This document shows positions 1-64,000 of a stretch of DNA of 64,000 nt, piece after piece. Each line of letters opens with the position of its first letter. Positions within the stretch are counted from its first letter, which is position 1. Below the pieces are notes generated by a model, which was not told the origin of the DNA, did not search any database, and saw only the letters and a program-made list of their open reading frames with translations. The stretch is from Plantibacter flavus. Lineage in GTDB: Bacteria; Actinomycetota; Actinomycetes; Actinomycetales; Microbacteriaceae. Made by a program: the position numbers and the translations under genes. The stretch covers positions 1,240,001 to 1,304,000 of the forward strand of contig NZ_CP019402.1 of assembly GCF_002024505.1 (NCBI RefSeq), in the 5' to 3' direction.

Positions 1-1
1 C

Positions 2-832
2 AGGCTGGTCACGGGACGCGGGCCCGAAGCCGTCGTCGAGACCGCCGTCGAGGCCGTCAGTCGGCTCTCCGACGCCGTCGCGCGCCCGATCGACGCCTTC
101 ACCTCGGTCGGCGTCGGTATCCCCGGGCTGACCGTCCCGGGCACCGGTCGGGTGACCCACGCCGTCAACCTCGACGTGGAGGAACTCGAGCTCGGTGCGA
201 TCCTCACCCAGCGACTCAGGGTCCCGGTCGCTGTGGAGAACGATGTGAAGGCGGCCGCCCTCGGCGCCTGGCAGCTGCTCGACGGTTCCGGCACGATGGC
301 CTACCTCAATCTGGGCACGGGCGTCGCCGCCGGCATCGTCACGGACGGCCGGCTCTGGCAGGGCTCGAGCGGGGTCGCCGGCGAGGTCGGGCATCTGTCC
401 GTCGATCCGCTCGGTGATCGCTGCGGGTGCGGACAGCGGGGGTGCGTCGAGACCATGGCCGCCGGTGGTGCGGTCTCCGCCGCCTGGGGAGCCGACGTGG
501 CCCTGCCGGTGCTCGACCTCTTCGACCACGCCGACGCCGGGGACCCGCGGGCCGTCGCCCTCCGCGCACGCCTCGGTCACGGTGCGGCCGCGGCCGTCCG
601 GATCCTGACCCTCACCGTCGACGCCGACGACATCGTCCTCGGAGGAGGACTCACCGCTCTCGGCGAGCGACTGCTCGCCGTCATCCGCGAGGCTCTGGCC
701 GAATCCGCCGCCGGGTCTCGATTCGTCGCATCATTGCAGTTGGAACAGCGCGTGCGCCTCGTGCCGACGGGATCCCCCGTCGCGGCGATCGGCGCAGCGC
801 TCGTGGGAAGAGGAGAACCGTCGCATGGCTGA
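2..832 (+). CDS. ROK-family sugar kinase, probably N-acetylglucosamine kinase (5' end outside window)
   Basis: Carboxy-terminal part of a ROK kinase, an ATP-dependent hexose or amino-sugar kinase. The reading frame is open to the window edge, so the start and N-terminal phosphate loop lie upstream. Visible ROK features are the GVGIPG segment, a VAVENDVKAAALG segment with the catalytic-type Asp, the GTGVAAGIV phosphate loop, and the zinc motif CGCGQRGCVE. The stop overlaps the nagB start by 8 bases, so the two are translationally coupled. With NagB next door, GlcNAc or glucosamine is the likely substrate. That substrate is inferred from context; the family also contains glucokinases and ROK repressors. 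Confidence 0.85.
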   Translation, partial: RLVTGRGPEAVVETAVEAVSRLSDAVARPIDAFTSVGVGIPGLTVPGTGRVTHAVNLDVEELELGAILTQRLRVPVAVENDVKAAALGAWQLLDGSGTMAYLNLGTGVAAGIVTDGRLWQGSSGVAGEVGHLSVDPLGDRCGCGQRGCVETMAAGGAVSAAWGADVALPVLDLFDHADAGDPRAVALRARLGHGAAAAVRILTLTVDADDIVLGGGLTALGERLLAVIREALAESAAGSRFVASLQLEQRVRLVPTGSPVAAIGAALVGRGEPSHG

Positions 833-1604
833 AGTCGTGATCGTGGGGGACAGTGGTGCCGCAGGCGCCCTCGTCGCGGAGGCGATCGTCTCCCTGATCG
901 AGGAGCGTCCGGACGCCGTCCTCGGGCTGGCGACGGGTTCGACCCCGCTCCCCGTCTACGAGGCCCTTGCGACCCGGTCCCGCGGCCTCGACCTCTCGCA
1001 GGTGCGAGGGTTCGCCCTCGACGAGTACGTCGGCCTGCCTGCCGGGCACCCCGAGTCGTACCGTTCCGTCATCACGCGTGAGGTCGTCGAGCCGCTCGGC
1101 CTCGTGCCCGAGCGCATCCAGGTGCCGAACGGTGCGGCCGAGACCATCCAGCACGCGGGCGCCGACTACGAAGCGGCGATCCAGGCCGCCGGTGGCGTCG
1201 ACCTGCAGATCCTCGGCATCGGGACCGACGGCCACATCGGGTTCAACGAGCCGGGCTCGTCGTTCGCCTCGCTCACCCGCGTGAAGACCCTGACGGAGCA
1301 GACTCGCCGGGACAACGCACGGTTCTTCGACTCGATCGACGACGTCCCCATGCACTGCATCACCCAGGGGCTCGGCACCATCCTCCGTGCGAGGCACCTC
1401 GTCCTCCTCGCCTTCGGTGCGGGCAAGGCCGCTGCGATCGCCGCCGCGCTCGAGGGACCGCTCTCCGCGAACCTCCCCGGTTCGGCGGTACAGCTGCACC
1501 CGCGCGCCACGGTGGTCCTCGATGAAGCGGCGGCGTCCGAGCTGCAGCACGCCGACTACTACCGCTACGCGTACGCCAACAAGCCCGCCTGGCAAGGTAT
1601 CTGA
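825..1604 (+). CDS. nagB: Glucosamine-6-phosphate deaminase
   Basis: Converts glucosamine-6-phosphate to fructose-6-phosphate plus ammonia, feeding amino sugars into glycolysis. It has 259 residues, close to the family norm. Recognisable blocks are LATGSTPLPVYEAL (residues 35-48), FALDEYVGL with Asp66/Glu67, and GIGTDGHIGFNEPGSSFAS. The last block supplies Asp135, His137 and Glu142, matching the catalytic Asp141-His143-Glu148 set of the E. coli enzyme. A purine-rich ribosome site (GAGGAG) lies about 13 bases before the ATG, inside the end of the ROK kinase gene. It ends only 4 bases before the convergent azlD stop. Its partner nagA lies about 11 kb away on the other strand. Confidence 0.96.
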   Translation: MAEVVIVGDSGAAGALVAEAIVSLIEERPDAVLGLATGSTPLPVYEALATRSRGLDLSQVRGFALDEYVGLPAGHPESYRSVITREVVEPLGLVPERIQVPNGAAETIQHAGADYEAAIQAAGGVDLQILGIGTDGHIGFNEPGSSFASLTRVKTLTEQTRRDNARFFDSIDDVPMHCITQGLGTILRARHLVLLAFGAGKAAAIAAALEGPLSANLPGSAVQLHPRATVVLDEAAASELQHADYYRYAYANKPAWQGI

Positions 1605-1608
1605 CGGC

Positions 1609-1932
1609 TCAGGCGACGCCCGCCAGTCGGAGGAGTGCCGTGGTGAGGGCCGCCGCGAGGACGATGGCGACGAACGGCGCCTTCCTCCAGGCGAGGACGC
1701 CGGCCACCAGGACGCCCGAAAGTCGTGCGAATCCCGCGAACTGCTGGTCCTGGGTCAGGGCCGTGGTCGTGAGCACCGCCATGAGCAGGACGATGGCGGC
1801 GTCCGCGAGCAGGGTCTCGACCCGTTCCGAGACCTCGGCGCGGGTGCGCAGGAGTGGCCCGGCCAGGCGGAACGTGTAGGTGCCCACGGCGAGGACGAGG
1901 ACCCCGACCAGCACGAGCATCGACTGGTTCAC
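1609..1932 (-). CDS. azlD: AzlD-type branched-chain amino acid transport subunit
   Basis: Small integral membrane protein of 107 residues with about four hydrophobic segments, typical of the AzlD half of AzlCD branched-chain amino acid exporters. The segment VLVLAVGTYTFRLAGPLL near the N-terminus and VLVAGVLAWRKAPFVAIVLA near the C-terminus are characteristic. I chose the GTG at 1932-1930 because it overlaps the azlC stop as GTGA, the usual coupled arrangement. The gene is second in a two-gene operon with azlC and converges on nagB with almost no gap and no visible terminator. Confidence 0.85.
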   Translation of the reverse strand: MNQSMLVLVGVLVLAVGTYTFRLAGPLLRTRAEVSERVETLLADAAIVLLMAVLTTTALTQDQQFAGFARLSGVLVAGVLAWRKAPFVAIVLAAALTTALLRLAGVA

Positions 1933-2618
1933 GCGGTGACCTCCGGCTTCAGCTGCTTCCGGCCGAAGCCGAACAGGAGGCCGACGAGCGACAACAGGAC
2001 GGGGATCCCCGCCGGGAGGAACGGCGTCGCGGCGACGGCGACGACCGCGCCGACGAGCGCGGCTCGGCGCGTGCGGCGCTCGCGGAGGGCGGGGAAGATG
2101 AGGGCGAGCAGCACGGCGGGGAACATCACGTCGAGTCCGAAGGCGTCCGTGTCCTCGATCACGGTGCCGGCGAAGGCTCCGAGTGCCGCGCCCGCCGGCC
2201 AGCAGAGGAGGATGCCGAGGCCGCACGCCCAGAACGCGGCGCGCTTGCGCTCCAGGGTGTCCTGATCGAGCGCGAAGACCACGGATTCGTCGTTGAGGAG
2301 GTGTGTACCGAGCACGCGGCGCCAGCCCGTGCCGACGACCTCGTGGATCGCGAGGCCGAACGGCAGGTGACGGGCGTTCACCAGCAGCCCTGCCAGCGCT
2401 GCGGTGAGCGGACTCCCGCCGGCCGCGACGATCCCGACGAACAGGATCTCCGATGCGCCGGCGAGGACGAGCAAAGCGAGCGCCAGCACGACCCAGGGCT
2501 GGATGCCCGAGTGCACGGCGACGGCTCCGTAGGAGATGCCGACCAGTCCGTCGGCGACGCAGACCAGCGCGATGGCCCGCGTGGTCGGCCGACCGAGGTG
2601 ACTCCATATCGAACGCAC
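1929..2618 (-). CDS. azlC: AzlC-type branched-chain amino acid exporter
   Basis: Membrane subunit of an AzlCD-like exporter, about 229 residues. The family motif is visible as GLVGISYGAVAVHSGIQPW near the N-terminus and LLVNARHLPFGLAIHEVVG in the middle. The open frame runs further upstream, but that part overlaps the repeat-rich promoter region and the start of the divergent regulator. The GTG at 2618 is therefore the more plausible start, with another GTG two codons earlier. Head-to-head with an XRE-cupin gene, a common arrangement for regulated AzlCD exporters. The exported substrate cannot be fixed from sequence; branched-chain amino acids are inferred from the family. Confidence 0.85.
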   Translation of the reverse strand: MRSIWSHLGRPTTRAIALVCVADGLVGISYGAVAVHSGIQPWVVLALALLVLAGASEILFVGIVAAGGSPLTAALAGLLVNARHLPFGLAIHEVVGTGWRRVLGTHLLNDESVVFALDQDTLERKRAAFWACGLGILLCWPAGAALGAFAGTVIEDTDAFGLDVMFPAVLLALIFPALRERRTRRAALVGAVVAVAATPFLPAGIPVLLSLVGLLFGFGRKQLKPEVTA

Positions 2619-2664
2619 GTACACTATATTGAACGCGCACGAAGCGTTCGTCAAATCGAACGCG
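2608..2664. promoter_or_regulatory. Repeated operator-like boxes between azlC and the XRE-cupin regulator
   Basis: Four copies of a GAACGC core sit in the divergent promoter region: TCGAACGC (2609-2616), TTGAACGC (2629-2636), an inverted copy GCGTTCG (2644-2650), and CGAACGC (2657-2663). The last two form a perfect 7-base inverted repeat with a 6-base spacer. The TATATT at 2625-2630 could be a -10 box. Such clustering suggests binding sites for the adjacent XRE regulator, controlling itself and azlCD. The binding itself is inference. Confidence 0.55.
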
Positions 2665-2684
2665 TAATACCCTGGAGCGAACGC

Positions 2685-3257
2685 ATGACGCAGGTCGAAC
2701 CATCCGACGACGGAGCACCGCACGCCGCGGTCGCGGCGGCGCTGACCCGCGAGCGGCAGCGAACCGGCCTCTCACTCGCGGAGGTGGCCCGTCGAGCCGG
2801 GATCGCGAAGTCGACCCTCTCGCAGCTGGAGGCGGGGCTCGGGAACCCGAGTCTCGAGACACTCTGGGCGCTCAGCGTCACCCTCGACGTCCCCTTCGCC
2901 CGCCTGGTCGAGCCGGTGCGACGGCCGGTCCAGGTCATCCGTGCCGGTGAGGGGCCGACCCTCGCCGCGTCCGGGGCGGACTACGTCGCGACGGTGTTGT
3001 CCGCCTGCCCGCCGAACGCCCGACGCGACATCTACCGCATCGTCGTCGAACCCGGGGAGCCGAGGCGCTCGGAGCCGCACATGCCGGGCGTCGTCGAGCA
3101 CTGGATCCTCAGCACCGGTCGCGCGTCCATCGGGCCCGTCGGCGAGGAGGTCGAACTCGGTCCGGGGGACTACCTCGCCCACGCCGGGGACGTGCCCCAC
3201 GTCTTCGAGGCACTCGAGCCGGGCACGACCGCCGTGGTGGTCACCGAACACGTCTGA
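2685..3257 (+). CDS. XRE-family transcriptional regulator with C-terminal cupin domain
   Basis: A 190-residue regulator. Residues about 15-70 form a helix-turn-helix (LSLAEVARRAGIAKSTLSQL), followed by a cupin-like sensory barrel to the C-terminus containing EPHMPGVVEHWIL and LGPGDYLAHAGDVPHVFEA. This two-domain layout is common for repressors of amino-acid or small-molecule exporters. The ATG at 2685 follows the repeated GAACGC boxes directly, and the frame upstream has no family similarity. Divergent orientation to azlCD makes that exporter the likely target. The ligand is unknown; a branched-chain amino acid is a guess from context. Confidence 0.87.
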   Translation: MTQVEPSDDGAPHAAVAAALTRERQRTGLSLAEVARRAGIAKSTLSQLEAGLGNPSLETLWALSVTLDVPFARLVEPVRRPVQVIRAGEGPTLAASGADYVATVLSACPPNARRDIYRIVVEPGEPRRSEPHMPGVVEHWILSTGRASIGPVGEEVELGPGDYLAHAGDVPHVFEALEPGTTAVVVTEHV

Positions 3258-3269
3258 GCACCTCGACAG

Positions 3270-3329
3270 GCTCGGTGACCAGGGCAGCTCGGTGACCAGG
3301 GCGACTCGGCGACCGGGGCGGCTCGACGG
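3270..3329. repeat. Three tandem 17-bp repeats in a convergent gene junction
   Basis: Three consecutive 17-base units (3270-3286, 3287-3303, 3304-3320) of the type GCTCGGTGACCAGGGC plus one base, the third slightly diverged, followed by a partial fourth. They fill the 76-base gap between the stop codons of the XRE-cupin gene and mtlR. The preceding CTCGACAGGCTC resembles the repeat found after mtlD. No function is evident. Confidence 0.6.
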
Positions 3330-3333
3330 TTGA

Positions 3334-5256
3334 TCAGCCGTCGATGACGTGCACGAGCTCGTCGATGAAGCCGGCGAAGTCCTCGGAACGGCGGATGATC
3401 CGGGCGACGCTCGAGCGCTCCGAGAACACCTCGACGAACTGGTCGAAGACCGTCTGGAACGCGGCGCGACCCGATTCGCTGAACGCCACGAGTGCGACGA
3501 CGCTCACGCGCGCTCCGCCCCACTCCATCGGCGTCTCGTTCACCGCGATCGCGATGGCGGTCGAGTGCGCGGTCATCGCCATGGCGTGCGGCACGGCCAA
3601 GGTGTCGGTGAACGCCGTCGACGACATGCGCTCCCGCTCGATCGCGGCGGTGAGGTAGCTCTCGTCGATGATCCCCTGGGCGATCATGCGCTCGCCGAGC
3701 AGGCGGATCATGCCCTCCTCGTCTTCGGCGTGCGCGTTCCGGAGGAAGAGGTCCGGGTGGAAGTACTGCAGCAGTTCGTCGGTGATCTCCGACAAGCGGG
3801 ACGACCTCCGCACGCGGCTGACCGCGCTCCGGACGCGCTCCACGTCGGCCGCGGTGAGGAAGGGTTGGATGACGACGATGCCGTCGGCAGGGGCCGGTGG
3901 CTCGATCGTCGTGAGCACGAGGTCGGTGTCGATGGCGGCCCAGTCGACATCGGTGCGGGTGATGACGGATCGGACGTCGAGGACGTCGCCCAGCTGCGAT
4001 TCGACGCGTCGGCGGAGCACCTCGTGCATGTCGTAGTAGCCGGCGGAGACGATCGTGGAGCCGAGGAGGGCCTCCTTGCGGGCCTTCTGCTCGAGCTGGG
4101 CACCGACGTGCATCGCGATGTAGGCGATCTCGTCGTCGTTGATGATGATCGAGCCGTGCCGCTGCAGTTGGCTGGCGATGAAGACCGCGAGCTCGTAGAT
4201 CATCGGGTACGAGGTCTTGATCGAGCGGGTCAGTGGATTGCGTGAGTAGGACTGGTCCTGTGCACGACGGATGAGGTTCTGGACGTGGAGGGTGAGCCGG
4301 ACGATGAAGTCCTCGTCGGAGAGGTCGACGAGGTACTCGCGGCCGGCACGGTCGACGGCTTGACGGACGGCGGCGAGGTCGTCCTGGTTGACGTAGTCGT
4401 CGACGAGGACTTCGGCGGGAGCCCCACTGCCCGGCGTCACCACCCGCGTCACGAGCAGGTAGCTGAGGTACACGAGGTCGCCCTCGCCGAGCGCGACGTG
4501 GAAGTGGGCGTCGACGAGCCGCGCCAGATCCTCCGCGACCGCCTCGACCTCCGGGGTGCGCGGAGCGTGGTCGGCGGGCTCCGCCGGACGGTCCTTCGTG
4601 ACCCGGTCGATGGCGATCGCGATGTGGAGCAGGACGTTCGCGATGCCGTACTCGTTCACGTAGTACCCGCGCGCGGTCAAGGCCTCGAGCAGCTCGCCCT
4701 TGAACGGGCTGAACTCGTTCGGCGCGAACGCCCGCTGGAGCGCCTCGAGCTCGACGATGCCGCGGTCGGTCTCGTCGCGGAACATGCGGCTGAGGAGCCG
4801 TCTCCGCTCCGTCTCACCGCCCGCCATCGTCACCGTCGATCCGGAACGGTCGAGCGTGAGGGCGGTGTCGGCGAGCATGGCGCGGACCCGGCCCAGGTCG
4901 CCCTCGACGGTCGACTCGCTGACGTGGAGCCGCTGTGCGGTCTCGTGCACGTCGATTCCCGAGGGCGCGCTGATGAGCAACCGGACGAGCCCGTAGAGCC
5001 GATCCCGGGGCGTCTCCGATTCGAACGCCGATGCGGCTCGTCGCCGGTAGACCGCGTAGCCGTCGGCGTTCAGTCGATACCCGTTCGGCCCGGACTCGAC
5101 GACGTCGTGCGGTGCCGTGCGGGTGTTGACCGCCGTGACGTAGCTGCGCACGCTCCGCGGTGTGACGCCGAGCACCTCCGCGACCTCCGTGGCCGTCGTC
5201 CAGCCGTCCCGTCCCGCGAGGTAGCCGAGCATGCGGTCGTGTTTCTCGCGTGCCAC
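3334..5256 (-). CDS. mtlR: PRD-containing PTS-regulated transcriptional activator of the mannitol locus
   Basis: A 640-residue regulator of the MtlR/LicR type. In order it has N-terminal helix-turn-helix domains (TEVAEVLGVTPRSVRSYV near residues 20-40, a second HTH near 100-140), two PTS regulation domains, a IIB-like domain (STIVSAGYYDMHEVLRRR), and a C-terminal EIIA-like domain with its phosphorylatable His557 in LAVPHAM. The open frame continues upstream, but the GTG at 5256 has a good ribosome site (GGAGAGG, 5 bases before) and the protein aligns from there. It is divergent to the IIB-HPr-EI-mtlAFD operon, which it presumably activates when phosphorylated by the relay. It lacks the CAT RNA-binding domain of true BglG antiterminators, so DNA-level control is expected. 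Confidence 0.88.
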   Translation of the reverse strand: MAREKHDRMLGYLAGRDGWTTATEVAEVLGVTPRSVRSYVTAVNTRTAPHDVVESGPNGYRLNADGYAVYRRRAASAFESETPRDRLYGLVRLLISAPSGIDVHETAQRLHVSESTVEGDLGRVRAMLADTALTLDRSGSTVTMAGGETERRRLLSRMFRDETDRGIVELEALQRAFAPNEFSPFKGELLEALTARGYYVNEYGIANVLLHIAIAIDRVTKDRPAEPADHAPRTPEVEAVAEDLARLVDAHFHVALGEGDLVYLSYLLVTRVVTPGSGAPAEVLVDDYVNQDDLAAVRQAVDRAGREYLVDLSDEDFIVRLTLHVQNLIRRAQDQSYSRNPLTRSIKTSYPMIYELAVFIASQLQRHGSIIINDDEIAYIAMHVGAQLEQKARKEALLGSTIVSAGYYDMHEVLRRRVESQLGDVLDVRSVITRTDVDWAAIDTDLVLTTIEPPAPADGIVVIQPFLTAADVERVRSAVSRVRRSSRLSEITDELLQYFHPDLFLRNAHAEDEEGMIRLLGERMIAQGIIDESYLTAAIERERMSSTAFTDTLAVPHAMAMTAHSTAIAIAVNETPMEWGGARVSVVALVAFSESGRAAFQTVFDQFVEVFSERSSVARIIRRSEDFAGFIDELVHVIDG

Positions 5257-5443
5257 GATGCCCTCTCCGTCGGTCGGCCGTCGCGCGGTCCGGGCGAACC
5301 GCTCCACCGAGTCAACCACCTTCCCGACTGCTTCCGCGCGTTCGACGACCTTTCCGCCCCGGCGGAAGAGCTTCTGGTGGAGCCGCGAGGGGCGCGACGG
5401 AATGATGGGTTGGTAGGCAATCGGCGGTTCTGGAGAAGGTTCG

Positions 5444-5767
5444 ATGAAGATCCTGGTGATTTGCGGCGCGGGTGCGTCGAGCACGTTCATGGCCCAACGC
5501 CTGCGTCGCGCAGCAGCCGACCGATCGATCGACGTCTCCGTCGCGGCTGGTGCCGAATCGCAGGTCCTCGGCGGCACGATCGCCCTCGACGGTGTCGACG
5601 TCCTGCTCGTCGGCGCCCACCTCGCCGACCACGAGGCCGCGCTGCGCGCAGCGGCCGAGCCCACCGGCACCGCGGTCGCCGTCCTGCCCGGCGACGTCTT
5701 CGGCGTAGAGGGTGGCGCGCGAGCCCTCGAACTCGTCCTCTCGATCCACTCACCAACCAGGAGGTAA
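5444..5767 (+). CDS. Stand-alone PTS lactose/cellobiose-type EIIB protein
   Basis: A 107-residue cytoplasmic IIB protein beginning MKILVICGAGASSTFMAQRL. Cys7 sits in the phosphocysteine loop typical of lactose/chitobiose-class IIB. It is first in the mannitol operon, 4 bases before ptsH, and preceded by GGAGAAGG. No matching IIC or IIA of this class exists in the window, and MtlA already carries its own IIB. It may therefore serve a distant permease or act as a phospho-regulatory partner, for example for MtlR. That role is inference. Confidence 0.8.
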   Translation: MKILVICGAGASSTFMAQRLRRAAADRSIDVSVAAGAESQVLGGTIALDGVDVLLVGAHLADHEAALRAAAEPTGTAVAVLPGDVFGVEGGARALELVLSIHSPTRR

Positions 5768-5771
5768 CCCC

Positions 5772-6047
5772 ATGGCAACTCGAACCGTCCGCATCGGCTC
5801 GTCGCACGGCCTGCATGCCAGGCCCGCGAAGCTGTTCACGCAGGCTGCGAAGGACGCCGGGGTTCCGGTGACGATCGCCAAGGGCAGCGGCAAGCCCGTC
5901 AACGCGGCGAGCATCCTCGGCGTGATCGCGCTCGCCGTCGAGCACGGCGACTACGTGACCCTGTCCGTCGACGGCGAGGGCGCCGCAGCCGAGGGCACCC
6001 TCGACACGCTCTCCGAGCTCCTGGTGACCGACCATGACGAGCAGTAG
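5772..6047 (+). CDS. ptsH: Phosphocarrier protein HPr
   Basis: General PTS phosphocarrier of 91 residues that passes phosphate from enzyme I to EIIA proteins. The active-site block SSHGLHARPAKLF places the phosphorylated histidine at His15. Ser47 in NAASILGVIALA is at the regulatory serine position of the family. The start at 5772 is set by a perfect AGGAGG (5759-5764) that overlaps the end of the upstream IIB gene. The 3' end overlaps ptsI by 14 bases. Placement inside a mannitol operon means the general relay is probably co-induced with mannitol uptake. Confidence 0.96.
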   Translation: MATRTVRIGSSHGLHARPAKLFTQAAKDAGVPVTIAKGSGKPVNAASILGVIALAVEHGDYVTLSVDGEGAAAEGTLDTLSELLVTDHDEQ

Positions 6048-7731
6048 TCCGATGACCGCGTTCCAGGGCATCGGCATCGGCCAGGGTGTCGCCGTCGGCC
6101 CGGTGGCCCGCATGGCCGACCCGCTCCCCGCTCCCGCCGACGTCGCCAGCACCCTCGACCTCGCGACCGAGACCGAGCGCGCGAACACCTCCCTCGCTGC
6201 GGTCGCCCGCGAGCTCGAGGCCCGAGGCGCCGCCGCCGGTGGTGCTGCTCGTGACGTCCTCGAGGCCCAGGCGATGATGGCGGAGGACCCGACCCTCGCC
6301 GAGGAGATCGCCACGCGGCTCGCGGACGGCAAGACCGCCGAGTGGGCCGTCCACGCGGCCTTCGCCTCGTTCCGCGACCAGCTCGCCGCGATGGGCGGCT
6401 ACCTCGGCGAGCGCGCCGCCGACCTCGACGACGTGTCGCAGCGGGTCATCGCCGACCTCATGGGCGTGCCGGCACCAGGCGTCCCCTCGCCCGGCCACCC
6501 GTTCATCCTCGTCGCCCGCGACCTCGCACCGGCCGACACCGCGCTGCTGGACCTCGACCTGGTCCTCGGCCTCGTCACGAGCGACGGCGGCCCGACCTCG
6601 CACACGGCGATCCTCGCCCGCGAGAAGTCGATCGTCGCGATCGTCGGCGTCGTCGGAGCAGCCGAGCTGACCGACGGCACGACGCTCGTCGTCGACGCGG
6701 CAGCCGGTGAGGTCACGGTCGATCCGACGCCCGAGCTCGTCGCCGCCACGGAGCAGCGCATCGCCGACCGCCTCGCGCTCGTGAACGCACCGGTCGTCCC
6801 CGGTGCGCTGGCCGACGGCACCCCGGTGCCGCTGCTCGCGAACCTGGGCTCGGCCGAGCACGCCGACGCCGCCGCAGAGCTCGGCGCCGAGGGTGTCGGC
6901 CTCTTCCGCACCGAGTTCCTGTTCCTCGACCAGGCGCTCGCGCCGACGGTCGAGCAGCAGCGCGCGCACTACGAGAAGCTCCTGAACGCCTTCCCCGGCC
7001 AGAAGGTCGTCGTGCGCGTCCTCGACGCCGGAGCCGACAAGCCGTTGGCGTTCCTCAACGACGCGCACGAGGACAACCCGGCGCTCGGACTCCGAGGCCT
7101 CCGTGCGCTGCGGGCGAGCGAGGACATCCTGCGCGAGCAGCTCACGGCGCTCGCCCAGGCCGACGCCGCGACGGACGCCGACCTCTGGGTCATGGCCCCG
7201 ATGGTGTCGACCGTCGAGGAGACGAAGTACTTCATGGCGATCGCCACCGAGTACGGCCTGAAGACGCCCGGCGTCATGGTGGAGGTGCCGTCGAGCGCCC
7301 TCCTCGCCGACCGCGTCCTCGCCCACGCCGGATTCGCGTCGATCGGGACCAACGACCTCACGCAGTACACGCTCGCCGCGGACCGCCTGCTCGGTTCCGT
7401 CGGCGCGTTCCAGGACCCGTGGCACCCGGCGGTCCTCCGCCTCGTGCAGCTCGTCGGCGAAGCCGGCCAGCACCACGGCAAGCCGGTCGGCATCTGCGGC
7501 GAAGCAGCCGCCGACCCGCTCCTCGCCGTCGTCCTCGTCGGACTCGGCGCCACCACCCTGTCCATGTCACCGTCGGCGCTCGCCGACGTCCGTCACTCCC
7601 TCCAGCAGTACACGCTCGACGATGCCCGGCGCATCGCGGCAGCAGCACTGGCCGCCGACGGTGCGGCCGAAGCCAGGGCAGCGGCCACCGCTGCAACGAC
7701 TCCCGAAATGAAAGAGGCAACATCATCATGA
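6034..7731 (+). CDS. ptsI: PTS enzyme I (phosphoenolpyruvate-protein phosphotransferase)
   Basis: Transfers phosphate from phosphoenolpyruvate to HPr. It has 565 residues, normal for the family. His190 in SDGGPTSHTAILAR is the phosphorylated histidine. The PEP-binding half shows GVGLFRTEFLF, VRVLDAGADKPLAFL, NPALGLRGLR, SIGTNDLTQYTLAADR and GICGEAAADP with the active cysteine. The ATG at 6034 overlaps ptsH; a second ATG at 6052 is a possible alternative. The stop overlaps the mtlA start as ATGA. Confidence 0.96.
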   Translation: MTSSSPMTAFQGIGIGQGVAVGPVARMADPLPAPADVASTLDLATETERANTSLAAVARELEARGAAAGGAARDVLEAQAMMAEDPTLAEEIATRLADGKTAEWAVHAAFASFRDQLAAMGGYLGERAADLDDVSQRVIADLMGVPAPGVPSPGHPFILVARDLAPADTALLDLDLVLGLVTSDGGPTSHTAILAREKSIVAIVGVVGAAELTDGTTLVVDAAAGEVTVDPTPELVAATEQRIADRLALVNAPVVPGALADGTPVPLLANLGSAEHADAAAELGAEGVGLFRTEFLFLDQALAPTVEQQRAHYEKLLNAFPGQKVVVRVLDAGADKPLAFLNDAHEDNPALGLRGLRALRASEDILREQLTALAQADAATDADLWVMAPMVSTVEETKYFMAIATEYGLKTPGVMVEVPSSALLADRVLAHAGFASIGTNDLTQYTLAADRLLGSVGAFQDPWHPAVLRLVQLVGEAGQHHGKPVGICGEAAADPLLAVVLVGLGATTLSMSPSALADVRHSLQQYTLDDARRIAAAALAADGAAEARAAATAATTPEMKEATSS

Positions 7732-9314
7732 CAACGACGTCTACTCCCAAGAAGCCGGGAGGTGCACGAGTCGGCGTACAGCGATTCGGCACCTTCCTCT
7801 CCGGCATGGTCATGCCGAACATCGCGGCCTTCATCGCCTGGGGCCTCATCACCGCGTTCTTCATCGCGACCGGCTGGTTCCCGAACGGGATCCTCGGCGG
7901 CTTCGGCAACGCCGACCTCATCGGCTGGCAGGGTGCCGCGACGGCGCTCGCGCAGGCCGACGACGGGACGACCTTCCCGCAGTACGTCGGCCTCGTCGGC
8001 CCGATGATCACGTACCTGCTCCCGCTGCTCATCGCGAACACCGGTGGCCGCATGATCTACGGTGAGCGCGGCGGCGTCGTCGCGTCCATCGCGACCATGG
8101 GTGTCATCGTCGGCAGCGCGATCCCGATGTTCATCGGTGCGATGATCATGGGCCCGCTCGCCGCGTGGCTCATGAAGCAGGTGGACCGGATCTGGGACGG
8201 CAAGATCAAGGCCGGCTTCGAGATGCTGGTCAACAACTTCTCCGCGGGTATCCTCGGGGCCCTCCTCGCCATCGGCGGCTTCTTCGGTATCGCACCGATC
8301 GTCACCGCGCTCAGCAGCTTCCTCGAGGGCATCGTCGACTGGCTCGTCGCCAACTCGCTCCTGCCGATCGCGAGCATCTTCATCGAGCCCGGCAAGATCC
8401 TCTTCCTCAACAACGCCATCAACCACGGTGTGCTGACCCCGCTCGGTGTCCAGCAGTCCGAGGAGACCGGCAAGTCGATCCTGTTCCTCCTCGAGGCGAA
8501 CCCCGGCCCGGGCCTCGGCATCCTGCTCGCGTTCTGCTTCTTCGGCATCGGTCTCGCGAAGGCGTCGGCCCCCGGCGCGGTCATCATCCAGTTCTTCGGT
8601 GGCATCCACGAGATCTACTTCCCGTACGTGCTCATGAAGCCGATGCTGGTCCTGGCCGCGATCGGTGGCGGTATGGCCGGTGTGGCGACGAACGTCGCGT
8701 TCAACACGGGTCTCCGCGCCCCGGCCTCGCCCGGCAGCATCATCGCCGTGCTCATCCAGACTGCTCCCGACAGCTACGTCGGCGTGATCCTGTCGGTCAT
8801 CGTCGCAGCCGCCGTCTCGTTCGCGATCTCCGCGATCATCCTGCGGGCCAGCCGGAAGCGCGACCTCGAGAACGAGAACGCCGGCGACCTCTCGGCCGCC
8901 GTCGCCGCGACCGAAGCCGCCAAGGGCAAGAAGTCGAGCGTGCTCGGCAACCTCTCCGCCGGAAGCGCCGCAGCCGGTGCGGACGTCGTCGACGAGGGCG
9001 TCGTCACGACGCTCGAGCGCGGCCCGATCCGCAACATCGTCTTCGCCTGCGACGCCGGTATGGGTTCGAGTGCGATGGGTGCCTCGGTGCTCCGCAACAA
9101 GATCAAGAAGGCCGGCATCGATGAGATCACCGTCACCAACAAGGCGATCGCGAACCTCGCCGACGACGTCGACCTCGTCATCACCCAGCGCGAGCTGACG
9201 GAGCGCGCGAAGGAGAAGACCCCGAGTGCCGTGCACATGTCGGTCGACAACTTCATGAACTCTCCGAAGTACGACGAAGTGGTGGAGTTGCTCCGCGGAG
9301 AGGGAGCACACTAG
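7728..9314 (+). CDS. mtlA: PTS mannitol-specific EIICB permease
   Basis: Mannitol transporter and phosphotransferase of 528 residues. The N-terminal IIC membrane domain has about eight hydrophobic stretches (from LSGMVMPNIAAFIAWGLITA) and the substrate-binding GIHE-type motif FFGGIHEIYFPYVLMKP. After a charged linker near residue 390 comes the IIB domain with NIVFACDAGMGSSAMGAS and phosphocysteine Cys441. The EIIA domain fused in E. coli MtlA is absent and supplied by mtlF downstream. The start overlaps the ptsI stop as ATGA. A strong hairpin follows the stop, before mtlF. Confidence 0.95.
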   Translation: MTTTSTPKKPGGARVGVQRFGTFLSGMVMPNIAAFIAWGLITAFFIATGWFPNGILGGFGNADLIGWQGAATALAQADDGTTFPQYVGLVGPMITYLLPLLIANTGGRMIYGERGGVVASIATMGVIVGSAIPMFIGAMIMGPLAAWLMKQVDRIWDGKIKAGFEMLVNNFSAGILGALLAIGGFFGIAPIVTALSSFLEGIVDWLVANSLLPIASIFIEPGKILFLNNAINHGVLTPLGVQQSEETGKSILFLLEANPGPGLGILLAFCFFGIGLAKASAPGAVIIQFFGGIHEIYFPYVLMKPMLVLAAIGGGMAGVATNVAFNTGLRAPASPGSIIAVLIQTAPDSYVGVILSVIVAAAVSFAISAIILRASRKRDLENENAGDLSAAVAATEAAKGKKSSVLGNLSAGSAAAGADVVDEGVVTTLERGPIRNIVFACDAGMGSSAMGASVLRNKIKKAGIDEITVTNKAIANLADDVDLVITQRELTERAKEKTPSAVHMSVDNFMNSPKYDEVVELLRGEGAH

Positions 9315-9326
9315 CAACGGAACGAT

Positions 9327-9359
9327 CCCGGGGCGCACGCGAAGGGCGTGCGCCCCGGG
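9327..9359 (+). terminator. Strong hairpin between mtlA and mtlF
   Basis: A perfect 14-bp stem (9327-9340 with 9346-9359) with a 5-base loop, nearly all G and C, lies 12 bases after the mtlA stop. No T-run follows, so it is not a classic intrinsic terminator. It could attenuate transcription or stabilise the upstream mRNA 3' end, giving different amounts of MtlA and MtlF/MtlD. The operon role is inference. Confidence 0.6.
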
Positions 9360-9432
9360 GCTCCATCCACCGCCCTTCACCCGGCTCCGGACCGCACCGG
9401 CGGAGCCCCGCACGACGAATGCAGAGGAAGAC

Positions 9433-9867
9433 ATGTCGCAGGTACTGACCCAGGACCGGATCACCATCGTCACCGGGACGGTGACGCAGGAGGAGGCCAT
9501 CCGCCGCGCTGCCGACGCCCTCGAAGCGGCCGGAGCCGTGACCGACGAGTACTTCGAGGCCATGCTCGCCCGCGAGCAGTCCGTGTCGACCTACATGGGC
9601 AACCTCCTCGCGATCCCGCACGGGACGAACGACGCGAAGGAGGCGGTCCGTGATTCCGCCCTGTCGTTCACCCGCTACGAGACCCCGATCGACTGGGACG
9701 GCGACGAGGTCCGCTTCGTCGTCGGCATCGCCGGCAAGGACGGCGGGCACATGGAGATCCTCTCCAAGATCGCCATCATCTTCTCCGAGGACGACGAGGT
9801 CGCCAAGCTGCTCGCAGCCGAGACGCCCGAGGAGCTCTACGCGCTCCTGAGCGAGGTCAACGAGTGA
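9433..9867 (+). CDS. mtlF: PTS mannitol-specific EIIA protein
   Basis: A 144-residue cytoplasmic EIIA that relays phosphate from HPr to the IIB domain of MtlA. The active histidine is His63 in [10 protein letters not shown], within the EIIA mannitol/fructose fold. A ribosome site AGAGGAAG precedes the ATG at 9433. A 118-base gap holding a hairpin separates it from mtlA. Its TGA overlaps the mtlD ATG by one base, so these two are coupled. Confidence 0.94.
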
Positions 9868-11021
9868 TGCGAGCCGTCCACTTCGGCGCCGGCAACATCG
9901 GGCGCGGCTTCGTCGGTCTGCTCCTCCACGAGGGCGGCTACGAGGTCGTCTTCGCGGACGTCAACGCCGAGCTCATCGATGCGATCGCCTCGGCCGACAG
10001 CTACACGGTGCACGAGGTGGGCGACGGCGCGAAGGACACGGTCGTCACCGGGTTCCGCGCGATCAACAGCGCCACCGACGAGGAGGCCCTCGTCCAGGAG
10101 ATCGCCGCCGCCGAGGTGGTGACCACCGCCGTCGGGCCGACCATCCTGCGCTTCGTCGCTCCGGTCATCGCGCGTGGGATCGCCGCGCGTCCGGCCGACG
10201 CCGCTCCGCTCGCCGTCATGGCCTGCGAGAACGCGATCAACGCCACCGACCTCCTCGCCACCGAGGTGCGCCAGGCGGTCGGCGACGAGGCCTGGGCGTC
10301 GCTTTCGGCCCGAGCCGTGTTCGCGAACACGGCCGTGGACCGCATCGTCCCGGGCCAGCCCGCCGGGCAGGGCATCGACGTGACCGTCGAGACCTTCTAC
10401 GAGTGGGCCATCGAGACCCCGGCGTTCAACGGCTCCCTGCCGTCGATCCCCGGTGCCCACTTCGTCGAGGAGCTCGCGCCGTACATCGAGCGGAAGCTCT
10501 TCACCGTGAACACCGGCCACGCCTCCGTCGCCTACTTCGGTGCGCGCGCCGGTATCGGGACCATCGCCGAAGCGCTCGCCGAGCCGTCGATCGCCGCGGC
10601 CGTCGGCGCGGTGCTGGAGGAGACCTCCGCGCTGCTCGTCGCCAAGCACGGGCTCGACGTCGACGCGCAACGCGAGTACCGCGAGACGATCCTCCGTCGC
10701 TTCGCGAACGTGCACCTGCCCGACACCGTGGAGCGCGTCGGTCGGCAGCCGTTGCGCAAGCTGAGCCGGACCGAGCGGTTCATCGGGCCCGCCGCAGAAC
10801 TGGCGGAGCGCGGCATGGCCCACGACGCACTCGTCTCGGCCATCGGTGCCGCGCTCGAGTTCGACGTCGCCGACGACGAGCAGAGTGTCCACCTGCAGGC
10901 GAAGCTCCACGAGCTCGCGCCGGGCATCTTCGTCGAGGAGGTCACCGGCCTCGCTCCCGAGCACCCGCTGGCTCCCGCGGTGCTCGCGCAGGTCGTCGCC
11001 CGACAGGCATCGCTCGCGTAA
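9867..11021 (+). CDS. mtlD: Mannitol-1-phosphate 5-dehydrogenase
   Basis: Oxidises mannitol-1-phosphate to fructose-6-phosphate with NAD. It has 384 residues, the usual size. The N-terminal Rossmann loop is [13 protein letters not shown]. Family blocks [21 protein letters not shown] and [15 protein letters not shown] are present. The ATG at 9867 overlaps the mtlF stop; a GTG one codon upstream is also possible. It is the last gene of the mannitol operon, which together imports, phosphorylates and oxidises mannitol. Confidence 0.95.
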
Positions 11022-11022
11022 C

Positions 11023-11165
11023 GCCCTTCGACAGGCTCAGGGACCGGGATCCGTCTGGACCCTGAGCCTGTCGCCGTTCCGGCCGCTTCCGGCCCCTGGG
11101 CCCGCCTCCGGCCGCCCGTCGTCGGTCCCTGAGCCGGCCTCCGGTCCCTGAGCCTGTCGAAGGGC
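11023..11165. repeat. 23-bp perfect inverted repeat filling the mtlD / FAD-oxidase junction
   Basis: Two exact reverse-complement copies of a 23-base unit (11023-11045 and 11143-11165) bracket about 97 bases. The unit contains CTTCGACAGGCTCAGGG and its complement CCCTGAGCCTGTCGAAG. A further partial copy (ACCCTGAGCCTGTCG) starts at 11059 and another (GTCCCTGAGCC) at 11123. The block lies between two converging genes, so it can act as a bidirectional terminator-like cruciform or be a REP-type dispersed repeat. Confidence 0.75.
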
Positions 11166-11166
11166 C

Positions 11167-12528
11167 TCAGAACATCTTGCCCGGGTTGAGGAGGTTCTCG
11201 GGGTCGAAGAGCCGCTTGATCCCGTGCTGGAGCGCGAGCTGATCCTCGCCGAGCTCGTCGCCGAGCCAGCGCTTCTTGAGCAGGCCGATGCCGTGCTCGC
11301 CGGTGAGGGTGCCGCCGAGCCGCAGCGCCGTGGTGAAGAGGTCGTCGGCGGCCTGCCAGATGAGGTCGGGTACCTCGACACCCTCGAAGACGAAGTTCGG
11401 GTGGAGGTTGCCGTCGCCCGCGTGCGCGACCGTCGGGATGGAGATGCCGTAGCGGCGCTCGATCTCGCCGATCGCCGTGAACATCGCCGCCAACTGGCTG
11501 CGGGGGACCGACACGTCCTCGATGAGCGGGGTGCCGAACTGCTCGAGCGAGGGATGCAGGGCGCGGCGGACGGCCAACAGGTGCTCACCCGTCGCGTGGT
11601 CGGTGGACATCTCGGCACGCCCGCCGCCGGCGTGGAGCGCCTCGAGGATCGCGGCGGCCTCCGCCTCGGCGTTCGGGCCGTCGGTCTGGATCACGACGTG
11701 CGCCTCTCCGCTGTTCGGGATCGGCAGCTGCAGGTAGCGGTGCACGGCGACGAGCGCGACGGGGTCGAGCAGCTCCATGATCGACGGCTGGATACCGGAT
11801 GCGGTGACGGCGGCGGTGGCCTCCGCGGCCGAGACGACACTGGGGAAGTACCCGGCGATGGTCGCGACGGTGCCCGGCGTCACGCGACGGATGCGGACGG
11901 TCGCCTCGACGATGACGCCGAGGACGCCCTCGGATCCGACCATGAGACTCGTGAGGTCGAGGCCGGTGACCCCCTTCACGCTCCGGTGCCCGACGCTGAT
12001 GAGCCGTCCGTCGGCCAGGACGACCTTGAGGGCGAGGACGGCGTCGCGCGTCACGCCGTACTTGGCACAGAGCAGGCCACCGGCACCGGTCGCGATGTTC
12101 CCACCGACGGTCGAGATCGCGCGGCTCGCCGGGTCGGGCGCGAACCAGAGCCCCCTGGCGAGCAGGAGGTCGTTGAAGGCGCCGTTGATGATGCCCGGTT
12201 CGACCACCGCGAGGAGGTCGGGTTCGTTGATCTCCAGGACGCGCTGCATCTCGAGCGTCGACAGGACGATCTCGCCCGCGCCGCCGAGTGCGCCGCCGGC
12301 CAGTCCGGTACCGGCGCCGCGCGTCACGACCGGCGTCCCCGTCGCGGTGGCGATCCGCATGACCGTCTGGACGTCCTCGATGGAGCGTGCGGAGACCACG
12401 GCGATGGGTGGGGCGTCGGACACGTGACCCGACTTGTCGGACCGTGCGTCCGCGAGGACGGCGTCCGTCGTCGAGACCGCGTCGCCGAGGGCGTCACGGA
12501 GGGCGTCGAGGACGGTCGGCGTCGTCAT
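11167..12528 (-). CDS. FAD-linked oxidase, GlcD / D-lactate dehydrogenase-like
   Basis: A 453-residue flavoprotein of the vanillyl-alcohol-oxidase family. The N-terminal FAD-binding domain shows PIAVVSARSIEDVQ and the diphosphate-contacting VVTRGAGTGLAGG. The C-terminal cap domain carries PTVAHAGDGNLHPNF and the signature TGEHGIGLLKKRW. It probably oxidises a 2-hydroxyacid such as glycolate or D-lactate to the keto acid; the exact substrate cannot be read from sequence. The ATG at 12528 overlaps the nagA stop as ATGA. This makes it the third gene of a coupled unit with the membrane protein and nagA, an unusual partner for amino-sugar catabolism. Confidence 0.88.
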   Translation of the reverse strand: MTTPTVLDALRDALGDAVSTTDAVLADARSDKSGHVSDAPPIAVVSARSIEDVQTVMRIATATGTPVVTRGAGTGLAGGALGGAGEIVLSTLEMQRVLEINEPDLLAVVEPGIINGAFNDLLLARGLWFAPDPASRAISTVGGNIATGAGGLLCAKYGVTRDAVLALKVVLADGRLISVGHRSVKGVTGLDLTSLMVGSEGVLGVIVEATVRIRRVTPGTVATIAGYFPSVVSAAEATAAVTASGIQPSIMELLDPVALVAVHRYLQLPIPNSGEAHVVIQTDGPNAEAEAAAILEALHAGGGRAEMSTDHATGEHLLAVRRALHPSLEQFGTPLIEDVSVPRSQLAAMFTAIGEIERRYGISIPTVAHAGDGNLHPNFVFEGVEVPDLIWQAADDLFTTALRLGGTLTGEHGIGLLKKRWLGDELGEDQLALQHGIKRLFDPENLLNPGKMF

Positions 12529-13679
12529 CGCGGCAGGGCTGATCCGTCGGCCCAGACCGCCTGGACGTTCCACTGGTGGTCGAGGAGGACGGCGTCCGCG
12601 GCGTATCCCGGGGCCAGTCGTCCGAAGCGGTCGGCGAGGCCGAGGACACGGGCCGGGGTGCTCGTGAGCGCACCGACCGCCGCGTCCGCCGCGACACCAC
12701 TGGTGATGGCGAGTCGGAGCGCCCGGTCGAGCGTCAGCGTCGAGCCGGCGATCGAGTCGCCTTCCACGAGCCGCGCCAGACCGTCGGTCACCTGGACCTC
12801 GAGCGCTCCCAGCAGGTAACGGCCGTCGGAGGAACCGGCTGCGGCCATCGCGTCGGTGATGAGTGCGACGCGGCCCGGGGCCTGCTCGAAGGCGAGCTTG
12901 GCGACGTCCGGGTGCACGTGTTCGCCGTCGAGGATGAGCTCGACCGTGACCCGCTCGTCGGCGAAGGAGGCGATGATCGGTCCGGGCGCACGGTGGTGGA
13001 TCCCGTTCATCGCGTTGAACACGTGGGTGACGAGTCGGGCACCGAGATCGAACGCCGTCTTCGTCAGTGCCTCATCGGCGTCGGTGTGACCCACGGCGAC
13101 GATGACGCCGGCCTCGACGAGGACCTGGATCGCCTCGAGGGCGTTCGGCAGCTCAGGGGCGATCGTGATCTGCCGGAGCGTGCCTCGGCTCGCGTCGATG
13201 AGGCGTTCGACGACGGCCGGGCTCGGGTCGATGAGCGCCCCGGGGTCGTGTGCGCCCTTCTTGGCCGGTGAGAGGAACGGACCTTCGAGGTGGGCTCCGA
13301 GGACCAGCGGATCCTCGGCGACGAGGTCGGCGATCCCCTCGAGACTCGCGACGAGGGCGTCGACCGGGTTCGACACGAGACTGATGAGCGTCCTCGTGGT
13401 CCCGTGCGCCCGGTGCACCGCGAGCGCGCGCCCGATGGCGTCGCGTCCGTCGTCGAAGGATGAACCGCCGCCGCCGTGGACGTGGAGGTCGATGAACCCC
13501 GGCGTGAGGTGGCCGCCGAGTGCGTCGAGGACGGATGCGTCGTCGCCGACGGGGAGGGACCGCCAGTCGTCGCCGGTACCGGTGGAGCGGATGACACCGT
13601 CGACCGCGTGCAGCCAGAAGGCGTCCTGGTGGCCGTCGACGTCGACCTTGGTGGCGGAGTGGATCAGGAGCTCGGTCAT
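12525..13679 (-). CDS. nagA: N-acetylglucosamine-6-phosphate deacetylase
   Basis: Amidohydrolase of 384 residues that removes the acetyl group from GlcNAc-6-phosphate, providing the substrate of NagB. Visible motifs are the metal site GFIDLHVHGGGG (His66, His68), HLEGPFLSPAKKGAH, TPMRH-region metal ligands, LVTHVFNAMNG, and the catalytic Asp276 in ALITDAMAAAG. The start at 13679 overlaps the stop of the upstream membrane-protein gene as ATGA, and its own stop overlaps the FAD-oxidase start. The open frame continues further upstream but has no family similarity there. Confidence 0.94.
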   Translation of the reverse strand: MTELLIHSATKVDVDGHQDAFWLHAVDGVIRSTGTGDDWRSLPVGDDASVLDALGGHLTPGFIDLHVHGGGGSSFDDGRDAIGRALAVHRAHGTTRTLISLVSNPVDALVASLEGIADLVAEDPLVLGAHLEGPFLSPAKKGAHDPGALIDPSPAVVERLIDASRGTLRQITIAPELPNALEAIQVLVEAGVIVAVGHTDADEALTKTAFDLGARLVTHVFNAMNGIHHRAPGPIIASFADERVTVELILDGEHVHPDVAKLAFEQAPGRVALITDAMAAAGSSDGRYLLGALEVQVTDGLARLVEGDSIAGSTLTLDRALRLAITSGVAADAAVGALTSTPARVLGLADRFGRLAPGYAADAVLLDHQWNVQAVWADGSALPR

Positions 13680-14035
13680 GCGAGCTGCTTCCGGCCGCGG
13701 ATGACACCACTGGCCACGGCGACCACGGCGAAGACGGTCGCGATGATCGGCTGCCCGAGGTGCAACCAGGCGAGCGCCGCCGCCGCGAAGATGAGGAGCT
13801 CGACGACCGCCTGGCCGTAGAGGTCGATGCGGATCACGGCGCGCGGCGAGAGGAACAGCGCCCAGAGGATGATCGCCACGACCGGCGCGGCGATCCCGAC
13901 GACCACGTTCAGGGGGAACGGCCACACCGCGACGCCCCAGAAGCCGAGCGAGAAGAAGGCGAAGAGTTCGAGGAAGAACCGCAGGATCTCGTTGGGGCCG
14001 ATCTTCACATCGGCGGGAGTTCGTTCAGACACCAC
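13676..14035 (-). CDS. YrdB/DUF2568-like small membrane protein
   Basis: About 119 residues with four predicted membrane helices; it resembles the YrdB/DUF2568 family of unknown function. Segments such as ILRFFLELFAFFSLGFWG and the RGRKQLA tail fit that family. The start is a GTG at 14035 with a second GTG one codon later. It overlaps nagA by four bases and lies 37 bases after purU on the same strand. No function can be stated. Confidence 0.72.
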   Translation of the reverse strand: MVSERTPADVKIGPNEILRFFLELFAFFSLGFWGVAVWPFPLNVVVGIAAPVVAIILWALFLSPRAVIRIDLYGQAVVELLIFAAAALAWLHLGQPIIATVFAVVAVASGVIRGRKQLA

Positions 14036-14072
14036 ACGATTCTACGGCGCGTGGCCGCGAGCCCGCTCCGGG

Positions 14073-14969
14073 TCAGCGGAAGATGATCGTGCGCGCCCCG
14101 TCGAGGAGGACGCGGTCCTCGGCGAACCACTTCACCGCCTGGGTGAGGGTGCGGCTCTCCTCGTCCTGACCGATGGCGACGAGCTCCGCGGGGGAGCGGG
14201 AGTGGTCCACGCGGACGACGTTCTGCTCGATGATCGGTCCCTCGTCGAGGTCGCTCGTCACGAAGTGCGCGGTCGCACCGATGAGCTTGACGCCGCGCGC
14301 GTGCGCCTGCTTGTACGGGTTCGCGCCCTTGAAACCGGGCAGGAAGGAGTGGTGGATGTTAATGGCGCGACCGGCGAGGCGCTCGCAGAGCTCGGGGGAC
14401 AGGATCTGCATGTACCTCGCGAGGACGACGAGCTCGATGTCGTGCTCCTCGACGGCCTCGACGACCCTGGCCTCGAACGCCGCCTTCGAGGCTGCGTCCG
14501 TCACGGGCAGCGCCTCGAAGGGCACGCCGTAGAAGGAGGCGAGATCGCGGAGCGAACCGTGGTTGCTGAGCACGAGGGGGATCTCGACCGGGAGCTGGCC
14601 GGCCCGCTGGCGGAAGAGCAGGTCGTTGACGCAGTGTGCCGCCGTCGAGGCCAGGACGAGCGTCCGGAGCGGGCGACCGACGACGTCGAGCCGCCACTGG
14701 AGGCCGTACCGCTCGACGACCGGTGCGATGGCCGCCTCGAAGCGCTCGCGCGAGACCGCAGCCTCGACCTGGAGCCGCATGAAGAACCGCCCGGTGTCAT
14801 CGCTCGAGAACTGCTGGCTCTCGGTGATGTTGCCGTCGGCCTCGACGATCGCACCGCTGATCGCATGCACGATACCGGGCCGGTCCTCGCAGATGATCGA
14901 GAGCACCCAGTGGACGGAGCGCTCGTGCGTGGTCGATGGCACAGCGGAGGGATCGGTCGAGTTCGTCAC
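14073..14969 (-). CDS. purU: Formyltetrahydrofolate deformylase
   Basis: Hydrolyses 10-formyl-tetrahydrofolate to formate and tetrahydrofolate, balancing one-carbon pools and supplying formate for purine synthesis. It has 298 residues. An N-terminal ACT domain (VLSIICEDRPGIVHAISGAI) is followed by a formyl-transferase fold with NIHHSFLPGFKGANPYKQA and GATAHFVTSDLDEGPIIEQ. These contain the catalytic His and Asp of the family. It lies upstream of the membrane protein-nagA genes. glyA and folD, also folate enzymes, are about 6 kb away. Confidence 0.94.
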   Translation of the reverse strand: MTNSTDPSAVPSTTHERSVHWVLSIICEDRPGIVHAISGAIVEADGNITESQQFSSDDTGRFFMRLQVEAAVSRERFEAAIAPVVERYGLQWRLDVVGRPLRTLVLASTAAHCVNDLLFRQRAGQLPVEIPLVLSNHGSLRDLASFYGVPFEALPVTDAASKAAFEARVVEAVEEHDIELVVLARYMQILSPELCERLAGRAINIHHSFLPGFKGANPYKQAHARGVKLIGATAHFVTSDLDEGPIIEQNVVRVDHSRSPAELVAIGQDEESRTLTQAVKWFAEDRVLLDGARTIIFR

Positions 14970-14996
14970 CGACTCAGGTTACCGGGACCCGACCGC

Positions 14997-15389
14997 TCAC
15001 GCCGCAGGGACGGACCGCTCGTCGACGAGGTCGGCGTGGGAGGACTGCCGCAGGTACGACCGAACCGTCTCACGGCTCTGCCGCAGGCAGTCGATGCGGG
15101 CGTCGATCGAGGCGATCTGCGCATGGAGCGACTCGGCCGTCGCGCGGGAGCAGTCGGGCACGGCACGCGAGGTGCGCGCGTCGTCGAGATCGAGGACCAC
15201 GCGCACGAGACGGGTCGTGAGCCCCGCGTCGAACAGGTTGTCGACCGTGACGACGTGGTCGATCGCGGACGGTTCGTACTCGTCGGGCGCGTGCGACGCG
15301 CGCACGGGCGCCAGGAGTCCCTCCTCCTCGTAGGAGCGGAGCCGGGTGGCCGGGACACCCGTTCGTTCAGCGAGTTCTGCAATGCGCAT
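14997..15389 (-). CDS. MerR-family transcriptional regulator
   Basis: A 130-residue one-component regulator. The N-terminal winged helix reads MRIAELAERTGVPATRLRSY followed by EEEGLL, and a dimerising helix fills the C-terminal half (residues about 80-120). The usual MerR RYYE box is RSYE here. Two cysteines (in PDCSRA and DCLRQS) lie in the effector region, but no known metal-binding pattern stands out. The ATG at 15389 is chosen because similarity begins there. It is divergent to an MFS exporter gene, its probable target; the inducer is unknown. Confidence 0.85.
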   Translation of the reverse strand: MRIAELAERTGVPATRLRSYEEEGLLAPVRASHAPDEYEPSAIDHVVTVDNLFDAGLTTRLVRVVLDLDDARTSRAVPDCSRATAESLHAQIASIDARIDCLRQSRETVRSYLRQSSHADLVDERSVPAA

Positions 15390-15573
15390 GAGCGGCCTCT
15401 CTGTCACCTTCACGTCAGCTGCAACGTCGGATCGAGCCCTGCGCATTCCCGGCCTCGGGTAGACTCGTCCGCGGTCGCCGGATGTCGGTTGACCCTGGGC
15501 GCGCACATCAGCGCGTAGACGAACTCGTCCGCCACGTCCGCCGACGAGTGAACGCCATCGTTGGAGCAATCCG

Positions 15574-16800
15574 ATGACCTCCTCTTCGCCCTCCTCGGCG
15601 CGCGCCGCCGAACCCACCAAGCCGTCGTCACCGCCGTTCCCCTGGGTCGGCCTGATCGCGCTCGCGGCGGGCACCTTCCTCTCCGTCACCGGCGAGATGA
15701 TCCCGACCGGCCTCCTCCCGGAGATGAGCGCCTCGCTCGGCGTCACCGAGTCGCAGATTGGGCTCCTCGTCAGCGTGTTCGCGTTCACGGTGGTGCTGTC
15801 CAGCACCGCGCTCATCCACCTCACCAGGCGTGTGCCGCGACACGCGTTGCTCGTGGCCGTCATCGTCGTCCTCGGCGTGAGCACCGGTCTCGGCGCGCTC
15901 GCCCCGAACTACGAACTCCTCGTCGCCACCCGGGTGCTCGGCGGGCTCGCCCATGGTGTCTTCTGGGCGGTCGTCGGCGCGTACGCCGGTCACCTGGTCC
16001 CGAAGGAACAGCTCGCCCGTGCCGTGTCCGTGACGATCGCCGGAGGCACGCTCGCCTTCGTCCTCGGCGTCCCGCTCAGCACCGCGCTCGGGCACGCGCT
16101 CGGCTGGCGCCTCGCGTTCGGCGTGCTCGCCGCAGCCATGCTCCTCGGCGCCGTCGTCGTGTGGTGGAAGCTGCCGCCCGTCGGTCGGGAGGAGTCGCAC
16201 GCGGCAGCCTCGGGTGCGACGGGCCGTGATCCGAGCGTCATCCCGGTCGCGATCGTCTGCATCGCGGTCGGCGTCATCATGGCGGGCCATTACGCGTTCT
16301 ACACCTACATCGCACCGTTCCTCATCGGCGAGGTCGGTGTCCCGGCCGGCCAGCTCAGCATCCTCCTCCTCGTCTACGGCGTCGCAGGCGCGATCGGCCT
16401 CATCCTCACCGGCAGCGTCTTCGCGAGGCGTGCGACCACCGGCCTGTTCGTCGCCCTGACCGTGTCTGCCGCCATGGTGAGCGTCCTCGCCCTCTCAGCA
16501 GGGTGGCTTCCGGGCGCACTCGTCGCGTTCTTCCTCTGGGGGACGGCCTTCGGCATGCTGCCGCCGCTCATGCAGACGCGCCTCCTGCACGCGGCGAGCC
16601 CGCGCATCCGCGACACCGCGAACGCGTTCTACACGACCGCGTTCAACACGGGTATCGGTGGCGGTTCGGCGCTCGGCGCGTTGCTCCTCGCCGAGATCGG
16701 TCTCGGCGTGCTGCCGTGGGTGTACGTGTGCCTCGCCGTGGTCGCGACCTCGCTCCTCGCGGCGGACGTGCTGCGCACCCGCAGGCGCGAGTCGGTCTGA
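15574..16800 (+). CDS. MFS transporter, drug/sugar exporter type (DHA1-like, 12 TM)
   Basis: A 408-residue major facilitator with twelve hydrophobic segments. The first helix carries GTFLSVTGEMIPTGLLPEMS, characteristic of the AraJ/NepI/PbuE-like DHA1 exporters, and loop 4-5 has the pattern VLGGLAHGVFWAVVGAYAG. The C-terminal half includes the FFLWGTAFGMLPPLMQTR segment. These proteins export sugars, nucleosides or drugs; the substrate is not determinable here. A divergent MerR gene shares the 184-base upstream region and likely controls it. Confidence 0.87.
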   Translation: MTSSSPSSARAAEPTKPSSPPFPWVGLIALAAGTFLSVTGEMIPTGLLPEMSASLGVTESQIGLLVSVFAFTVVLSSTALIHLTRRVPRHALLVAVIVVLGVSTGLGALAPNYELLVATRVLGGLAHGVFWAVVGAYAGHLVPKEQLARAVSVTIAGGTLAFVLGVPLSTALGHALGWRLAFGVLAAAMLLGAVVVWWKLPPVGREESHAAASGATGRDPSVIPVAIVCIAVGVIMAGHYAFYTYIAPFLIGEVGVPAGQLSILLLVYGVAGAIGLILTGSVFARRATTGLFVALTVSAAMVSVLALSAGWLPGALVAFFLWGTAFGMLPPLMQTRLLHAASPRIRDTANAFYTTAFNTGIGGGSALGALLLAEIGLGVLPWVYVCLAVVATSLLAADVLRTRRRESV

Positions 16801-16839
16801 TCGAGCCCGAGCCGTTGCGGACGCGCTCAGCGTGACCGT

Positions 16840-19065
16840 TTACGGTACCGCCGGTTCGTCCGTCGTCGGTGCCGGTGAGGCGTCTGCGCCATCGGTCGGC
16901 GCGGTGACGTCGGGTGCGGTCTCCACCGGCGTCTCCGTCTCCGTCGCCGGATCCAGCTCGGTCGTACTCGGCACGTCCGGCTCCGTCGCGGGAGCCGGTT
17001 CCACCGGGATCTGGTCCGCGATCGGTTCGACGACGGCCTGAACAGGGAGCGGAGCGGGAACCGCCTCCGGTGCGGTGTCCAGAACCGCTTCCGGGAGCGG
17101 GGCCGTCGCCGGATCGACGGCGGACTCGGTACTCAGGAGGCCGGTCAGCGAAAGATATTCGACTGAGGTCGCCGGTCCCACGCGAGACGGGTCCGCGGGG
17201 TCGACGCTCCAGACGCTGAGCTCGTGGAACCCGCCGGCCACGGCGGCGCCGGTGAGCGTCGCCCGACCGTCGGCATCGAGCGCGACGCGCTGCTCGTCAC
17301 CGCCGTCGAGGGTGTACCCGATCGCGCCGTTCGGAGCGCCGCTGATGACGATCGGTGCGTCCGGCTCGAGGATCCGGAACGACAGGATCGTCTCGAATCC
17401 GGAGATCGAGGGCCCGGAGATCGTCATGCCGGCAGGTTCCGCGGACACGGTGACCTGGTCACCGAGGGTCTGGCGCACCGTGAGGGTGAACCTCCCAGAC
17501 CGGTTGAGGACGACCGGTCCTGTCGACCAGGTCCCGGTCACCGGGGCGGCTGCGACCGATGACCGCTGCGCGGACCCCGGCACGACCGTCGAAGCGACGA
17601 CGAGGTCGCCGTCGAGGACGTCGATGGTGGCTCCGGCCGCTCCCGTGCCGCTGAACGTGGGCCACAGGTAGCCACCGCCGGAGTCGGCGACCATGGTCGG
17701 CACCGGGAGCGCCGTGGGTTCGGTCGGGTCGACGGGATCGACCGGGGTGACGGGCGGAGCGACCGGTGGGGCAGTAGGCGTCGGAACCTGCGGGGAGACC
17801 ACGACGGGATCCGGCGTCCCATCCTCGTTCGGACTCGTACTCGGACTCGGAGTCGGAGTCGGACTCGGACTCGGTGCCGGCGCCGGGGATGAGGGTGTCG
17901 GCGTCGGGCCGGCGATCGGACCCGCATCCGGGGACGGGGCGGCGGACAGATCGGTGGGCCCAGCAGCCGTGCCGGAGGTCGGCGTGTCGGCGGTCGGCGG
18001 GAACACCACCGGACCCAGGACGAGCGCTGCGGCGGTCACCGCCGCGACGACGCCGACACCGATCGCGGCGATGATCCCGCCGGAGAAACCCGCCGTCGCA
18101 GCACCCGCGACGCCCGCGCCCGACGCGGCGCCACTGGAACCGGCTGCACCGGAGGCCGCCACCCCACCGGAGGCCGCCACCGAGGTGCCCAGGTGCGCCG
18201 TCACTGCGACCCCACCGGTGACACCGGCAGGCATCGCGGCGACCGCGGTCGCCGACGGGCCGTTCGCCTGCAACCACGCGGTGTAGCCGGCCGCACCGGC
18301 GGCGCCTGCGACGAGGGGGAGGAGGACGAGCGCCATGCGCGAGCCGACCTCCTTCGCCTCAGCGGCCACGATGGTGCACCGCTGACAGGCGTCCAGGTGC
18401 GACTCGACCTTGGCCGTGTCCCGGGCGGAGAGGTTCCCGCGCGCGTACGATCCGAGCCTGCTGATCGTGAAGGCGTGCTCCGAGTCGTCGTCGACGGCCT
18501 GCAGGTGCGCCTGGATCCACGCTTCGCGCAGCCCCTCGCGTGCTCGGTAGGCGAGCGCGGACACCGAGTTGGCCTTCATCCCGAGGAGCGGCGCGACCTC
18601 CGCAGGCGTCATCGCCTCGATCTCCGTGTACCAGAGCACCTCCTGCCACCGGGTCGGCAGGCTCCGGAACGCTCGAGCACTCAGGCTGCGATCGAGGGCC
18701 TCGATCGAGGAGGCCTCGTTCGTGTCCGGGTCCTCGAAGGAGTCCAGGGTGTCGAGCGAGGTCTCCCGACGCGATCGGCCCCACGCGGCCGCCGTGTTCC
18801 GGATGGTGGTAAACAGGTAGGGGCGGAAGGCGCCGGTGGGTCCCTTCCCGCGACGGACCGCCTGATAGATGCGGGCGAAGGACTCCGAGACGAGGTCATC
18901 GGGATCGAGGCTCGAGGTGACGGACCGGGCGACGGTCCGTCCGGCGTTCGAGTGTCGTCGCCACAGCTCCGCGTAGGCGTCCTGCGAGCCCGTGCGGGTG
19001 TGCTCGATGAGCTCGGCATCCGATCGCTCGGTGAGCGATGAAGCCGGGGATGTGTCCAGGCTCAT
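16840..19065 (-). CDS. Sigma-70 (ECF-like) factor fused to zinc-finger anti-sigma, membrane and extracellular domains
   Basis: A single 741-residue polypeptide. Residues about 29-100 are a sigma region 2 (YAELWRRHSNAGRTVARSV, DPDDLVSESFARIYQAV). Residues 131-190 are a region 4 (LPTRWQEVLWYTEIEAMT, then LLGMKANSVSALAYRAREGL). Residues 200-245 hold an anti-sigma zinc motif His223-x3-Cys227-x2-Cys230. Hydrophobic segments follow at about 244-265 and 330-355, then a Pro/Ser/Thr linker (about 356-465, with a short PSPTPTPSPS repeat at 17836-17875), beta-rich Ig-like modules and an acidic Thr/Pro tail. The ATG at 19065 has a GGAGG site upstream. Such fusions resemble ECF groups with a built-in anti-sigma domain. 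Topology is uncertain because the two hydrophobic stretches could leave the tail on either side. Confidence 0.85.
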   Translation of the reverse strand: MSLDTSPASSLTERSDAELIEHTRTGSQDAYAELWRRHSNAGRTVARSVTSSLDPDDLVSESFARIYQAVRRGKGPTGAFRPYLFTTIRNTAAAWGRSRRETSLDTLDSFEDPDTNEASSIEALDRSLSARAFRSLPTRWQEVLWYTEIEAMTPAEVAPLLGMKANSVSALAYRAREGLREAWIQAHLQAVDDDSEHAFTISRLGSYARGNLSARDTAKVESHLDACQRCTIVAAEAKEVGSRMALVLLPLVAGAAGAAGYTAWLQANGPSATAVAAMPAGVTGGVAVTAHLGTSVAASGGVAASGAAGSSGAASGAGVAGAATAGFSGGIIAAIGVGVVAAVTAAALVLGPVVFPPTADTPTSGTAAGPTDLSAAPSPDAGPIAGPTPTPSSPAPAPSPSPTPTPSPSTSPNEDGTPDPVVVSPQVPTPTAPPVAPPVTPVDPVDPTEPTALPVPTMVADSGGGYLWPTFSGTGAAGATIDVLDGDLVVASTVVPGSAQRSSVAAAPVTGTWSTGPVVLNRSGRFTLTVRQTLGDQVTVSAEPAGMTISGPSISGFETILSFRILEPDAPIVISGAPNGAIGYTLDGGDEQRVALDADGRATLTGAAVAGGFHELSVWSVDPADPSRVGPATSVEYLSLTGLLSTESAVDPATAPLPEAVLDTAPEAVPAPLPVQAVVEPIADQIPVEPAPATEPDVPSTTELDPATETETPVETAPDVTAPTDGADASPAPTTDEPAVP

Positions 19066-19470
19066 GATGCCTCCGTCTGCGAGCTGCGCACTACCGGGCA
19101 CCGTGCCCGCCCAAGAGAGTCGGGTTGAGCGGGATCATGACGCCGATCCCTCATCTTGGCACGAGGTGTCTCGCGGACAGCCGCTGGCGCCGAGGAAGAT
19201 CCGTTCCGATTGTTCTGGGAAACCGCGTCATGACCTGTTCGGGACGCACTCTCTCAGGATGAACAGCAGGATTCCCGGCGACGGGGACCCGGCTGGGTCG
19301 TCCTCGGACGGCCACGATGCGCGCCACGGCCGGTGTGCATCGGGCAACGGACCCGAAACGTTGCAGATCTCGACGGGAGGGGGCGCCTTCGTGCGTACCC
19401 GTCGACAGGCCGGGAGCGGTGCTCGGGGGGCGAGCGCCACTCCCGGCCGCCTTCCCGTCCGTCGCCCGGA
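19066..19470. other. 405-base gap between the sigma fusion and GH20 genes
   Basis: No convincing gene. A short hairpin CGGGCAC-C-GTGCCCG lies just upstream of the sigma-fusion start (about 19096-19110) and could be an operator. I could not identify a clear ECF-type -35/-10 pair or a terminator for the GH20 gene. Confidence 0.5.
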
Positions 19471-20973
19471 TCAGTCGAGCCAGCCGACCTCGGGGGAGCG
19501 GTGGAAGGCGATGCCCGCGGCCGACCAGCCCTGAGCGAGGTGGGCCAGCCGGTCCCGGAAGTCGCTCCAGTCCGGCGTGCGTCGCTCCGACCAGCCGATC
19601 TCCGCGATGGACGCGATCCGAGGGAAGACGAGGAACTCGAGCGTCTGCACGTCGGCCACGGTCTCCGTCCAGAGCGGGGCCTCGACGCCGAGGATGTCCT
19701 GCTCTCCGACACCTTCGACGATCTCCGTCGGCTCCCAGACGGCGGAGCGTTCGACACTCGTGGGGCCGTCCGCCCAGGTGAGGCCGGCCGTCGCGACGCC
19801 GGGGTACTGCATGTCGAGGTAGGCGGCGTCGGCCGGAGACATGATGACCTGCCCGCCCTGATCCACGAACGAGCGCAGCTTGTCGGCGTGGCCGTCCTCG
19901 GGGGAGACGTAGTTCCAGTACTGGCCGATGGTGCCGGGGGCGAGGTCCCGAGACGCGCCGAACTCGTGCCAGGCGATCGCGGTCTTCCCGGTCGTGGCGA
20001 CCACTTCGGACACCCGACGGGCGAAATGGAGGAAGTCCGCCTCGGGGGTGGCGAGCGCTTCATCGCCACCCAGGTGGAGGTACGGACCCGGAGTCATCGC
20101 GGCGAGCTGGGTGAAGACGTCGTCGAGGAACATGTAGGTGGACTCGGCATGGATGTCGAGGCTCGAGAAGCCGACCTCCGTGCCGGTGTAGGGCTCGCGG
20201 GCGACGCCGTCCGGGTTGAGTTCGGGATACGCCGCGAGGACCGCGTTCGTGTGTCCGGGGACGTCGATCTCGGGGACGATCGTGACGCGGCGGTCGGCGG
20301 CGTACTCGATGATCGCCCGGTAGTCGTCGGCACTGTACGAGCCGCCCGCACCACCACCGACCGCGGTCGCCGCACCGATCCCGGTGAGCTCCGGCCACCC
20401 GGCGATCTCGAGGCGCCACCCCTGGTCGTCGGTGAGGTGCAGGTGCAGGTGGTTGAGCTTGAGTGCGGCGATCTGGTCGATGAACCGCTGCACCTGCGCG
20501 ACCGTGAAGAAGTGCCTCGCGACGTCGAGCATCGCGCCGCGGTACGCGAAGCGCGGCGCGTCGTCGATGACGGTCGCAGCGATGATCCAGTCCTGTGCGC
20601 CGGCCGTCGACGCCCAGTTGCTCGGCGGGAGGAGCTGCCTGAGTGTCTGCGTGCCATGGTGGACCCCGTCGGCGTCCGCGCCGACGATCTCGACACCGGA
20701 GGCCACGGCGGTCAATCGGTAGGCCCCGCTCGTCGTCGACAGGCGGGGGTCGACCGACAGCGAGATGTCCGCACCCGCCGAATCCGCGACCTCCTCCGTG
20801 CCGGTGGTCTCGACCGGAAGGTCGAAGCCCGTCGAGGCGCGCAGGGCCTCGGCGAGGATCCGAGCCGTGGTCGCCGCCGACGGGTCGGTACGGATCACCG
20901 AATCCGCCGACAACCGGAACGGGGGAGCGGAGACGTCCGTGGTCTGCGACATGGGTCGGGGCAGCAGGCTCAT
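19471..20973 (-). CDS. Beta-N-acetylhexosaminidase, glycoside hydrolase family 20
   Basis: A 500-residue hydrolase that removes terminal GlcNAc or GalNAc from oligosaccharides. It has an N-terminal GH20b domain and then a catalytic barrel with AYRGAMLDVARHFFTVAQVQ, LNHLHLHLTDDQGWRLEI and IVPEIDVPGHTNA. The catalytic pair is Asp304-Glu305 in YLHLGGDEALAT. No signal peptide is visible after the ATG at 20973, which has a GAAGGA ribosome site, so it is probably cytoplasmic and acts on imported chito-oligosaccharides. Its product would enter the kinase/NagA/NagB route encoded nearby. A second ATG seven codons later is possible. Confidence 0.93.
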   Translation of the reverse strand: MSLLPRPMSQTTDVSAPPFRLSADSVIRTDPSAATTARILAEALRASTGFDLPVETTGTEEVADSAGADISLSVDPRLSTTSGAYRLTAVASGVEIVGADADGVHHGTQTLRQLLPPSNWASTAGAQDWIIAATVIDDAPRFAYRGAMLDVARHFFTVAQVQRFIDQIAALKLNHLHLHLTDDQGWRLEIAGWPELTGIGAATAVGGGAGGSYSADDYRAIIEYAADRRVTIVPEIDVPGHTNAVLAAYPELNPDGVAREPYTGTEVGFSSLDIHAESTYMFLDDVFTQLAAMTPGPYLHLGGDEALATPEADFLHFARRVSEVVATTGKTAIAWHEFGASRDLAPGTIGQYWNYVSPEDGHADKLRSFVDQGGQVIMSPADAAYLDMQYPGVATAGLTWADGPTSVERSAVWEPTEIVEGVGEQDILGVEAPLWTETVADVQTLEFLVFPRIASIAEIGWSERRTPDWSDFRDRLAHLAQGWSAAGIAFHRSPEVGWLD

Positions 20974-21134
20974 GCGTGGTTCCTTCAGCGTCGGCGACGC
21001 GGGATCGTGGGGGCCGGAACGGGGTTTGTTCGGAGGGTGAACAAGCTTCGGGCCATCCTGACACACCGGCCCCCACTGCTGCCCGCCCCCTCCACAGGAC
21101 GGTGCGCGTCGGGCGTCCCGTTGCTATGCTGCTA

Positions 21135-21250
21135 GCAGTCGCAACTGGCGTATAGACGGAGTTCCGCTCCGCCTCAGATGGTTCACCATCGGGGAGCGAC
21201 CCTGCACCTTGAAGACAAGGGCGGATTCGGCCGCACGCCTGGGCCGAAAC
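21135..21250 (+). promoter_or_regulatory. ZTP (pfl-type) riboswitch upstream of glyA
   Basis: The 320-base leader of glyA contains the conserved blocks of the ZTP/pfl motif: TCGCAACTGGCG (21139-21150), ACCATCGGGGAGCGACC (21185-21201) and CGCCTGGGC (21236-21244). The first and second blocks can pair through GTCGC/GCGAC, and TTCGGCC/GGCCGAA flanks the last block. The class senses the purine intermediate ZTP, a sign of 10-formyl-THF shortage, and turns on folate genes, which fits glyA-folD downstream. A TATGCT at 21125-21130 may be the -10 box. The control mechanism (termination or translation) is not clear. Confidence 0.85.
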
Positions 21251-21293
21251 GGCACATCACCGACATCCGTTCTGTCACAAAAGGGAGCCAGTC

Positions 21294-22565
21294 TTGTCCG
21301 ACACCTTCAACGCGCCACTCTCCGAGGTCGATCCCGAGATCGCTGCGGTCCTCGAGCAGGAGCTCGGTCGCCAGCGCAATACCCTCGAGATGATCGCGAG
21401 TGAGAACTTCGTGCCCGTCTCCGTCCTGCAGTCGCAGGGCAGCGTCCTCACCAACAAGTACGCCGAGGGCTACCCGGGTCGTCGCTACTACGGCGGCTGC
21501 GAGTTCGTCGACATCGCCGAGTCTCTCGCGATCGAGCGGGCCAAGAGCCTCTTCGGTGCCGCATACGCGAACGTCCAGCCGCACTCGGGCGCCACGGCCA
21601 ACGCCGCGGTCCTCTCAGCGATCGCCACCCCCGGCGACACCATCCTCGGTCTCGAGCTCGCCCACGGTGGTCACCTCACCCACGGCATGAAGCTCAACTT
21701 CTCCGGCAAGCTCTACAACGCCGTCTCCTACGGCGTCGACCCCGAGACCTTCCTCGTCGACATGGACGTCGTCCGCGACAAAGCACTCGAGCACAAGCCC
21801 CAGGTCATCATCGCCGGCTGGTCCGCCTACCCGCGCCAGCTCGACTTCGCCGCGTTCCGCGCGATCGCCGACGAGGTCGGTGCGAAGCTCTGGGTCGACA
21901 TGGCGCACTTCGCCGGCCTCGTCGCCGCAGGCGTCCACCCGTCGCCCGTGCCGTTCGCCGACGTCGTCTCCTCCACCGTGCACAAGACCATCGGCGGCCC
22001 GCGCTCCGGCTTCATCGTGAGCCGCGACATGGAGCTCGCCAAGAAGCTCAACTCGAACGTGTTCCCCGGCCAGCAGGGCGGGCCGCTCATGCACGTCATC
22101 GCCGCCAAGGCGACCGCGTTCAAGCTCGCCGCCACGGCGGAGTTCAAGGACCGCCAGGAGCGGACGCTCCGCGGTGCCAAGCTCCTCGCCGAGGCGCTCA
22201 CCTCCGAGGCGTCGAAGGCCGCCGGCATCGACGTCCTCACCGGCGGCACCGACGTGCACCTCGTGCTCGCCGACCTCCGCACCTCCGAGCTCGACGGCCA
22301 GCAGGCCGAAGACCTCCTCCACGAGGTCGGCATCACGGTCAACCGCAACTCGGTGCCGTTCGACCCGCGCCCGCCGATGGTCACCTCCGGCCTGCGGATC
22401 GGTACCCCGGCACTCGCGACGCGTGGCTTCGGCGACACCGAGTTCGCCGAGGTCGCCGACATCATCGCTCTCGCGCTGCGCAACGGTGCCGAGTCCGGAG
22501 CCCTCCGGGAGCGCGTCACGGCGCTCGCCGAGCGCTTCCCGCTCTACCCCGGCCTCCAGCAGTAG
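21294..22565 (+). CDS. glyA: Serine hydroxymethyltransferase
   Basis: PLP enzyme of 423 residues interconverting serine and glycine with transfer of a one-carbon unit to tetrahydrofolate. Signatures are [20 protein letters not shown] near the N-terminus, [18 protein letters not shown], and the PLP-lysine region [15 protein letters not shown] with Lys231. The start is a TTG at 21294 with a GGGAG ribosome site 7 bases upstream; no in-frame ATG fits. A ZTP riboswitch precedes it and folD follows 11 bases after the stop, forming a one-carbon operon. Confidence 0.96.
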
Positions 22566-22576
22566 GGCGCGGGCGC

Positions 22577-23449
22577 ATGACCGCACAGATCCTCGACGGC
22601 AAGGCCACCGCAGCCGCCATCAAGTCCGAGCTCGCGATCGAGGTGGCCGCACTCAAGGAGCGCGGCATCTCGGTCGGGCTGGGCACCGTCCTCGTCGGAT
22701 CCGACCCGGGTTCGCAGTGGTACGTCGCCGGCAAGCACCGCGACTGCGCCGAGGTCGGCATGGAGTCGATCCGACGCGACCTCCCCGAGACGGTGTCACA
22801 GGAGGAGCTCGAGGCCGTCCTCGACGAGCTCAACGCCGACGAGAGCTGCACCGGCTACATCGTGCAGCTGCCGTTGCCGAAGCACATCGACACCGACGCG
22901 ATCCTCGAGCGCATCGATCCCGAGAAGGACGCCGACGGGCTCCACCCGACCAACCTCGGTCGTCTCGTGCTCAACGTGAACCGCCCGATCCACACACCGT
23001 TGCCGTGCACGCCGAAGGGCGTCATCGAGCTGGTGGAACGTCATGGGATCAGCTGGGCGGGCAAGCACGTCGTCGTCGTGGGCCGCGGGGTCACCGTCGG
23101 TCGCGCGATCGGCCCGCTGCTCACCCGTCGCGAATACAACGCGACGGTCACGCTGACGCACACCGGAACGGTCGGACTCGACGACATCCTCCGCACCGCC
23201 GACGTGATCGTCGCCGCGGCGGGCGTCCCCGGGATCGTCACGCGCGACGCCGTGAAGCCCGGCGTCATCGTCCTCGACGTCGGGGTGAGCCGCGAGACCG
23301 ACCCCGAGACCGGCAAGTCCCGGGTCGTCGGCGACGTCGCCCCTGACGTGGCCGAGGTCGCCTCGTGGATCAGCCCGAACCCCGGTGGTGTCGGTCCCAT
23401 GACGAGAGTCGGACTCCTCGCCAACGTCGTCCGCATGGCCACCCCCTAA
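22577..23449 (+). CDS. folD: Bifunctional methylenetetrahydrofolate dehydrogenase / methenyltetrahydrofolate cyclohydrolase
   Basis: A 290-residue FolD, which oxidises 5,10-methylene-THF and hydrolyses the methenyl form to 10-formyl-THF. Visible family blocks are [24 protein letters not shown] substrate residues (Tyr and Lys of the YxxxK site), [13 protein letters not shown], and [13 protein letters not shown]. The NADP loop region reads [17 protein letters not shown]. It lies 11 bases after glyA and so is likely under the same riboswitch. The 3' end abuts the first palindromic element beside the DUF559 gene. Confidence 0.95.
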
Positions 23450-23453
23450 CTCA

Positions 23454-23518
23454 GCCCGCGAACTGTCACTCGACGCTAGTCCGGCGCCCCGCGATTAGCC
23501 GGAAGTGACAGTTCGCGA
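23454..23518. repeat. Palindromic element 1 (folD / DUF559 junction)
   Basis: Outer arms CGCGAACTGTCACT (23457-23470) and AGTGACAGTTCGCG (23504-23517) are a perfect 14-bp inverted repeat. An inner arm pair GCTAGTC / GATTAGC has one mismatch. The first 32 bases are identical to element 2 at 24443. The last codons and TAG stop of the minus-strand DUF559 gene (stop at 23476) lie inside the element, so the repeat encodes its C-terminus. Confidence 0.85.
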
Positions 23519-24393
23519 GCCAGGGCGGTGAGGATGGGCGACGGGTCCGTCAGGTGCGAGCGATTCACCCGAATGACCCGCCAGCCCGCTGCCATGACTC
23601 GGTCGAGGCGATCGATGTCGTGGAAGATCTGCCGTTCATCCGAGAAGTGGGTGCCGCCGTCGTATTCGACGAGGACCCGCTGTTCGGGATACACCAGGTC
23701 GCCCAAGGCCAGGAACCGTCCGAGGGCGTCTGAGATGACCTCGTTGACGAGTGGTTCCGGAAGGCCCGCGCGGACGATCAGCAGGCGCAATGCGGTCTCC
23801 ATCGGCGAATCCGTCCGAGGCCGCATCATCGAGAACGCGAGCCGCAGCCGCTTCGCGCCGCGACGGCCGTTCATCCGTGCCAGCCCGCGGACGATCTGCT
23901 GCTCCGATGCCAGTGGTCGCCTGCGGCGAAGCAACACGTCGCCGGCGATCACCAGGTCGTCCAAGGGGAGTCGGGTTCCGAGCTGACACCAGGCATCGAC
24001 GGCGGTCAGTACCGGCAGCCCTTCGACGGCGACGACCTCCCAGTGGTCCCCGTCGAGTTGATGCCCACGCACGCCCGATCCTCGAGGCGCGCGTGCCGGC
24101 GCGATGGACGCGACGTCGAGTGGTGCCTCGTGTTCCCAGGTGGGCACGGGGAGGCCGTGCAAGGCCGCCGCGCTCACGTGGCTGAAGAACTGCCCATCGT
24201 GGAGGAGTGGGGCATAGGCGTGACAGCGTCCGGGGATGTCCGTGGGCTGGTCGAGCGGTGCCCGGACGCCTCGGTGCGGCGTGGCGAGGTCGCGCGCTCG
24301 TAGCCGCGATCGAGGCACGCCGAGTTCGTCGGCTTCGGCCATGGAGAACGGCTGCTTGCTGAGTTCGAGGGGGAGGGGACGTCGGCGGACCAT
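23476..24393 (-). CDS. DUF559-domain (Vsr-like nuclease fold) protein with AbiEi-like N-terminus
   Basis: A 305-residue protein. The N-terminal part (residues about 10-60, FSMAEADELGVPRSRLRARD, then HRGVRAP) resembles the AbiEi-type winged-helix domain common in actinobacterial proteins. The C-terminal 110 residues match DUF559, a restriction-endonuclease-like fold related to Vsr, with GDLVYPEQRVLVEYDGG (Asp, then Glu-x-Asp) and GWRVIRVNRSHL. This class is widespread but without proven function; a nuclease or toxin-antitoxin link is only suggested. The gene is flanked by two palindromic repeats, the 3' one containing its stop codon. It sits between folD and galK on the opposite strand to folD and looks like an inserted cassette. 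Confidence 0.8.
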   Translation of the reverse strand: MVRRRPLPLELSKQPFSMAEADELGVPRSRLRARDLATPHRGVRAPLDQPTDIPGRCHAYAPLLHDGQFFSHVSAAALHGLPVPTWEHEAPLDVASIAPARAPRGSGVRGHQLDGDHWEVVAVEGLPVLTAVDAWCQLGTRLPLDDLVIAGDVLLRRRRPLASEQQIVRGLARMNGRRGAKRLRLAFSMMRPRTDSPMETALRLLIVRAGLPEPLVNEVISDALGRFLALGDLVYPEQRVLVEYDGGTHFSDERQIFHDIDRLDRVMAAGWRVIRVNRSHLTDPSPILTALARELSLPANRGAPD

Positions 24394-24442
24394 CCCACCA
24401 CGGTGCCGACTGCGGCGTCTCAGCGTCCGAAGTTCTCCACAC

Positions 24443-24515
24443 CCAGCCCGCGAACTGTCACTCGACGCTAGTCCGAGCGGCCGGGACTAGCCGGAATTGA
24501 CAGTTCGCGGGCAGG
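24443..24515. repeat. Palindromic element 2 (DUF559 / galK junction)
   Basis: Outer arms GCCCGCGAACTGTCA (24446-24460) and its complement (24498-24512) are a perfect 15-bp inverted repeat. Inside is a second perfect 8-bp pair GCTAGTCC (24467-24474) / GGACTAGC (24484-24491). Read on the minus strand it would encode ARELSIPASPGRSD plus a TAG stop, matching 9 of 14 residues of the real DUF559 C-terminus, ARELSLPANRGAPD. The element therefore looks like a left-over gene 3' end. It lies 53 bases upstream of the DUF559 start and 14 bases after the galK stop. Confidence 0.85.
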
Positions 24516-24526
24516 GGTGGGGAAGG

Positions 24527-25683
<1,157 letters not shown>

Positions 25684-25687
<4 letters not shown>

Positions 25688-26835
25688 ACGGGGTTCTCCT
25701 CATCGGCTGCGGCGATCGCGGTGCGCAGTGCGGTGGCGGTGGTCTCGGGCGGGACGTCGCCGATCCAGGCGCCCATAGCGGCCTCGGAGCCGGCCAGGTA
25801 TTTCAGGCGGTCGGCTCCGCGACGCGGGGAGGTGAGCTGCAGGTGGAGTCGGAGCTCGTCGCGGTGGACGCGGGTCGGGGCCTGGTGCCAGGCGGCGATG
25901 TACGGGGTCGGGGTGTCGTACAGGGCGTCGACGCCGCGGAGCAGCCGCAGGTAGAGGACGGCGAGTTCGTCGCGTTCGGCGAGTGAGGTCGCGGCGAAGT
26001 CGGGCACGTGCCGGTGGGGGAGCAGGTGCACCTCGATGGGCCAGCGCGCAGCGAACGGGACGAACGCCGTCCAGTGCTCGCCGGCGAGGACGACGCGCTC
26101 GTCGGCCTGCTCAGCGGCGAGGACGTCGGCGAAGAGTCCGGGACCGTAGGCCGCGCTCGCGGCGATGAGTCGCTGCGTGCGCGGGGTCACGTAGGGGTAG
26201 GAGTAGATCTGCCCGTGCGGGTGGTGGAGGGTGACCCCGATCTGCTCTCCACGGTTCTCGAAGGGGAACACCTGCTGGATCGAGTCGATCTGCGACAGTG
26301 CGTGTGTCCGGCGGGCCCACGCTTCGATCACCGTGCGCGCCCGGGTGCGAGACAGCGAGCCGAAGGAACCGGTGCTCGACGGGCTGAAGCTCACGACCTC
26401 GCAGCGGCCGACCGAGGTGCGGGTCCTGCCGATTCCGATGGCCTCGAGGTCGGCGAGGTCGACCGGTGCGTTCTCGTCTTCGAGCAGCGGTCCGAAGGAC
26501 GGCGACTTGTTCTCGAAGACCGCGACGTCGTACTGGTCGGGGATCTCGGAGGGGTTCGAGGGGCTCGCGGGCGCGAGTGGGTCGAGGTTCGCGGGTGGCA
26601 GCATCACCCGGTTCTGGCGGGCGGCGGCGATCGAGATCCACTCACCCGTCAGCGGGTCCTGGCGCATGGACGCGGTCGGCGGACGTGGGGCGAGTTCGCG
26701 AGCGTCGGGCAGGCGCTCCGCGGGCCGCGTCGTGTCGACGTCGTCGAAGTAGATGAGTTCGCGACCGTCGGCGAGGCGCTGGGTCAAGCTCGCGATCGCC
26801 GGGTCGATGACGAAGGTGTCGTCGAGTGGGGGCAT
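25684..26835 (-). CDS. galT: Galactose-1-phosphate uridylyltransferase
   Basis: Second Leloir enzyme, 383 residues, exchanging UDP between UDP-glucose and galactose-1-phosphate. The active-site block HHPHGQIYSYPYV contains the nucleophilic His207, and a second conserved histidine block, EVHLLPHRHVPDF, lies further on. The N-terminal region has the expected DPLTGEWISIAAARQNR segment. The ATG at 26835 follows GAGGA; an upstream in-frame start is less likely because it runs into the operator. The stop overlaps galK. Confidence 0.95.
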
Positions 26836-26863
26836 GGGGATCCTCAGAACGGGTTGTCGAAAG

Positions 26864-26880
26864 GAAACGTACAACGTTTC
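26864..26880. promoter_or_regulatory. Palindromic operator between galT and the DeoR gene
   Basis: GAAACGT-ACA-ACGTTTC is a perfect 7-bp inverted repeat in the 83-base divergent gap. It lies about 29 bases upstream of the galT start and 39 upstream of the regulator start. A TATAGG at 26892-26897 may be a -10 box for the regulator. The site is well placed for the DeoR-family protein encoded alongside; that binding is inferred. Confidence 0.65.
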
Positions 26881-26918
26881 GCCTTGAAAAGTATAGGCAA
26901 GTCAGCGAAGATTCAAGC

Positions 26919-27731
26919 ATGTCCGACGACGAGCCGATGCAGTTGCCCGCCCCACTGCGACGCGACCGCATCCGCGAGCTCCTCGATGAGCGCGGCTTCG
27001 TGCGCGTCGCCGACATCTCCGACGACTTCGGCGTCTCCCGAGTGACCGCCCGGACGGACCTCGACACCCTCGTCGACCAGGGCGAGGCCGTCCGCGTGCA
27101 CGGAGGTGCGATGCCCGTGCAGGGACGCGGCGCCGTCGAGTCGCCGATCGAACTCGCGACCGCGACCTCGGCCCACGCGAAGCAGCGGATCGGAGAGGCG
27201 GCGGCCGCGATGGTGCGCTCCGGTCAGAGCGTGATCGTCGACGTCGGCAGCACCGGCCTCGCCCTCGCCCGCGCGCTCAAGGCTCGCCGCGACCTCGCCG
27301 ACGTCGTGGTCATCACGAACGGCCTGACCATCGCGCTCGAACTCGAGTCGGAGATCCCGAGGTTCTCGGTGATCGTCACTGGTGGATCGCTTCGGCCGCT
27401 CCAGCATTCGCTCGTCGATCCGCTCGCCGGTTCGCTGCTCGGCCAGGTCCACGCCGATCTCGCCTTCATCGGGTGCAACGGTGTCGACGCAGGCCATGGC
27501 GTGAGCAACGTCAACCTGCCCGAGGCCGAGGTGAAGGCCAGGATGGTTCGCGCCGCCGAGCGGGTGGTCGTGGTCGCCGACGCCTCGAAGCTCGGTGTGC
27601 GGCAGCTCGGCCGGATCGCCGGCCTCGAGGCTTTCGATGCCCTCCTGACCGACGACGGGGCCGCGCCCGAGACCATCGCACTCCTCCGGGAAGCGGGACT
27701 CGCGGTGACGTTGGTCCCACTCGGCGACTGA
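26919..27731 (+). CDS. DeoR-family transcriptional repressor, probable regulator of galTK
   Basis: A 270-residue DeoR-type repressor. The N-terminal winged helix reads RDRIRELLDERGFVRVADIS with the recognition part DFGVSRVTARTDLDTL, followed by the typical VRVHGGAM. The sugar-phosphate-sensing domain shows VIVDVGSTGLALARAL, TNGLTIALEL and DLAFIGCNGVDAGHGVS. The ATG at 26919 is preferred because similarity begins right after it. Divergent from galTK across a palindromic operator, so a galactose-pathway phospho-intermediate is a reasonable but unproven ligand. Confidence 0.88.
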   Translation: MSDDEPMQLPAPLRRDRIRELLDERGFVRVADISDDFGVSRVTARTDLDTLVDQGEAVRVHGGAMPVQGRGAVESPIELATATSAHAKQRIGEAAAAMVRSGQSVIVDVGSTGLALARALKARRDLADVVVITNGLTIALELESEIPRFSVIVTGGSLRPLQHSLVDPLAGSLLGQVHADLAFIGCNGVDAGHGVSNVNLPEAEVKARMVRAAERVVVVADASKLGVRQLGRIAGLEAFDALLTDDGAAPETIALLREAGLAVTLVPLGD

Positions 27732-27798
27732 CCTCGCGCCGCGTGCCGCTGCGCCCCGGCACTCGCGCGCCGACGGCCCGGTGCGGCAGCATGGTCGC

Positions 27799-28314
27799 AT
27801 GAGTGATCGAGCGCATCCGGCCGTGTCCATCGTCGAGCAGACGCTGCGTGATCGCGGGGCCAAGGGCGAGATCACCTGGCTCGACGATGCTGCTCGAACC
27901 GCGGCGCTCGCAGCGGAAGCCCTGGGGATCGAGGTCGGGGCGATCGCGAACTCCCTCGTGTTCACGCTCGACGGCGAGCCGACCCTGATCCTCACGAGCG
28001 GTGCCCATCGTGTCGACACCGCCTGGGTGGGCGGGCGGCTCCGTGGACGGTTGAAGCGTGCTGACGCCGAGGTCGTCAAGGCGGCGACGGGACAGGTGAT
28101 CGGTGGCGTCGCGCCCGTCGGTCACCCGGAACCGATCCGCACCTACGTGGACGAGGCGCTCGCCGCCTACCCGGAGGTCTGGGCCGCAGCCGGCCATGCG
28201 CACACGGTGTTCCCGACGACCTTCGAGGAGCTCGTGCGAGTGACCGGCGGGCAGATCATCGCGGTGGAGCCGCCGACGGATCCTGCGGGGTCGTCGGCAG
28301 CTGCGTCGATGTAG
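27799..28314 (+). CDS. YbaK/EbsC-type aminoacyl-tRNA deacylase
   Basis: A 171-residue protein of the YbaK/ProX fold, which hydrolyses mischarged aminoacyl-tRNAs such as Cys-tRNA-Pro. Recognisable blocks include EALGIEVGAIANSLVF, TSGAHRVDTAWVGG, ATGQVIGGVAPVGHPEPI and the AAGHAHTVFPTTFEEL end. The ATG at 27799 is the last of several possible starts and gives the expected N-terminus. Its 3' end overlaps the convergent CPBP protease gene by 59 bases. The specific tRNA substrate is not determined by sequence alone. Confidence 0.87.
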   Translation: MSDRAHPAVSIVEQTLRDRGAKGEITWLDDAARTAALAAEALGIEVGAIANSLVFTLDGEPTLILTSGAHRVDTAWVGGRLRGRLKRADAEVVKAATGQVIGGVAPVGHPEPIRTYVDEALAAYPEVWAAAGHAHTVFPTTFEELVRVTGGQIIAVEPPTDPAGSSAAASM

Positions 28315-29359
28315 CCACCGGAGCGGCCATGGCGGTCGGCGGCGTCCCCTGCTGCTTCGTCACCCGGCTCGGCGGCAGCGGAGCCGTCGCGATCACGCCG
28401 TTCCTGCGCCCCCACCAGGTGCTCACGACGGCTGCGGCGACGCAGAGCGCCATCGGGATGAACATGAACGGTCCGCCGGCACCCTCGCCTCGCTCGAAGA
28501 CCTGGTCGGTCTGCGACATGAGGGCCGTGGGGACGAGGAGCAGGACGTTGTTCGTCGCATGGATGAGCACCGGCGCCTCGAGGCCACCGGTCCCGCGGGC
28601 GGCGAAGGACATCGAGGCGCCGAACACGAAGTAGTAGGCGATGAGCCAGGGGTCGCCGGCGAAGTGCACCGAGGCGAAGACCGCGCCGGAGACGACCGTG
28701 CCGACGAGGAACGCGGTGATCGGGCGACTGAACCAGGATCCGACGGAGCGCTGGATGAGGCCGCGCGCCCCGTACTCCTCGCCGGCAGACTGCAGCGGCG
28801 TCGTGAGGATCACGACGGCGAGCATCGCGATCATGGCGCCGTCGACCACGATGGGCTCGAGCGGGGAGAGCAGGACGGAGGCGCCGACGTACACGATCCA
28901 CACCGGGACGATGATGAGCGCAAGGCGCCCGAGCCAGTGCCAGCGGAAGCGCCCCTCCACCGAGGACAGCCACCGTGGACGGACACCGAAGATCGCCCAC
29001 TGGATGAGCATCGACACCGGGATGAGCGCGGCGAGCGACAGGTTGTTCGCGAGCATCGTCACCGGCGTCAGCGTCATGAGGCCGTTCGCGACGTCGTCGA
29101 GCGTGTACGCCCCGGTGGCCACGTCCACGATGAGCGCGATGCCGCCGAGCGCGATCGAGAGGATCAGGAACCCCACGACGAGCAGGAGGAGCGCGAGTGC
29201 GCCACGCCACCAGGCTGGTGCGGCGCGGAGGGCGTGGTCGTACGTCGCGAGCTGCCGCTGAGGCACTGCTGGATCGACAGGCGTCGAGGCCGGCATTGAG
29301 GCCGGCCTCGACGAGGGTGATGGCGAAGGCGTCTGCGGGTCCTGTCCAGGGTTCGTCAT
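28256..29359 (-). CDS. CPBP-family intramembrane metalloprotease
   Basis: A 367-residue membrane protein with about eight hydrophobic segments. The CPBP (Abi/CAAX protease) motifs are present: EEYGARGLIQ (Glu-Glu-x3-Arg), SVHFAGDPW (His), and HATNNVLLL (His-x3-Asn). The first about 40 residues are Pro/Ser/Thr-rich and cytoplasmic, and the C-terminus has a Pro/Ala-rich tail. The ATG at 29359 starts this protein; the frame upstream is unrelated. The gene tail overlaps the ybaK-like gene by 59 bases in antisense. Physiological substrate unknown. Confidence 0.86.
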   Translation of the reverse strand: MTNPGQDPQTPSPSPSSRPASMPASTPVDPAVPQRQLATYDHALRAAPAWWRGALALLLLVVGFLILSIALGGIALIVDVATGAYTLDDVANGLMTLTPVTMLANNLSLAALIPVSMLIQWAIFGVRPRWLSSVEGRFRWHWLGRLALIIVPVWIVYVGASVLLSPLEPIVVDGAMIAMLAVVILTTPLQSAGEEYGARGLIQRSVGSWFSRPITAFLVGTVVSGAVFASVHFAGDPWLIAYYFVFGASMSFAARGTGGLEAPVLIHATNNVLLLVPTALMSQTDQVFERGEGAGGPFMFIPMALCVAAAVVSTWWGRRNGVIATAPLPPSRVTKQQGTPPTAMAAPVATSTQLPTTPQDPSAAPPR

Positions 29360-29476
29360 GCTGCCAGGGTAGGCAGCCGTCGCGGCAGCACGCGTCCCCC
29401 GAGCGACGGACGACGAGCGACGGATACCCAGTGATCGACCTGGTCTCGAACGCTCGACGGTGGGAGACTGACCGGT

Positions 29477-29833
29477 ATGGCCGGACATCGCATCTTCACG
29501 ACGAGCTTCGCCAGCGTGTACCCGCTCTACGTCGCGAAGGTGGAGCGGAAGGGCCGTACGAAGGCCGAAGTGGATCAGGTCATCACCTGGCTCACCGGCT
29601 ATGACGACGCCGCGATCGAACGGGTGCTCGCCGACGGTACGGACTTCGAGACCTTCTTCGCCGACGCGCCGACGATGCACCCTCATGCGTCGCTCATCAC
29701 GGGCCTCATCTGCGGCATCCGCGTCGAGGAGATCGAGGATCCCCTGATGCAGCGCGTCCGTCAGCTGGACAAGCTCGTGGACGAGGTCGCGAAGGGGAAG
29801 AAGATGACCTCGATCCTCCGCACCTCCGCCTGA
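29477..29833 (+). CDS. DUF2200-family protein
   Basis: A 118-residue soluble protein with the conserved DUF2200 blocks FTTSFASVYPLYVAKVERKG, TEVDQ-like TKAEVDQVITWLTGY, FFADAPTMHPHASLITG and a C-terminal basic MQRVRQLDKLVDE region. Function unknown for the family. It is transcribed alone, 117 bases divergent from the CPBP gene and convergent with the DHA2 exporter 81 bases away. Confidence 0.82.
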   Translation: MAGHRIFTTSFASVYPLYVAKVERKGRTKAEVDQVITWLTGYDDAAIERVLADGTDFETFFADAPTMHPHASLITGLICGIRVEEIEDPLMQRVRQLDKLVDEVAKGKKMTSILRTSA

Positions 29834-29914
29834 CGGCCGAACGCGAGACCCTCCGATGACGCACCGGGCCGCCGCGCGAGTGTGCGACGGTCCGGTGCTC
29901 GGGACCCGGTCGGA

Positions 29915-31411
29915 TCAGTGCGCGAGCACCGGTTCCGCGGACGCCTCCGGGGCGTGGTGCAGGGCGAGTCCCTGGTTGCGTCGGCGGAACAGCAGTGCCG
30001 CCGTCACCGCGCCGACCGCGAAGAATCCGGCGCCCCAGAAGTAGGCGGTCTGGTAGCTCTGGATCGCGGCCTGCGCGAGCACCTCGGGGGTGGGCGGCGC
30101 GTTGTCGGTCACGTAGGCCGTGGCGGCGCTCGCCGCGAGGGTGTTGAGCAGCGCCACACCGATCGACCCGCCGACCTGCTGGCTCGTGTTGACTGTCGCC
30201 GAGGCGACCCCGGCGAACGCCCGGTCGACACCGAGCGTCGCGGTCTGCATCGAGGCGGGCATGATGGATCCCATCGCGAAACCGAGCACCATGAGCGCCG
30301 GCATGACGTTGCCGACATAGGAGCTGTCGAGGTCGAGCCGGGTGAGGAGGAGCATGCCGATCGCCCCGAGCGTCATGCCGAACGGCACCATCACCTTCGG
30401 CCCGAACCGCGGGACGAGGAGGTTGGTCCCCAGCTGTGCGGCGAGCACGAGCATCGCGATCATCGGGAGGAAGGCGAAGCCCGTCTGCTGCGGTGAGTAG
30501 CCGAGCGAGGCCTGCAGGTAGTACGTGACGAAGAGGAAGATGCCGAACATCCCGGCCCCGGCGATCATGACCGAGATGAACGCGGCACCGCGGTTGCGGT
30601 CGAGGACGATCGACAACGGGAGGAGCGGGTGCGCGGCCCGGCGCTGCCAGAGGACGAACGCGACGAGGAGCACGGCCGCGGCGGCCAGGAAGGCCCAACT
30701 GAGCGGTGAGTCCCAGCCGTCGGTCTCGGCATTGGCGAAGCCGTAGACGAGGCTGAACAGCGCACCTGAGACGAGGACGGTGCCCGGAACATCGAGCTTG
30801 GGGCGGGGGCCGGTCGTCTTCGGGGTGGTGATGAAGAGGACGGCCCCGACGATGGCGACCACGGCGATCACGACGTTGATGTACAGGTTCCAACGCCAGT
30901 CGAACTGCTCGGTGAGGAATCCGCCGAGGAGGAGTCCGACCGCGCCACCCGCGCCGGCGATCGCACCGAAGACGCCGAACGCGCGGGCGCGCTCCTTCGG
31001 GATCGTGAAGGTGGTCGTGAGCATCGCGAGCGCGGTCGGTGCGAGGAGGGCTGCGAAGACGCCCTGCAGCGCCCGTGCGGCGACGAGGGTGCCGAACGAA
31101 TCGGCGGCGCCACCGAGGGCCGAGGCGATCGCGAACCCGACGAGCCCGATGATGAACGCCCGCTTCCGGCCCATGAGGTCGGACAGGCGTCCGCCGAGGA
31201 GCAGCAGGCTGCCGAAGGCGAGGGAGTAGGCGGTGACGATCCACTGGCGGTCGCCGTCGGAGAATCCGAGGTCGGCCTGGGCGGCGGGCATCGCGATGTT
31301 CACCACGGTGGCGTCGAGCACGACCATGAGCTGGGCGAGGCCGACGGTGACGAGCGTCCACCAGCGGCGTGAGGAGACTGCCGGGGTTCCGGCGGCAAGG
31401 TTCGAAGTCAT
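29915..31411 (-). CDS. MFS drug exporter, DHA2 family (14 TM, EmrB/QacA type)
   Basis: A 498-residue proton-driven exporter with fourteen hydrophobic segments. Motif D1 (VVLDATVVNIAMPAAQADLG), motif A (GGRLSDLMGRKRAF) and motif C (GAIAGAGGAVGLLLGGFLTE) of the 14-TM DHA2 group are clear. The divergent TetR gene shares a 106-base promoter with two GTTCCTGAAC palindromes, a standard repressor-pump pair. The substrates cannot be read from sequence; hydrophobic or cationic drugs are typical of the family. Confidence 0.92.
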   Translation of the reverse strand: MTSNLAAGTPAVSSRRWWTLVTVGLAQLMVVLDATVVNIAMPAAQADLGFSDGDRQWIVTAYSLAFGSLLLLGGRLSDLMGRKRAFIIGLVGFAIASALGGAADSFGTLVAARALQGVFAALLAPTALAMLTTTFTIPKERARAFGVFGAIAGAGGAVGLLLGGFLTEQFDWRWNLYINVVIAVVAIVGAVLFITTPKTTGPRPKLDVPGTVLVSGALFSLVYGFANAETDGWDSPLSWAFLAAAAVLLVAFVLWQRRAAHPLLPLSIVLDRNRGAAFISVMIAGAGMFGIFLFVTYYLQASLGYSPQQTGFAFLPMIAMLVLAAQLGTNLLVPRFGPKVMVPFGMTLGAIGMLLLTRLDLDSSYVGNVMPALMVLGFAMGSIMPASMQTATLGVDRAFAGVASATVNTSQQVGGSIGVALLNTLAASAATAYVTDNAPPTPEVLAQAAIQSYQTAYFWGAGFFAVGAVTAALLFRRRNQGLALHHAPEASAEPVLAH

Positions 31412-31454
31412 GCTGAGGACTCTATACGGAACTGGACAGTTTCGGAACCGAATA

Positions 31455-31486
31455 GTTCCTGAACGTTCGAGTTCCTGAACTATGCT
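31455..31486. promoter_or_regulatory. Tandem palindromic operators for the DHA2/TetR pair
   Basis: Two identical GTTCCTGAAC boxes (31455-31464 and 31471-31480), each an inverted repeat GTTC-CT-GAAC, lie 16 bases apart. The second directly abuts TATGCT (31481-31486), a likely -10 of the TetR gene. GGAACC and GGAACT sequences nearby (31444, 31428) are related half-sites. Occupancy by the TetR protein would block the regulator promoter and probably the exporter promoter as well. Confidence 0.65.
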
Positions 31487-31517
31487 GTTCTCGGAGACGA
31501 AAAGGAGGTGAGCCGCG

Positions 31518-32129
31518 ATGACGCAGCTCGAGACCCCACCCGCAGCGCCGAAGCTCGGCCGGAAGCGCGATCACACGCGGGACGCCGAGATCCTCGACGC
31601 CGCGCTCGACGTCCTCGCCGACACGGGCTACGCCGGGATGACGGTCGACATGGTGGCAGCACGTGCCAAGGCCGGCAAGGCGACGCTCTACCGCCGATGG
31701 GCGTCGAAGTCCGAACTCGTGATCGACGCGGTCGCCTGCATGAAGCAGATCGATCCCGACTTCTCGAAGCTGCCCGACACCGGTTCACTCCGCGGCGACC
31801 TCGTCGCAATGATCAAGGCGCCGTCCATCGCCGAGGGTGAGCGCAAGATGCGCGTGTTCGCCGGCGTGATGTCGATGATCTCGGATGCGCCCGAGCTCAC
31901 CGAGTCCGTCCATGCGGCGATCGTGGAGCCGCGCATGGCGGTCAACCGCTTCCTCCTGCAGCGCGCGATCGACCGCGGGGAGATCCGGGCGGACGCCGAT
32001 GTGGAGACCCTTGCGCTGATCAGCCAGGCGATGGTGAGCTATCGCGTGCTCATGCTGCGGGAGCCGGTGACGCGTGACTTCCTCGTGTCGGTGATCGACG
32101 GCGTCATCATCCCGGCCGTCCGGAAGTAG
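31518..32129 (+). CDS. TetR-family repressor of the adjacent DHA2 exporter
   Basis: A 203-residue one-component regulator. The N-terminal HTH spans residues about 20-66, with TVDMVAARAKAGKATLYRRW as the recognition helix region. The C-terminal ligand domain resembles TetR_C members paired with drug pumps. A very strong ribosome site AAAGGAGGTGA precedes the ATG at 31518. Divergent to the DHA2 pump across tandem palindromes, so repression relieved by the pump substrate is the likely scheme. The next gene starts 4 bases after its stop and may be co-transcribed. Confidence 0.9.
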   Translation: MTQLETPPAAPKLGRKRDHTRDAEILDAALDVLADTGYAGMTVDMVAARAKAGKATLYRRWASKSELVIDAVACMKQIDPDFSKLPDTGSLRGDLVAMIKAPSIAEGERKMRVFAGVMSMISDAPELTESVHAAIVEPRMAVNRFLLQRAIDRGEIRADADVETLALISQAMVSYRVLMLREPVTRDFLVSVIDGVIIPAVRK

Positions 32130-32133
32130 CCCG

Positions 32134-32937
32134 ATGGCCGACGGACCCGCCCGATCTCGAACCGGGCTGCTCGATCACGCGGCGCCGGTCCATCTCGGGA
32201 CACCGGACGCCCCACTGCGCTTCACGGGTTTCCGCGAGCCCGGCGGACGCCACCTCATCGTCGATGGCGACGAGGCGTTCGAGTTGAGCTTCCCGTGCGG
32301 TACCTGCGCGCTGCTGTTCCGTCGTCTGGACGAAGGTGCTCGGGCGCTCGCCGCAGACGCACTGCACGATCACCTGGACGAGGGCGTGCCCGCGATCGAC
32401 GATCCCTCGTTGCGCGACCTCGTGTCGAAGATCCTGCCCGAAGCGACCTACCTGCCGCTCCTGCTCTCCATCGAGCCCGTCCTGGTCGCTCCGGGTGACG
32501 ACCACGACTACTTCTCGCGGGAACAGGTCGTGCATCGCGGCATCGACCCCACGCTCGGTGCACCGGAGGACCCGGCGACCGGCTACTACCGCGGCCCGAC
32601 CCGGAAGACCGGCGAGCACGAGACCCTCTTCGAGTTCCTGGTGCCGATGGTGCAGCCCGGTCGGAACGACCGCGAGCGCGTGGCCTCATACGAGGAGCGG
32701 CTTCGAGCCGGGGGAGCGGCGACCGTGCTCGCGGTCTCCGTGCTGGACCGGACGCAGCCGTTCGACAGCTTCGACGCTCACACCGGTCTTGTGCACTTCG
32801 TCCTCGACGGCCACCACAAGTTGGAAGCAGCCGCACGTGTCGGGGTCGCGATCACCGTCTTGTCGTTCGTGTCGATCGACGCGAGCCTCGCTGACGAGGC
32901 GACGGCGATCGGCCTCCCGGAGCTGCTCGCGCGCTGA
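32134..32937 (+). CDS. Unknown protein with ParB/DUF1015-like DGHHKLEAA motif
   Basis: A 267-residue soluble protein I do not recognise. Residues about 40-62 hold DEAFELSFPCGTCALLFRRL with a Cys-x2-Cys pair. The middle has PLLLSIEPVLVAPGDDHDYF. Near residue 225 is HFVLDGHHKLEAAARVGVAI, which resembles the Asp-Gly-His-His-(R/K) substrate-binding box of ParB/Srx-like and DUF1015 proteins. No signal peptide or membrane segment. It follows the tetR stop by 4 bases and so is probably co-transcribed with the regulator. An ATP- or nucleotide-dependent activity is only a hint from the motif. Confidence 0.7.
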   Translation: MADGPARSRTGLLDHAAPVHLGTPDAPLRFTGFREPGGRHLIVDGDEAFELSFPCGTCALLFRRLDEGARALAADALHDHLDEGVPAIDDPSLRDLVSKILPEATYLPLLLSIEPVLVAPGDDHDYFSREQVVHRGIDPTLGAPEDPATGYYRGPTRKTGEHETLFEFLVPMVQPGRNDRERVASYEERLRAGGAATVLAVSVLDRTQPFDSFDAHTGLVHFVLDGHHKLEAAARVGVAITVLSFVSIDASLADEATAIGLPELLAR

Positions 32938-33237
32938 TCACGTCGAGCGTGAGACCGGGTGGATCACGCAGCGCTGGATCCCCCGATCCCTGCGCGACCC
33001 ACCGGTCGAGGCGATGAGCGTCGCGCACCCCTGTCGCGAGCACACAGCCCACTGACGCGTGGACTGCGTCGGCATCACCTCCATCAGTGTGACACGAATA
33101 AGTCGTTCGTACCAGTTAGAGAAAGACGTCGGCTGTGTGAGCTCCGAGCCTCTAGGCTGAGGCCCCGACCGGCCACGGTCGACGGATACGGCGCCGATGG
33201 ATCGGAGCTGGAACACAGGCTGTCCGAGGAGGTCAGG
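32938..33237. other. 300-base gap before the GBL-receptor-like gene
   Basis: No gene found. The segment holds the candidate operator at 33094-33110 and a TAGGCT at about 33154 that could be a -10 box. The rest shows short G/C-rich hairpins but no clear terminator for the upstream gene. Confidence 0.45.
33094..33110. promoter_or_regulatory. Inverted repeat upstream of the GBL-receptor-like gene
   Basis: ACGAA-(7)-TTCGT forms a spaced inverted repeat (ACGAATAAGTCGTTCGT) in an A/T-richer island about 130 bases before the start of the TetR gene. It resembles an autoregulatory site, but the consensus of gamma-butyrolactone receptor operators is longer and not clearly matched. Confidence 0.35.
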
Positions 33238-33930
33238 ATGCCGGGGACGCGACGAACGCCGACGCAGGAACGCGGGCAGGTGACGCAGGACGCGACCGTC
33301 GAGGGCGCCGCGACCGTCTTCGACCGCATCGGTTACGGGAACGCGAGTCTGTCGATGATCGCGGAGGCGTCCGGGATCTCGCAGGGGTCCATGTACTTCC
33401 ACTTCAAGTCGAAGGAGCAGATCGCCCTCGCGGTCATCCACGAGCAGCACGACCGGTCGATGCCGCTCATGGCACGGGTGTCGGAACAGTACGACGGAGT
33501 CCTCGAGCGGCTCATCCGCATTTCTCGCGCCATGGTCGACCAACTCGAGAACGACCCGGTCGTCCGCGCCGGGATCAGACTCACGCTCGATGAGGGTTCG
33601 CTGAGCCAACCGGCCGGCGCGTTCTACGAGGACTGGATCTCGGGGACGGCCGCTCAGCTCGACCTGGCGCTGCAGGCCGGCGACCTGGAGAGTTCGATGT
33701 CGGCACCGGACCTGGCCCGCACGCTGATCGGATTCTTCACCGGTGTCCAGCTCACCGCCCAAGCCACGGTCGGCCGCTCGGACATCGCAGCGTCGGTCGA
33801 CCGCATGTGGCGGCTCGCGATCGACGCCATCGTCCCCCAGGCGAGGCGGGCAGCGGCGACGCAGGTCCGGGAGGACGCCTTCGGCGCTGGGGGCGATGTG
33901 CGCCCGGCGCCACCAGCCGCGTCGATCTAG
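33238..33930 (+). CDS. TetR regulator resembling gamma-butyrolactone receptors (ScbR/ArpA type)
   Basis: A 230-residue TetR protein. HTH region: ATVEGAATVFDRIGYGNASL and ISQGSMYFHFKSKEQIAL, close to the family text of ScbR-like receptors. The ligand domain has NDPVVRAGIRLTLDEGSL, typical of gamma-butyrolactone receptors, and the GALYFHF-like core reads GSMYFHF. The ATG at 33238 has AGGAGG 6 bases upstream. No A-factor/butyrolactone synthase (AfsA type) lies in the window, so it would be an orphan receptor, or a related receptor with another ligand. Confidence 0.8.
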   Translation: MPGTRRTPTQERGQVTQDATVEGAATVFDRIGYGNASLSMIAEASGISQGSMYFHFKSKEQIALAVIHEQHDRSMPLMARVSEQYDGVLERLIRISRAMVDQLENDPVVRAGIRLTLDEGSLSQPAGAFYEDWISGTAAQLDLALQAGDLESSMSAPDLARTLIGFFTGVQLTAQATVGRSDIAASVDRMWRLAIDAIVPQARRAAATQVREDAFGAGGDVRPAPPAASI

Positions 33931-34001
33931 CGATCCACCTGGCGATGGGCGTGCGACGACCGTGCATCCCGAGGTGACGCGCACGAGTGCCGCGTCCGTG
34001 G

Positions 34002-34074
34002 TGGGCCCGGTGGGGCTCGAACCCACGACCCGCGGATTAAAAGTCCGATGCTCTGCCAACTGAGCTACAGGCCC
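34002..34074 (-). tRNA. tRNA-Lys (anticodon UUU)
   Basis: A complete cloverleaf of 73 nt read on the minus strand. The acceptor stem is GGGCCTG paired with CGGGCCC (one G-U), then discriminator A. The D arm reads GTAGCTCAGTTGGCAGAGC, the anticodon loop CTTTTAA with anticodon TTT, and the T arm GGGTTCGAGCCCC (TTCGA loop). CCA is not encoded. The gene stands alone between the TetR gene and the next protein gene; no integrase or attachment duplication is seen next to it. Confidence 0.97.
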
Positions 34075-34203
34075 ATACGCGCTCTACTCTACGAGATTTC
34101 GACGGCACCCGTTGACGCGCAGGTCAGCGCCCCAGGGGAGGATCGTCCCACGGGGCGAGTACCGTTGTCGGGTGCGCGAAGCGCGTCGCAGGGAGGAGCA
34201 GGC

Positions 34204-34833
34204 ATGACCGAGGGATTCCATCGTCCGACGAAGCTGCCGCCGTCGATGCTCGAAGCGATCCAGGGTGGTCTCGACCCGGAGGCCGTGTCGAGGATCACGC
34301 ACGAGACGGCCGTCGCACTCCTCACCCGGGTGCGGGCGGACCCGGACCCTGCCGTGGTCGATCGCCTCGTGACGTACACGGACGAGCACGGGATCGACGC
34401 CATCGCGGAGCTCTGGTCGCACGCCAGCCCGCGGAGTCTCCCAGGAGCCCTCTGGCGGATCTACCTACTGCGCCTACTCATCCGGCAGGACCCGGTGGGG
34501 ACGAGCTTCAGCTTCCAGCGGGGCACCGAGCTCATCACCACCGTCGACCCCGTGATCGCCGGCGCGGCCGAACCGACCGGGCCTGAGGAGATCATCGTCC
34601 TCGCCGACCAGATCCTCCGTGGCCTGTACACCGGTGACTTCGCGATCGCCCTCGAGCGGGCGGCCTCCTTCTGTCGGATCAACGCGGTCGGCTGTACCTC
34701 CCTCGCGGACGACCGGGACGCCGTCGACCCCGCAGACGCCGCGAGACTCACCACGAAAGCCGCGCGGTTCGGCACCATCGCCGAGGAACTCGCCGGCTGC
34801 GCGCGGCTGTGGCGCTCCGACTCCCTGGACTGA
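34204..34833 (+). CDS. Conserved actinobacterial protein of unknown function
   Basis: A 209-residue soluble protein. Conserved-looking blocks include FHRPTKLPPSMLEAIQGG at the N-terminus, TDEHGIDAIAELWSHASPRS, LPGALWRIYLLRLLIRQDP and a C-terminal ADAARLTTKAARFGTIAEELA. I recall similar proteins being labelled as RNA polymerase beta subunit in databases, but nothing here supports that. A GGGAGGAG site precedes the ATG at 34204. Function unknown. Confidence 0.75.
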   Translation: MTEGFHRPTKLPPSMLEAIQGGLDPEAVSRITHETAVALLTRVRADPDPAVVDRLVTYTDEHGIDAIAELWSHASPRSLPGALWRIYLLRLLIRQDPVGTSFSFQRGTELITTVDPVIAGAAEPTGPEEIIVLADQILRGLYTGDFAIALERAASFCRINAVGCTSLADDRDAVDPADAARLTTKAARFGTIAEELAGCARLWRSDSLD

Positions 34834-35181
34834 TGCGACCCGTCCGGTCAAGGCCCGGTACCTGGGAATATCCATCGCCGATCACTTGCTACACTGATTC
34901 AGCCGGGCCGCAGTAACCCCGGGCTCCAAAAATCGCCGCTTCGAGCGGCCTTGCGCCGAGAGGCGTTTCTGCGGCCTGGCACTTGCTTTCTCCGGAGGTC
35001 TTCGCCCTCCTGACGCCCATTCCGTGATGACACCGGAACTGGGGTGTCGAATAGCGTCGATTCCTCCAATCGGATCCCGGGTCGGCACCGAACTCCGTGT
35101 ATGACCGCCGCACTGTACACGCAGACCCGACCTCGGGTGGGCGTCGCGCAAACGGCCGGTGTCCGTGAGAAGCTAAGACTT
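34834..35181. other. 348-base gap before sigK
   Basis: The first part (34881-35010) holds a candidate structured RNA described separately. The remainder shows no clear hairpin or gene. An open frame continues upstream of the sigK start but carries no sigma-factor similarity. Confidence 0.5.
34890..35010 (+). ncRNA. Candidate structured RNA (unclassified) upstream of sigK
   Basis: A promoter-like TGCTACACT (34888-34896, -10 TACACT) is followed by a possible RNA with a 12-bp closing stem (34902-34913 with 34969-34980, one G-U). Inside are two hairpins: GCCGC-TTCGA-GCGGC (34935-34949) and CGCC-GAGA-GGCG (34954-34965) with a GNRA loop. A third hairpin GGAGG/CCTCC follows (34994-35010). The GNRA and UUCG-type loops favour the plus strand. 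It matches no riboswitch class I can recognise and may be an sRNA or a leader of sigK. On the minus strand the first hairpin is followed by GATTTTT, an alternative terminator reading. Confidence 0.45.
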
Positions 35182-35772
35182 GTGACCACGGGACCGGAAG
35201 CCGACGCTGCACCGCAGGTGTCATTGGCGAACGTGCTCGACGCGCTCCTCGTCCGAGTGGCCGGCGGCGACCAGGTCGCGTTCAGCGAGCTGTACGACCA
35301 CATCGCCCCGCGGGTCCTCGGACTCGTCAAGCGGGTGCTCGTCGACCACGCGCAGTCCGAAGAGGTCACCCAGGAGGTGTTCCTGGAGGTCTGGCAGAAC
35401 GCCCAGAAGTTCGAGGCGGGCAAGGGCACGGCGACGACCTGGGTGCTCACCATGGCCCACCGTCGTGCGATCGACCGCGTGCGCGCCTCACAGGCCGGAC
35501 GCGACCGCGACCTCAAGATCGGCATCCGCGACTTCGACGAGCGTGTCGACAACGTGCAGGAGACGGTCGAGATCCGGATCGAGCACGAGCGCGTCAAGCG
35601 GGCCTTCGTCCGCTTGAGCGAGCTGCAACGCGAGGCTGTTTCGCTCGCCTACTACGGCGGCTACAGTCACAGCGAGATCTCGAACCTGCTCGGCGTGCCG
35701 ATCGGCACGGTGAAGACCAGGTTGCGAGACGGAATGATCAGACTTCGAGACGAGTTGGGGGTGCGTACATGA
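35182..35772 (+). CDS. sigK: ECF sigma factor SigK
   Basis: A 196-residue ECF sigma factor similar to mycobacterial SigK. Region 2: FSELYDHIAPRVLGLVKRVL, QSEEVTQEVFLEVWQNAQ, and TATTWVLTMAHRRAIDRVR. Region 4: LSELQREAVSLAYYGGYSH followed by EISNLLGVPIGTVKTRLRDG. Start chosen as GTG at 35182 with GAGAAG upstream; longer in-frame starts lack similarity. The stop overlaps the rskA start as ATGA, tightly coupling factor and anti-sigma. In mycobacteria SigK controls a small redox-linked secreted-protein regulon; the regulon here is unknown. Confidence 0.88.
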   Translation: MTTGPEADAAPQVSLANVLDALLVRVAGGDQVAFSELYDHIAPRVLGLVKRVLVDHAQSEEVTQEVFLEVWQNAQKFEAGKGTATTWVLTMAHRRAIDRVRASQAGRDRDLKIGIRDFDERVDNVQETVEIRIEHERVKRAFVRLSELQREAVSLAYYGGYSHSEISNLLGVPIGTVKTRLRDGMIRLRDELGVRT

Positions 35773-36617
35773 CCGAGCGAGACGATGCAACAGACCTGGC
35801 AGCCGGAAACGCGCTGCACACCCTGACCCCGCGCGAGCAGGAGCGGTTCGACCGCCTGCGAGCCGAACACGAGTCCGTCCGCGAGGAAGCGGCGGAATTC
35901 GAGGAGACCGTCGCCATGCTCGACCTCGCAGCACCTCCCGTGCAGCCGTCGGCAGCGCTCAAGAACTCCCTCATGGCCGCGATCCAGAACCTGCCGCAGC
36001 TGTCCGCTGACGCCCCCGTCGATGCTCCTGTCGCAGAGGTGCAGGCGCTTCCGACCGCGGTCCCGGAGGTCGACGAGACGCCGGTCTCGACACCGACGAC
36101 CACGCCGCCCGCTGCAGCAGCGACCACCCCGGTGGTCGGTGCGGCGGAACGCAAGGCCGCCTCACGGTGGCGTCGCAGCGTCGTCGGCATGGTGGTCGGC
36201 GCCGCAGCAGCGGTCGGCCTCATCTTCGGCGGTGTCGGACTCGCGAACACCTTCGGTGGTGGATCCCTCACGCAGACGGTCGCGCTCGCGGAGATCAACG
36301 CGGCGTCCGACGTCCAGCGCGCGAAGGTGTCGATGGACGATGCGACGGCGACCCTCGTCTGGTCGGGTGAGCTCGGCAAGTCCGCCCTGCTCGTCGACGG
36401 ACTCGGGTCCCTGCCGTCGGACAAGGTCTACGAACTCTGGTACATCGGCGAGGGAGGCCCGGTCTCGGCCGGCACCTTCTCGGCAGCGAACGGCACCACC
36501 TGGCGTGTCCTCGATGGCGCCATGAGTGCGGGCGACAAGGTCGGCGTGACGGTCGAGCCGCAGGGTGGCTCCAAGCAGCCCACCACCGATCCGATCATGG
36601 TCATCGAGACGGCGTAG
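35769..36617 (+). CDS. rskA: RskA-type anti-sigma factor
   Basis: A 282-residue membrane anti-sigma factor. The N-terminal helical anti-sigma part (residues 1-70, with LHTLTPREQERFDRL) lacks the zinc-binding His-Cys-Cys set seen in the fusion protein elsewhere in the window. A Pro/Thr-rich stretch leads to one membrane helix near residues 135-160. The C-terminal extracytoplasmic RskA domain contains KVYELWYIGEGGPVSAGTF and DKVGVTVEPQGGSKQPT. It holds SigK at the membrane until regulated proteolysis. Translationally coupled to sigK. Confidence 0.9.
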   Translation: MTERDDATDLAAGNALHTLTPREQERFDRLRAEHESVREEAAEFEETVAMLDLAAPPVQPSAALKNSLMAAIQNLPQLSADAPVDAPVAEVQALPTAVPEVDETPVSTPTTTPPAAAATTPVVGAAERKAASRWRRSVVGMVVGAAAAVGLIFGGVGLANTFGGGSLTQTVALAEINAASDVQRAKVSMDDATATLVWSGELGKSALLVDGLGSLPSDKVYELWYIGEGGPVSAGTFSAANGTTWRVLDGAMSAGDKVGVTVEPQGGSKQPTTDPIMVIETA

Positions 36618-36630
36618 TCCGTTCCCTCCG

Positions 36631-36677
36631 GTCCGCGAGAGCCTGTCGGCAGGCCTCACCTCGACAGACTCGCGGAC
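36631..36677. repeat. Imperfect hairpin after rskA
   Basis: GTCCGCGAG (36631-36639) pairs with CTCGCGGAC (36669-36677), and CTGTCG pairs with CGACAG inside. The loop contains GCAGGCCTCACC. The inner part resembles the CTCGACAGGCTC repeat family seen after mtlD and after the XRE-cupin gene. It precedes the strong terminator. Confidence 0.5.
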
Positions 36678-36689
36678 GTGCTGCGGACG

Positions 36690-36728
36690 ACGACAGCCCC
36701 GCCCGGGAATCCCGGGCGGGGCTGTCGT
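36690..36728. terminator. Bidirectional terminator between rskA and pstB
   Basis: An 18-bp perfect stem with a 3-base loop (36690-36707 with 36711-36728), almost all G/C, between the converging ends of rskA and pstB. No T-run on either side, but the position and strength fit a two-way terminator. Confidence 0.8.
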
Positions 36729-36743
36729 GGTGCCGGCGTCAGA

Positions 36744-37523
36744 TCAACCGAAGCGACCCGAGACGTAGTCCTCGGTCGCCTGGACGGACGGCTTCGAGAA
36801 CATCGTCGTGGTGTCGTCGTACTCGATGAGCTTGCCCGGCTTGCCGGTGCCCGCGATGTTGAAGAACGCGGTCTTGTCGCTGACGCGGCTCGCCTGCTGC
36901 ATGTTGTGCGTCACGATCACGATCGTGTACTCCTGCTTGAGCTCCTCGATGAGGTCTTCGATGGCGAGCGTGGAGATCGGGTCGAGGGCCGAGCAGGGCT
37001 CGTCCATCAGGACGACGTCGGGGGAGACTGCGATGGCGCGGGCGATGCAGAGACGCTGCTGCTGACCACCGGAGAGGCCGGAGCCCGGCTTGTCGAGGCG
37101 GTCCTTCACCTCGTTCCAGAGGTTGGCGCCCTGGAGCGAACGCTCGACGAGCGCGTCCTGGTCGGACTTCGACATCTTCCGGTTGTTGAGCTTGACGCCC
37201 GCGAGCACGTTCTCCTTGATGCTCATCGTCGGGAACGGGTTCGGGCGCTGGAAAACCATGCCGACCTGGCGACGGACGAGGACCGGGTCGACGCCTGGGC
37301 CGTAGAGGTTGTTGCCGTCGATCAGGACCTCACCCTCGACGCGTGCGCCGGGGATCACCTCGTGCATACGGTTCAGGGTGCGGAGGAAGGTCGACTTCCC
37401 ACAGCCGGAGGGGCCGATGAACGCGGTGACCGTGCGGGGCTGGATCTGGAGGGAGACGCCCTCGACGGCCATGAAGCTGCCGTAGAAGACGTTGAGGTCG
37501 TTGACTTCGATGCTCTTGGACAC
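36744..37523 (-). CDS. pstB: Phosphate ABC transporter ATP-binding protein
   Basis: ATPase of the high-affinity phosphate importer, 259 residues. Walker [20 protein letters not shown], signature [16 protein letters not shown], Walker [14 protein letters not shown], and the switch His in [14 protein letters not shown] are present. The characteristic [16 protein letters not shown] of PstB is seen. It lies 20 bases after pstA in the pst operon and is bounded by a bidirectional terminator. Confidence 0.97.
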
Positions 37524-37543
37524 GGGGTTCCTTTGCTCGCGGC

Positions 37544-38644
37544 CTAGCGGCCGAACTTGGGGGCGAAGATCTTGGCGATGAGTCGGGCGATGAGGTTCAG
37601 CGCCATGACGATGAGGATGAGGACGAGCGCGCCGGTCCAGGCGCGGTCCACGTAGGAGGCCCCGTCGGTGCCCTGGTTCGCGTACTGGGTGTACACGAAG
37701 ACCGGGAGGGTCATCATCGGGCCGTCGAAGAGGTTGTAGTTCATGCTCTGGGTGAAGCCGGCGATGATCAGGAGGGGCGCGGTCTCACCGATGACGCGGG
37801 CGACGGCGAGCGTCACGCCGGTGATGATGCCGGCGATCGAGGTCGGGAGGACGATCTTGAGGATGGTCAGCCACTTCGGCACACCGAGCGCGTACGAGGC
37901 CTCGCGCAGTTCGTTCGGGACGAGCTTGAGCATCTCCTCGCTCGACCGCACGACGACGGGGATCATGAGCAGCGACAGCGCGATGGCACCGCCGATGCCG
38001 AGCCGGACGCCCGGGCCGAAGAAGATCGCGAGGAGGGCGAACGCGAACAGGCCGGCGACGATCGACGGGATGCCGGTCATGACGTCGACCAGGAAGGTGA
38101 TGCCCTGTGCCAGCCGTCCACGGCCGTACTCGACGAGGTAGATGGCGGTCAGGATGCCGATCGGGATGGAGATGATCGACGTGGCCAGCGTGATGAGCAG
38201 TGTGCCGGTGATGGCGTGCAACGCGCCACCGCCCTCACCGACGACGTTCCGCATCGACAGCGAGAAGTAGTTGAGGTCGAACCGGGCGGCGCCGGCCGAG
38301 ATCACCGTGATGGCGACCGAGACGAGCGGCAGGAGCGCGATGACGAAGGCCGCGGTCACCAGGGTGGTGAGCAGGCGGTCCTTGGCCTTCCGGCGACCTT
38401 CGACCATGAGTGACGCGACGTAGACGGTGACCGCGTAGAGCGCGGCGCCGAGCACGACGGCCCCGGGGACGTTGTAGCTCTTGTCGGCGGTCGACTGCTG
38501 CAGCAGCAGGAAGATGACTCCGCTGACGATGAGGCTGCCCGCGAGGATGGTGAGCGGAGCGAACTTCGGCAGCTTGCCCGCGGTGAGCGAGTTGGAGAAC
38601 GGCGTGGCGATGGACGCCTGACGGCGGTCGGTCGTGGCGGTCAT
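37544..38644 (-). CDS. pstA: Phosphate ABC transporter permease PstA
   Basis: Membrane subunit, 366 residues with six or more membrane helices, longer than the E. coli protein because of an extra N-terminal hydrophobic part (about residues 30-110). The permease EAA loop region reads LRDEL-like [26 protein letters not shown]. The start overlaps the pstC stop as TGATG. It pairs with PstC to form the channel. Confidence 0.95.
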
Positions 38645-39588
38645 CAGTTCGCTCCCGAGAATTCTTTACGACGGTTGACGATGAGTCTGGCGATGAAGTT
38701 CACCACGAAGGTGATGATGAACAGGATCAGGCCGGTGGCGATGAGCTTGTTCACGTCGATGCCGAACGACTCGGGGAAGTTCAGGGCGATGTTCGCCGCG
38801 ATGGTGTTCGGGTTGCTCGAGGTGAGCAGGAAGAACGAGTAGACGGCGGCGGGGGAGAGCACGAGGGCCACAGCCATCGTCTCGCCGAGCGCTCGTCCGA
38901 GGCCCAGCATCGAGGCGGACACGATGCCGGGACGGCCGAACGGCAGGACCGCCATCTGGATCATCTCCCAGCGCGTCGCGCCGAGCGCGAGTGCGGCCTC
39001 CTCGTGGAGCTTCGGGGTCTGGAGGAAGATCTCCCGGGAGATGGCCGTGATGATCGGGATGATCATGACCGCGAGCACGAGGGCGACGGTGAGGATCGTA
39101 CGACCGGTGCCGGACACCGTGCCACCGAAGAGCGGGATCCATCCGAGGTTCTCGGACAGCCAGGCGAAGAAGGGCTGGACGAACGGCGCGAGCACGAGCG
39201 CGCCCCAGAGGCCGTAGACGACCGACGGCACGGCGGCCAGGAGGTCGATGACGTAGCCGAGGGCGACCGCGAGTCGTCGCGGCGCGTAGTGGGTGATGAA
39301 GAGCGCGATCCCGAGCGAGAGCGGCACGGCGATCGCGAGGGCGAGGATGGCCGCCCAGATGGTTCCGAAGACGAAGGGGCCGACGTAGGCCCAGAAGCTC
39401 GTCGGAGCACCGGTGAACGACGAGGAGTCGGCCGTGAGGGCCGGGAACGCCTGGACGATGAGGAAGATCGCGACCGCCGCCAGGATGACGAGGATGAGTG
39501 ATCCGGAGACGAGGGAGAGCGTCGAGAAGACGCGGTCGCCGACTCGTTGCTTGGCTTTGGGTCTCGCAGCTAGGGCCTCGACAGCCAT
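38644..39588 (-). CDS. pstC: Phosphate ABC transporter permease PstC
   Basis: Membrane subunit of 314 residues with six helices. The permease loop is KLHEEAALALGATRWEMIQM, followed by GRALGETMAVALVL, the usual PstC conserved part. The ATG at 39588 gives the expected N-terminus. It follows pstS after a 130-base gap with a strong hairpin. It overlaps pstA by one base. Confidence 0.95.
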   Translation of the reverse strand: MAVEALAARPKAKQRVGDRVFSTLSLVSGSLILVILAAVAIFLIVQAFPALTADSSSFTGAPTSFWAYVGPFVFGTIWAAILALAIAVPLSLGIALFITHYAPRRLAVALGYVIDLLAAVPSVVYGLWGALVLAPFVQPFFAWLSENLGWIPLFGGTVSGTGRTILTVALVLAVMIIPIITAISREIFLQTPKLHEEAALALGATRWEMIQMAVLPFGRPGIVSASMLGLGRALGETMAVALVLSPAAVYSFFLLTSSNPNTIAANIALNFPESFGIDVNKLIATGLILFIITFVVNFIARLIVNRRKEFSGAN

Positions 39589-39675
39589 GGGTTCCCGTTC
39601 TCTCGATGCGATGGTGGTGCCCCTCGACGGACTCGGGGAGCGGTTACTGCGGGTGTTGCGAGTGCTGGTGACGCA

Positions 39676-39712
39676 GGTCGAGCGTGCCGGGCAGGGCCCG
39701 GCACGCTCGACC
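39676..39712 (-). terminator. Strong hairpin between pstS and pstC
   Basis: A 17-bp perfect stem (39676-39692 with 39696-39712) with a 3-base loop lies 6 bases after the pstS stop. No T-run is present. In many pst operons such a hairpin reduces read-through so that PstS is made in excess over the permease. That effect is inferred here. Confidence 0.7.
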
Positions 39713-39718
39713 GTTGGA

Positions 39719-40810
39719 CTACTTGATGGTCGCGATCGCGTCCTGGACCTTCTTGGCGAGGTCTGCGGAGAGCGGCGCAGCACCGGCCGACTTCGCAGCC
39801 TCTTCCTGGCCGGCGTCGCTGGCGATGTAGCCGGCGTACGCCTTGACGAGGTCGGCGACCTTCGGGTCGGCGTACTCCTGGCAGGCGATGAGGTAGCTCA
39901 CGAGCACGATCGGGTAGTGGGTCGCGTCCGTGGTCTCGCGGTCGAGCTTGATGGCGATGTCGTTCGCCTCGCGGCCTTCGACGAGCGGCGAGCCCTCGAC
40001 GACGGCGGCAGCACCCTCGGCGCTGTACTCGACGAACTCCTCGCCGACCTTGATCTTCGCGACACCGAGGTCGCCGGCCTTCGACGCGTCGGCGTAGCCG
40101 ATGGTGCCGGTGCCGCCCTTGACGGTGTCGACGACACCGGAGGTGCCCTTGGCGCCCTCACCCGACTGGAACGGGAAGGTGTCGGCCGGCTCAGCGGTCC
40201 AGACGTCGGGCGCGTTCTTGCCCAGGTAGTCGGCGAAGTTCTTCGTCGTACCCGAGTCGTCCGAACGGTGGACGGCGGTGATGGCCGTGGAGGGGAGCTT
40301 CGCGTCGGGGTTCAGAGCGACGATCGCCGGGTCGTCCCAGCTGGTGATCTGACCCGCGAAGATCTTCGCGATGGTCGAGGCGTCGAGGTTGAGCTCGTCG
40401 ACACCCTCGATGTTGAAGATGACTGCGATGGGGGAGATGTAGACCGGGAGGTCGATCGCCTTGGTGTCCGCTGCGCATGCGGCGAAGGTGCTCGTGAGCT
40501 CCTCGTCGGACAGCGCCGAGTCGGAACCGGCGAACTGCACACCGCCGGCGATGAACGCCTTGCGGCCGGCGCCGGAGCCGTCGGGGGAGTAGTTGATGGT
40601 GACGTCCGGGTTGGCCGTCTGGAAGGCGGCGACCCAGGCTTCCTGGGCGCTGCCCTGCGACGATGCGCCGCTACCGGCCAGGCTGCCCTTGAGGTCGCTG
40701 GCGGCTGCGCTCGTGGCTGTGGCGCCGCCTTCGTTGGCCGCACAGGAGGTCAGTGCGACGGCTGCGACTGCTGCTACGACCGCGACGCGGCCGAAACGTG
40801 AGAACTTCAC
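39719..40810 (-). CDS. pstS: Phosphate-binding lipoprotein PstS
   Basis: Substrate-binding protein of the phosphate importer. A lipoprotein signal VKFSRFGRVAVVAAVAAVA ends in the lipobox LTSC. Mature PBP fold includes GSGASSQGSAQEAWVAAFQ, SGAGRKAFIAG, FAGSDSALSDEEL, and the phosphate-binding RSDDSGTTKNFADYL. The GTG at 40810 is my preferred start; an ATG four codons upstream (40822) is the alternative. A PHO-box-like repeat lies about 90 bases upstream. First gene of pstSCAB. Confidence 0.95.
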   Translation of the reverse strand: MKFSRFGRVAVVAAVAAVALTSCAANEGGATATSAAASDLKGSLAGSGASSQGSAQEAWVAAFQTANPDVTINYSPDGSGAGRKAFIAGGVQFAGSDSALSDEELTSTFAACAADTKAIDLPVYISPIAVIFNIEGVDELNLDASTIAKIFAGQITSWDDPAIVALNPDAKLPSTAITAVHRSDDSGTTKNFADYLGKNAPDVWTAEPADTFPFQSGEGAKGTSGVVDTVKGGTGTIGYADASKAGDLGVAKIKVGEEFVEYSAEGAAAVVEGSPLVEGREANDIAIKLDRETTDATHYPIVLVSYLIACQEYADPKVADLVKAYAGYIASDAGQEEAAKSAGAAPLSADLAKKVQDAIATIK

Positions 40811-40898
40811 AGGGATGTCCATTCATTGGTGTGGGTGCGAGCCGGTGCTGGCTCGTCAGTGACGCTAACCATGCGGCATGACGAGCATCCCCCGTGAT

Positions 40899-40916
40899 GG
40901 TAAACAACGGGTGAAC
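40899..40916 (-). promoter_or_regulatory. PHO box upstream of pstS
   Basis: On the minus strand GTTCACC-CGTT-GTTTACC forms two 7-base direct repeats with an 11-base period, matching the actinobacterial PhoP/RegX3 box (GTTCACC-N4 units). It is about 90 bases before pstS. The regulator RegX3 is encoded in the same window. Confidence 0.75.
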
Positions 40917-41004
40917 GGATATCGACGGATTCATGGCGTCCGACGTGGCGACGCCGCGAATGCACCACGAACGGCCCCTGTTCAGGGGGGGGCGATCGGA
41001 TGGG

Positions 41005-41943
41005 TCAGACGCGGGGTTCGTGCGTCTCGATCGCGATGATGCCGGAGCTCGGATTCGTCCGGGAGAGGTGCACGATGGAGAACGCCCCGGTCTCGAGTGC
41101 GGCGGCGCTCCCGAGGTAGGAGCCTCGGGTGGACCCGGTGGCGAGCGCGATCTCGTGCAGGATCTCGGGGAGGACCGGCCCGTGGCTGCAGAGGATGGCC
41201 GTCTTGAGCGCCCGGACACGGCGACCGACGACCCGGCGGACGTCGGATTCGCCCCGCTCGTAGGCGTCCTGGCTGATGAGGTCGGAGCGTTTGGGCTCGA
41301 TGCCCGCGGCCGCGGCGATCGGGCTGACGGTGCTGACGCAGCGCACGGCCGTGCTCGTCACGATCTTGCGGGGGCCGAAGGCCAGCAGGGTCGGGACGTT
41401 CCCCGCGGCCTGCTTGACCCCGCGCGGCGCCAGTGGCCTGGTCGCGTCCTCGCCGGACCATTCCGAGGGCGACGTGGCCTTCCCGTGGCGCATCGCGATG
41501 AGGGCGAAGGTCGCGGTGACACCTTCGTCGACCAGCGCGGCGAAGGCGTCGAGGATCTCCACGTCGCGCTCGTAGCTGAGGTAGCTCCGTGCCCGTTTGA
41601 CGGTGACCCACTCCAGGGCTGCGACCTCGCCGTTCGGGATGAACGTGCTCTCGCGGACGGCCTGGTCGGTGACCTCCGCGGACCAGTAGTGGACGATCTT
41701 CTCGCGACCGCTCGACAGGGGGTACGTGGAGACGCCGAGCGGCACACCGAGGTGGACGCTCAGGCCGGTCTCCTCTTTGATCTCCCGCACGGCCGTCTGC
41801 GCGAGCGTCTCCCCGGGATCGACCTTGCCCTTGGGGATCGTGACGTCGCCGTACACCGTCCGGTGGATGACGAGGAGGTGGACCTTGCCGTCGATGAGGC
41901 GCCAGCACACGGCACCGGCTGCGTAGATTGCCGTCGTCGTCAT
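41005..41943 (-). CDS. Nudix hydrolase fused to histidine-phosphatase domain (MutT1-like)
   Basis: A 312-residue protein like mycobacterial MutT1. The N-terminal Nudix domain shows KGKVDPGETLAQTAVREIKE with the EETGL end of the box. The C-terminal histidine-phosphatase domain begins at IAMRHGKATSP, with the expected second histidine in ILCSHGPVLPEILHE. MutT1 degrades 8-oxo-GTP/dGTP and diadenosine polyphosphates. The ATG at 41943 has GAGG 8 bases upstream. It follows ppk by 52 bases on the same strand, so the two may be co-transcribed. Confidence 0.9.
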   Translation of the reverse strand: MTTTAIYAAGAVCWRLIDGKVHLLVIHRTVYGDVTIPKGKVDPGETLAQTAVREIKEETGLSVHLGVPLGVSTYPLSSGREKIVHYWSAEVTDQAVRESTFIPNGEVAALEWVTVKRARSYLSYERDVEILDAFAALVDEGVTATFALIAMRHGKATSPSEWSGEDATRPLAPRGVKQAAGNVPTLLAFGPRKIVTSTAVRCVSTVSPIAAAAGIEPKRSDLISQDAYERGESDVRRVVGRRVRALKTAILCSHGPVLPEILHEIALATGSTRGSYLGSAAALETGAFSIVHLSRTNPSSGIIAIETHEPRV

Positions 41944-41995
41944 AGTCACTGCCTCGTCGTGTCGTGGTGCTCGGGTGGGTCGCGCTGCGGAGTCG

Positions 41996-44191
41996 TCAGC
42001 GACGGTTCCTCGGCCGGCGGCGGGCCGCGGTCTCGAGCATGAGGGAGTCTTGCAGATCCGTGAGCGGTCGTCCGTCAGCGTCGACCGCGTGGCGCGTCCA
42101 GATGCCGTCGGCGTCGAGCCACCACGACGACGTCTGCTCGTCGAGTGCCTGCTCGAACATCGCGGCGGTCGCCTCGAGGTGCTTGGGGTCGGTGAGCCTG
42201 ACGAGCGCCTCGACGCGGCGGTCGAGGTTGCGGTGCATCATGTCGGCACTGCCGATGAACACGTGCGGGTCGCCGTCGTTGTGGAACGAGAAGATGCGCG
42301 AGTGTTCGAGGTAGCGCCCGAGGATGGAGCGCACGCGGATCGTCTCGCTCATCCCCGGCTGGCCGGGCTTCAGCGCGCAGATCCCGCGGACCCACAGGTC
42401 GACCGGGACCCCCGCCTGGCTGGCTCGGTAGAGCGCGTCGATGATCGCCTCGTCCACCATCGAGTTGACCTTGATGCGGATCCCGGACGGCTTGCCCTCC
42501 TCGGCGTTCGTGCGCTCCTGCTCGATGTGCTTGAGGAGGCCCTTGCGCAGGTGGCGCGGCGCGACGAGGAGGCGCTTGAACTTCTTCTCGATCGCGTAGC
42601 CGGACAGCTCGTTGAAGAGGCGGGTGAGGTCCTTACCGACCTGGTCGTCGGCCGTGAAGAGACCGAGGTCCTCGTAGATGCGGCTCGTCTTCGGGTTGTA
42701 GTTGCCCGTGCCGATGTGGCTGTAGTGGCGCAGGACCCCGCGCTCCTGTCGGACGACGAGCGCGAGCTTGCAGTGCGTCTTCAGTCCGACGAGGCCGTAG
42801 ACGACGTGGACGCCGGCCTTCTCGAGCTTCCTGGCCCAGGAGATGTTGTTCTGCTCATCGAACCGGGCCTTGATCTCGACCAGCGCGAGGACCTGCTTGC
42901 CGGCCTCCGCCGCGTCGATGAGTGCTTCGACGATGGGGCTGTCGCCCGAGGTCCGGTACAGGGTCTGCTTGATCGCGAGCACGTGCGGGTCGGCGGCGGC
43001 CTGCTCGATGAACGCCTGCACGCTCGTGGCGAAGGACTCGTACGGGTGGTGGACCAGGACGTCCTCACGGGCGATCGACCGGAAGAGGTCGGGCTTGCCG
43101 TTCGGTTCGTCGGGCTGGAACTGCAGCGCCGTGGTCGGTACCCGCTTCGGGTACTGGAGGTCCGGACGGTCGATGCCGGCGAGGCTGAAGAGGCCGCCGA
43201 GGTCGAGCGGCGATGGCAGGCGGTAGACCTCCTGCTCGGTGATGTCGAGTTCGCGGACGAGGAGTCCGAGGGTGACGTCGTCCATGTCGTCGGTGATCTC
43301 GAGCCGGATGGGCGGCCCGAACCGGCGGCGCAGCAGCTCCTTCTCGAGTGCCTGGATGAGGTTCTCGGTCTCGTCCTCCTCGATCACCATGTCCTCGTTG
43401 CGCGTGACGCGGAAGACGTGGTGGTCGACGATCTCCATGCCGGGGAAGAGGTGGCCGAGGTGGTTGGCGATGACCTCCTCGAGGGCGATGTAGCGCACGC
43501 TGGGGGCGGTGTCCAGCGACGCGGAACGGCGCTCCGCCGGACCGACGCGGACGAAGCGCGGCATCATCTGCGGGACCTTGAGCCGGGCGAACTCCTCGCG
43601 CCCGGTCCGGGTGTTCCGCACTCGGACCGCGAGGTTCAACGAGAGGCCGGAGATGTAGGGGAACGGGTGGGCCGGGTCCACCGCGAGCGGCATGAGCACC
43701 GGGAAGACCTGGTTGCTGAAGTATTCGCTGAGGTATTCGCGGTCGGCTGCGTCGAGTGAATCCCAGGTGACGACCGTGACACCGCGTTCGGCGAGGTCGG
43801 GGCGGACGAGGTCGTGCCAGGCGCGGGCGTGCCGTTCCTGCAGGACGTGCGCTTGCTGCGAGATCTCGGACAGGACGTCGGCCGGCGCGTTGCCGACGTT
43901 CGTCGGGACCGCCAGGCCCGTGAGGATGCGGCGCTTCAGGCCGGCGACCCGCACCATGAAGAACTCGTCGAGGTTCGAGGCGAAGATCGCGAGGAAGTTG
44001 GCGCGTTCGAGGACGGGTAGCGCGGGGTCTTCGGCGAGCTCGAGCACACGCTGGTTGAAGGCGAGCCAGCTGAGTTCGCGGTCGAGGTAGCGGTGTTCGG
44101 GCAGCGCGGGATCGTTCCGCTCGAAGGCGGGGTCGAAGTCCTCTTCGTCCCCATCGAGGCCGACATCGAGCACGGTTGGGTCTGCTGGCAT
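41996..44191 (-). CDS. ppk: Polyphosphate kinase (PPK1), RNA-degradosome type
   Basis: Makes polyphosphate from ATP; 731 residues, family-sized. Domains: N-terminal ([20 protein letters not shown]), head domain, and two phospholipase-D-like catalytic domains with [37 protein letters not shown] and the [18 protein letters not shown] segment with His492, the predicted phosphorylated histidine. [21 protein letters not shown] lies in the last part. A PHO-box-like sequence is 44-61 bases upstream of the ATG at 44191, fitting control by RegX3. Confidence 0.95.
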
Positions 44192-44234
44192 GCCTTCATC
44201 ATGACACCGTGGCGGGGGTGGTCGCGACGACTGC

Positions 44235-44252
44235 GGTGAACACTGTGTAAAT
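44235..44252 (-). promoter_or_regulatory. PHO-box-like repeat upstream of ppk
   Basis: On the minus strand ATTTACA-CAGT-GTTCACC, two units with an 11-base period; the second is a perfect consensus unit, the first matches 4 of 7 bases. Located 44-61 bases before ppk, a good position for activation. Confidence 0.5.
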
Positions 44253-44281
44253 GCCGCAGCGCCACACCGCTGTGGAGGGGA

Positions 44282-45187
44282 TCAGGCGTCGGTTCTCGCG
44301 TACTGCACGTCGATGGTGTGGTCGGTGAATCCGAGCGATCGGTACAGCGACACCGCAGGGAGGTTGTCGGCTTCGACGTACAGCGTGACCGCCTCCACCC
44401 GTCGATCCCGCAGGCGGGCCAGGCCGGCCTCCATCAGGAGCCGCCCGAGCCCTCGGCCACTGGCCGCCGGGTGCACGCCGACCGCGTACACCTCGCCGAC
44501 CGTGTCCTCGACCTTCAACCAGATGAACCCGAGGAGGTCGCCGTCGGAGCCTCGTGCGAGCAGGAAGTCGTCGGCGTCGAACCAGGACTCGGCCTCCCGG
44601 GCGCGGAGATCGTCGAGGGTCATGCGTCCCTGCTCGGGGTGGTCGGCGAAGGCGAGCGCGTTGACCTCGAGCCACTCCTCCTCGTCGGCTCCCGGCCGGA
44701 ACGTGCCGACCGTGACATCAGCGTGCCCGGCGGTGGCCGGTCGCGCACGGCTCGTGGGCGTCTTGGTCAGGCGGAGCTGCAGCAGCGTCCTGATCGGCGA
44801 GAAGCCGAACTCCTGCGCGAGCACCCGGGAGGCGGGGTGGTCGCCATGTGCCCAGATGCGCACCTGCGGGGGACAGTTGGCGAGGACGCCGCGCAGTGCG
44901 GCGCGACCGTAGCCGTGGCCCCGCCACTCGGGCTCGACGACGAACTCCAGCTCGCCATGTCCGAGGATGGCCGCACCCACGACGGCGAAGTCGTCGGGGT
45001 CGACCGGCGGGTCCTGTGGTTCGACGGCGAGGATCAGCGTCCGGGCGCCGGACGCGGCGTCGATGAGCGACTGATCGCTGAACGGCGGCTGGCCGTCGAC
45101 GAGCGACGCCGTGCGCACGACGCGCTCGAGCGCATCCCGGGTGCGGGCGTCGTCGACGTTACGAACCGACAGTGTCAGCCGGGGCAT
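44282..45187 (-). CDS. mshD: Mycothiol synthase
   Basis: Acetylates Cys-GlcN-inositol in the last step of mycothiol synthesis. It is a 301-residue tandem GNAT protein. The first acetyltransferase half contains [19 protein letters not shown], the second [18 protein letters not shown], each the acetyl-CoA loop of its domain. [19 protein letters not shown] is near the C-terminus. The ATG at 45187 overlaps the glnR gene end by 29 bases, so the pair is coupled. The glnR-mshD order matches mycobacteria. Confidence 0.93.
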
Positions 45188-45848
45188 GATCGTCCTCGTA
45201 AACGTTGAAGCGGTAGCCGACGTTGCGCACGGTGCCGATGAGCTGCTCGAGGTCGCCGAGCTTGGCGCGCAACCGGCGGACGTGGACGTCGACGGTTCGC
45301 GTGCCACCGAAGTAGTCGTAGCCCCACACCTCGCTCAGCAACTGCTCGCGCGTGAACACCCGGGAGGGGTGGGTCGCGAAGAAGCGGAGCAGTTCGAACT
45401 CCTTGAAGGTGAGGTCGAGCGGCTTGCCGTGGACCTTGGCGGAGTAGCTGGCCTCGTCGATGACGACGCCGGACGCCTGGATCTTGCTCGCCGAGTGCTC
45501 CTGCGAGGCGCGGCCGATCGCGAGCCGGATCCGCGCGTCGACCTCGGCCGGCCCGGCGGATTCGAGGATGACGTCGTTCACGCCCCAGTCGGCGCTGACG
45601 GCCGTGAGGCCGCCCTCGGTCAGGATGAGGAGGAGCGGGACCGACAGCCCGGACGCACCGAGGATCTTGCAGAGCGACTTGGCGCTCGCGAGATCCTGGC
45701 GGGCGTCGACGAGGACGAGATCCGAACTCGGAGCGTTCACGAGTTGTGCGGGGTCGGCGGGGATCTGCCGGGTGCGGTGGCTCAGGAGCCCGAGGGATGG
45801 GAGGACCTCGGTGCCGACCATGGAGGTCAAGACCAAAATTTGCGCCAC
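45159..45848 (-). CDS. glnR: Nitrogen regulator GlnR, orphan OmpR-type response regulator
   Basis: A 229-residue regulator of nitrogen metabolism. The degenerate receiver domain has [55 protein letters not shown] and a [14 protein letters not shown] end, closely matching Streptomyces and mycobacterial GlnR. The C-terminal winged helix includes [20 protein letters not shown] and [20 protein letters not shown]. The GTG at 45848 has GGAGG 6 bases upstream; an ATG two codons earlier is too close to it. No adjacent histidine kinase, as expected for GlnR. Confidence 0.92.
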
Positions 45849-45958
45849 GCGCATCCTCCCGACTGAGTTTGGAACCATATTAGGCGAACGACCGTACCCC
45901 ACGTCGCACCGGGCGCCCGCTGGTGGTCCGATGGCGTCCGCTCTGTGACAATGGGTCC

Positions 45959-46249
45959 GTGAGCGAAACCACTCTCTCCCCCCGGCTGCGCTGGATCAGC
46001 GTCGTCTCCATCTGGGCGCTCGCGCTCGTCGGCGTCGTCGTGTCCGGCCTGCTCTGGAGCCCGGGGGAGACCTTCTTCGGGCTGTCGGCCACGCTCGGCC
46101 TCTGCACGCTGGCCGCGTTCTCGGCACAGCTGCTGACGAGACAGAAGGTGGGATTCGTCGATCGGATGTCGACGAGCGTCACCGGCGCCGTCCTCATCCT
46201 CGCCATCGGCGGTGCCGTGTATGGCCTCATCGCCCTGGCCTCGGGGTAG
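45959..46249 (+). CDS. Small membrane protein of unknown function
   Basis: A 96-residue protein with three hydrophobic stretches ([60 protein letters not shown]). Starts with GTG at 45959. It opens a short plus-strand run with the 36-residue membrane ORF, the FABP-like gene and ygfZ. Divergent from glnR by 110 bases. No known domain recognised. Confidence 0.72.
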
Positions 46250-46259
46250 ACTTTCTCCT

Positions 46260-46370
46260 ATGCTGCTCGCTCTCGAAATCTTCTTCATCGGCTTGCTCGT
46301 CCTCGCCAGCCTCGCCATCGCGTTCACCGCGGTGGTCGTGCTGAAGAACCTGTACCGCGGTCAGCGCTAG
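46260..46370 (+). CDS. 36-residue single-helix membrane peptide
   Basis: A short ORF starting MLLALEIFFIGLLVLASLAI and ending with a basic tail (KNLYRGQR). Residues 2-28 form one hydrophobic helix with positive residues after it, so an N-out/C-in helix is plausible. It begins 11 bases after the preceding gene stop and ends 14 bases before the FABP-like start, with GTGG-poor ribosome context. The packing inside an operon-like run and the clean hydrophobic/basic pattern support a real gene, but no known family is recognised. Confidence 0.55.
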   Translation: MLLALEIFFIGLLVLASLAIAFTAVVVLKNLYRGQR

Positions 46371-46383
46371 TCCGGGTCCCTCG

Positions 46384-47088
46384 ATGATCGAGATCCCGAG
46401 CGGCCTGCCGAGCGAACTGGTCCCGCTGTCATGGCTCATCGGCGTCTGGGAGGGCACCGGCGTCATCGACTACCGGGTCGGCGACGAGACCGTGACCCGC
46501 GAGTTCGGTCAGCGCGTGAGCTTCAGCCACGACGGCCTGCCGTACCTGAACTACAACTCCTACACCTGGCTCCTGCCCGAGCAGCCCCCTCGTGACGCCG
46601 AGGGGGCCTCGTCCACGGACGAGGACGCCCTGTCGGACGACACCGCTGCGGACGTCGCGCCCGAGGCGCACCCGGTCGACGAGTCCGGTGTGCCCGAGCC
46701 GCTCGTCACCGAGACGGGTTACTGGCGCCTCGAGCGCCCGTTGATCGAAGGCGATCCCGGGCCGGGGATGCTCCCAGGGCAGGGCCCCCGCCCGTTCGGC
46801 ACGGCGCAATCGGTCGAGACGCTGCGTACGTCGACCGGCGCCTTCCCCCTACAGGTCTCGATCGTCCACCCGAACGGTGTGAGCGAGCTCTACCTCGGTC
46901 AGATCGACGGCCCGCGGATCGACCTCGCGACCGACGCCGTCGTCCGGACCGCTGGAGCCAAGGAGTACGCCGCCGCGACCCGCCTGTACGGCCTCGTGGA
47001 GAACCACCTGCTCTGGGCCTGGGACATCGCCGCCCTGGGGCAGGATCTCCGGACGCACGCCTCGGCGCGCCTGGCCAAAGCCGACTGA
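46384..47088 (+). CDS. FABP-like / nitrobindin-family heme-binding protein
   Basis: A 234-residue beta-barrel protein of the nitrobindin (DUF1794) family. The GxWxGxG motif appears as SWLIGVWEGTGVIDYRVGDE near the N-terminus, and the expected C-terminal segment AVVRTAGAKEYAAATRLYG is present. Residues about 65-105 are an acidic, Ala/Asp/Glu-rich insertion that is probably disordered. Nitrobindins bind heme and can react with nitric oxide or peroxynitrite; the heme ligand cannot be confirmed from here. Followed by ygfZ one base later. Confidence 0.85.
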   Translation: MIEIPSGLPSELVPLSWLIGVWEGTGVIDYRVGDETVTREFGQRVSFSHDGLPYLNYNSYTWLLPEQPPRDAEGASSTDEDALSDDTAADVAPEAHPVDESGVPEPLVTETGYWRLERPLIEGDPGPGMLPGQGPRPFGTAQSVETLRTSTGAFPLQVSIVHPNGVSELYLGQIDGPRIDLATDAVVRTAGAKEYAAATRLYGLVENHLLWAWDIAALGQDLRTHASARLAKAD

Positions 47089-47089
47089 C

Positions 47090-48256
47090 GTGACCGATCC
47101 CACCGGAGCGGTCACGCCGGAAGCGATTCCGGGCTCGCCCTTCCTCACGCTGCCGGGTGCCGTCGAACAGGCGGACGCCGTCGACCACGGCGTCCCCTCC
47201 CATTACGGCAGCCCGAACATCGAGCAGCGCCTCATCGCCAGCGGGAAGGCGATCGTCGACCTGTCGAACCGTGGCATCGTGACGGTCACCGGCCCTGATC
47301 GGCTGAGCTGGCTCAACTCCATCACGAGCCAGGAGCTGCGGTCGCTGTCCGCCGGCATCTCCACGGAGACCCTCTTCCTCGACCAGAGCGGCCGGATCGA
47401 GCACGCGGTCAAGCTGCTCGACGACGGGACGACCACGTGGCTCGTCACCGAGGCCGACGATGCTGCGCCCCTCCACGCCTGGCTCGATCGGATGCGGTTC
47501 ATGCTGCGCGTCGAGGTGGCCATCGTGACCGAGCGGTACGCCGTGATCGGTGCGGCGGCGGGTCTCACGGTCGAGGCCGCGGAGCCGAACGGCATGCCGC
47601 TCGTCTGGCACGATCCGTGGTCCGAGGTCGCGGTCGGCGGGCATCAGTACGCGACGGGTGAGCACCCGGGTGCAGCGTGGACGTGGACCGAGACGATCGT
47701 CGCGCGCGAGCAGCTCGAGTCGCTCGTGCAGCAGATCCGCGTGGGGGCGTTCTCCGCCGCGGGTTCGTTGGCCGCAGAAGCCCTGCGCATCGCCGCGTGG
47801 CGCCCGCGGTTGCAGTCCGAGGTCGACGAACGGAGCATCCCGCACGAGCTCGACTGGCTGCGCTCTGCCGTCCACTTGAACAAGGGCTGCTATCGCGGTC
47901 AGGAGACGGTCGCCAAGGTGCACAACCTCGGGCATCCGCCGCGGCGTCTCGTCATGCTCCTCCTCGACGGCTCCGACGCGGTGCTGCCACCGGCCGGTTC
48001 GAACGTGGTGCTCGTCGGCGACGGCGACGACGCGACCCGGAAACCCGTCGGACGCATCACCTCGAGCGCGATCCACCACGAGTTGGGCCCGGTGGCGTTG
48101 GCGATCGTCAAGCGCTCCGCGGATCCGGCGGCCGTGCTGACGGTGGAGGCCGACGGCATCGACGTCGCGGCGTCGCAGGAGATCGTCGTGCCGGCGGATG
48201 CCGGGGCCACGGCGAACGTGCCGCGGCTGCCGCGACTCGGCGCCGTCCGGCGCTGA
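47090..48256 (+). CDS. ygfZ: YgfZ-family folate-binding protein
   Basis: A 388-residue folate-dependent protein assisting iron-sulfur enzyme maturation or repair. The diagnostic motif is NKGCYRGQETVAKVHNLGH with its conserved Cys. The GcvT-like core includes WLNSITSQELRSLSAG and VTEADDAAPLHAWLDRM. Start is a GTG at 47090, directly after the FABP-like stop. Probably co-transcribed with the downstream membrane protein. Confidence 0.9.
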   Translation: MTDPTGAVTPEAIPGSPFLTLPGAVEQADAVDHGVPSHYGSPNIEQRLIASGKAIVDLSNRGIVTVTGPDRLSWLNSITSQELRSLSAGISTETLFLDQSGRIEHAVKLLDDGTTTWLVTEADDAAPLHAWLDRMRFMLRVEVAIVTERYAVIGAAAGLTVEAAEPNGMPLVWHDPWSEVAVGGHQYATGEHPGAAWTWTETIVAREQLESLVQQIRVGAFSAAGSLAAEALRIAAWRPRLQSEVDERSIPHELDWLRSAVHLNKGCYRGQETVAKVHNLGHPPRRLVMLLLDGSDAVLPPAGSNVVLVGDGDDATRKPVGRITSSAIHHELGPVALAIVKRSADPAAVLTVEADGIDVAASQEIVVPADAGATANVPRLPRLGAVRR

Positions 48257-48261
48257 CACCG

Positions 48262-49386
48262 GTGGGGAGCGACGGCGCCTCTGACCCGGGCGTACGGATC
48301 GACCGATGGACCGCCGCGGTTCGTCGCCGCATCGCACTCGGCGACGCCTGGCATCGTCTCGTCGGATCCGTGCCGGCGGTGCTGCAGGTCAGCGCCACGG
48401 CGATCGGTGCATACGCGTTCTCCCACTACGTGCTCGGGCACGCCGTGCCACTCCTCGCCTTGACCGTGACGATCTCGAGTCTCGGGTTCGTTCGCGACGC
48501 CCGCCCGATCCGGGTCCTCGAGACGGCCGTCGGGATGAGCGTCGGGATCGCGCTGGCCGAGATCCTGCTCCTCGGCTTCGGTCAGGGGACATGGCAACTC
48601 GCGGTCGCGCTCGTGCTCACATTGCTCGTCGCCCGGTTCCTGTCGCCGGCGGCGTCGTTCGCGATCGCGGCGGCGGTGCAGTCCGTCCTCGTCATGCTCC
48701 TGCCCGTGCCTGACGGCGGCCCGTTCGTGCGCACCCTCGACGGACTGATCGGCGGGGTCTTCGCCCTGCTCGCGACCGCGCTCATCCCGCGCGACCCGCG
48801 CCGGAGTGCTCGCCGTGACGGCCAGCGGCTCATCGACGAACACGTCCGGACCCTCGCCTCGCTCGTCGCCGCCCTCCGTCTCGGCGACCTCGAGGAGGCG
48901 GACCGCGCGCTCGCACGGGCGAGGGCCACCCAGCCGGCCCTGGACGCGTGGCGCGGAACCCTCGACTCAGGACTCGCCATCGCGCGCATCTCGCCGTTCC
49001 TCCGCAAGGCGGTGTTCGACCTGGAACGGCAGCGGACCATGCTCGACGGCATGGACCTCGCGACCCGCAACCTCCGGGTGATCGCCCGGCGCATCGACTA
49101 CGTGTCGCGCGACGCCACGAGCCGTCCCGAGCTCGCCGACCTGCTCGCGCGCACCTCCGTCGCGCTCGGCATCCTGTCGCAGTCGATCGGTGACATCGCC
49201 CAGCAGCCGGTCGCGAGGCAGTCCCTGCTGGAGATCGCGAAGCACCTCGAGCCGGTCGTCGTCCTCCCCGACGCCTCGGTCTCCGAGCAGGCGCTCGTGC
49301 TCGTGCTCCGGCCGTACCTCGTCGACCTGCTCACGGCGACGGGGCTGCCGACGCCGGAGGCGCAGGCGGCGCTGCCCTCGCTCTGA
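48262..49386 (+). CDS. FUSC-type / aromatic acid exporter-like membrane protein
   Basis: A 374-residue protein with about six membrane helices in the N-terminal half (VPAVLQVSATAIGAYAFSHY, IGGVFALLATALIP) and a soluble helical C-terminal half. The pattern fits the FUSC/aromatic-acid-exporter family, half-size as common in actinobacteria. GTG at 48262, 5 bases after the ygfZ stop, is the likely start. Substrate unknown. Confidence 0.78.
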   Translation: MGSDGASDPGVRIDRWTAAVRRRIALGDAWHRLVGSVPAVLQVSATAIGAYAFSHYVLGHAVPLLALTVTISSLGFVRDARPIRVLETAVGMSVGIALAEILLLGFGQGTWQLAVALVLTLLVARFLSPAASFAIAAAVQSVLVMLLPVPDGGPFVRTLDGLIGGVFALLATALIPRDPRRSARRDGQRLIDEHVRTLASLVAALRLGDLEEADRALARARATQPALDAWRGTLDSGLAIARISPFLRKAVFDLERQRTMLDGMDLATRNLRVIARRIDYVSRDATSRPELADLLARTSVALGILSQSIGDIAQQPVARQSLLEIAKHLEPVVVLPDASVSEQALVLVLRPYLVDLLTATGLPTPEAQAALPSL

Positions 49387-49405
49387 CGGCTGCGTTCCCC
49401 GACAC

Positions 49406-50230
49406 TCAGTCCGTCGGGGAGGGATTCGGGGCGACAGCCGACCACGGCAGTGTCAGCTCGCCGAGGCGCCAGCGGCTGCGGCCGGCCAGCACCGGCCACC
49501 CGCTGTCCCGGAGCGTCCCGACGGTCGCCAACCAGCGCTGGACCGGGCTGTAGACCGCCAGGGGTGCGTGCATCCGCCAGGCGCGGTCGAGGTCCGTCAT
49601 GAGCGCATGGACCCGTTCGCCCGGTACGTTGTGGTGGATCAGCGCCTTCGGCAGTCGTTCGGCCACGATGGACGGCACCTCGAGGTCGGCGAGTCGCAGA
49701 CTGATGGAGAACGACTCAGCACGCCCCTGGTCGTCGAGCGCGATCCAGCTGGACACCCGTCCGATCTCGTCGCACGTCCCTTCGACGAGCACACCGCCGG
49801 GCTGCAGCCGCGACGCCATGAGGCGCCAGGCCCCCGCGACCGCGACTTCGTCGTACTGCCGGAGCACGTTGAACGCCCGGATCACCGTGGGGCGGTCGTC
49901 GCCGGTCGGCACCTCGAACCCGCCGCGCGCAAAGGAGACCGCAGCCGTCGGCATGAACCGGGTCGTGCCCGCTCGCACCTGCCGCAGCTGCGCATCAGCG
50001 GTGCGGACGCGCCCCGGCTCGATCTCGAATCCGATGACCCGTACGTCGGGTCGTACGGCGAGCAGTCGGTCGTGCAGTTCGAACGCCGTGACGCCGCTCG
50101 CGCCGTAGCCGAGGTCCACTACCAGCGGGTTCGTCGTCCGTCTGAGCGAGGGGTGGATCGCGATCCAGCGGTCCACCCGCCGGAGCCGGTTCGTACCCGT
50201 CGTCCCGCGGGTGATCGATCCGACGGGCAT
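49406..50230 (-). CDS. Class I SAM-dependent methyltransferase
   Basis: A 274-residue enzyme. The SAM-binding loop reads [20 protein letters not shown], followed by [20 protein letters not shown] and a [15 protein letters not shown] strand-4 region. The C-terminal half is helical with an unusual [20 protein letters not shown] segment. The ATG at 50230 has AGGGAG upstream. It is divergent from gpmA by 71 bases. Target unknown. Confidence 0.8.
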
Positions 50231-50301
50231 GGACCCATTCTCCCTCACGGAGCGGGGTCATCGTCCACCTCGCGGTCATGCGCCGTCGGTATGCTGGGGG
50301 C

Positions 50302-51051
50302 ATGCCTGAGACTTACACCCTCGTCCTGCTGCGCCACGGCAACAGCGACTGGAATCAGAAGAACCTGTTCACCGGTTGGGTCGACGTCCGACTCAGCGAA
50401 CTCGGCGTCACCGAGGCCAAGCGTGCGGGCGAGCTGCTCGCCGACTCCGGCATCACCCCGGACGTGCTGTACACCTCGGTCCTCTCCCGCGCGATCCAGA
50501 CGGCGAACCTCGCCCTCGAGACCGCCGACCGCATGTGGATCCCGGTCAAGCGCAGCTGGCGCCTCAACGAGCGTCACTACGGAGCGCTGCAGGGCAAGGA
50601 CAAGGCGCAGACGCTCGCCGAGTACGGTCCGGAGCAGTTCCAGACCTGGCGTCGTTCCTTCGACGTGCCGCCGCCGCCGATCGCCGATGACGACGAGTGG
50701 TCGCAGGCCGACGACCCCCGGTATGTCGGGATCGACGGCGAACTGCCCCGCACCGAGTGCCTGAAGGACGTCATCGACCGGATGCTGCCCTACTGGGAGT
50801 CCGACATCACGGTCGACCTGGCTGCCGGCAAGACCGTCCTCGTGACGGCGCACGGCAACTCGCTCCGCGCCCTCGTGAAGCACCTCGACGACATCTCGGA
50901 CGACGAGATCGCCGAGCTGAACATCCCCACCGGTATCCCGCTCGTGTACGAGCTCGACGCGGACTTCCGTCCGGTCGCCCCGGCTCGCTACCTCGATCCC
51001 GAGGCCGCGGCAGCAGGCGCCGCCGCCGTCGCGGCGCAGGGGAAGAAGTAG
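50302..51051 (+). CDS. gpmA: 2,3-bisphosphoglycerate-dependent phosphoglycerate mutase
   Basis: Glycolytic mutase of 249 residues. Active-site [20 protein letters not shown] contains phosphohistidine His12; [19 protein letters not shown] and [16 protein letters not shown] supply the second histidine. ATG at 50302 gives the standard [13 protein letters not shown] start. The gene ends about 20 bases before a terminator structure. Confidence 0.95.
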
Positions 51052-51072
51052 CGGAAACCCCACCAAACCACC

Positions 51073-51133
51073 ACCCCGGTCGGGAGCACGGCTTGGCGAC
51101 ATCGTCGCCGAACGTCCTCCTGACCGGGGTTTT
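51073..51133 (+). terminator. Composite terminator after gpmA
   Basis: ACCCCGGTC (51073-51081) pairs with GACCGGGGT (51122-51130) and is extended by GGAG/CTCC. A smaller hairpin GGCGAC-ATC-GTCGCC (51095-51109) sits in the loop. The outer stem is followed by TTTT, so it can terminate the gpmA transcript. Confidence 0.7.
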
Positions 51134-51213
51134 CCATGTCGAAAAAAAGGGGTTGAACCGCCTCGGGGTTGGGCGTACAGTGACTGCACTGTAACCCGAT
51201 TGGGGGGATACGC

Positions 51214-52077
51214 ATGGAGCAGTCGACCGACGGCACCCGTTTCCCCCTGTGGCGCGCCCTGGCGCTCGGTGGCTTCGCCGCCGCGGCGTTCACGGCGATA
51301 GCCCTCTTCGGGTCGCCGTCCTCCGCGCATGCCGACGACGGTGCCACCGATCCGTCGCTCTTGGGCGCGGTGACCGAGGTCGTCGGCTCGCTCGAACACC
51401 CCGTCAGTGCTGTCGTCGAGGTCGTCGACGTCGTCGACACCACCGTGCTCGAACCGGTGGTCGACGTCGTCGACGAGACCGTCGCAGCGGTACCGGTCGT
51501 GAACGACGTCGTCGAGGAGACCGTCGGCACAGCACCCGTCGCCGCGATCGTCGATCCGGTCGTGCAAACGGTCGACCAGACGCTGACCGGCGTCGCCGAT
51601 GTCGTCGCCGCGGTCCCGGTCCCCAGCACGCCGATCATCGATCCGGACGTCCCAGCGCTTCCGCAGGGCCCGGCAGAGGACGTGTCGGCCACCGACTCGA
51701 CCGCCGTCGGCGCGATCCTCCCGACCACCATCCTCGGACCGCCGTCCGTCCAGCAGGACGACTCGACGATCGTGTCGGGCGGCCAGGATCGCGAAGACAC
51801 GTCGTTCACCACGGCCGTGCCCGCCGCCGTCGGATCGTCCAGCCTCCCCGCCACCCCTGCGGACCTTCCGCTGCTGCCGGACGCCGACGGCCGCTGGGCC
51901 GTCACGCCGAGTGGCTCCGGGTCCTCCGGCTCCGGTGGTGCCGTCGGCGGTCCCGCAGCAGCCGAACAATCGAGCTCCGTCATCCTCCCTGCGCCCGGCG
52001 ACGACCGTCGCGGACCCGCGCGAGACGAAGACCTCCCGGCTTCACCCACGTTCCCCTCCGATACCTCTCCTGACTGA
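51214..52077 (+). CDS. Secreted protein with Val/Asp repeats, of unknown function
   Basis: A 287-residue exported protein. A signal peptide (ALALGGFAAAAFTAIALFG) is followed by the cleavage-like SSAHA|DD after residue 40. Residues about 50-125 are built of short VVDVV/VVDE type repeats; the C-terminal 130 residues are low-complexity Pro/Ser/Asp-rich. No anchor motif is seen at its end. The Asp-Asp-Gly opening and VVD repeats resemble the first unit of the chaplin-like protein that follows 109 bases later, which suggests related surface proteins. Confidence 0.72.
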   Translation: MEQSTDGTRFPLWRALALGGFAAAAFTAIALFGSPSSAHADDGATDPSLLGAVTEVVGSLEHPVSAVVEVVDVVDTTVLEPVVDVVDETVAAVPVVNDVVEETVGTAPVAAIVDPVVQTVDQTLTGVADVVAAVPVPSTPIIDPDVPALPQGPAEDVSATDSTAVGAILPTTILGPPSVQQDDSTIVSGGQDREDTSFTTAVPAAVGSSSLPATPADLPLLPDADGRWAVTPSGSGSSGSGGAVGGPAAAEQSSSVILPAPGDDRRGPARDEDLPASPTFPSDTSPD

Positions 52078-52186
52078 CCCGGACCACTCTGCCGTTCGCG
52101 GCGGAGGCCCGCCCACTGGGCGGTTCAACGGTCCGAAGCCTCCCGACCACGGGAGCACATCAGTCACTCTGCAAGGAGCAGGAATC

Positions 52187-53749
52187 ATGAATTCGTATGT
52201 CAAGAAAGGCCTCTACTGTGGCCTGTTCGTCGCGGGACTCACGTTCCTCGGCGCTACGGCGGCCAACGCCGACACGTCCGGGGACGACAGCATCCTCGGC
52301 GGAACCCTCGTCGACGTGGTCCTCGAGGCCCCCGTCGAGATCGTCGACACCGCGGTGAGCGTCGTCGGTGATTCGTCGGCGACGTCCGCACCGGAGGCGG
52401 CACCGGCGCCTGAGCCGGAACCCGCACCAGCACCGGAGCCCGCACCGGTACCCGAGCCCGCGCCGGAGCCGGCCCCGGCCGCCACCACCAGTGGTGACGA
52501 CAGTGTCGCGGGCGGGAACCAGGTCCAGCTGCCCGTCTCCATCCCGGTGACGGTCGAGGACAACGCGATCTCGATCATCGGCGATGCCGAGCAGTCGGGT
52601 TCGACGTCCGGACCGGCGGCGGGGGAGTCCGCCTCGCCGGTCACCGACGAGGCCACCACGTCCGGTGACGACAGTGTCGCCGGTGGGAACCAGGTGTCTC
52701 CGGTGGTGACCGTTCCGGTCACGGTCGGTGGGAACGCCATCTCGCTGTTCGGTGATTCGAGCAGTGAGCAGGCGGGTGAGCCTGCCACGTCGGGTGGTGC
52801 GGCTGTTCCGGCGGCGCCGTCGACGACCACCGGTGACGACAGTGTCGCCGGTGGGAACCAGGTGTCTCCGGTGGTGACCGTTCCGGTCACGGTCGGTGGG
52901 AACGCCATCTCGCTGTTCGGTGATTCGAGCAGTGAGCAGGCGGGTGAGCCTGCCACGTCGGGTGGTGCGGCTGTTCCGGCGGCGCCGTCGACGACCACCG
53001 GTGACGACAGTGTCGCCGGTGGGAACCAGGTGTCTCCGGTGGTGACCGTTCCGGTCACGGTCGGTGGGAACGCCATCTCGCTGTTCGGTGATTCGAGCAG
53101 TGAGCAGGCGGGTGAGCCTGCCACGTCGGGTGGTGCGGCTGTTCCGGCGGCGCCGTCGACCACGACCGGTGACGACAGTGTCGCCGGTGGCAACCAGGTC
53201 CTCGGCGACATCGGGCTCCCGATCTCCGTGGTGGGCAACGCCGTCAGCGTGATCGGCGACTCCGAGTCGACGGGCACCTCGGCCTCCGCTCCGGTATCGT
53301 CCGGTGGAGGCACGTCGACCACCGGTGGTGACGACAGCCTCGGCGGTGGGAACCAGATCGACCTCGGCCTGGAGCTGCCGATCACGATCGGCGGCAACGC
53401 GATCTCCGTGATCGGGGACAGCGAGACCGCAGGTCCCGGGACGATCGATCCCACCACTCCGGTGGACCCGACCGACCCTACGGACCCCACGGACCCGACC
53501 GACCCGACGGACCCCACCACCCCGGTGACCCCCGTCGTGCCGACGGTCCCCGCCACGGTGATCACCACCGGGACGGCGGCGTCCTCGACCGGCTCGGACA
53601 CCACGGCCTCGGCCGCACGTTCAGCTGAGCCGACGCTCGCCGACACCGGCAGCGCTGCGGGCCAGCTCCTGCCGCTCGCCGGCCTCGCCACGGTCCTCGG
53701 CCTCCTGCTCCTGGCAGGCGGCGCGATCACCCGTCGTCGGATGAGCTAG
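52187..53749 (+). CDS. Chaplin-like repeat surface protein with LADTG wall-anchor signal
   Basis: A 520-residue exported protein. Signal peptide ends ANA|DT after residue 28. Seven units of about 35 residues with the pattern GDDSVAGGNQV, then VPVTVGGNAISLFGDS, separated by Pro/Ala/Gly-rich linkers. The units match the chaplin (DUF320) core except that the usual Cys-Gly-Asn is Gly-Gly-Asn, so no disulfide can form. Units 3-5 are almost identical. A (Pro-Thr-Asp)n stretch spans the wall region and the sorting signal LADTG (484-488) precedes a hydrophobic helix and RRR tail. AAGGAG lies 8 bases before the ATG at 52187. Confidence 0.88.
   Translation: MNSYVKKGLYCGLFVAGLTFLGATAANADTSGDDSILGGTLVDVVLEAPVEIVDTAVSVVGDSSATSAPEAAPAPEPEPAPAPEPAPVPEPAPEPAPAATTSGDDSVAGGNQVQLPVSIPVTVEDNAISIIGDAEQSGSTSGPAAGESASPVTDEATTSGDDSVAGGNQVSPVVTVPVTVGGNAISLFGDSSSEQAGEPATSGGAAVPAAPSTTTGDDSVAGGNQVSPVVTVPVTVGGNAISLFGDSSSEQAGEPATSGGAAVPAAPSTTTGDDSVAGGNQVSPVVTVPVTVGGNAISLFGDSSSEQAGEPATSGGAAVPAAPSTTTGDDSVAGGNQVLGDIGLPISVVGNAVSVIGDSESTGTSASAPVSSGGGTSTTGGDDSLGGGNQIDLGLELPITIGGNAISVIGDSETAGPGTIDPTTPVDPTDPTDPTDPTDPTDPTTPVTPVVPTVPATVITTGTAASSTGSDTTASAARSAEPTLADTGSAAGQLLPLAGLATVLGLLLLAGGAITRRRMS
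52662..53191 (+). repeat. Tandem 168-bp coding repeats in the chaplin-like gene
   Basis: Period 168 bp (56 codons): equivalent points at 52688, 52856, 53024 and 53192. Copies one and two are identical through their whole length, and copy three differs only near its 3' end (a rearranged ACGACCACC stretch). The near-identity at DNA level, including silent positions, shows recent duplication and makes copy-number change by recombination likely. Confidence 0.9.
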
Positions 53750-53762
53750 TCCCGCACGAACG

Positions 53763-53804
53763 GACGAGCGGTGCCGACCCGGTCTCGGGTCGACACCGCT
53801 CGTC
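53763..53804. terminator. Convergent terminator between chaplin-like gene and phoU
   Basis: An 11-bp stem (53763-53773 with 53794-53804), a single mismatch, then a 7-bp stem with a GTCT loop. It lies 14 bases after the chaplin-like stop and 22 before the phoU stop on the other strand. No T-run. Confidence 0.7.
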
Positions 53805-53825
53805 GGGGTGTCCGGGATCAGCTGG

Positions 53826-54494
53826 TCAGTGGTGCACCGGCGTGGTCGCCTCGGGGATCCAGTCGCCGGTCGCGAGGTACTGGACCTTCTTGGCGATGGA
53901 TACGGCGTGGTCGGCGAAGCGCTCGTGGTACCGGGAAGCGAGGGTGGCGTCGACGGTCGCGACGGGCTCACCCTTCCAGGTGTCGCCGAGGACCTTCTCG
54001 AAGACGCTGGCGTGCAGCTCGTCGACGTCGTCGTCGTCGTTGCGGATCTCGTCGGCGATGCGCGGGTCCTGGGTGCGCAGCAGTTCGGTCAGTTTGCGGG
54101 CGATCGAGACGTCGAGTCGACCCATCTCGGCGAAGGTGGTCCGCAGGCCCTTCGGCACCGCCTTGTCGGGGAAGCGGTACCGCGACAGCTGGGCGATGTG
54201 CTCGGCCATGTCGCCCATGCGCTCGAGCGACGCGCTGATCCGAAGCGCGCTCACGACGATGCGCAGGTCGCGCGCGACCGGCTGCTGACGGGCGAGGATG
54301 TCGATGGCGAGCTCGTCGAGTTCGATCGCGAGCTGGTCGATGCGGTTGTCGTTGGCGATGACCTCCTCGGCGACCGCGACGTCCGAGTTGCCGAAGGACT
54401 GCGTCGCCTTCTCGATGGAGATCGTGACGAGTTCGGCGATCTCGACCAGGCGATCCTGGACCTCTCGCAGTGACTGCTGGAATACCTCGCGCAT
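53826..54494 (-). CDS. phoU: Phosphate signalling protein PhoU
   Basis: A 222-residue helical regulator linking Pst transport status to the SenX3 kinase. Two PhoU repeats are visible, with FNSDV-like GNSDVAVAEEVIANDNRID and ADEIRNDDDDVDELHASVFE as the metal-binding helices. ARDLRIVVSALRISASLERM lies between them. The ATG at 54494 is chosen by similarity. Divergent from senX3-regX3, as in other actinobacteria. Confidence 0.94.
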   Translation of the reverse strand: MREVFQQSLREVQDRLVEIAELVTISIEKATQSFGNSDVAVAEEVIANDNRIDQLAIELDELAIDILARQQPVARDLRIVVSALRISASLERMGDMAEHIAQLSRYRFPDKAVPKGLRTTFAEMGRLDVSIARKLTELLRTQDPRIADEIRNDDDDVDELHASVFEKVLGDTWKGEPVATVDATLASRYHERFADHAVSIAKKVQYLATGDWIPEATTPVHH

Positions 54495-54568
54495 GGCTCT
54501 GGGTGCCGTCCTTCCGTGACCTGGCGGTGGGCAGGCAGACGCCCGCTCCGCCGATGATGCCGAACCAA

Positions 54569-54597
54569 GGTTAACAGTTGGGGCCACAAGCGTGAAC
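54569..54597. promoter_or_regulatory. Possible PHO-box repeats between phoU and senX3
   Basis: On the minus strand GTTCACG, then TGGCCCC, then GTTAACC occur with an 11-base period; the outer two match the GTTCACC unit at 6 and 5 of 7 bases. A weaker match than that of pstS, but located in the shared promoter of the regulators. Confidence 0.35.
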
Positions 54598-54660
54598 AGT
54601 CGTCGAAGTGGCGGGGTATTCGCGAGTTCGCCGTTCGGCGGACTGAGTAACGTAGTACCC

Positions 54661-55827
54661 ATGGACACCATGTGGTTGGTGCTGATCGCCCTGGCACTCG
54701 GCCTCATCGTCGGAGGCGGTTTCGTCGCCCTCATCACCCTCGCCTTCCGCCGCGGAGAGCGCGCCGCGACGGTCGTCAACCCGGTCGTCCCAGACGGGGT
54801 CGACCAGGTGCTCGAAGCCCTCGACAGCGCGGGCATCGTCGTCGACCCGTCCAACAACGTGCTGAAGGCCTCCCCGGGGGCGTTCGCGCTCGGGCTGGTG
54901 CGCGACCGCGTGCTCGACAACCAGGAGCTCATCGACCTCGCGCTCGAGGTCCGACGCACCGGCGAAGCCGTCACGAGCGATTTGGAACTCGCGCTCGGGC
55001 GCTTCGGCGAGGCCACCCGCCACCTGCGCGTGCGGGCGGCGCCGCTCGGGTCTCGCTTCATCCTCCTCCTGGCCGAGGACCACACGGAGGCGCGTCGACT
55101 CGACGAGGTCCGCCGGGACTTCATCGCGAACATCAGCCACGAGTTGAAGACGCCGATCGGCGCCATCGGGCTCCTCTCGGAAGCGCTCGACACGGCGGCC
55201 GACGACCCGGAACGGGTGAAGCGGTTCGCCAGCCGGCTCTCGACCGAATCACAGCGACTCACCCGGATGACGGCCGAGATCATCGACCTCTCGCGGTTGC
55301 AGGCGGCCGACGCCCTCCATCAGCCGGAACTCGTCCGCCTCGATCGGGTCATCGCCGCGGCGGTGGACCAGAACCGTGTGCCGGCCGAGGCGACCGGGGT
55401 GGCGCTCTCCCTCAAAGGCGGTAAGAACCTCGAGGTGTACGGTGACGAGGCCATGCTCGTCGTCGCCGTGCACAACCTCATCTCGAACGCCATCCACTAC
55501 TCGCCCACCGGCGCACACGTGGGTGTCGGCGTCCGCGCGGTCGACGACGTCGTCGAGATCGCCGTCACCGATCAGGGCGTCGGGATCGCCGAAGAGGACC
55601 GCGACCGGGTCTTCGAACGGTTCTTCCGCGTCGACCAGGCGCGGTCCCGCCACACGGGCGGCACCGGCCTGGGCCTCAGCATCGTCAAGCACACCGTCCA
55701 GAACCACGGCGGCGAGGTGAAGGTCTGGTCGCAGCTGGGCCGTGGCTCGACGTTCACCATCCGCCTTCCCAGAGCAACGACCCCGCCGGAGGACCTGTCC
55801 ACCGGCACGGCAAGGAGTACCCCGTGA
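54661..55827 (+). CDS. senX3: Sensor histidine kinase SenX3
   Basis: A 388-residue kinase. A hydrophobic N-terminal stretch (residues 3-28) anchors it, followed by a PAS-like domain (VDPSNNVLKASPGAFALGLV), the dimerisation helix with phospho-acceptor His160 in DFIANISHELKTPIGAIG, and the ATPase domain (NLISNAIHYSPTG, DQGVGIAEEDRDRVFERFFR, GGTGLGLSIVKHTV). ATG at 54661. Overlaps regX3 as GTGA. Under phosphate limitation it activates RegX3. Confidence 0.94.
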   Translation: MDTMWLVLIALALGLIVGGGFVALITLAFRRGERAATVVNPVVPDGVDQVLEALDSAGIVVDPSNNVLKASPGAFALGLVRDRVLDNQELIDLALEVRRTGEAVTSDLELALGRFGEATRHLRVRAAPLGSRFILLLAEDHTEARRLDEVRRDFIANISHELKTPIGAIGLLSEALDTAADDPERVKRFASRLSTESQRLTRMTAEIIDLSRLQAADALHQPELVRLDRVIAAAVDQNRVPAEATGVALSLKGGKNLEVYGDEAMLVVAVHNLISNAIHYSPTGAHVGVGVRAVDDVVEIAVTDQGVGIAEEDRDRVFERFFRVDQARSRHTGGTGLGLSIVKHTVQNHGGEVKVWSQLGRGSTFTIRLPRATTPPEDLSTGTARSTP

Positions 55828-56507
55828 CCCGCATCCTGCTCGTCGAAGACGAAGCGTCTCTGAGTGAACCACTGAGCTACCTGCTCGAACGGGAGGGGTA
55901 CGAGGTCGAGGTGGCGGAGGACGGTCCCTCGGCGGTCCAGGCCTTCACGGCTCGCGGCGCTGACCTCGTGTTGCTCGACCTCATGCTCCCCGGCATCCCC
56001 GGGACGGAGGTCTGCCGTCAGATCCGCGCGGTCTCGAGCACGCCGATCATCATGCTGACCGCGAAGGACTCCGAAGTCGACATCGTCGTCGGGCTCGAGC
56101 TGGGCGCCGACGACTACGTCACGAAGCCCTACTCGACCCGCGAGCTCCTCGCGCGGATCAGGGCGGTGCTGCGACGCCGGGTCGAGGCGGACCAGGCGCA
56201 GGAGGAGGTGCTGCTCGAGGCCGGCACGGTCCGGATGGACACCGAGCGTCATGTCGTCGAGGTCAACGGGGCACCGATCCCGATGCCGCTCAAGGAGTAC
56301 GAGCTGCTCGAGCTGCTCCTCCGGAACGCCGGACGGGTTCTCACCCGTGGTCAGTTGATCGATCGGGTGTGGGGGAGCGACTATTACGGCGACACCAAGA
56401 CGCTGGACGTCCACATCAAGCGCATCCGTTCCCGGATCGAGGCGAACCCCTCGGAACCGGTGATGCTCGTCACCGTGCGTGGGCTCGGGTACCGCTTCGA
56501 GGCCTGA
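55824..56507 (+). CDS. regX3: Response regulator RegX3
   Basis: A 227-residue OmpR-type regulator of phosphate response. The receiver domain includes ILLVEDEASLSEPLSYLLER and LVLLDLMLPGIPGTEV with acceptor Asp52. The C-terminal winged helix reads LKEYELLELLLRNAGRVLTR and WGSDYYGDTKTLDVHIKRIR. Starts with GTG overlapping the senX3 stop. Likely binds the GTTCACC-type boxes found upstream of pstS and ppk. Confidence 0.94.
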   Translation: MTRILLVEDEASLSEPLSYLLEREGYEVEVAEDGPSAVQAFTARGADLVLLDLMLPGIPGTEVCRQIRAVSSTPIIMLTAKDSEVDIVVGLELGADDYVTKPYSTRELLARIRAVLRRRVEADQAQEEVLLEAGTVRMDTERHVVEVNGAPIPMPLKEYELLELLLRNAGRVLTRGQLIDRVWGSDYYGDTKTLDVHIKRIRSRIEANPSEPVMLVTVRGLGYRFEA

Positions 56508-56524
56508 CGCAGGTCCAGGACGGA

Positions 56525-56564
56525 CGAACGCCCCGCACCTCCGGAGGGGGGTGCGGGGCGTTCG
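56525..56564 (+). terminator. Terminator after regX3
   Basis: A 15-bp perfect stem (56525-56539 with 56550-56564) encloses a 10-base loop. It is 17 bases after the regX3 stop and lies before the convergent lipoprotein gene stop at 56586, so it can serve both strands. Confidence 0.75.
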
Positions 56565-56585
56565 GTCGTGTGGGGCGACGGAGCG

Positions 56586-57119
56586 TTATTCGGTCGGCTC
56601 CGTGGTGGGCGTCGCGAGCGGCGTCGGCGTCTCGGTGGGCTCATCCGTCGGCAGTGGCGTCGGGACGAGCGTGGAGTACTCGAGCAGCTCACCGGTGAGG
56701 ACCGGCACACTCGCCGTGGCGCCCGTCTCGTCGCCGTACTGGAAGAAGACGTCCACGATCGCTCCGGGCTGGACGCCGAGGGACTCGATGCGCAGGGGGT
56801 CATTGGCTCCCGAGCCGTCGAACGTCGTCAGGCCGGGCTCCGCGAGGACCTGGAACTGCTCGTCCTTGCCCTCGATCTCGATGAGCACCGTGTGGGCGCG
56901 GTCGTCGCGGTTCGCGACGCTGAAGACGAGGTTGCCGGTCTCGCCGTCGTCGGAGACGACGATGGCGTTGCGGACGGCCACCGAGCCGACGGTGACACCG
57001 ACGCCGTCCGAGGCGTCGTACTGCTTCAGGGTCGCCTGCGGCGCGATGAGGTTGCAACCGCTCATGCCGAGTGCGACAGCACCCGCGACGACGATGGAAG
57101 CGATGAGACGCGCCTTCAC
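56586..57119 (-). CDS. Predicted lipoprotein of unknown function
   Basis: A 177-residue exported lipoprotein. The signal VKARLIASIVVAGAVALG ends in the lipobox MSGC. The mature part has a beta-rich pattern (VGVTVGSVAVRNAIVVSD, GNLVFSVANRDDRAHTVLIE), resembling a DUF461/copper-chaperone-like fold, and ends in a Thr/Pro/Glu tail. The GTG at 57119 has GGAGG 6 bases upstream. Similar lipoproteins are often found beside carD in Microbacteriaceae-type genomes; function unknown. Confidence 0.78.
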   Translation of the reverse strand: MKARLIASIVVAGAVALGMSGCNLIAPQATLKQYDASDGVGVTVGSVAVRNAIVVSDDGETGNLVFSVANRDDRAHTVLIEIEGKDEQFQVLAEPGLTTFDGSGANDPLRIESLGVQPGAIVDVFFQYGDETGATASVPVLTGELLEYSTLVPTPLPTDEPTETPTPLATPTTEPTE

Positions 57120-57298
57120 AGAACCCTCCAAGATGTGGTGGCCCCGGGCGCAGACGAGTGACAGGTGTCCCGGGATCCGGATTCGAGTCTAGCCCACGGC
57201 CGCGAAGGGGCGTGGCCGGGTCGTCGACCCGTGATCGATCGGTTCACCACCCGGTCCGCTGGGCACCCGGTACCCGGCTCTGATCAGGGGTCCCGTGG

Positions 57299-57304
57299 TA
57301 TTCT
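57299..57304 (+). promoter_or_regulatory. Possible carD promoter -10 box
   Basis: TATTCT (57299-57304) lies 26 bases before the carD start, in the context GTGGTATTCTGG. No good -35 hexamer is seen at 16-18 bases upstream. Tentative. Confidence 0.3.
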
Positions 57305-57330
57305 GGGAGACGCTGAAGGGACCGAGACCC

Positions 57331-57813
57331 ATGATCTTCGAAGTTGGCGAGACCGTCGTCTACCCGCACCATGGCGCCGCGACCATCACCGAGGTGAAGA
57401 CCCGGATCATCAAGGGCGAGGAGAAGCTCTACCTGAAGCTCCGCGTCACCCAGGGCGACCTCATGATCGAGGTCCCGGCCGAGAACGTCGACCTGGTCGG
57501 GGTGCGCGACGTCATCGGACGCGAGGGGGTAGACCGCGTGTTCGACGTACTCCGTGCGCCGTTCACCGAGGAGCCGACGAACTGGTCCCGCCGCTACAAG
57601 GCGAACCTCGAGAAGCTGGCCTCGGGCGACGTCATCAAGGTCTCCGAGGTGGTCCGCGACCTGTGGCGTCGCGACCAGGACCGAGGGCTCTCAGCAGGAG
57701 AGAAGCGGATGCTCGCGAAGGCCCGCCAGATCCTGGTCTCTGAACTGGCACTGGCGGAGCAGACCGACGAGGAGCAGGCGTCGTCCGTCCTCGATGAGGT
57801 CCTCGCCTCCTGA
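57331..57813 (+). CDS. carD: CarD-family transcriptional regulator
   Basis: A 160-residue RNA polymerase-binding protein that stabilises open complexes at rRNA and other promoters. The N-terminal Tudor-like RNAP-interaction domain reads [20 protein letters not shown]; the C-terminal helical domain contains [20 protein letters not shown] and [19 protein letters not shown] with basic DNA-contacting residues. ATG at 57331. Next to ispDF and cysS, the conserved actinobacterial order. Confidence 0.94.
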
Positions 57814-57859
57814 GCCGACCGTCCGTTCGGGCTGGGCGCCCGAGAAGTAGGCTCGTGGC

Positions 57860-59110
57860 ATGACTGCGATCGACGAACCGGGTGCCGTTGCCGACCCCTC
57901 CCTGGACGGCCCGGCCGTCGGCGTGATCGTCGTGGCGGCGGGCAGTGGGACGCGCCTCGGTGCCGGGATCCCCAAGGCGTTCGTGTCGCTCGCCGGCAGC
58001 ACCGTGCTCGAACACGCGCTCGCCCCGGTCTTCCGCCTGCGCGACGCGGTCCAGGTCGTCGTCGTGGTCCCCGCGGATCGCGTCGGTGAGGCTGAGACGA
58101 TCGGTCGTCGCGCGGCGGGGAAGGCGGCCGACCACCTCCGTGTCGTCGCGGGAGGCGACACGAGACAGTCCTCCGTCCTCGCCGGACTCGCCGCCCTGTG
58201 GCCGGGAGTCCGCACGGTGCTCGTCCACGACGCCGCACGGGCACTCACCCCGACCGACCAGTTCGAACGGGTGATCGACGCCGCGGAGCGGACGGGGTGG
58301 GGCATCGTGCCGGGGCTCGCGGTGACCGACACGATCAAGCGGGTCGACGCGAGCGACCTCGTCGAGCAGACCGTGGATCGGGCCGCCCTCCGAGCCGTCC
58401 AGACACCGCAGGCGTTCCCGCGTGATGCCCTCGTCGCGGCCTTCCGCGTCGCCGAAGACCGCCTGGCAGCGGCCACCGACGATGCGGCGCTCTACGCGGA
58501 CGCCGGACACCCCGTGCTCACCGTGGGCGGCTCGGAGGCGGCGTTCAAGATCACGACCCCGTGGGACGCCCAGCGTGCGGAGCGACTTCTGGCGGACCGG
58601 GAGCGGGACCGGGAGCACGAGGTGGGCGCACGGACGACCACCTCGATCAGGACCGGCATCGGCATCGACGTCCACGCCTTCGCCGACGACGGCGAGCTGA
58701 GCCTCGCCGGCCTCAGCTGGCCGGGGGAACGGCCGCTGGCCGGACACAGCGACGGGGATGCGGTCGCCCACGCCATCGTCGACGCCCTGCTGTCCGCTGC
58801 CGGCCTCGGCGACATCGGCTCCATGTTCGGCACCGACGACCCCCGCTTCGCCGGGGCGAGCGGCGAGGTCTTCCTGCGGGCGGCGGTCGAACGGCTGCAC
58901 GCTGCGGGCTTCGTCGTCGTCAACGTCGCGGTGCAGCTCGTCGGCAACCGCCCGCGGTTCGCGCCGCGTCGGGCGGAGGCGGAGGGCGTGCTGAGCGCGC
59001 TGGTCCACGGACCGGTCAGCGTCGCGGCGACGACCACGGATGCGCTCGGGTTCACCGGCCGCGGCGAGGGCGTCACGGCCATCGCCACCGCCCTCGTCGA
59101 GCGCCGCTGA
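57860..59110 (+). CDS. ispDF: Bifunctional IspD/IspF of the MEP isoprenoid pathway
   Basis: A 416-residue fusion of 2-C-methyl-D-erythritol 4-phosphate cytidylyltransferase (residues about 15-245) and 2-C-methyl-D-erythritol 2,4-cyclodiphosphate synthase (about 265-416). IspD shows VIVVAAGSGTRLGAGIPKAF and VHDAARALTPTDQFERV. IspF shows GIGIDVHAFADDGELSLAGL with metal ligands Asp270/His272, HSDGDAVAHAIVDALL and FGTDDPRFAGASG. Fused IspDF enzymes are known in several bacterial groups. ATG at 57860, 46 bases after carD. Confidence 0.93.
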   Translation: MTAIDEPGAVADPSLDGPAVGVIVVAAGSGTRLGAGIPKAFVSLAGSTVLEHALAPVFRLRDAVQVVVVVPADRVGEAETIGRRAAGKAADHLRVVAGGDTRQSSVLAGLAALWPGVRTVLVHDAARALTPTDQFERVIDAAERTGWGIVPGLAVTDTIKRVDASDLVEQTVDRAALRAVQTPQAFPRDALVAAFRVAEDRLAAATDDAALYADAGHPVLTVGGSEAAFKITTPWDAQRAERLLADRERDREHEVGARTTTSIRTGIGIDVHAFADDGELSLAGLSWPGERPLAGHSDGDAVAHAIVDALLSAAGLGDIGSMFGTDDPRFAGASGEVFLRAAVERLHAAGFVVVNVAVQLVGNRPRFAPRRAEAEGVLSALVHGPVSVAATTTDALGFTGRGEGVTAIATALVERR

Positions 59111-59122
59111 CGAGGGCGGTCC

Positions 59123-60235
59123 TCAGTCGGCGGACGTGCGCTCGTCGACCGATGCACCGAGCCCGAGGAACCGCCCGTATTCGCCGGCAGCTCGTCGGAA
59201 CCCCGCCTGCACCCGCTGCGACAGCGGTTGGAACGGTGTCGGGGTGACGACCACGCCGGTCGCACTCGTCCGTCGGCGCCAGGTGCCGACGACGCGCCCG
59301 TCGACGGTGATCATCGGGAGGAAGATGCCGTTCGAGCCGGGCACGATGCGGTCTGCGAACGCCGCCGGGAGCGTCAACTCGCGGTCGCGGTAGCCGAGGA
59401 GCAGCTCGTCGAATCCGGGCAGCGCGAGCACCCGCGGTGGTCGTGGAGCAGCTGAAGGTCCGATGCCCTCGGCGGTCGACCAGCGGGTGACCCCGTCGCG
59501 CGACTCTGAGACCAGCCGTCCGGCGGCGACCTCGACGCCGCGTTTCGCCTGGGTGACGGTGAGCTTCGACCACCAGGTGAGGTCGGCGATCGTCGACGGG
59601 CCGTGGCCGGTGAGATACCGGACGATGAACTCCCCGAGCGCCTCGTCGGCCTCGAGTACCCGCGGGGCACGGATCCACTCCTCGCTCAGGACGAGTGCCT
59701 GTTGTCGTCCAGCGGGCGGTCCCCAGCAGACCACGCCCGACATCGCGAGTTCCATGATGAGGTGTGAGCCTCGTTGTCCGTCGATCGGGATCCCGGCGTC
59801 GGTGTGGGCCGTCAGCAGCGCATCCCTCGTCACGCGCCGATGCCCGCTGAGCAGTCGCTCGGTGAGCGCACGCGAGCGCGAGAAGGTCTCGGCGTCCAGC
59901 CCGAGCTGACGGTGTCTGGCCGCGATCGTCGAGCGGACCCGCGGGACACCGAGTCCGAGCAGCCACCCGAGGTCCTCGGCGGCGACGAGATGCAGGGTGC
60001 CGCGCATCGGCCAGGACCGGACGATCGAACCGTCCTCGAGCGCCGTGAGCACCTCTGCCATCGTCGTGCCGCTCGACCTGACGCCGACCGCCCACAGCGA
60101 CGAAGCGAGGTCCTGGGCCTGGACCGCGAGCAGCTGCGAGACCACAGCCGTGGGGGAGTGGTGATCGCTTCCGGCGAGAAGCTGTGCCGCGAGTCGCGCG
60201 CGAAGAACCTGCTGGTCGTCGCGTCCCGTGGTCAT
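59123..60235 (-). CDS. HTH_42 / winged-helix protein, AlkZ (YcaQ)-related
   Basis: A 370-residue member of the HTH_42 superfamily that includes the AlkZ DNA glycosylases. Blocks: SQLLAVQAQDLASSLWAVGV, SWPMRGTLHLVAAEDLGWL, LLGYRDRELTLPAAFADRIV and FLPMITVDGRVVGTWRR. Glycosylases of this group unhook interstrand crosslinks; the actinobacterial members near this form are largely uncharacterised. Single gene between ispDF and cysS on the opposite strand. Confidence 0.8.
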   Translation of the reverse strand: MTTGRDDQQVLRARLAAQLLAGSDHHSPTAVVSQLLAVQAQDLASSLWAVGVRSSGTTMAEVLTALEDGSIVRSWPMRGTLHLVAAEDLGWLLGLGVPRVRSTIAARHRQLGLDAETFSRSRALTERLLSGHRRVTRDALLTAHTDAGIPIDGQRGSHLIMELAMSGVVCWGPPAGRQQALVLSEEWIRAPRVLEADEALGEFIVRYLTGHGPSTIADLTWWSKLTVTQAKRGVEVAAGRLVSESRDGVTRWSTAEGIGPSAAPRPPRVLALPGFDELLLGYRDRELTLPAAFADRIVPGSNGIFLPMITVDGRVVGTWRRRTSATGVVVTPTPFQPLSQRVQAGFRRAAGEYGRFLGLGASVDERTSAD

Positions 60236-60275
60236 GGGACCATCATGCCCCGACGACGGCGGCTAGTCTGGTCTC

Positions 60276-61727
60276 GTGGCCCTCCGACTCTACGACTCGA
60301 AAACGCAGTCCCTCCGGGACTTCGTGCCGCTCCGCGAAGCCGAGGCGGGGCTGTACGTCTGCGGACCGACCGTGCAGTCCTCTCCGCACATCGGGCACCT
60401 GCGCAGCGCGCTCGTCTACGACCAGCTGCGACGCTGGCTGACGTCCTCCGGGCTCCGAGTCACACTCGTCCGCAACGTCACCGACATCGATGACAAGATC
60501 CTCGCGAACGCCGCCGCCGGCGTCGAGGGCGGCTTCGCCCAGCCCGGCGAGGAGTGGTGGGCGCTCGCCTACCGGTACGAACTCGAGTTCACGGCCGCCT
60601 ACCGCGCCCTGGGCATCCTGCCGCCGAGCTACGAGCCACGCGCGACGGCGAGCATCCCGGAGATGCAGGAGCTCATCGAGCGGCTCATCGACGCCGGGCA
60701 CGCGTACCCGGCCCCCGACGACTCCGGCGACGTCTACTTCGACACCGCCTCATGGAGCCGCTACGGCGAACTCACGCGGCAGAGCGCCGAGCACATGGAG
60801 GCCGCGACCGACGCCGACCCGCGCGGCAAACGCGATCCCCGCGACTTCGCGCTCTGGAAGGGCACCAAGCCCGGGGAGCCGCGCTCGGCGAGTTGGATGT
60901 CTCCGTGGGGCGAGGGACGGCCCGGCTGGCACATCGAGTGCTCGGCGATGTCGACCAAGTACCTCGGCGAGGAGTTCGACATCCACGGCGGCGGACTCGA
61001 CCTCCGCTTCCCCCACCACGAGAACGAGCTCGCCCAGTCGAGCGCAGCCGGCGACCCCTTCGCCCGGTACTGGTTGCACAACGGGCTGGTCGCCGTCACG
61101 GGCGGGCAGAAGATGTCGAAGTCCCTCGGCAACTCCGTCTACGCAGCCGACCTCCTGGCAGCAGCCCGGCCGCTCGTCGTCCGGTACTACCTCGGTGCAG
61201 CGCAGTACCGATCGACACTCGAGTTCCATCCGGGCGCACTCGCCGAGGCCGAGGCCGCACTCGGGCGTGTCGAGGGCTTCCTCGATCGTGCCGCCCGCGC
61301 CGACCTCCTCACCGAGACGACCACGGCCGCCAGTCGAGCGACGCTCCCGGCCGCCTTCGTCGAGGCGATGGACGACGACCTGAACATCCCCCGCGCGCTC
61401 GCCGTGTTGCATGACGCCGTGCGCGTCGGCAACGCCGCCCTCGACGGCGGCGACCTGACGACGGCGCGCGAGCGTGCCGTCGCCGTCCTCGACATGACCC
61501 GGGTGCTCGGCATCGACCCGACCGACCCCTCGTGGTCGTCGGGCGCCGACCCCGTCACTCACCGATCCCTGTCCGCACTCGTCGAGCGTCTGCTCGTCGA
61601 TCGCTCGGACGCCAGGGTCGCCAAGGACTTCGCAGCGGCCGACCGGATCCGCGACGAACTCACAGCGGCTGGGATCACCATCGAAGACACCCCGTCCGGA
61701 GCACATTGGAGTATCAGTGGCAAGTAA
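60276..61727 (+). CDS. cysS: Cysteinyl-tRNA synthetase
   Basis: Charges tRNA-Cys; 483 residues. HIGH motif at 38-41 in [20 protein letters not shown], zinc ligand Cys29 in LYVCGPT, and KMSKS in [20 protein letters not shown]. The anticodon-binding end is [14 protein letters not shown]. Begins with GTG at 60276. It overlaps rlmB by 11 bases. Confidence 0.96.
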
Positions 61728-62727
61728 GCCTTCCCGCCCGACCGGGCCGAAGAAAGCGAAGAAGGGTCCCACCAAGGGCACCGGTGGCCTCGGCCGCAAG
61801 GCGCTCGAGGGTCGTGGACCGACCCCCAAGGCCGAGGACCGCGCCTGGCACCCGGCCGGCAAGCGGAAGGCCGCGCAGGAGCGCTACGCGGCCGCCGGCG
61901 GCACCGGCAAGCCGAAACAGGCGGCCGGCCAGAACGGACGCCCCTCCACGAACGGCCGGACCAAGCAGAAGTCGGGCGACGAGTCCGAGGTCGTCACGGG
62001 CCGCAACTCCGTCCTCGAAGCGCTCCGGGCGAAGATCCCAGCCACCACGCTGTACGTCGCGACCCGCATCGAGATGGACGACCGGGTGAAGGAGGCGCTC
62101 AGCATCGCCACCCGACGCGGGATCCCGGTGCTCGAGGTCATGCGTCCGGAGCTCGACCGCATGGCCGGCTTCGACGGCGTGCACCAGGGCCTCGCCATCA
62201 AGGTGCCGCCCTACGAGTACGCGCACCCCATGGAGTTGCTCGACCAGGTCATCTCCCGTGGCGAGAACCCGTTGTTCATCGCCCTCGACGGCATCACCGA
62301 CCCCCGGAACCTGGGTGCGATCATCCGATCGACCGCAGCCTTCGGTGGTCACGGCGTGATCCTGCCGCAGCGCCGGAGCGTGGGCCTCACCGCCTCCGCG
62401 TGGAAGACCTCGGCAGGCGCGGCGGCTCGGACGCCGGTCGCGATGGCCGCCAACCTCACCCAGACGCTCAAAGCGTTCAAGGAGCGCGGTGTCTTCGTGA
62501 TCGGCCTCGACGGCGACGGCGACGTCTCCCTCCCGGGGCTCGAACTCGCCGATCAGCCGATCCTCGTGGTCGTCGGCAGCGAGGGCAAGGGCCTGTCCCG
62601 CCTCGTCACCGAGACCTGCGACGCGGTCGTGTCGATCCCGATCTCGGCCTCGACCGAATCGCTCAACGCCGGGATCGCGGCCAGCGTGACGCTGTACGAG
62701 ATCGCGCGTCGCCGGAACGCCGAGTAG
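61717..62727 (+). CDS. rlmB: 23S rRNA (guanosine-2'-O-)-methyltransferase RlmB
   Basis: SPOUT-fold methyltransferase, 336 residues. A basic Lys/Gly/Pro-rich N-terminal extension of about 85 residues precedes the substrate-binding domain ([20 protein letters not shown]). The SAM-knot is [20 protein letters not shown] and [20 protein letters not shown]. RlmB modifies G2251 of 23S rRNA. GTG start at 61717 overlaps cysS, so they are coupled. A strong terminator follows. Confidence 0.93.
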
Positions 62728-62756
62728 GTCACCGGCGCTCGCACCGCACGAACGAG

Positions 62757-62796
62757 GACAGGCCCTCGGAACGGATCTCCGTTCCGAGGGCCTGTC
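62757..62796. terminator. Bidirectional terminator after rlmB
   Basis: A 19-bp perfect stem (62757-62775 with 62778-62796) with a 2-base loop, between the rlmB stop and the convergent DUF4032 stop. The longest perfect stem in the window. Confidence 0.85.
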
Positions 62797-62823
62797 TGTC
62801 ATCAGCCGAGGTGTCGGACCCGA

Positions 62824-63999
62824 TCAGACGAGGTCTCGCCAGTCGACCGGTCCGGTCATGGCGGCGGGGATGCTGATCGCCTCGGTCGGCGGCACGATCA
62901 TGGTCGCCTCGTCGCGGCGGTGTCGCAGGACGGTGTTCACGTAGGAACCGACGGCTTCCGCGAGGGGGATGTCGCGACCCTCGTTCTGCGCGAGGAACCA
63001 ACGGTGCTCCAGAAGTTGGTGGAAGATCTCGGCGGGCTCGAGCTTGCCGCGGAGTTCGCGGGGGATCGCCTTCACCACCGGCTCGAACACGCGGATGAGC
63101 CACTCGTGCGCCGCCATCTCCTCGTCGAACCCGTCCTTCCCGAACGAGGCCGAATACGCGTCGAGGTCGTTGAGCAGGCGCCTCGCCTGGTTCTCGCCCG
63201 CGTCGAGACCGGTGAGCCGCAGAAGACGGCGCTGGTGATGCCCGGCGTCCACGACCTTCGGCTGGATCCGCACGGTCGAGCCCTCGTCGGTCGTCTTGAT
63301 CGCGAGTTCCTCGATGTCGAAGCCGAGTTCGTTCAGGCGGTGGACGCGCTCGGTGATGCGCCAGCGCTCGGACGCGTCGAAGGACTCGGAGCCCGTGAGC
63401 TCCTTCCAGAGCGAACGGTAGGCGGCGACGATGCCGTTGCTCACGGTGACCGGGTCGAGCTCGGCGTCGGCGCGTCCGCCGGCCTCGAGGTCGAGGAGCT
63501 CGCCGGCGATGTTCACGCGGGCGATCTCGAGGTCGTTCTCACGCTGCCCGTTCGACAGGCCGCCCTCGTAGAGCTTGCCCGTCTCGGCGTCGACGAGATA
63601 GGCGGCGAAAGCGCCCGCGTCGCGCCGGAAGAGCGTGTTCGACAGCGACACGTCGCCCCAGAAGAAGCCGACGATGTGCAGGCGGACGAGGAGGACGGCG
63701 AGCGCGTCGACGAGACGGGTCGCGGTGTCGGGCCGGAGGGTGCCCTGGAAGAGCGCGCGGTAGGGGAGTGAGAACTTCAGGTGCCGCGTCACGAGCACGC
63801 TCGGCAGCTCTCGGCCCTTGCGGTCGCTCCGGTTCGTGATGACCGCGAGCGGGTCGACGCAGGGGATGTCGAGGCGCTGCAGGGTGCGCAGCATGTCGTA
63901 CTCGCCCTTCGCCATCTCCGCGGTCGTCTCCTTGACGGCGATGACGTAGCCGGACAGGTTCGCGAACCGGACGAGGTGGCGCGAGATGCCCTTCGGGAG
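62824..63999 (-). CDS. DUF4032-family kinase-like protein (start beyond window)
   Basis: Partial protein of at least 391 residues; the frame stays open to the window end (continues RHLVRFANLSGYVIAVKETT upstream), so the start lies beyond 64000. It resembles DUF4032 proteins of actinobacteria. A kinase-like catalytic segment reads LLVRLHIVGFFWGDVSLSNT, then AYLVDAETGKLYEGGLSNG. The C-terminal half holds ITERVHRLNELGFDIEELAI and a helical end. Function unknown; the kinase-like HxxxxxxDxxxxN pattern is only suggestive. Confidence 0.8.
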   Translation of the reverse strand, partial: LPKGISRHLVRFANLSGYVIAVKETTAEMAKGEYDMLRTLQRLDIPCVDPLAVITNRSDRKGRELPSVLVTRHLKFSLPYRALFQGTLRPDTATRLVDALAVLLVRLHIVGFFWGDVSLSNTLFRRDAGAFAAYLVDAETGKLYEGGLSNGQRENDLEIARVNIAGELLDLEAGGRADAELDPVTVSNGIVAAYRSLWKELTGSESFDASERWRITERVHRLNELGFDIEELAIKTTDEGSTVRIQPKVVDAGHHQRRLLRLTGLDAGENQARRLLNDLDAYSASFGKDGFDEEMAAHEWLIRVFEPVVKAIPRELRGKLEPAEIFHQLLEHRWFLAQNEGRDIPLAEAVGSYVNTVLRHRRDEATMIVPPTEAISIPAAMTGPVDWRDLV

Positions 64000-64000
64000 C

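Follow-up and report, generated by a model that had tools for sequence, protein, structure and literature searches.

In REPtrons, the units of the REP/RAYT system, a gene is flanked by its own palindromes, and the same palindromes are dispersed outside genes (PMC3733652, PMC6006769). As far as the text of these two papers describes, most convergent REPs in two species are found no more than 20 bp from a gene 3' end, and species with several GTAG families carry repeat-specific REPtrons (PMC3733652, PMC6006769). The word stem "actinobacter" is absent from the main text of the first paper (PMC3733652). The DUF559 cassette of Plantibacter flavus resembles this arrangement in that its gene is flanked by a dispersed palindrome which, in the host type, is extragenic and sits near gene 3' ends. 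It differs in its enzyme, which is DUF559/PD-(D/E)XK-like and has no HUH plus Tyr core (Y1 transposase domain), in the size of its palindrome (67 bp in the host, 20-40 bp in REPs), and in having neither a GTAG nor a CGTC end tag. Since architecture and placement are shared but these three features differ, the DUF559 system is to be set beside REP/RAYT as one that works like it, and not among its members.

Four other described systems share single traits with the cassette. TIRtrons (with their TIRYTs) have a RAYT-like gene flanked by longer repeats, and in some species these repeats also make up moderate genome families, but their enzyme is a tyrosine transposase, according to the text of PMC3733652. 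The Caulobacter protein VsrA, a Vsr-like DUF559 protein, has a domain of the same nuclease superfamily, yet the text on it contains neither the string "palindrom" nor "inverted repeat" (PMC12907096). The inverted-repeat-replacing transposition of IS1272 targets inverted repeats and leaves no target duplication, as its description has it, but IS1272 is an insertion sequence with its own transposase (PMC5678879). Moreover, of the 15 outgroup sites compared here, only a few agree with an older hairpin having been replaced. MITEs are short copies of a coding element's ends that themselves code for nothing. The DUF559 system has short copies of this kind too; however, each end is a complete standalone palindrome and not one of two TIRs around filler. 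In the literature searched, judged mostly by title and abstract, no link between DUF559 and such palindromes was found.

The window is the whole stretch of DNA analysed here, 64,000 nucleotides of the P. flavus chromosome. A sequence-only reading had described a DUF559 gene bracketed by two nested palindromes, and this description is confirmed, with end points 2-3 bases from those first given (Table 1). Element 2 lies about 50 nt from the start of the gene, on its upstream side. The identical 32-base left part ascribed to both elements is present (CA plus 30 bases, from 23452 and 24444), and over 83 nt the elements are 83% identical. The arm lengths of 14-15 bp (outer) and 7-8 bp (inner) also hold: the outer arms are 15 bp long, paired at 14/15 positions in element 1 and 15/15 in element 2, and the inner arm is about 8 bp. 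At up to two mismatches the arm motif occurs four times in the window against 0.38 expected, a count reached by 0 of 100 shuffles. Folded alone, as had been proposed, the elements give -40.5 to -45.1 kcal/mol with z of -6.5 to -7.6 (element 1 on the plus strand, element 2 on both strands), and no dinucleotide shuffle matched these energies. A search of Rfam over 4 kb around the cassette returned nothing at gathering score, only two chance hits.

Table 1. Features of the DUF559 cassette and its neighbours (positions counted from the first letter of the window)
Feature	Position	Strand	Remark
folD, left neighbour, converges on the cassette	22577..23449	+	gene name from the sequence-only reading
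Element 1, 67-bp nested palindrome	23454..23520	.	4 nt past the folD stop
Portion of element 1 coding the C-terminal end of the DUF559 protein, stop codon included	23476..23520	-	
305-aa DUF559 / MTES_1575-type nuclease-like protein with AbiEi-like N-terminal part	23476..24393	-	profile matches weak
Element 2, 67-bp nested palindrome	24446..24512	.	14 nt past the galK stop
galK, right neighbour, converges on the cassette	24527..25687	-	gene name from the sequence-only reading

The stop codon of the minus-strand DUF559 gene lies inside element 1, as had been claimed, and element 2 read in the same sense would encode ARELSIPASPGRSD, in which 9 of 14 residues agree with the true gene end ARELSLPANRGAPD, again as claimed. 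The interpretation built on this agreement is partly supported. Support exists for a cassette, two outgroup species having neither gene nor elements between folD and galK; there is none for a unit boundary at the 3' tail of the gene, because most copies of the element are unrelated to a DUF559 gene and the ARELS C-terminus arises where the reading frame runs on into the palindrome. Among the 120 relatives listed, only P0001 (97% identical) shares ARELS, hence the assignment to read-through.

The host protein is a predicted member of the DUF559 / MTES_1575 nuclease family. This assignment draws on Pfam-type matches that are weak for the host protein, which scores 19.2 bits against Pfam DUF559, just below the cut-off of 20.6, and better for its relatives, all 27 of which fall within an E of 0.1 (best 5.2e-7). 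Among 85 proteins, E199, D232 and G246 are kept in all 85, H249 in 84 and E243 in 81; E199, D232, E243 and H249 are the likely active-site positions. Pfam AbiEi_4 matches 2/27 relatives (best E 0.02). No Y1 transposase domain was found with Pfam at E up to 0.1 in 27 proteins, and the motif H-hydrophobic-H is not conserved, because only 6/85 proteins have it.

Copies of the window's kind of palindrome, here called type A, are scattered over the host chromosome. A covariance model built from 25 type-A copies and run on the 4.21-Mb chromosome gave 36 strand hits at 18 places, of which 17 are good (at least 49 bits, on either strand) and one, at 3928222, is weak (29 bits) and has no neighbouring gene end; since 150 of 5098 first-look candidates were scored, strongly degenerate copies may have escaped this search. 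Type-A elements are 67 or 68 bp long and, in 25 element sequences, begin and end GCCCGCG...CGCGGGC with few changes. The arms GCCCGCGAACTGTCA / TGACAGTTCGCGGGC are almost invariant, a symmetric AGT/ACT pair inside is largely kept, and the remainder is variable. Covariation in the inner helix of the 25 copies was no better than in shuffles (132/500 shuffles reached the double-change count), so no conserved RNA is claimed beyond the outer arms. The check on whether copies always end DUF559 genes gave the outcome named beforehand as refuting: 16/18, among them 15/17 good copies, are unrelated to a DUF559 gene and follow other genes or, in the case of the weak copy, adjoin none. Each of the 17 good copies has a frame of coding-type composition that ends within 20 nt or inside the element, at 6/17 convergent neighbours lie on both sides, and a stop codon falls inside the element at copy L114 as well as at the DUF559 gene itself. 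All 18 copies lie within -0.83 Mb to +1.26 Mb of dnaA (contig position 391), and the roughly 2.1 Mb opposite dnaA, about half of the chromosome, carry no type-A copy; the palindrome type of another genome (G285) is more evenly spread, among the matches listed.

Type A is confined to one genus among the genomes searched. The exact-arm pattern occurs in 5/299 genomes of the family, every one Plantibacter, and in 0/293 genomes of other genera. Run on seven Plantibacter genomes, the covariance model gave 34-36 two-strand hits in each of five and none in the other two (G120 and G299). The DUF559 gene is found in the same five species, the copies of the four sisters being 96-98% identical to that of the host; G120 and G299 have only distant DUF559 relatives at 42-43% identity. 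Orthologues of folD are 96-100% identical across the seven genomes. Absence of the cassette from the folD-galK junction in relatives, which had been raised as a check, is seen in both outgroups, where 77 nt including an unrelated hairpin separate the aligned flanks, with no gene and no elements. Among the carriers the cassette does not vary in size, the spacing being 992 bp from start to start of the elements in 5/5 species.

The copies fetched from the five species (80) fall into 16 groups: 11 contain all five species, one merges several sites, and four hold one to four copies. Two of the four small groups proved to be present in all five species once the missing sites were read, one is a site absent from the host, and the fourth is the host's weak copy. 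No element was caught moving; almost every type-A site is common to the five species, so the elements are mostly inherited and are not hopping now. The type-A copies L122, L127 and L128 include two that are 384 bp apart in the host, while their apparent counterparts in G266 are separated by 16.8 kb, which may reflect an intervening rearrangement or insertion.

Both the palindrome arms and the DUF559 protein are being kept by selection. In 12 groups of equal length with at least four species (one group was dropped for unequal length and three others were unused), variable columns number 10/360 in the arms, 43/216 in the adjoining bases, 7/72 in the AGT/ACT pair, 48/158 in the centre and 140/705 in the flanks; the rate of variation is thus sevenfold lower in arm than in flank columns. 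Among the five species dN/dS of the DUF559 gene is 0.09-0.18, above that of folD and galK, and its dS of 0.07-0.13 is similar to theirs. At copies L118:3057 and L120:3095, arm position 11 is G/C on both arms in the host and T/A or mixed in the sisters, as if one arm had templated the other.

The outgroup sites corresponding to type-A elements were compared for traces of insertion. At empty sites, diverged by roughly 8-19%, no clear target-site duplication was seen by eye. An arm-like motif (up to 2/12 mismatches) is present at 4/16 outgroup sites, or in 7/32 windows against 5% of random windows; it could be a target or a remnant, and because of this ambiguity it is not used as evidence. Both outgroups have long hairpins at the folD-galK and L113 sites, and single outgroups have one at L118/11465 (G120) and at L116/3086 (G299); at sites L250 (G120) and L255 (G299), another hairpin, of type CCCTGAGCTTGTCGAAGGG, stands where the element would be. 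A general replacement of older terminators was rejected, with hairpins in 10/30 outgroup windows against 90/513 random ones.

A second cassette gives the solo and occupied states of one site. The paralogue at host position 2,592,763 has the order palindrome-gene-palindrome in G000 (the host) and G050, and the same site in G266 holds a single palindrome between two converging genes, with flanks 96-97% identical. The unit gained or lost at this site is therefore the gene plus one palindrome. Tandem loss between units, which had been suggested for the folD-galK cassette, is plausible for this other one, solo in one species and occupied in two. The empty folD-galK site of the outgroups belongs to a different palindrome type; across both types, all three states (empty, solo and occupied) are represented. 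Solo or empty sites were also sought for three further cassettes, whose flanks were not found in the stretches where they were guessed to lie.

In Cryobacterium the two palindromes beside a gene tend to change together. At one syntenic site with 18 loci, the proteins are 46-97% identical, and the palindromes differ between species and resemble each other across the two sides. In the 12 two-sided loci, upstream and downstream copies have a mean identity of 0.72 within a species, compared with 0.52 between species (56 pairs with protein identity below 75%); the downstream palindromes of L172 and L176, probably mispicked by the finder, were kept in the mean. At 8/12 loci the upstream copy is nearer to its own downstream copy than to the upstream copy of any such species. 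No concerted change was seen in four less diverged sets, where copies at the same position resemble each other at least as much.

Bracketing by matching palindromes extends well beyond the host. A palindrome was scored when its arms were at least 12 long with at most one mismatch, its span was 34-80, and it lay within 200 nt of the gene or in its last 60 nt. Of 57 loci (38 DUF559 loci and 19 Plantibacter paralogue loci, leaving out the partial paralogue matches L034, with no palindrome, and L055, one-sided), 36 are two-sided, 19 one-sided and 2 without, so that 55/57 have a palindrome on at least one side. Control genes and mock edges were drawn only from 35 loci of other genera (L172-L206); there, 21/35 DUF559 genes have palindromes on both sides and 12/35 on one, as against 3/142 and 32/142 control genes. 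The two sides share an outer 7-mer in 36/36 two-sided genes and in 240/1260 mismatched pairs. In relatives, palindromes are mostly 45-75 bp long, with 56-67 bp the commonest lengths. Six other types of Plantibacter paralogue each have their own palindrome. In the host, a palindrome at about 690,713 is like that of the L066-type gene, a gene type that is not among the protein matches listed.

Across the class, a profile search found DUF559 relatives in 216/345 genomes. Forty hits from 19 other families, picked for spread among the best-scoring ones, include 24 two-sided genes (in 11 families), 12 one-sided and 4 without palindromes; a palindrome is upstream in 35 and downstream in 25. The sides match in 21/24 two-sided genes, the other 3/24 not matching, and in 73/552 mismatched pairs.

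The likeness of the arms follows the overall likeness of the proteins. Arms are shared (10/12 bases) in 89/3304 pairs of proteins less than 50% identical versus 43/49 pairs more than 80% identical; the palindromes of distant relatives are thus mostly unrelated. Partial rank correlations with the arms are 0.17 for the middle of the protein and 0.09 for the nuclease part. The N-terminal domain, considered as the sole determinant of specificity, gave no signal (0.02).

Palindromes of other types also stand behind genes. The type CGAGAGYGC...GCRCTCTCG, searched in 298 family genomes, occurs in at least 55 of them; among the matches listed, several genomes carry 4-8 copies, in many cases 56-58 bp long. 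Other hits of this pattern are shorter hairpins or chance. It had been predicted beforehand that pairs of copies 1.05-1.09 kb apart would hold a DUF559 gene, and this was true in 3/3 cases in three other genomes. In 20 stretches chosen from six of the genomes, 17 solo copies were read; the stop of a neighbour lies within 25 nt or inside at 14/17 and is lacking at 3/17. Another 30 loci from this search, ordinary hairpins and coding matches among them, often lack such a stop, and no DUF559 gene lies within 1.5 kb of any. The outer edges of cassettes behave similarly: in the 35 loci of other genera a neighbouring stop lies within 25 nt or inside at 29/54 edges compared with 42/247 mock edges, and within 150 nt at 49/54 compared with 70/247. 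For all 57 loci the counts are 59 and 82 of 91 edges. As the gene finder is crude, these counts are to be taken as comparisons and not as annotations.

These observations point, with a probability we put at roughly two in three (about 0.68), to a nuclease and cognate-palindrome system found across the Actinomycetes and working like REP/RAYT with a DUF559 nuclease in place of the transposase. DUF559 genes are bracketed, their sides match, the palindromes are dispersed and placed at 3' ends, sites are solo, occupied or empty, and arms and protein are conserved; binding, cleavage and mobilisation or spread of the palindromes by the DUF559 protein would complete the system. In the mechanism proposed, the DUF559 protein (PD-(D/E)XK, Vsr-like), perhaps as a dimer, would recognise the palindrome arms and cut or nick the palindrome or its single-stranded hairpin. 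Once cut, the site could be repaired or replicated in a way that copies palindromes into gene 3' ends, where an inserted hairpin would do least harm or might even be useful as a terminator. The same process would homogenise the copies, and cutting at a palindrome could lead to gain or loss of the gene. Through such nuclease-driven copying, the palindromes would thus work like REP sequences with RAYT transposases. A bolder version is tentative and falls somewhat short of even odds: these would be an undescribed class in which DUF559 nucleases copy their own palindromes by double-strand-break or hairpin chemistry with no transposase, together forming an actinobacterial counterpart of REP/RAYT with several independent pairs per genome whose specificity changes in concert.

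Several other explanations cover part of these data. An ordinary transposase elsewhere in the genome may lie behind the spread of the palindromes. The palindromes might instead be only transcription terminators or 3' mRNA hairpins, with an ordinary DUF559 gene insulated by two of them. Copies do stand directly behind stop codons, those in the window fold strongly, and both outgroups have another long hairpin at the folD-galK and L113 sites. But a terminator needs no fixed 15-bp sequence, and the arm columns are conserved to the degree given above; nor does it account for the shared sequence of the two sides of a DUF559 gene, for the rarity of two-sided palindromes at other genes, or for the absence of the palindromes from Plantibacter species without the gene. 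No clear excess of hairpins is seen at the outgroup sites, and a run of four T, as expected of an intrinsic terminator, lies within 15 nt past 1/13 type-A copies (e658k) and is absent past the other 12. We consider this explanation improbable, while terminator action may be a side effect of the palindromes. A homing-type selfish gene, whose nuclease would cut empty palindromes elsewhere so that its own gene is copied in, is a shade less probable again. The single palindrome of G266 facing palindrome-gene-palindrome in G000 and G050 at one site would suit it, as would the rarity of relatives of the host protein on plasmids (6/72,556 records) and phages (1/50,697). Against this, with both palindromes beside the gene still intact, a homing enzyme would presumably cut its own locus; 15 or more solo copies per genome go unexplained; and the one observed solo/occupied site gives no direction, gain or loss.

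A role in defence or self-recognition, with the nuclease destroying foreign DNA and the palindromes serving as marks or for titration, is very unlikely. PADLOC models of AbiEi and of methyl-directed restriction match up to 12/27 relatives each (best E 8.9e-8), and there is a weak similarity to PvuRts1I (E 0.21), which speak for it; but the PADLOC matches are weak for the host protein itself (E 0.003-0.006), no modification enzyme lies between the two palindromes, and the palindromes are few, with about half of the chromosome free of any. Least likely of all are integron-like cassettes with the palindromes as attC-type sites. Nested palindromes behind stop codons and a single gene between two sites are what such cassettes would give, yet the loci examined showed no arrays, and where two sites lie about 1 kb apart, the gene they enclose was DUF559 in all three pairs checked.

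If the DUF559 nuclease and its palindromes do form such a system, a large Pfam nuclease family listed as "protein of unknown function" would gain a function and an easily testable substrate, and REP-like palindrome populations would have arisen at least twice with unrelated enzymes. The system could also explain many of the dispersed hairpins behind actinobacterial genes, and it could supply dozens of nuclease-site pairs for studying the evolution of DNA specificity. In Microbacterium (L191-L206), one syntenic site carries DUF559 genes about 54-95% identical with at least two quite different palindrome types.
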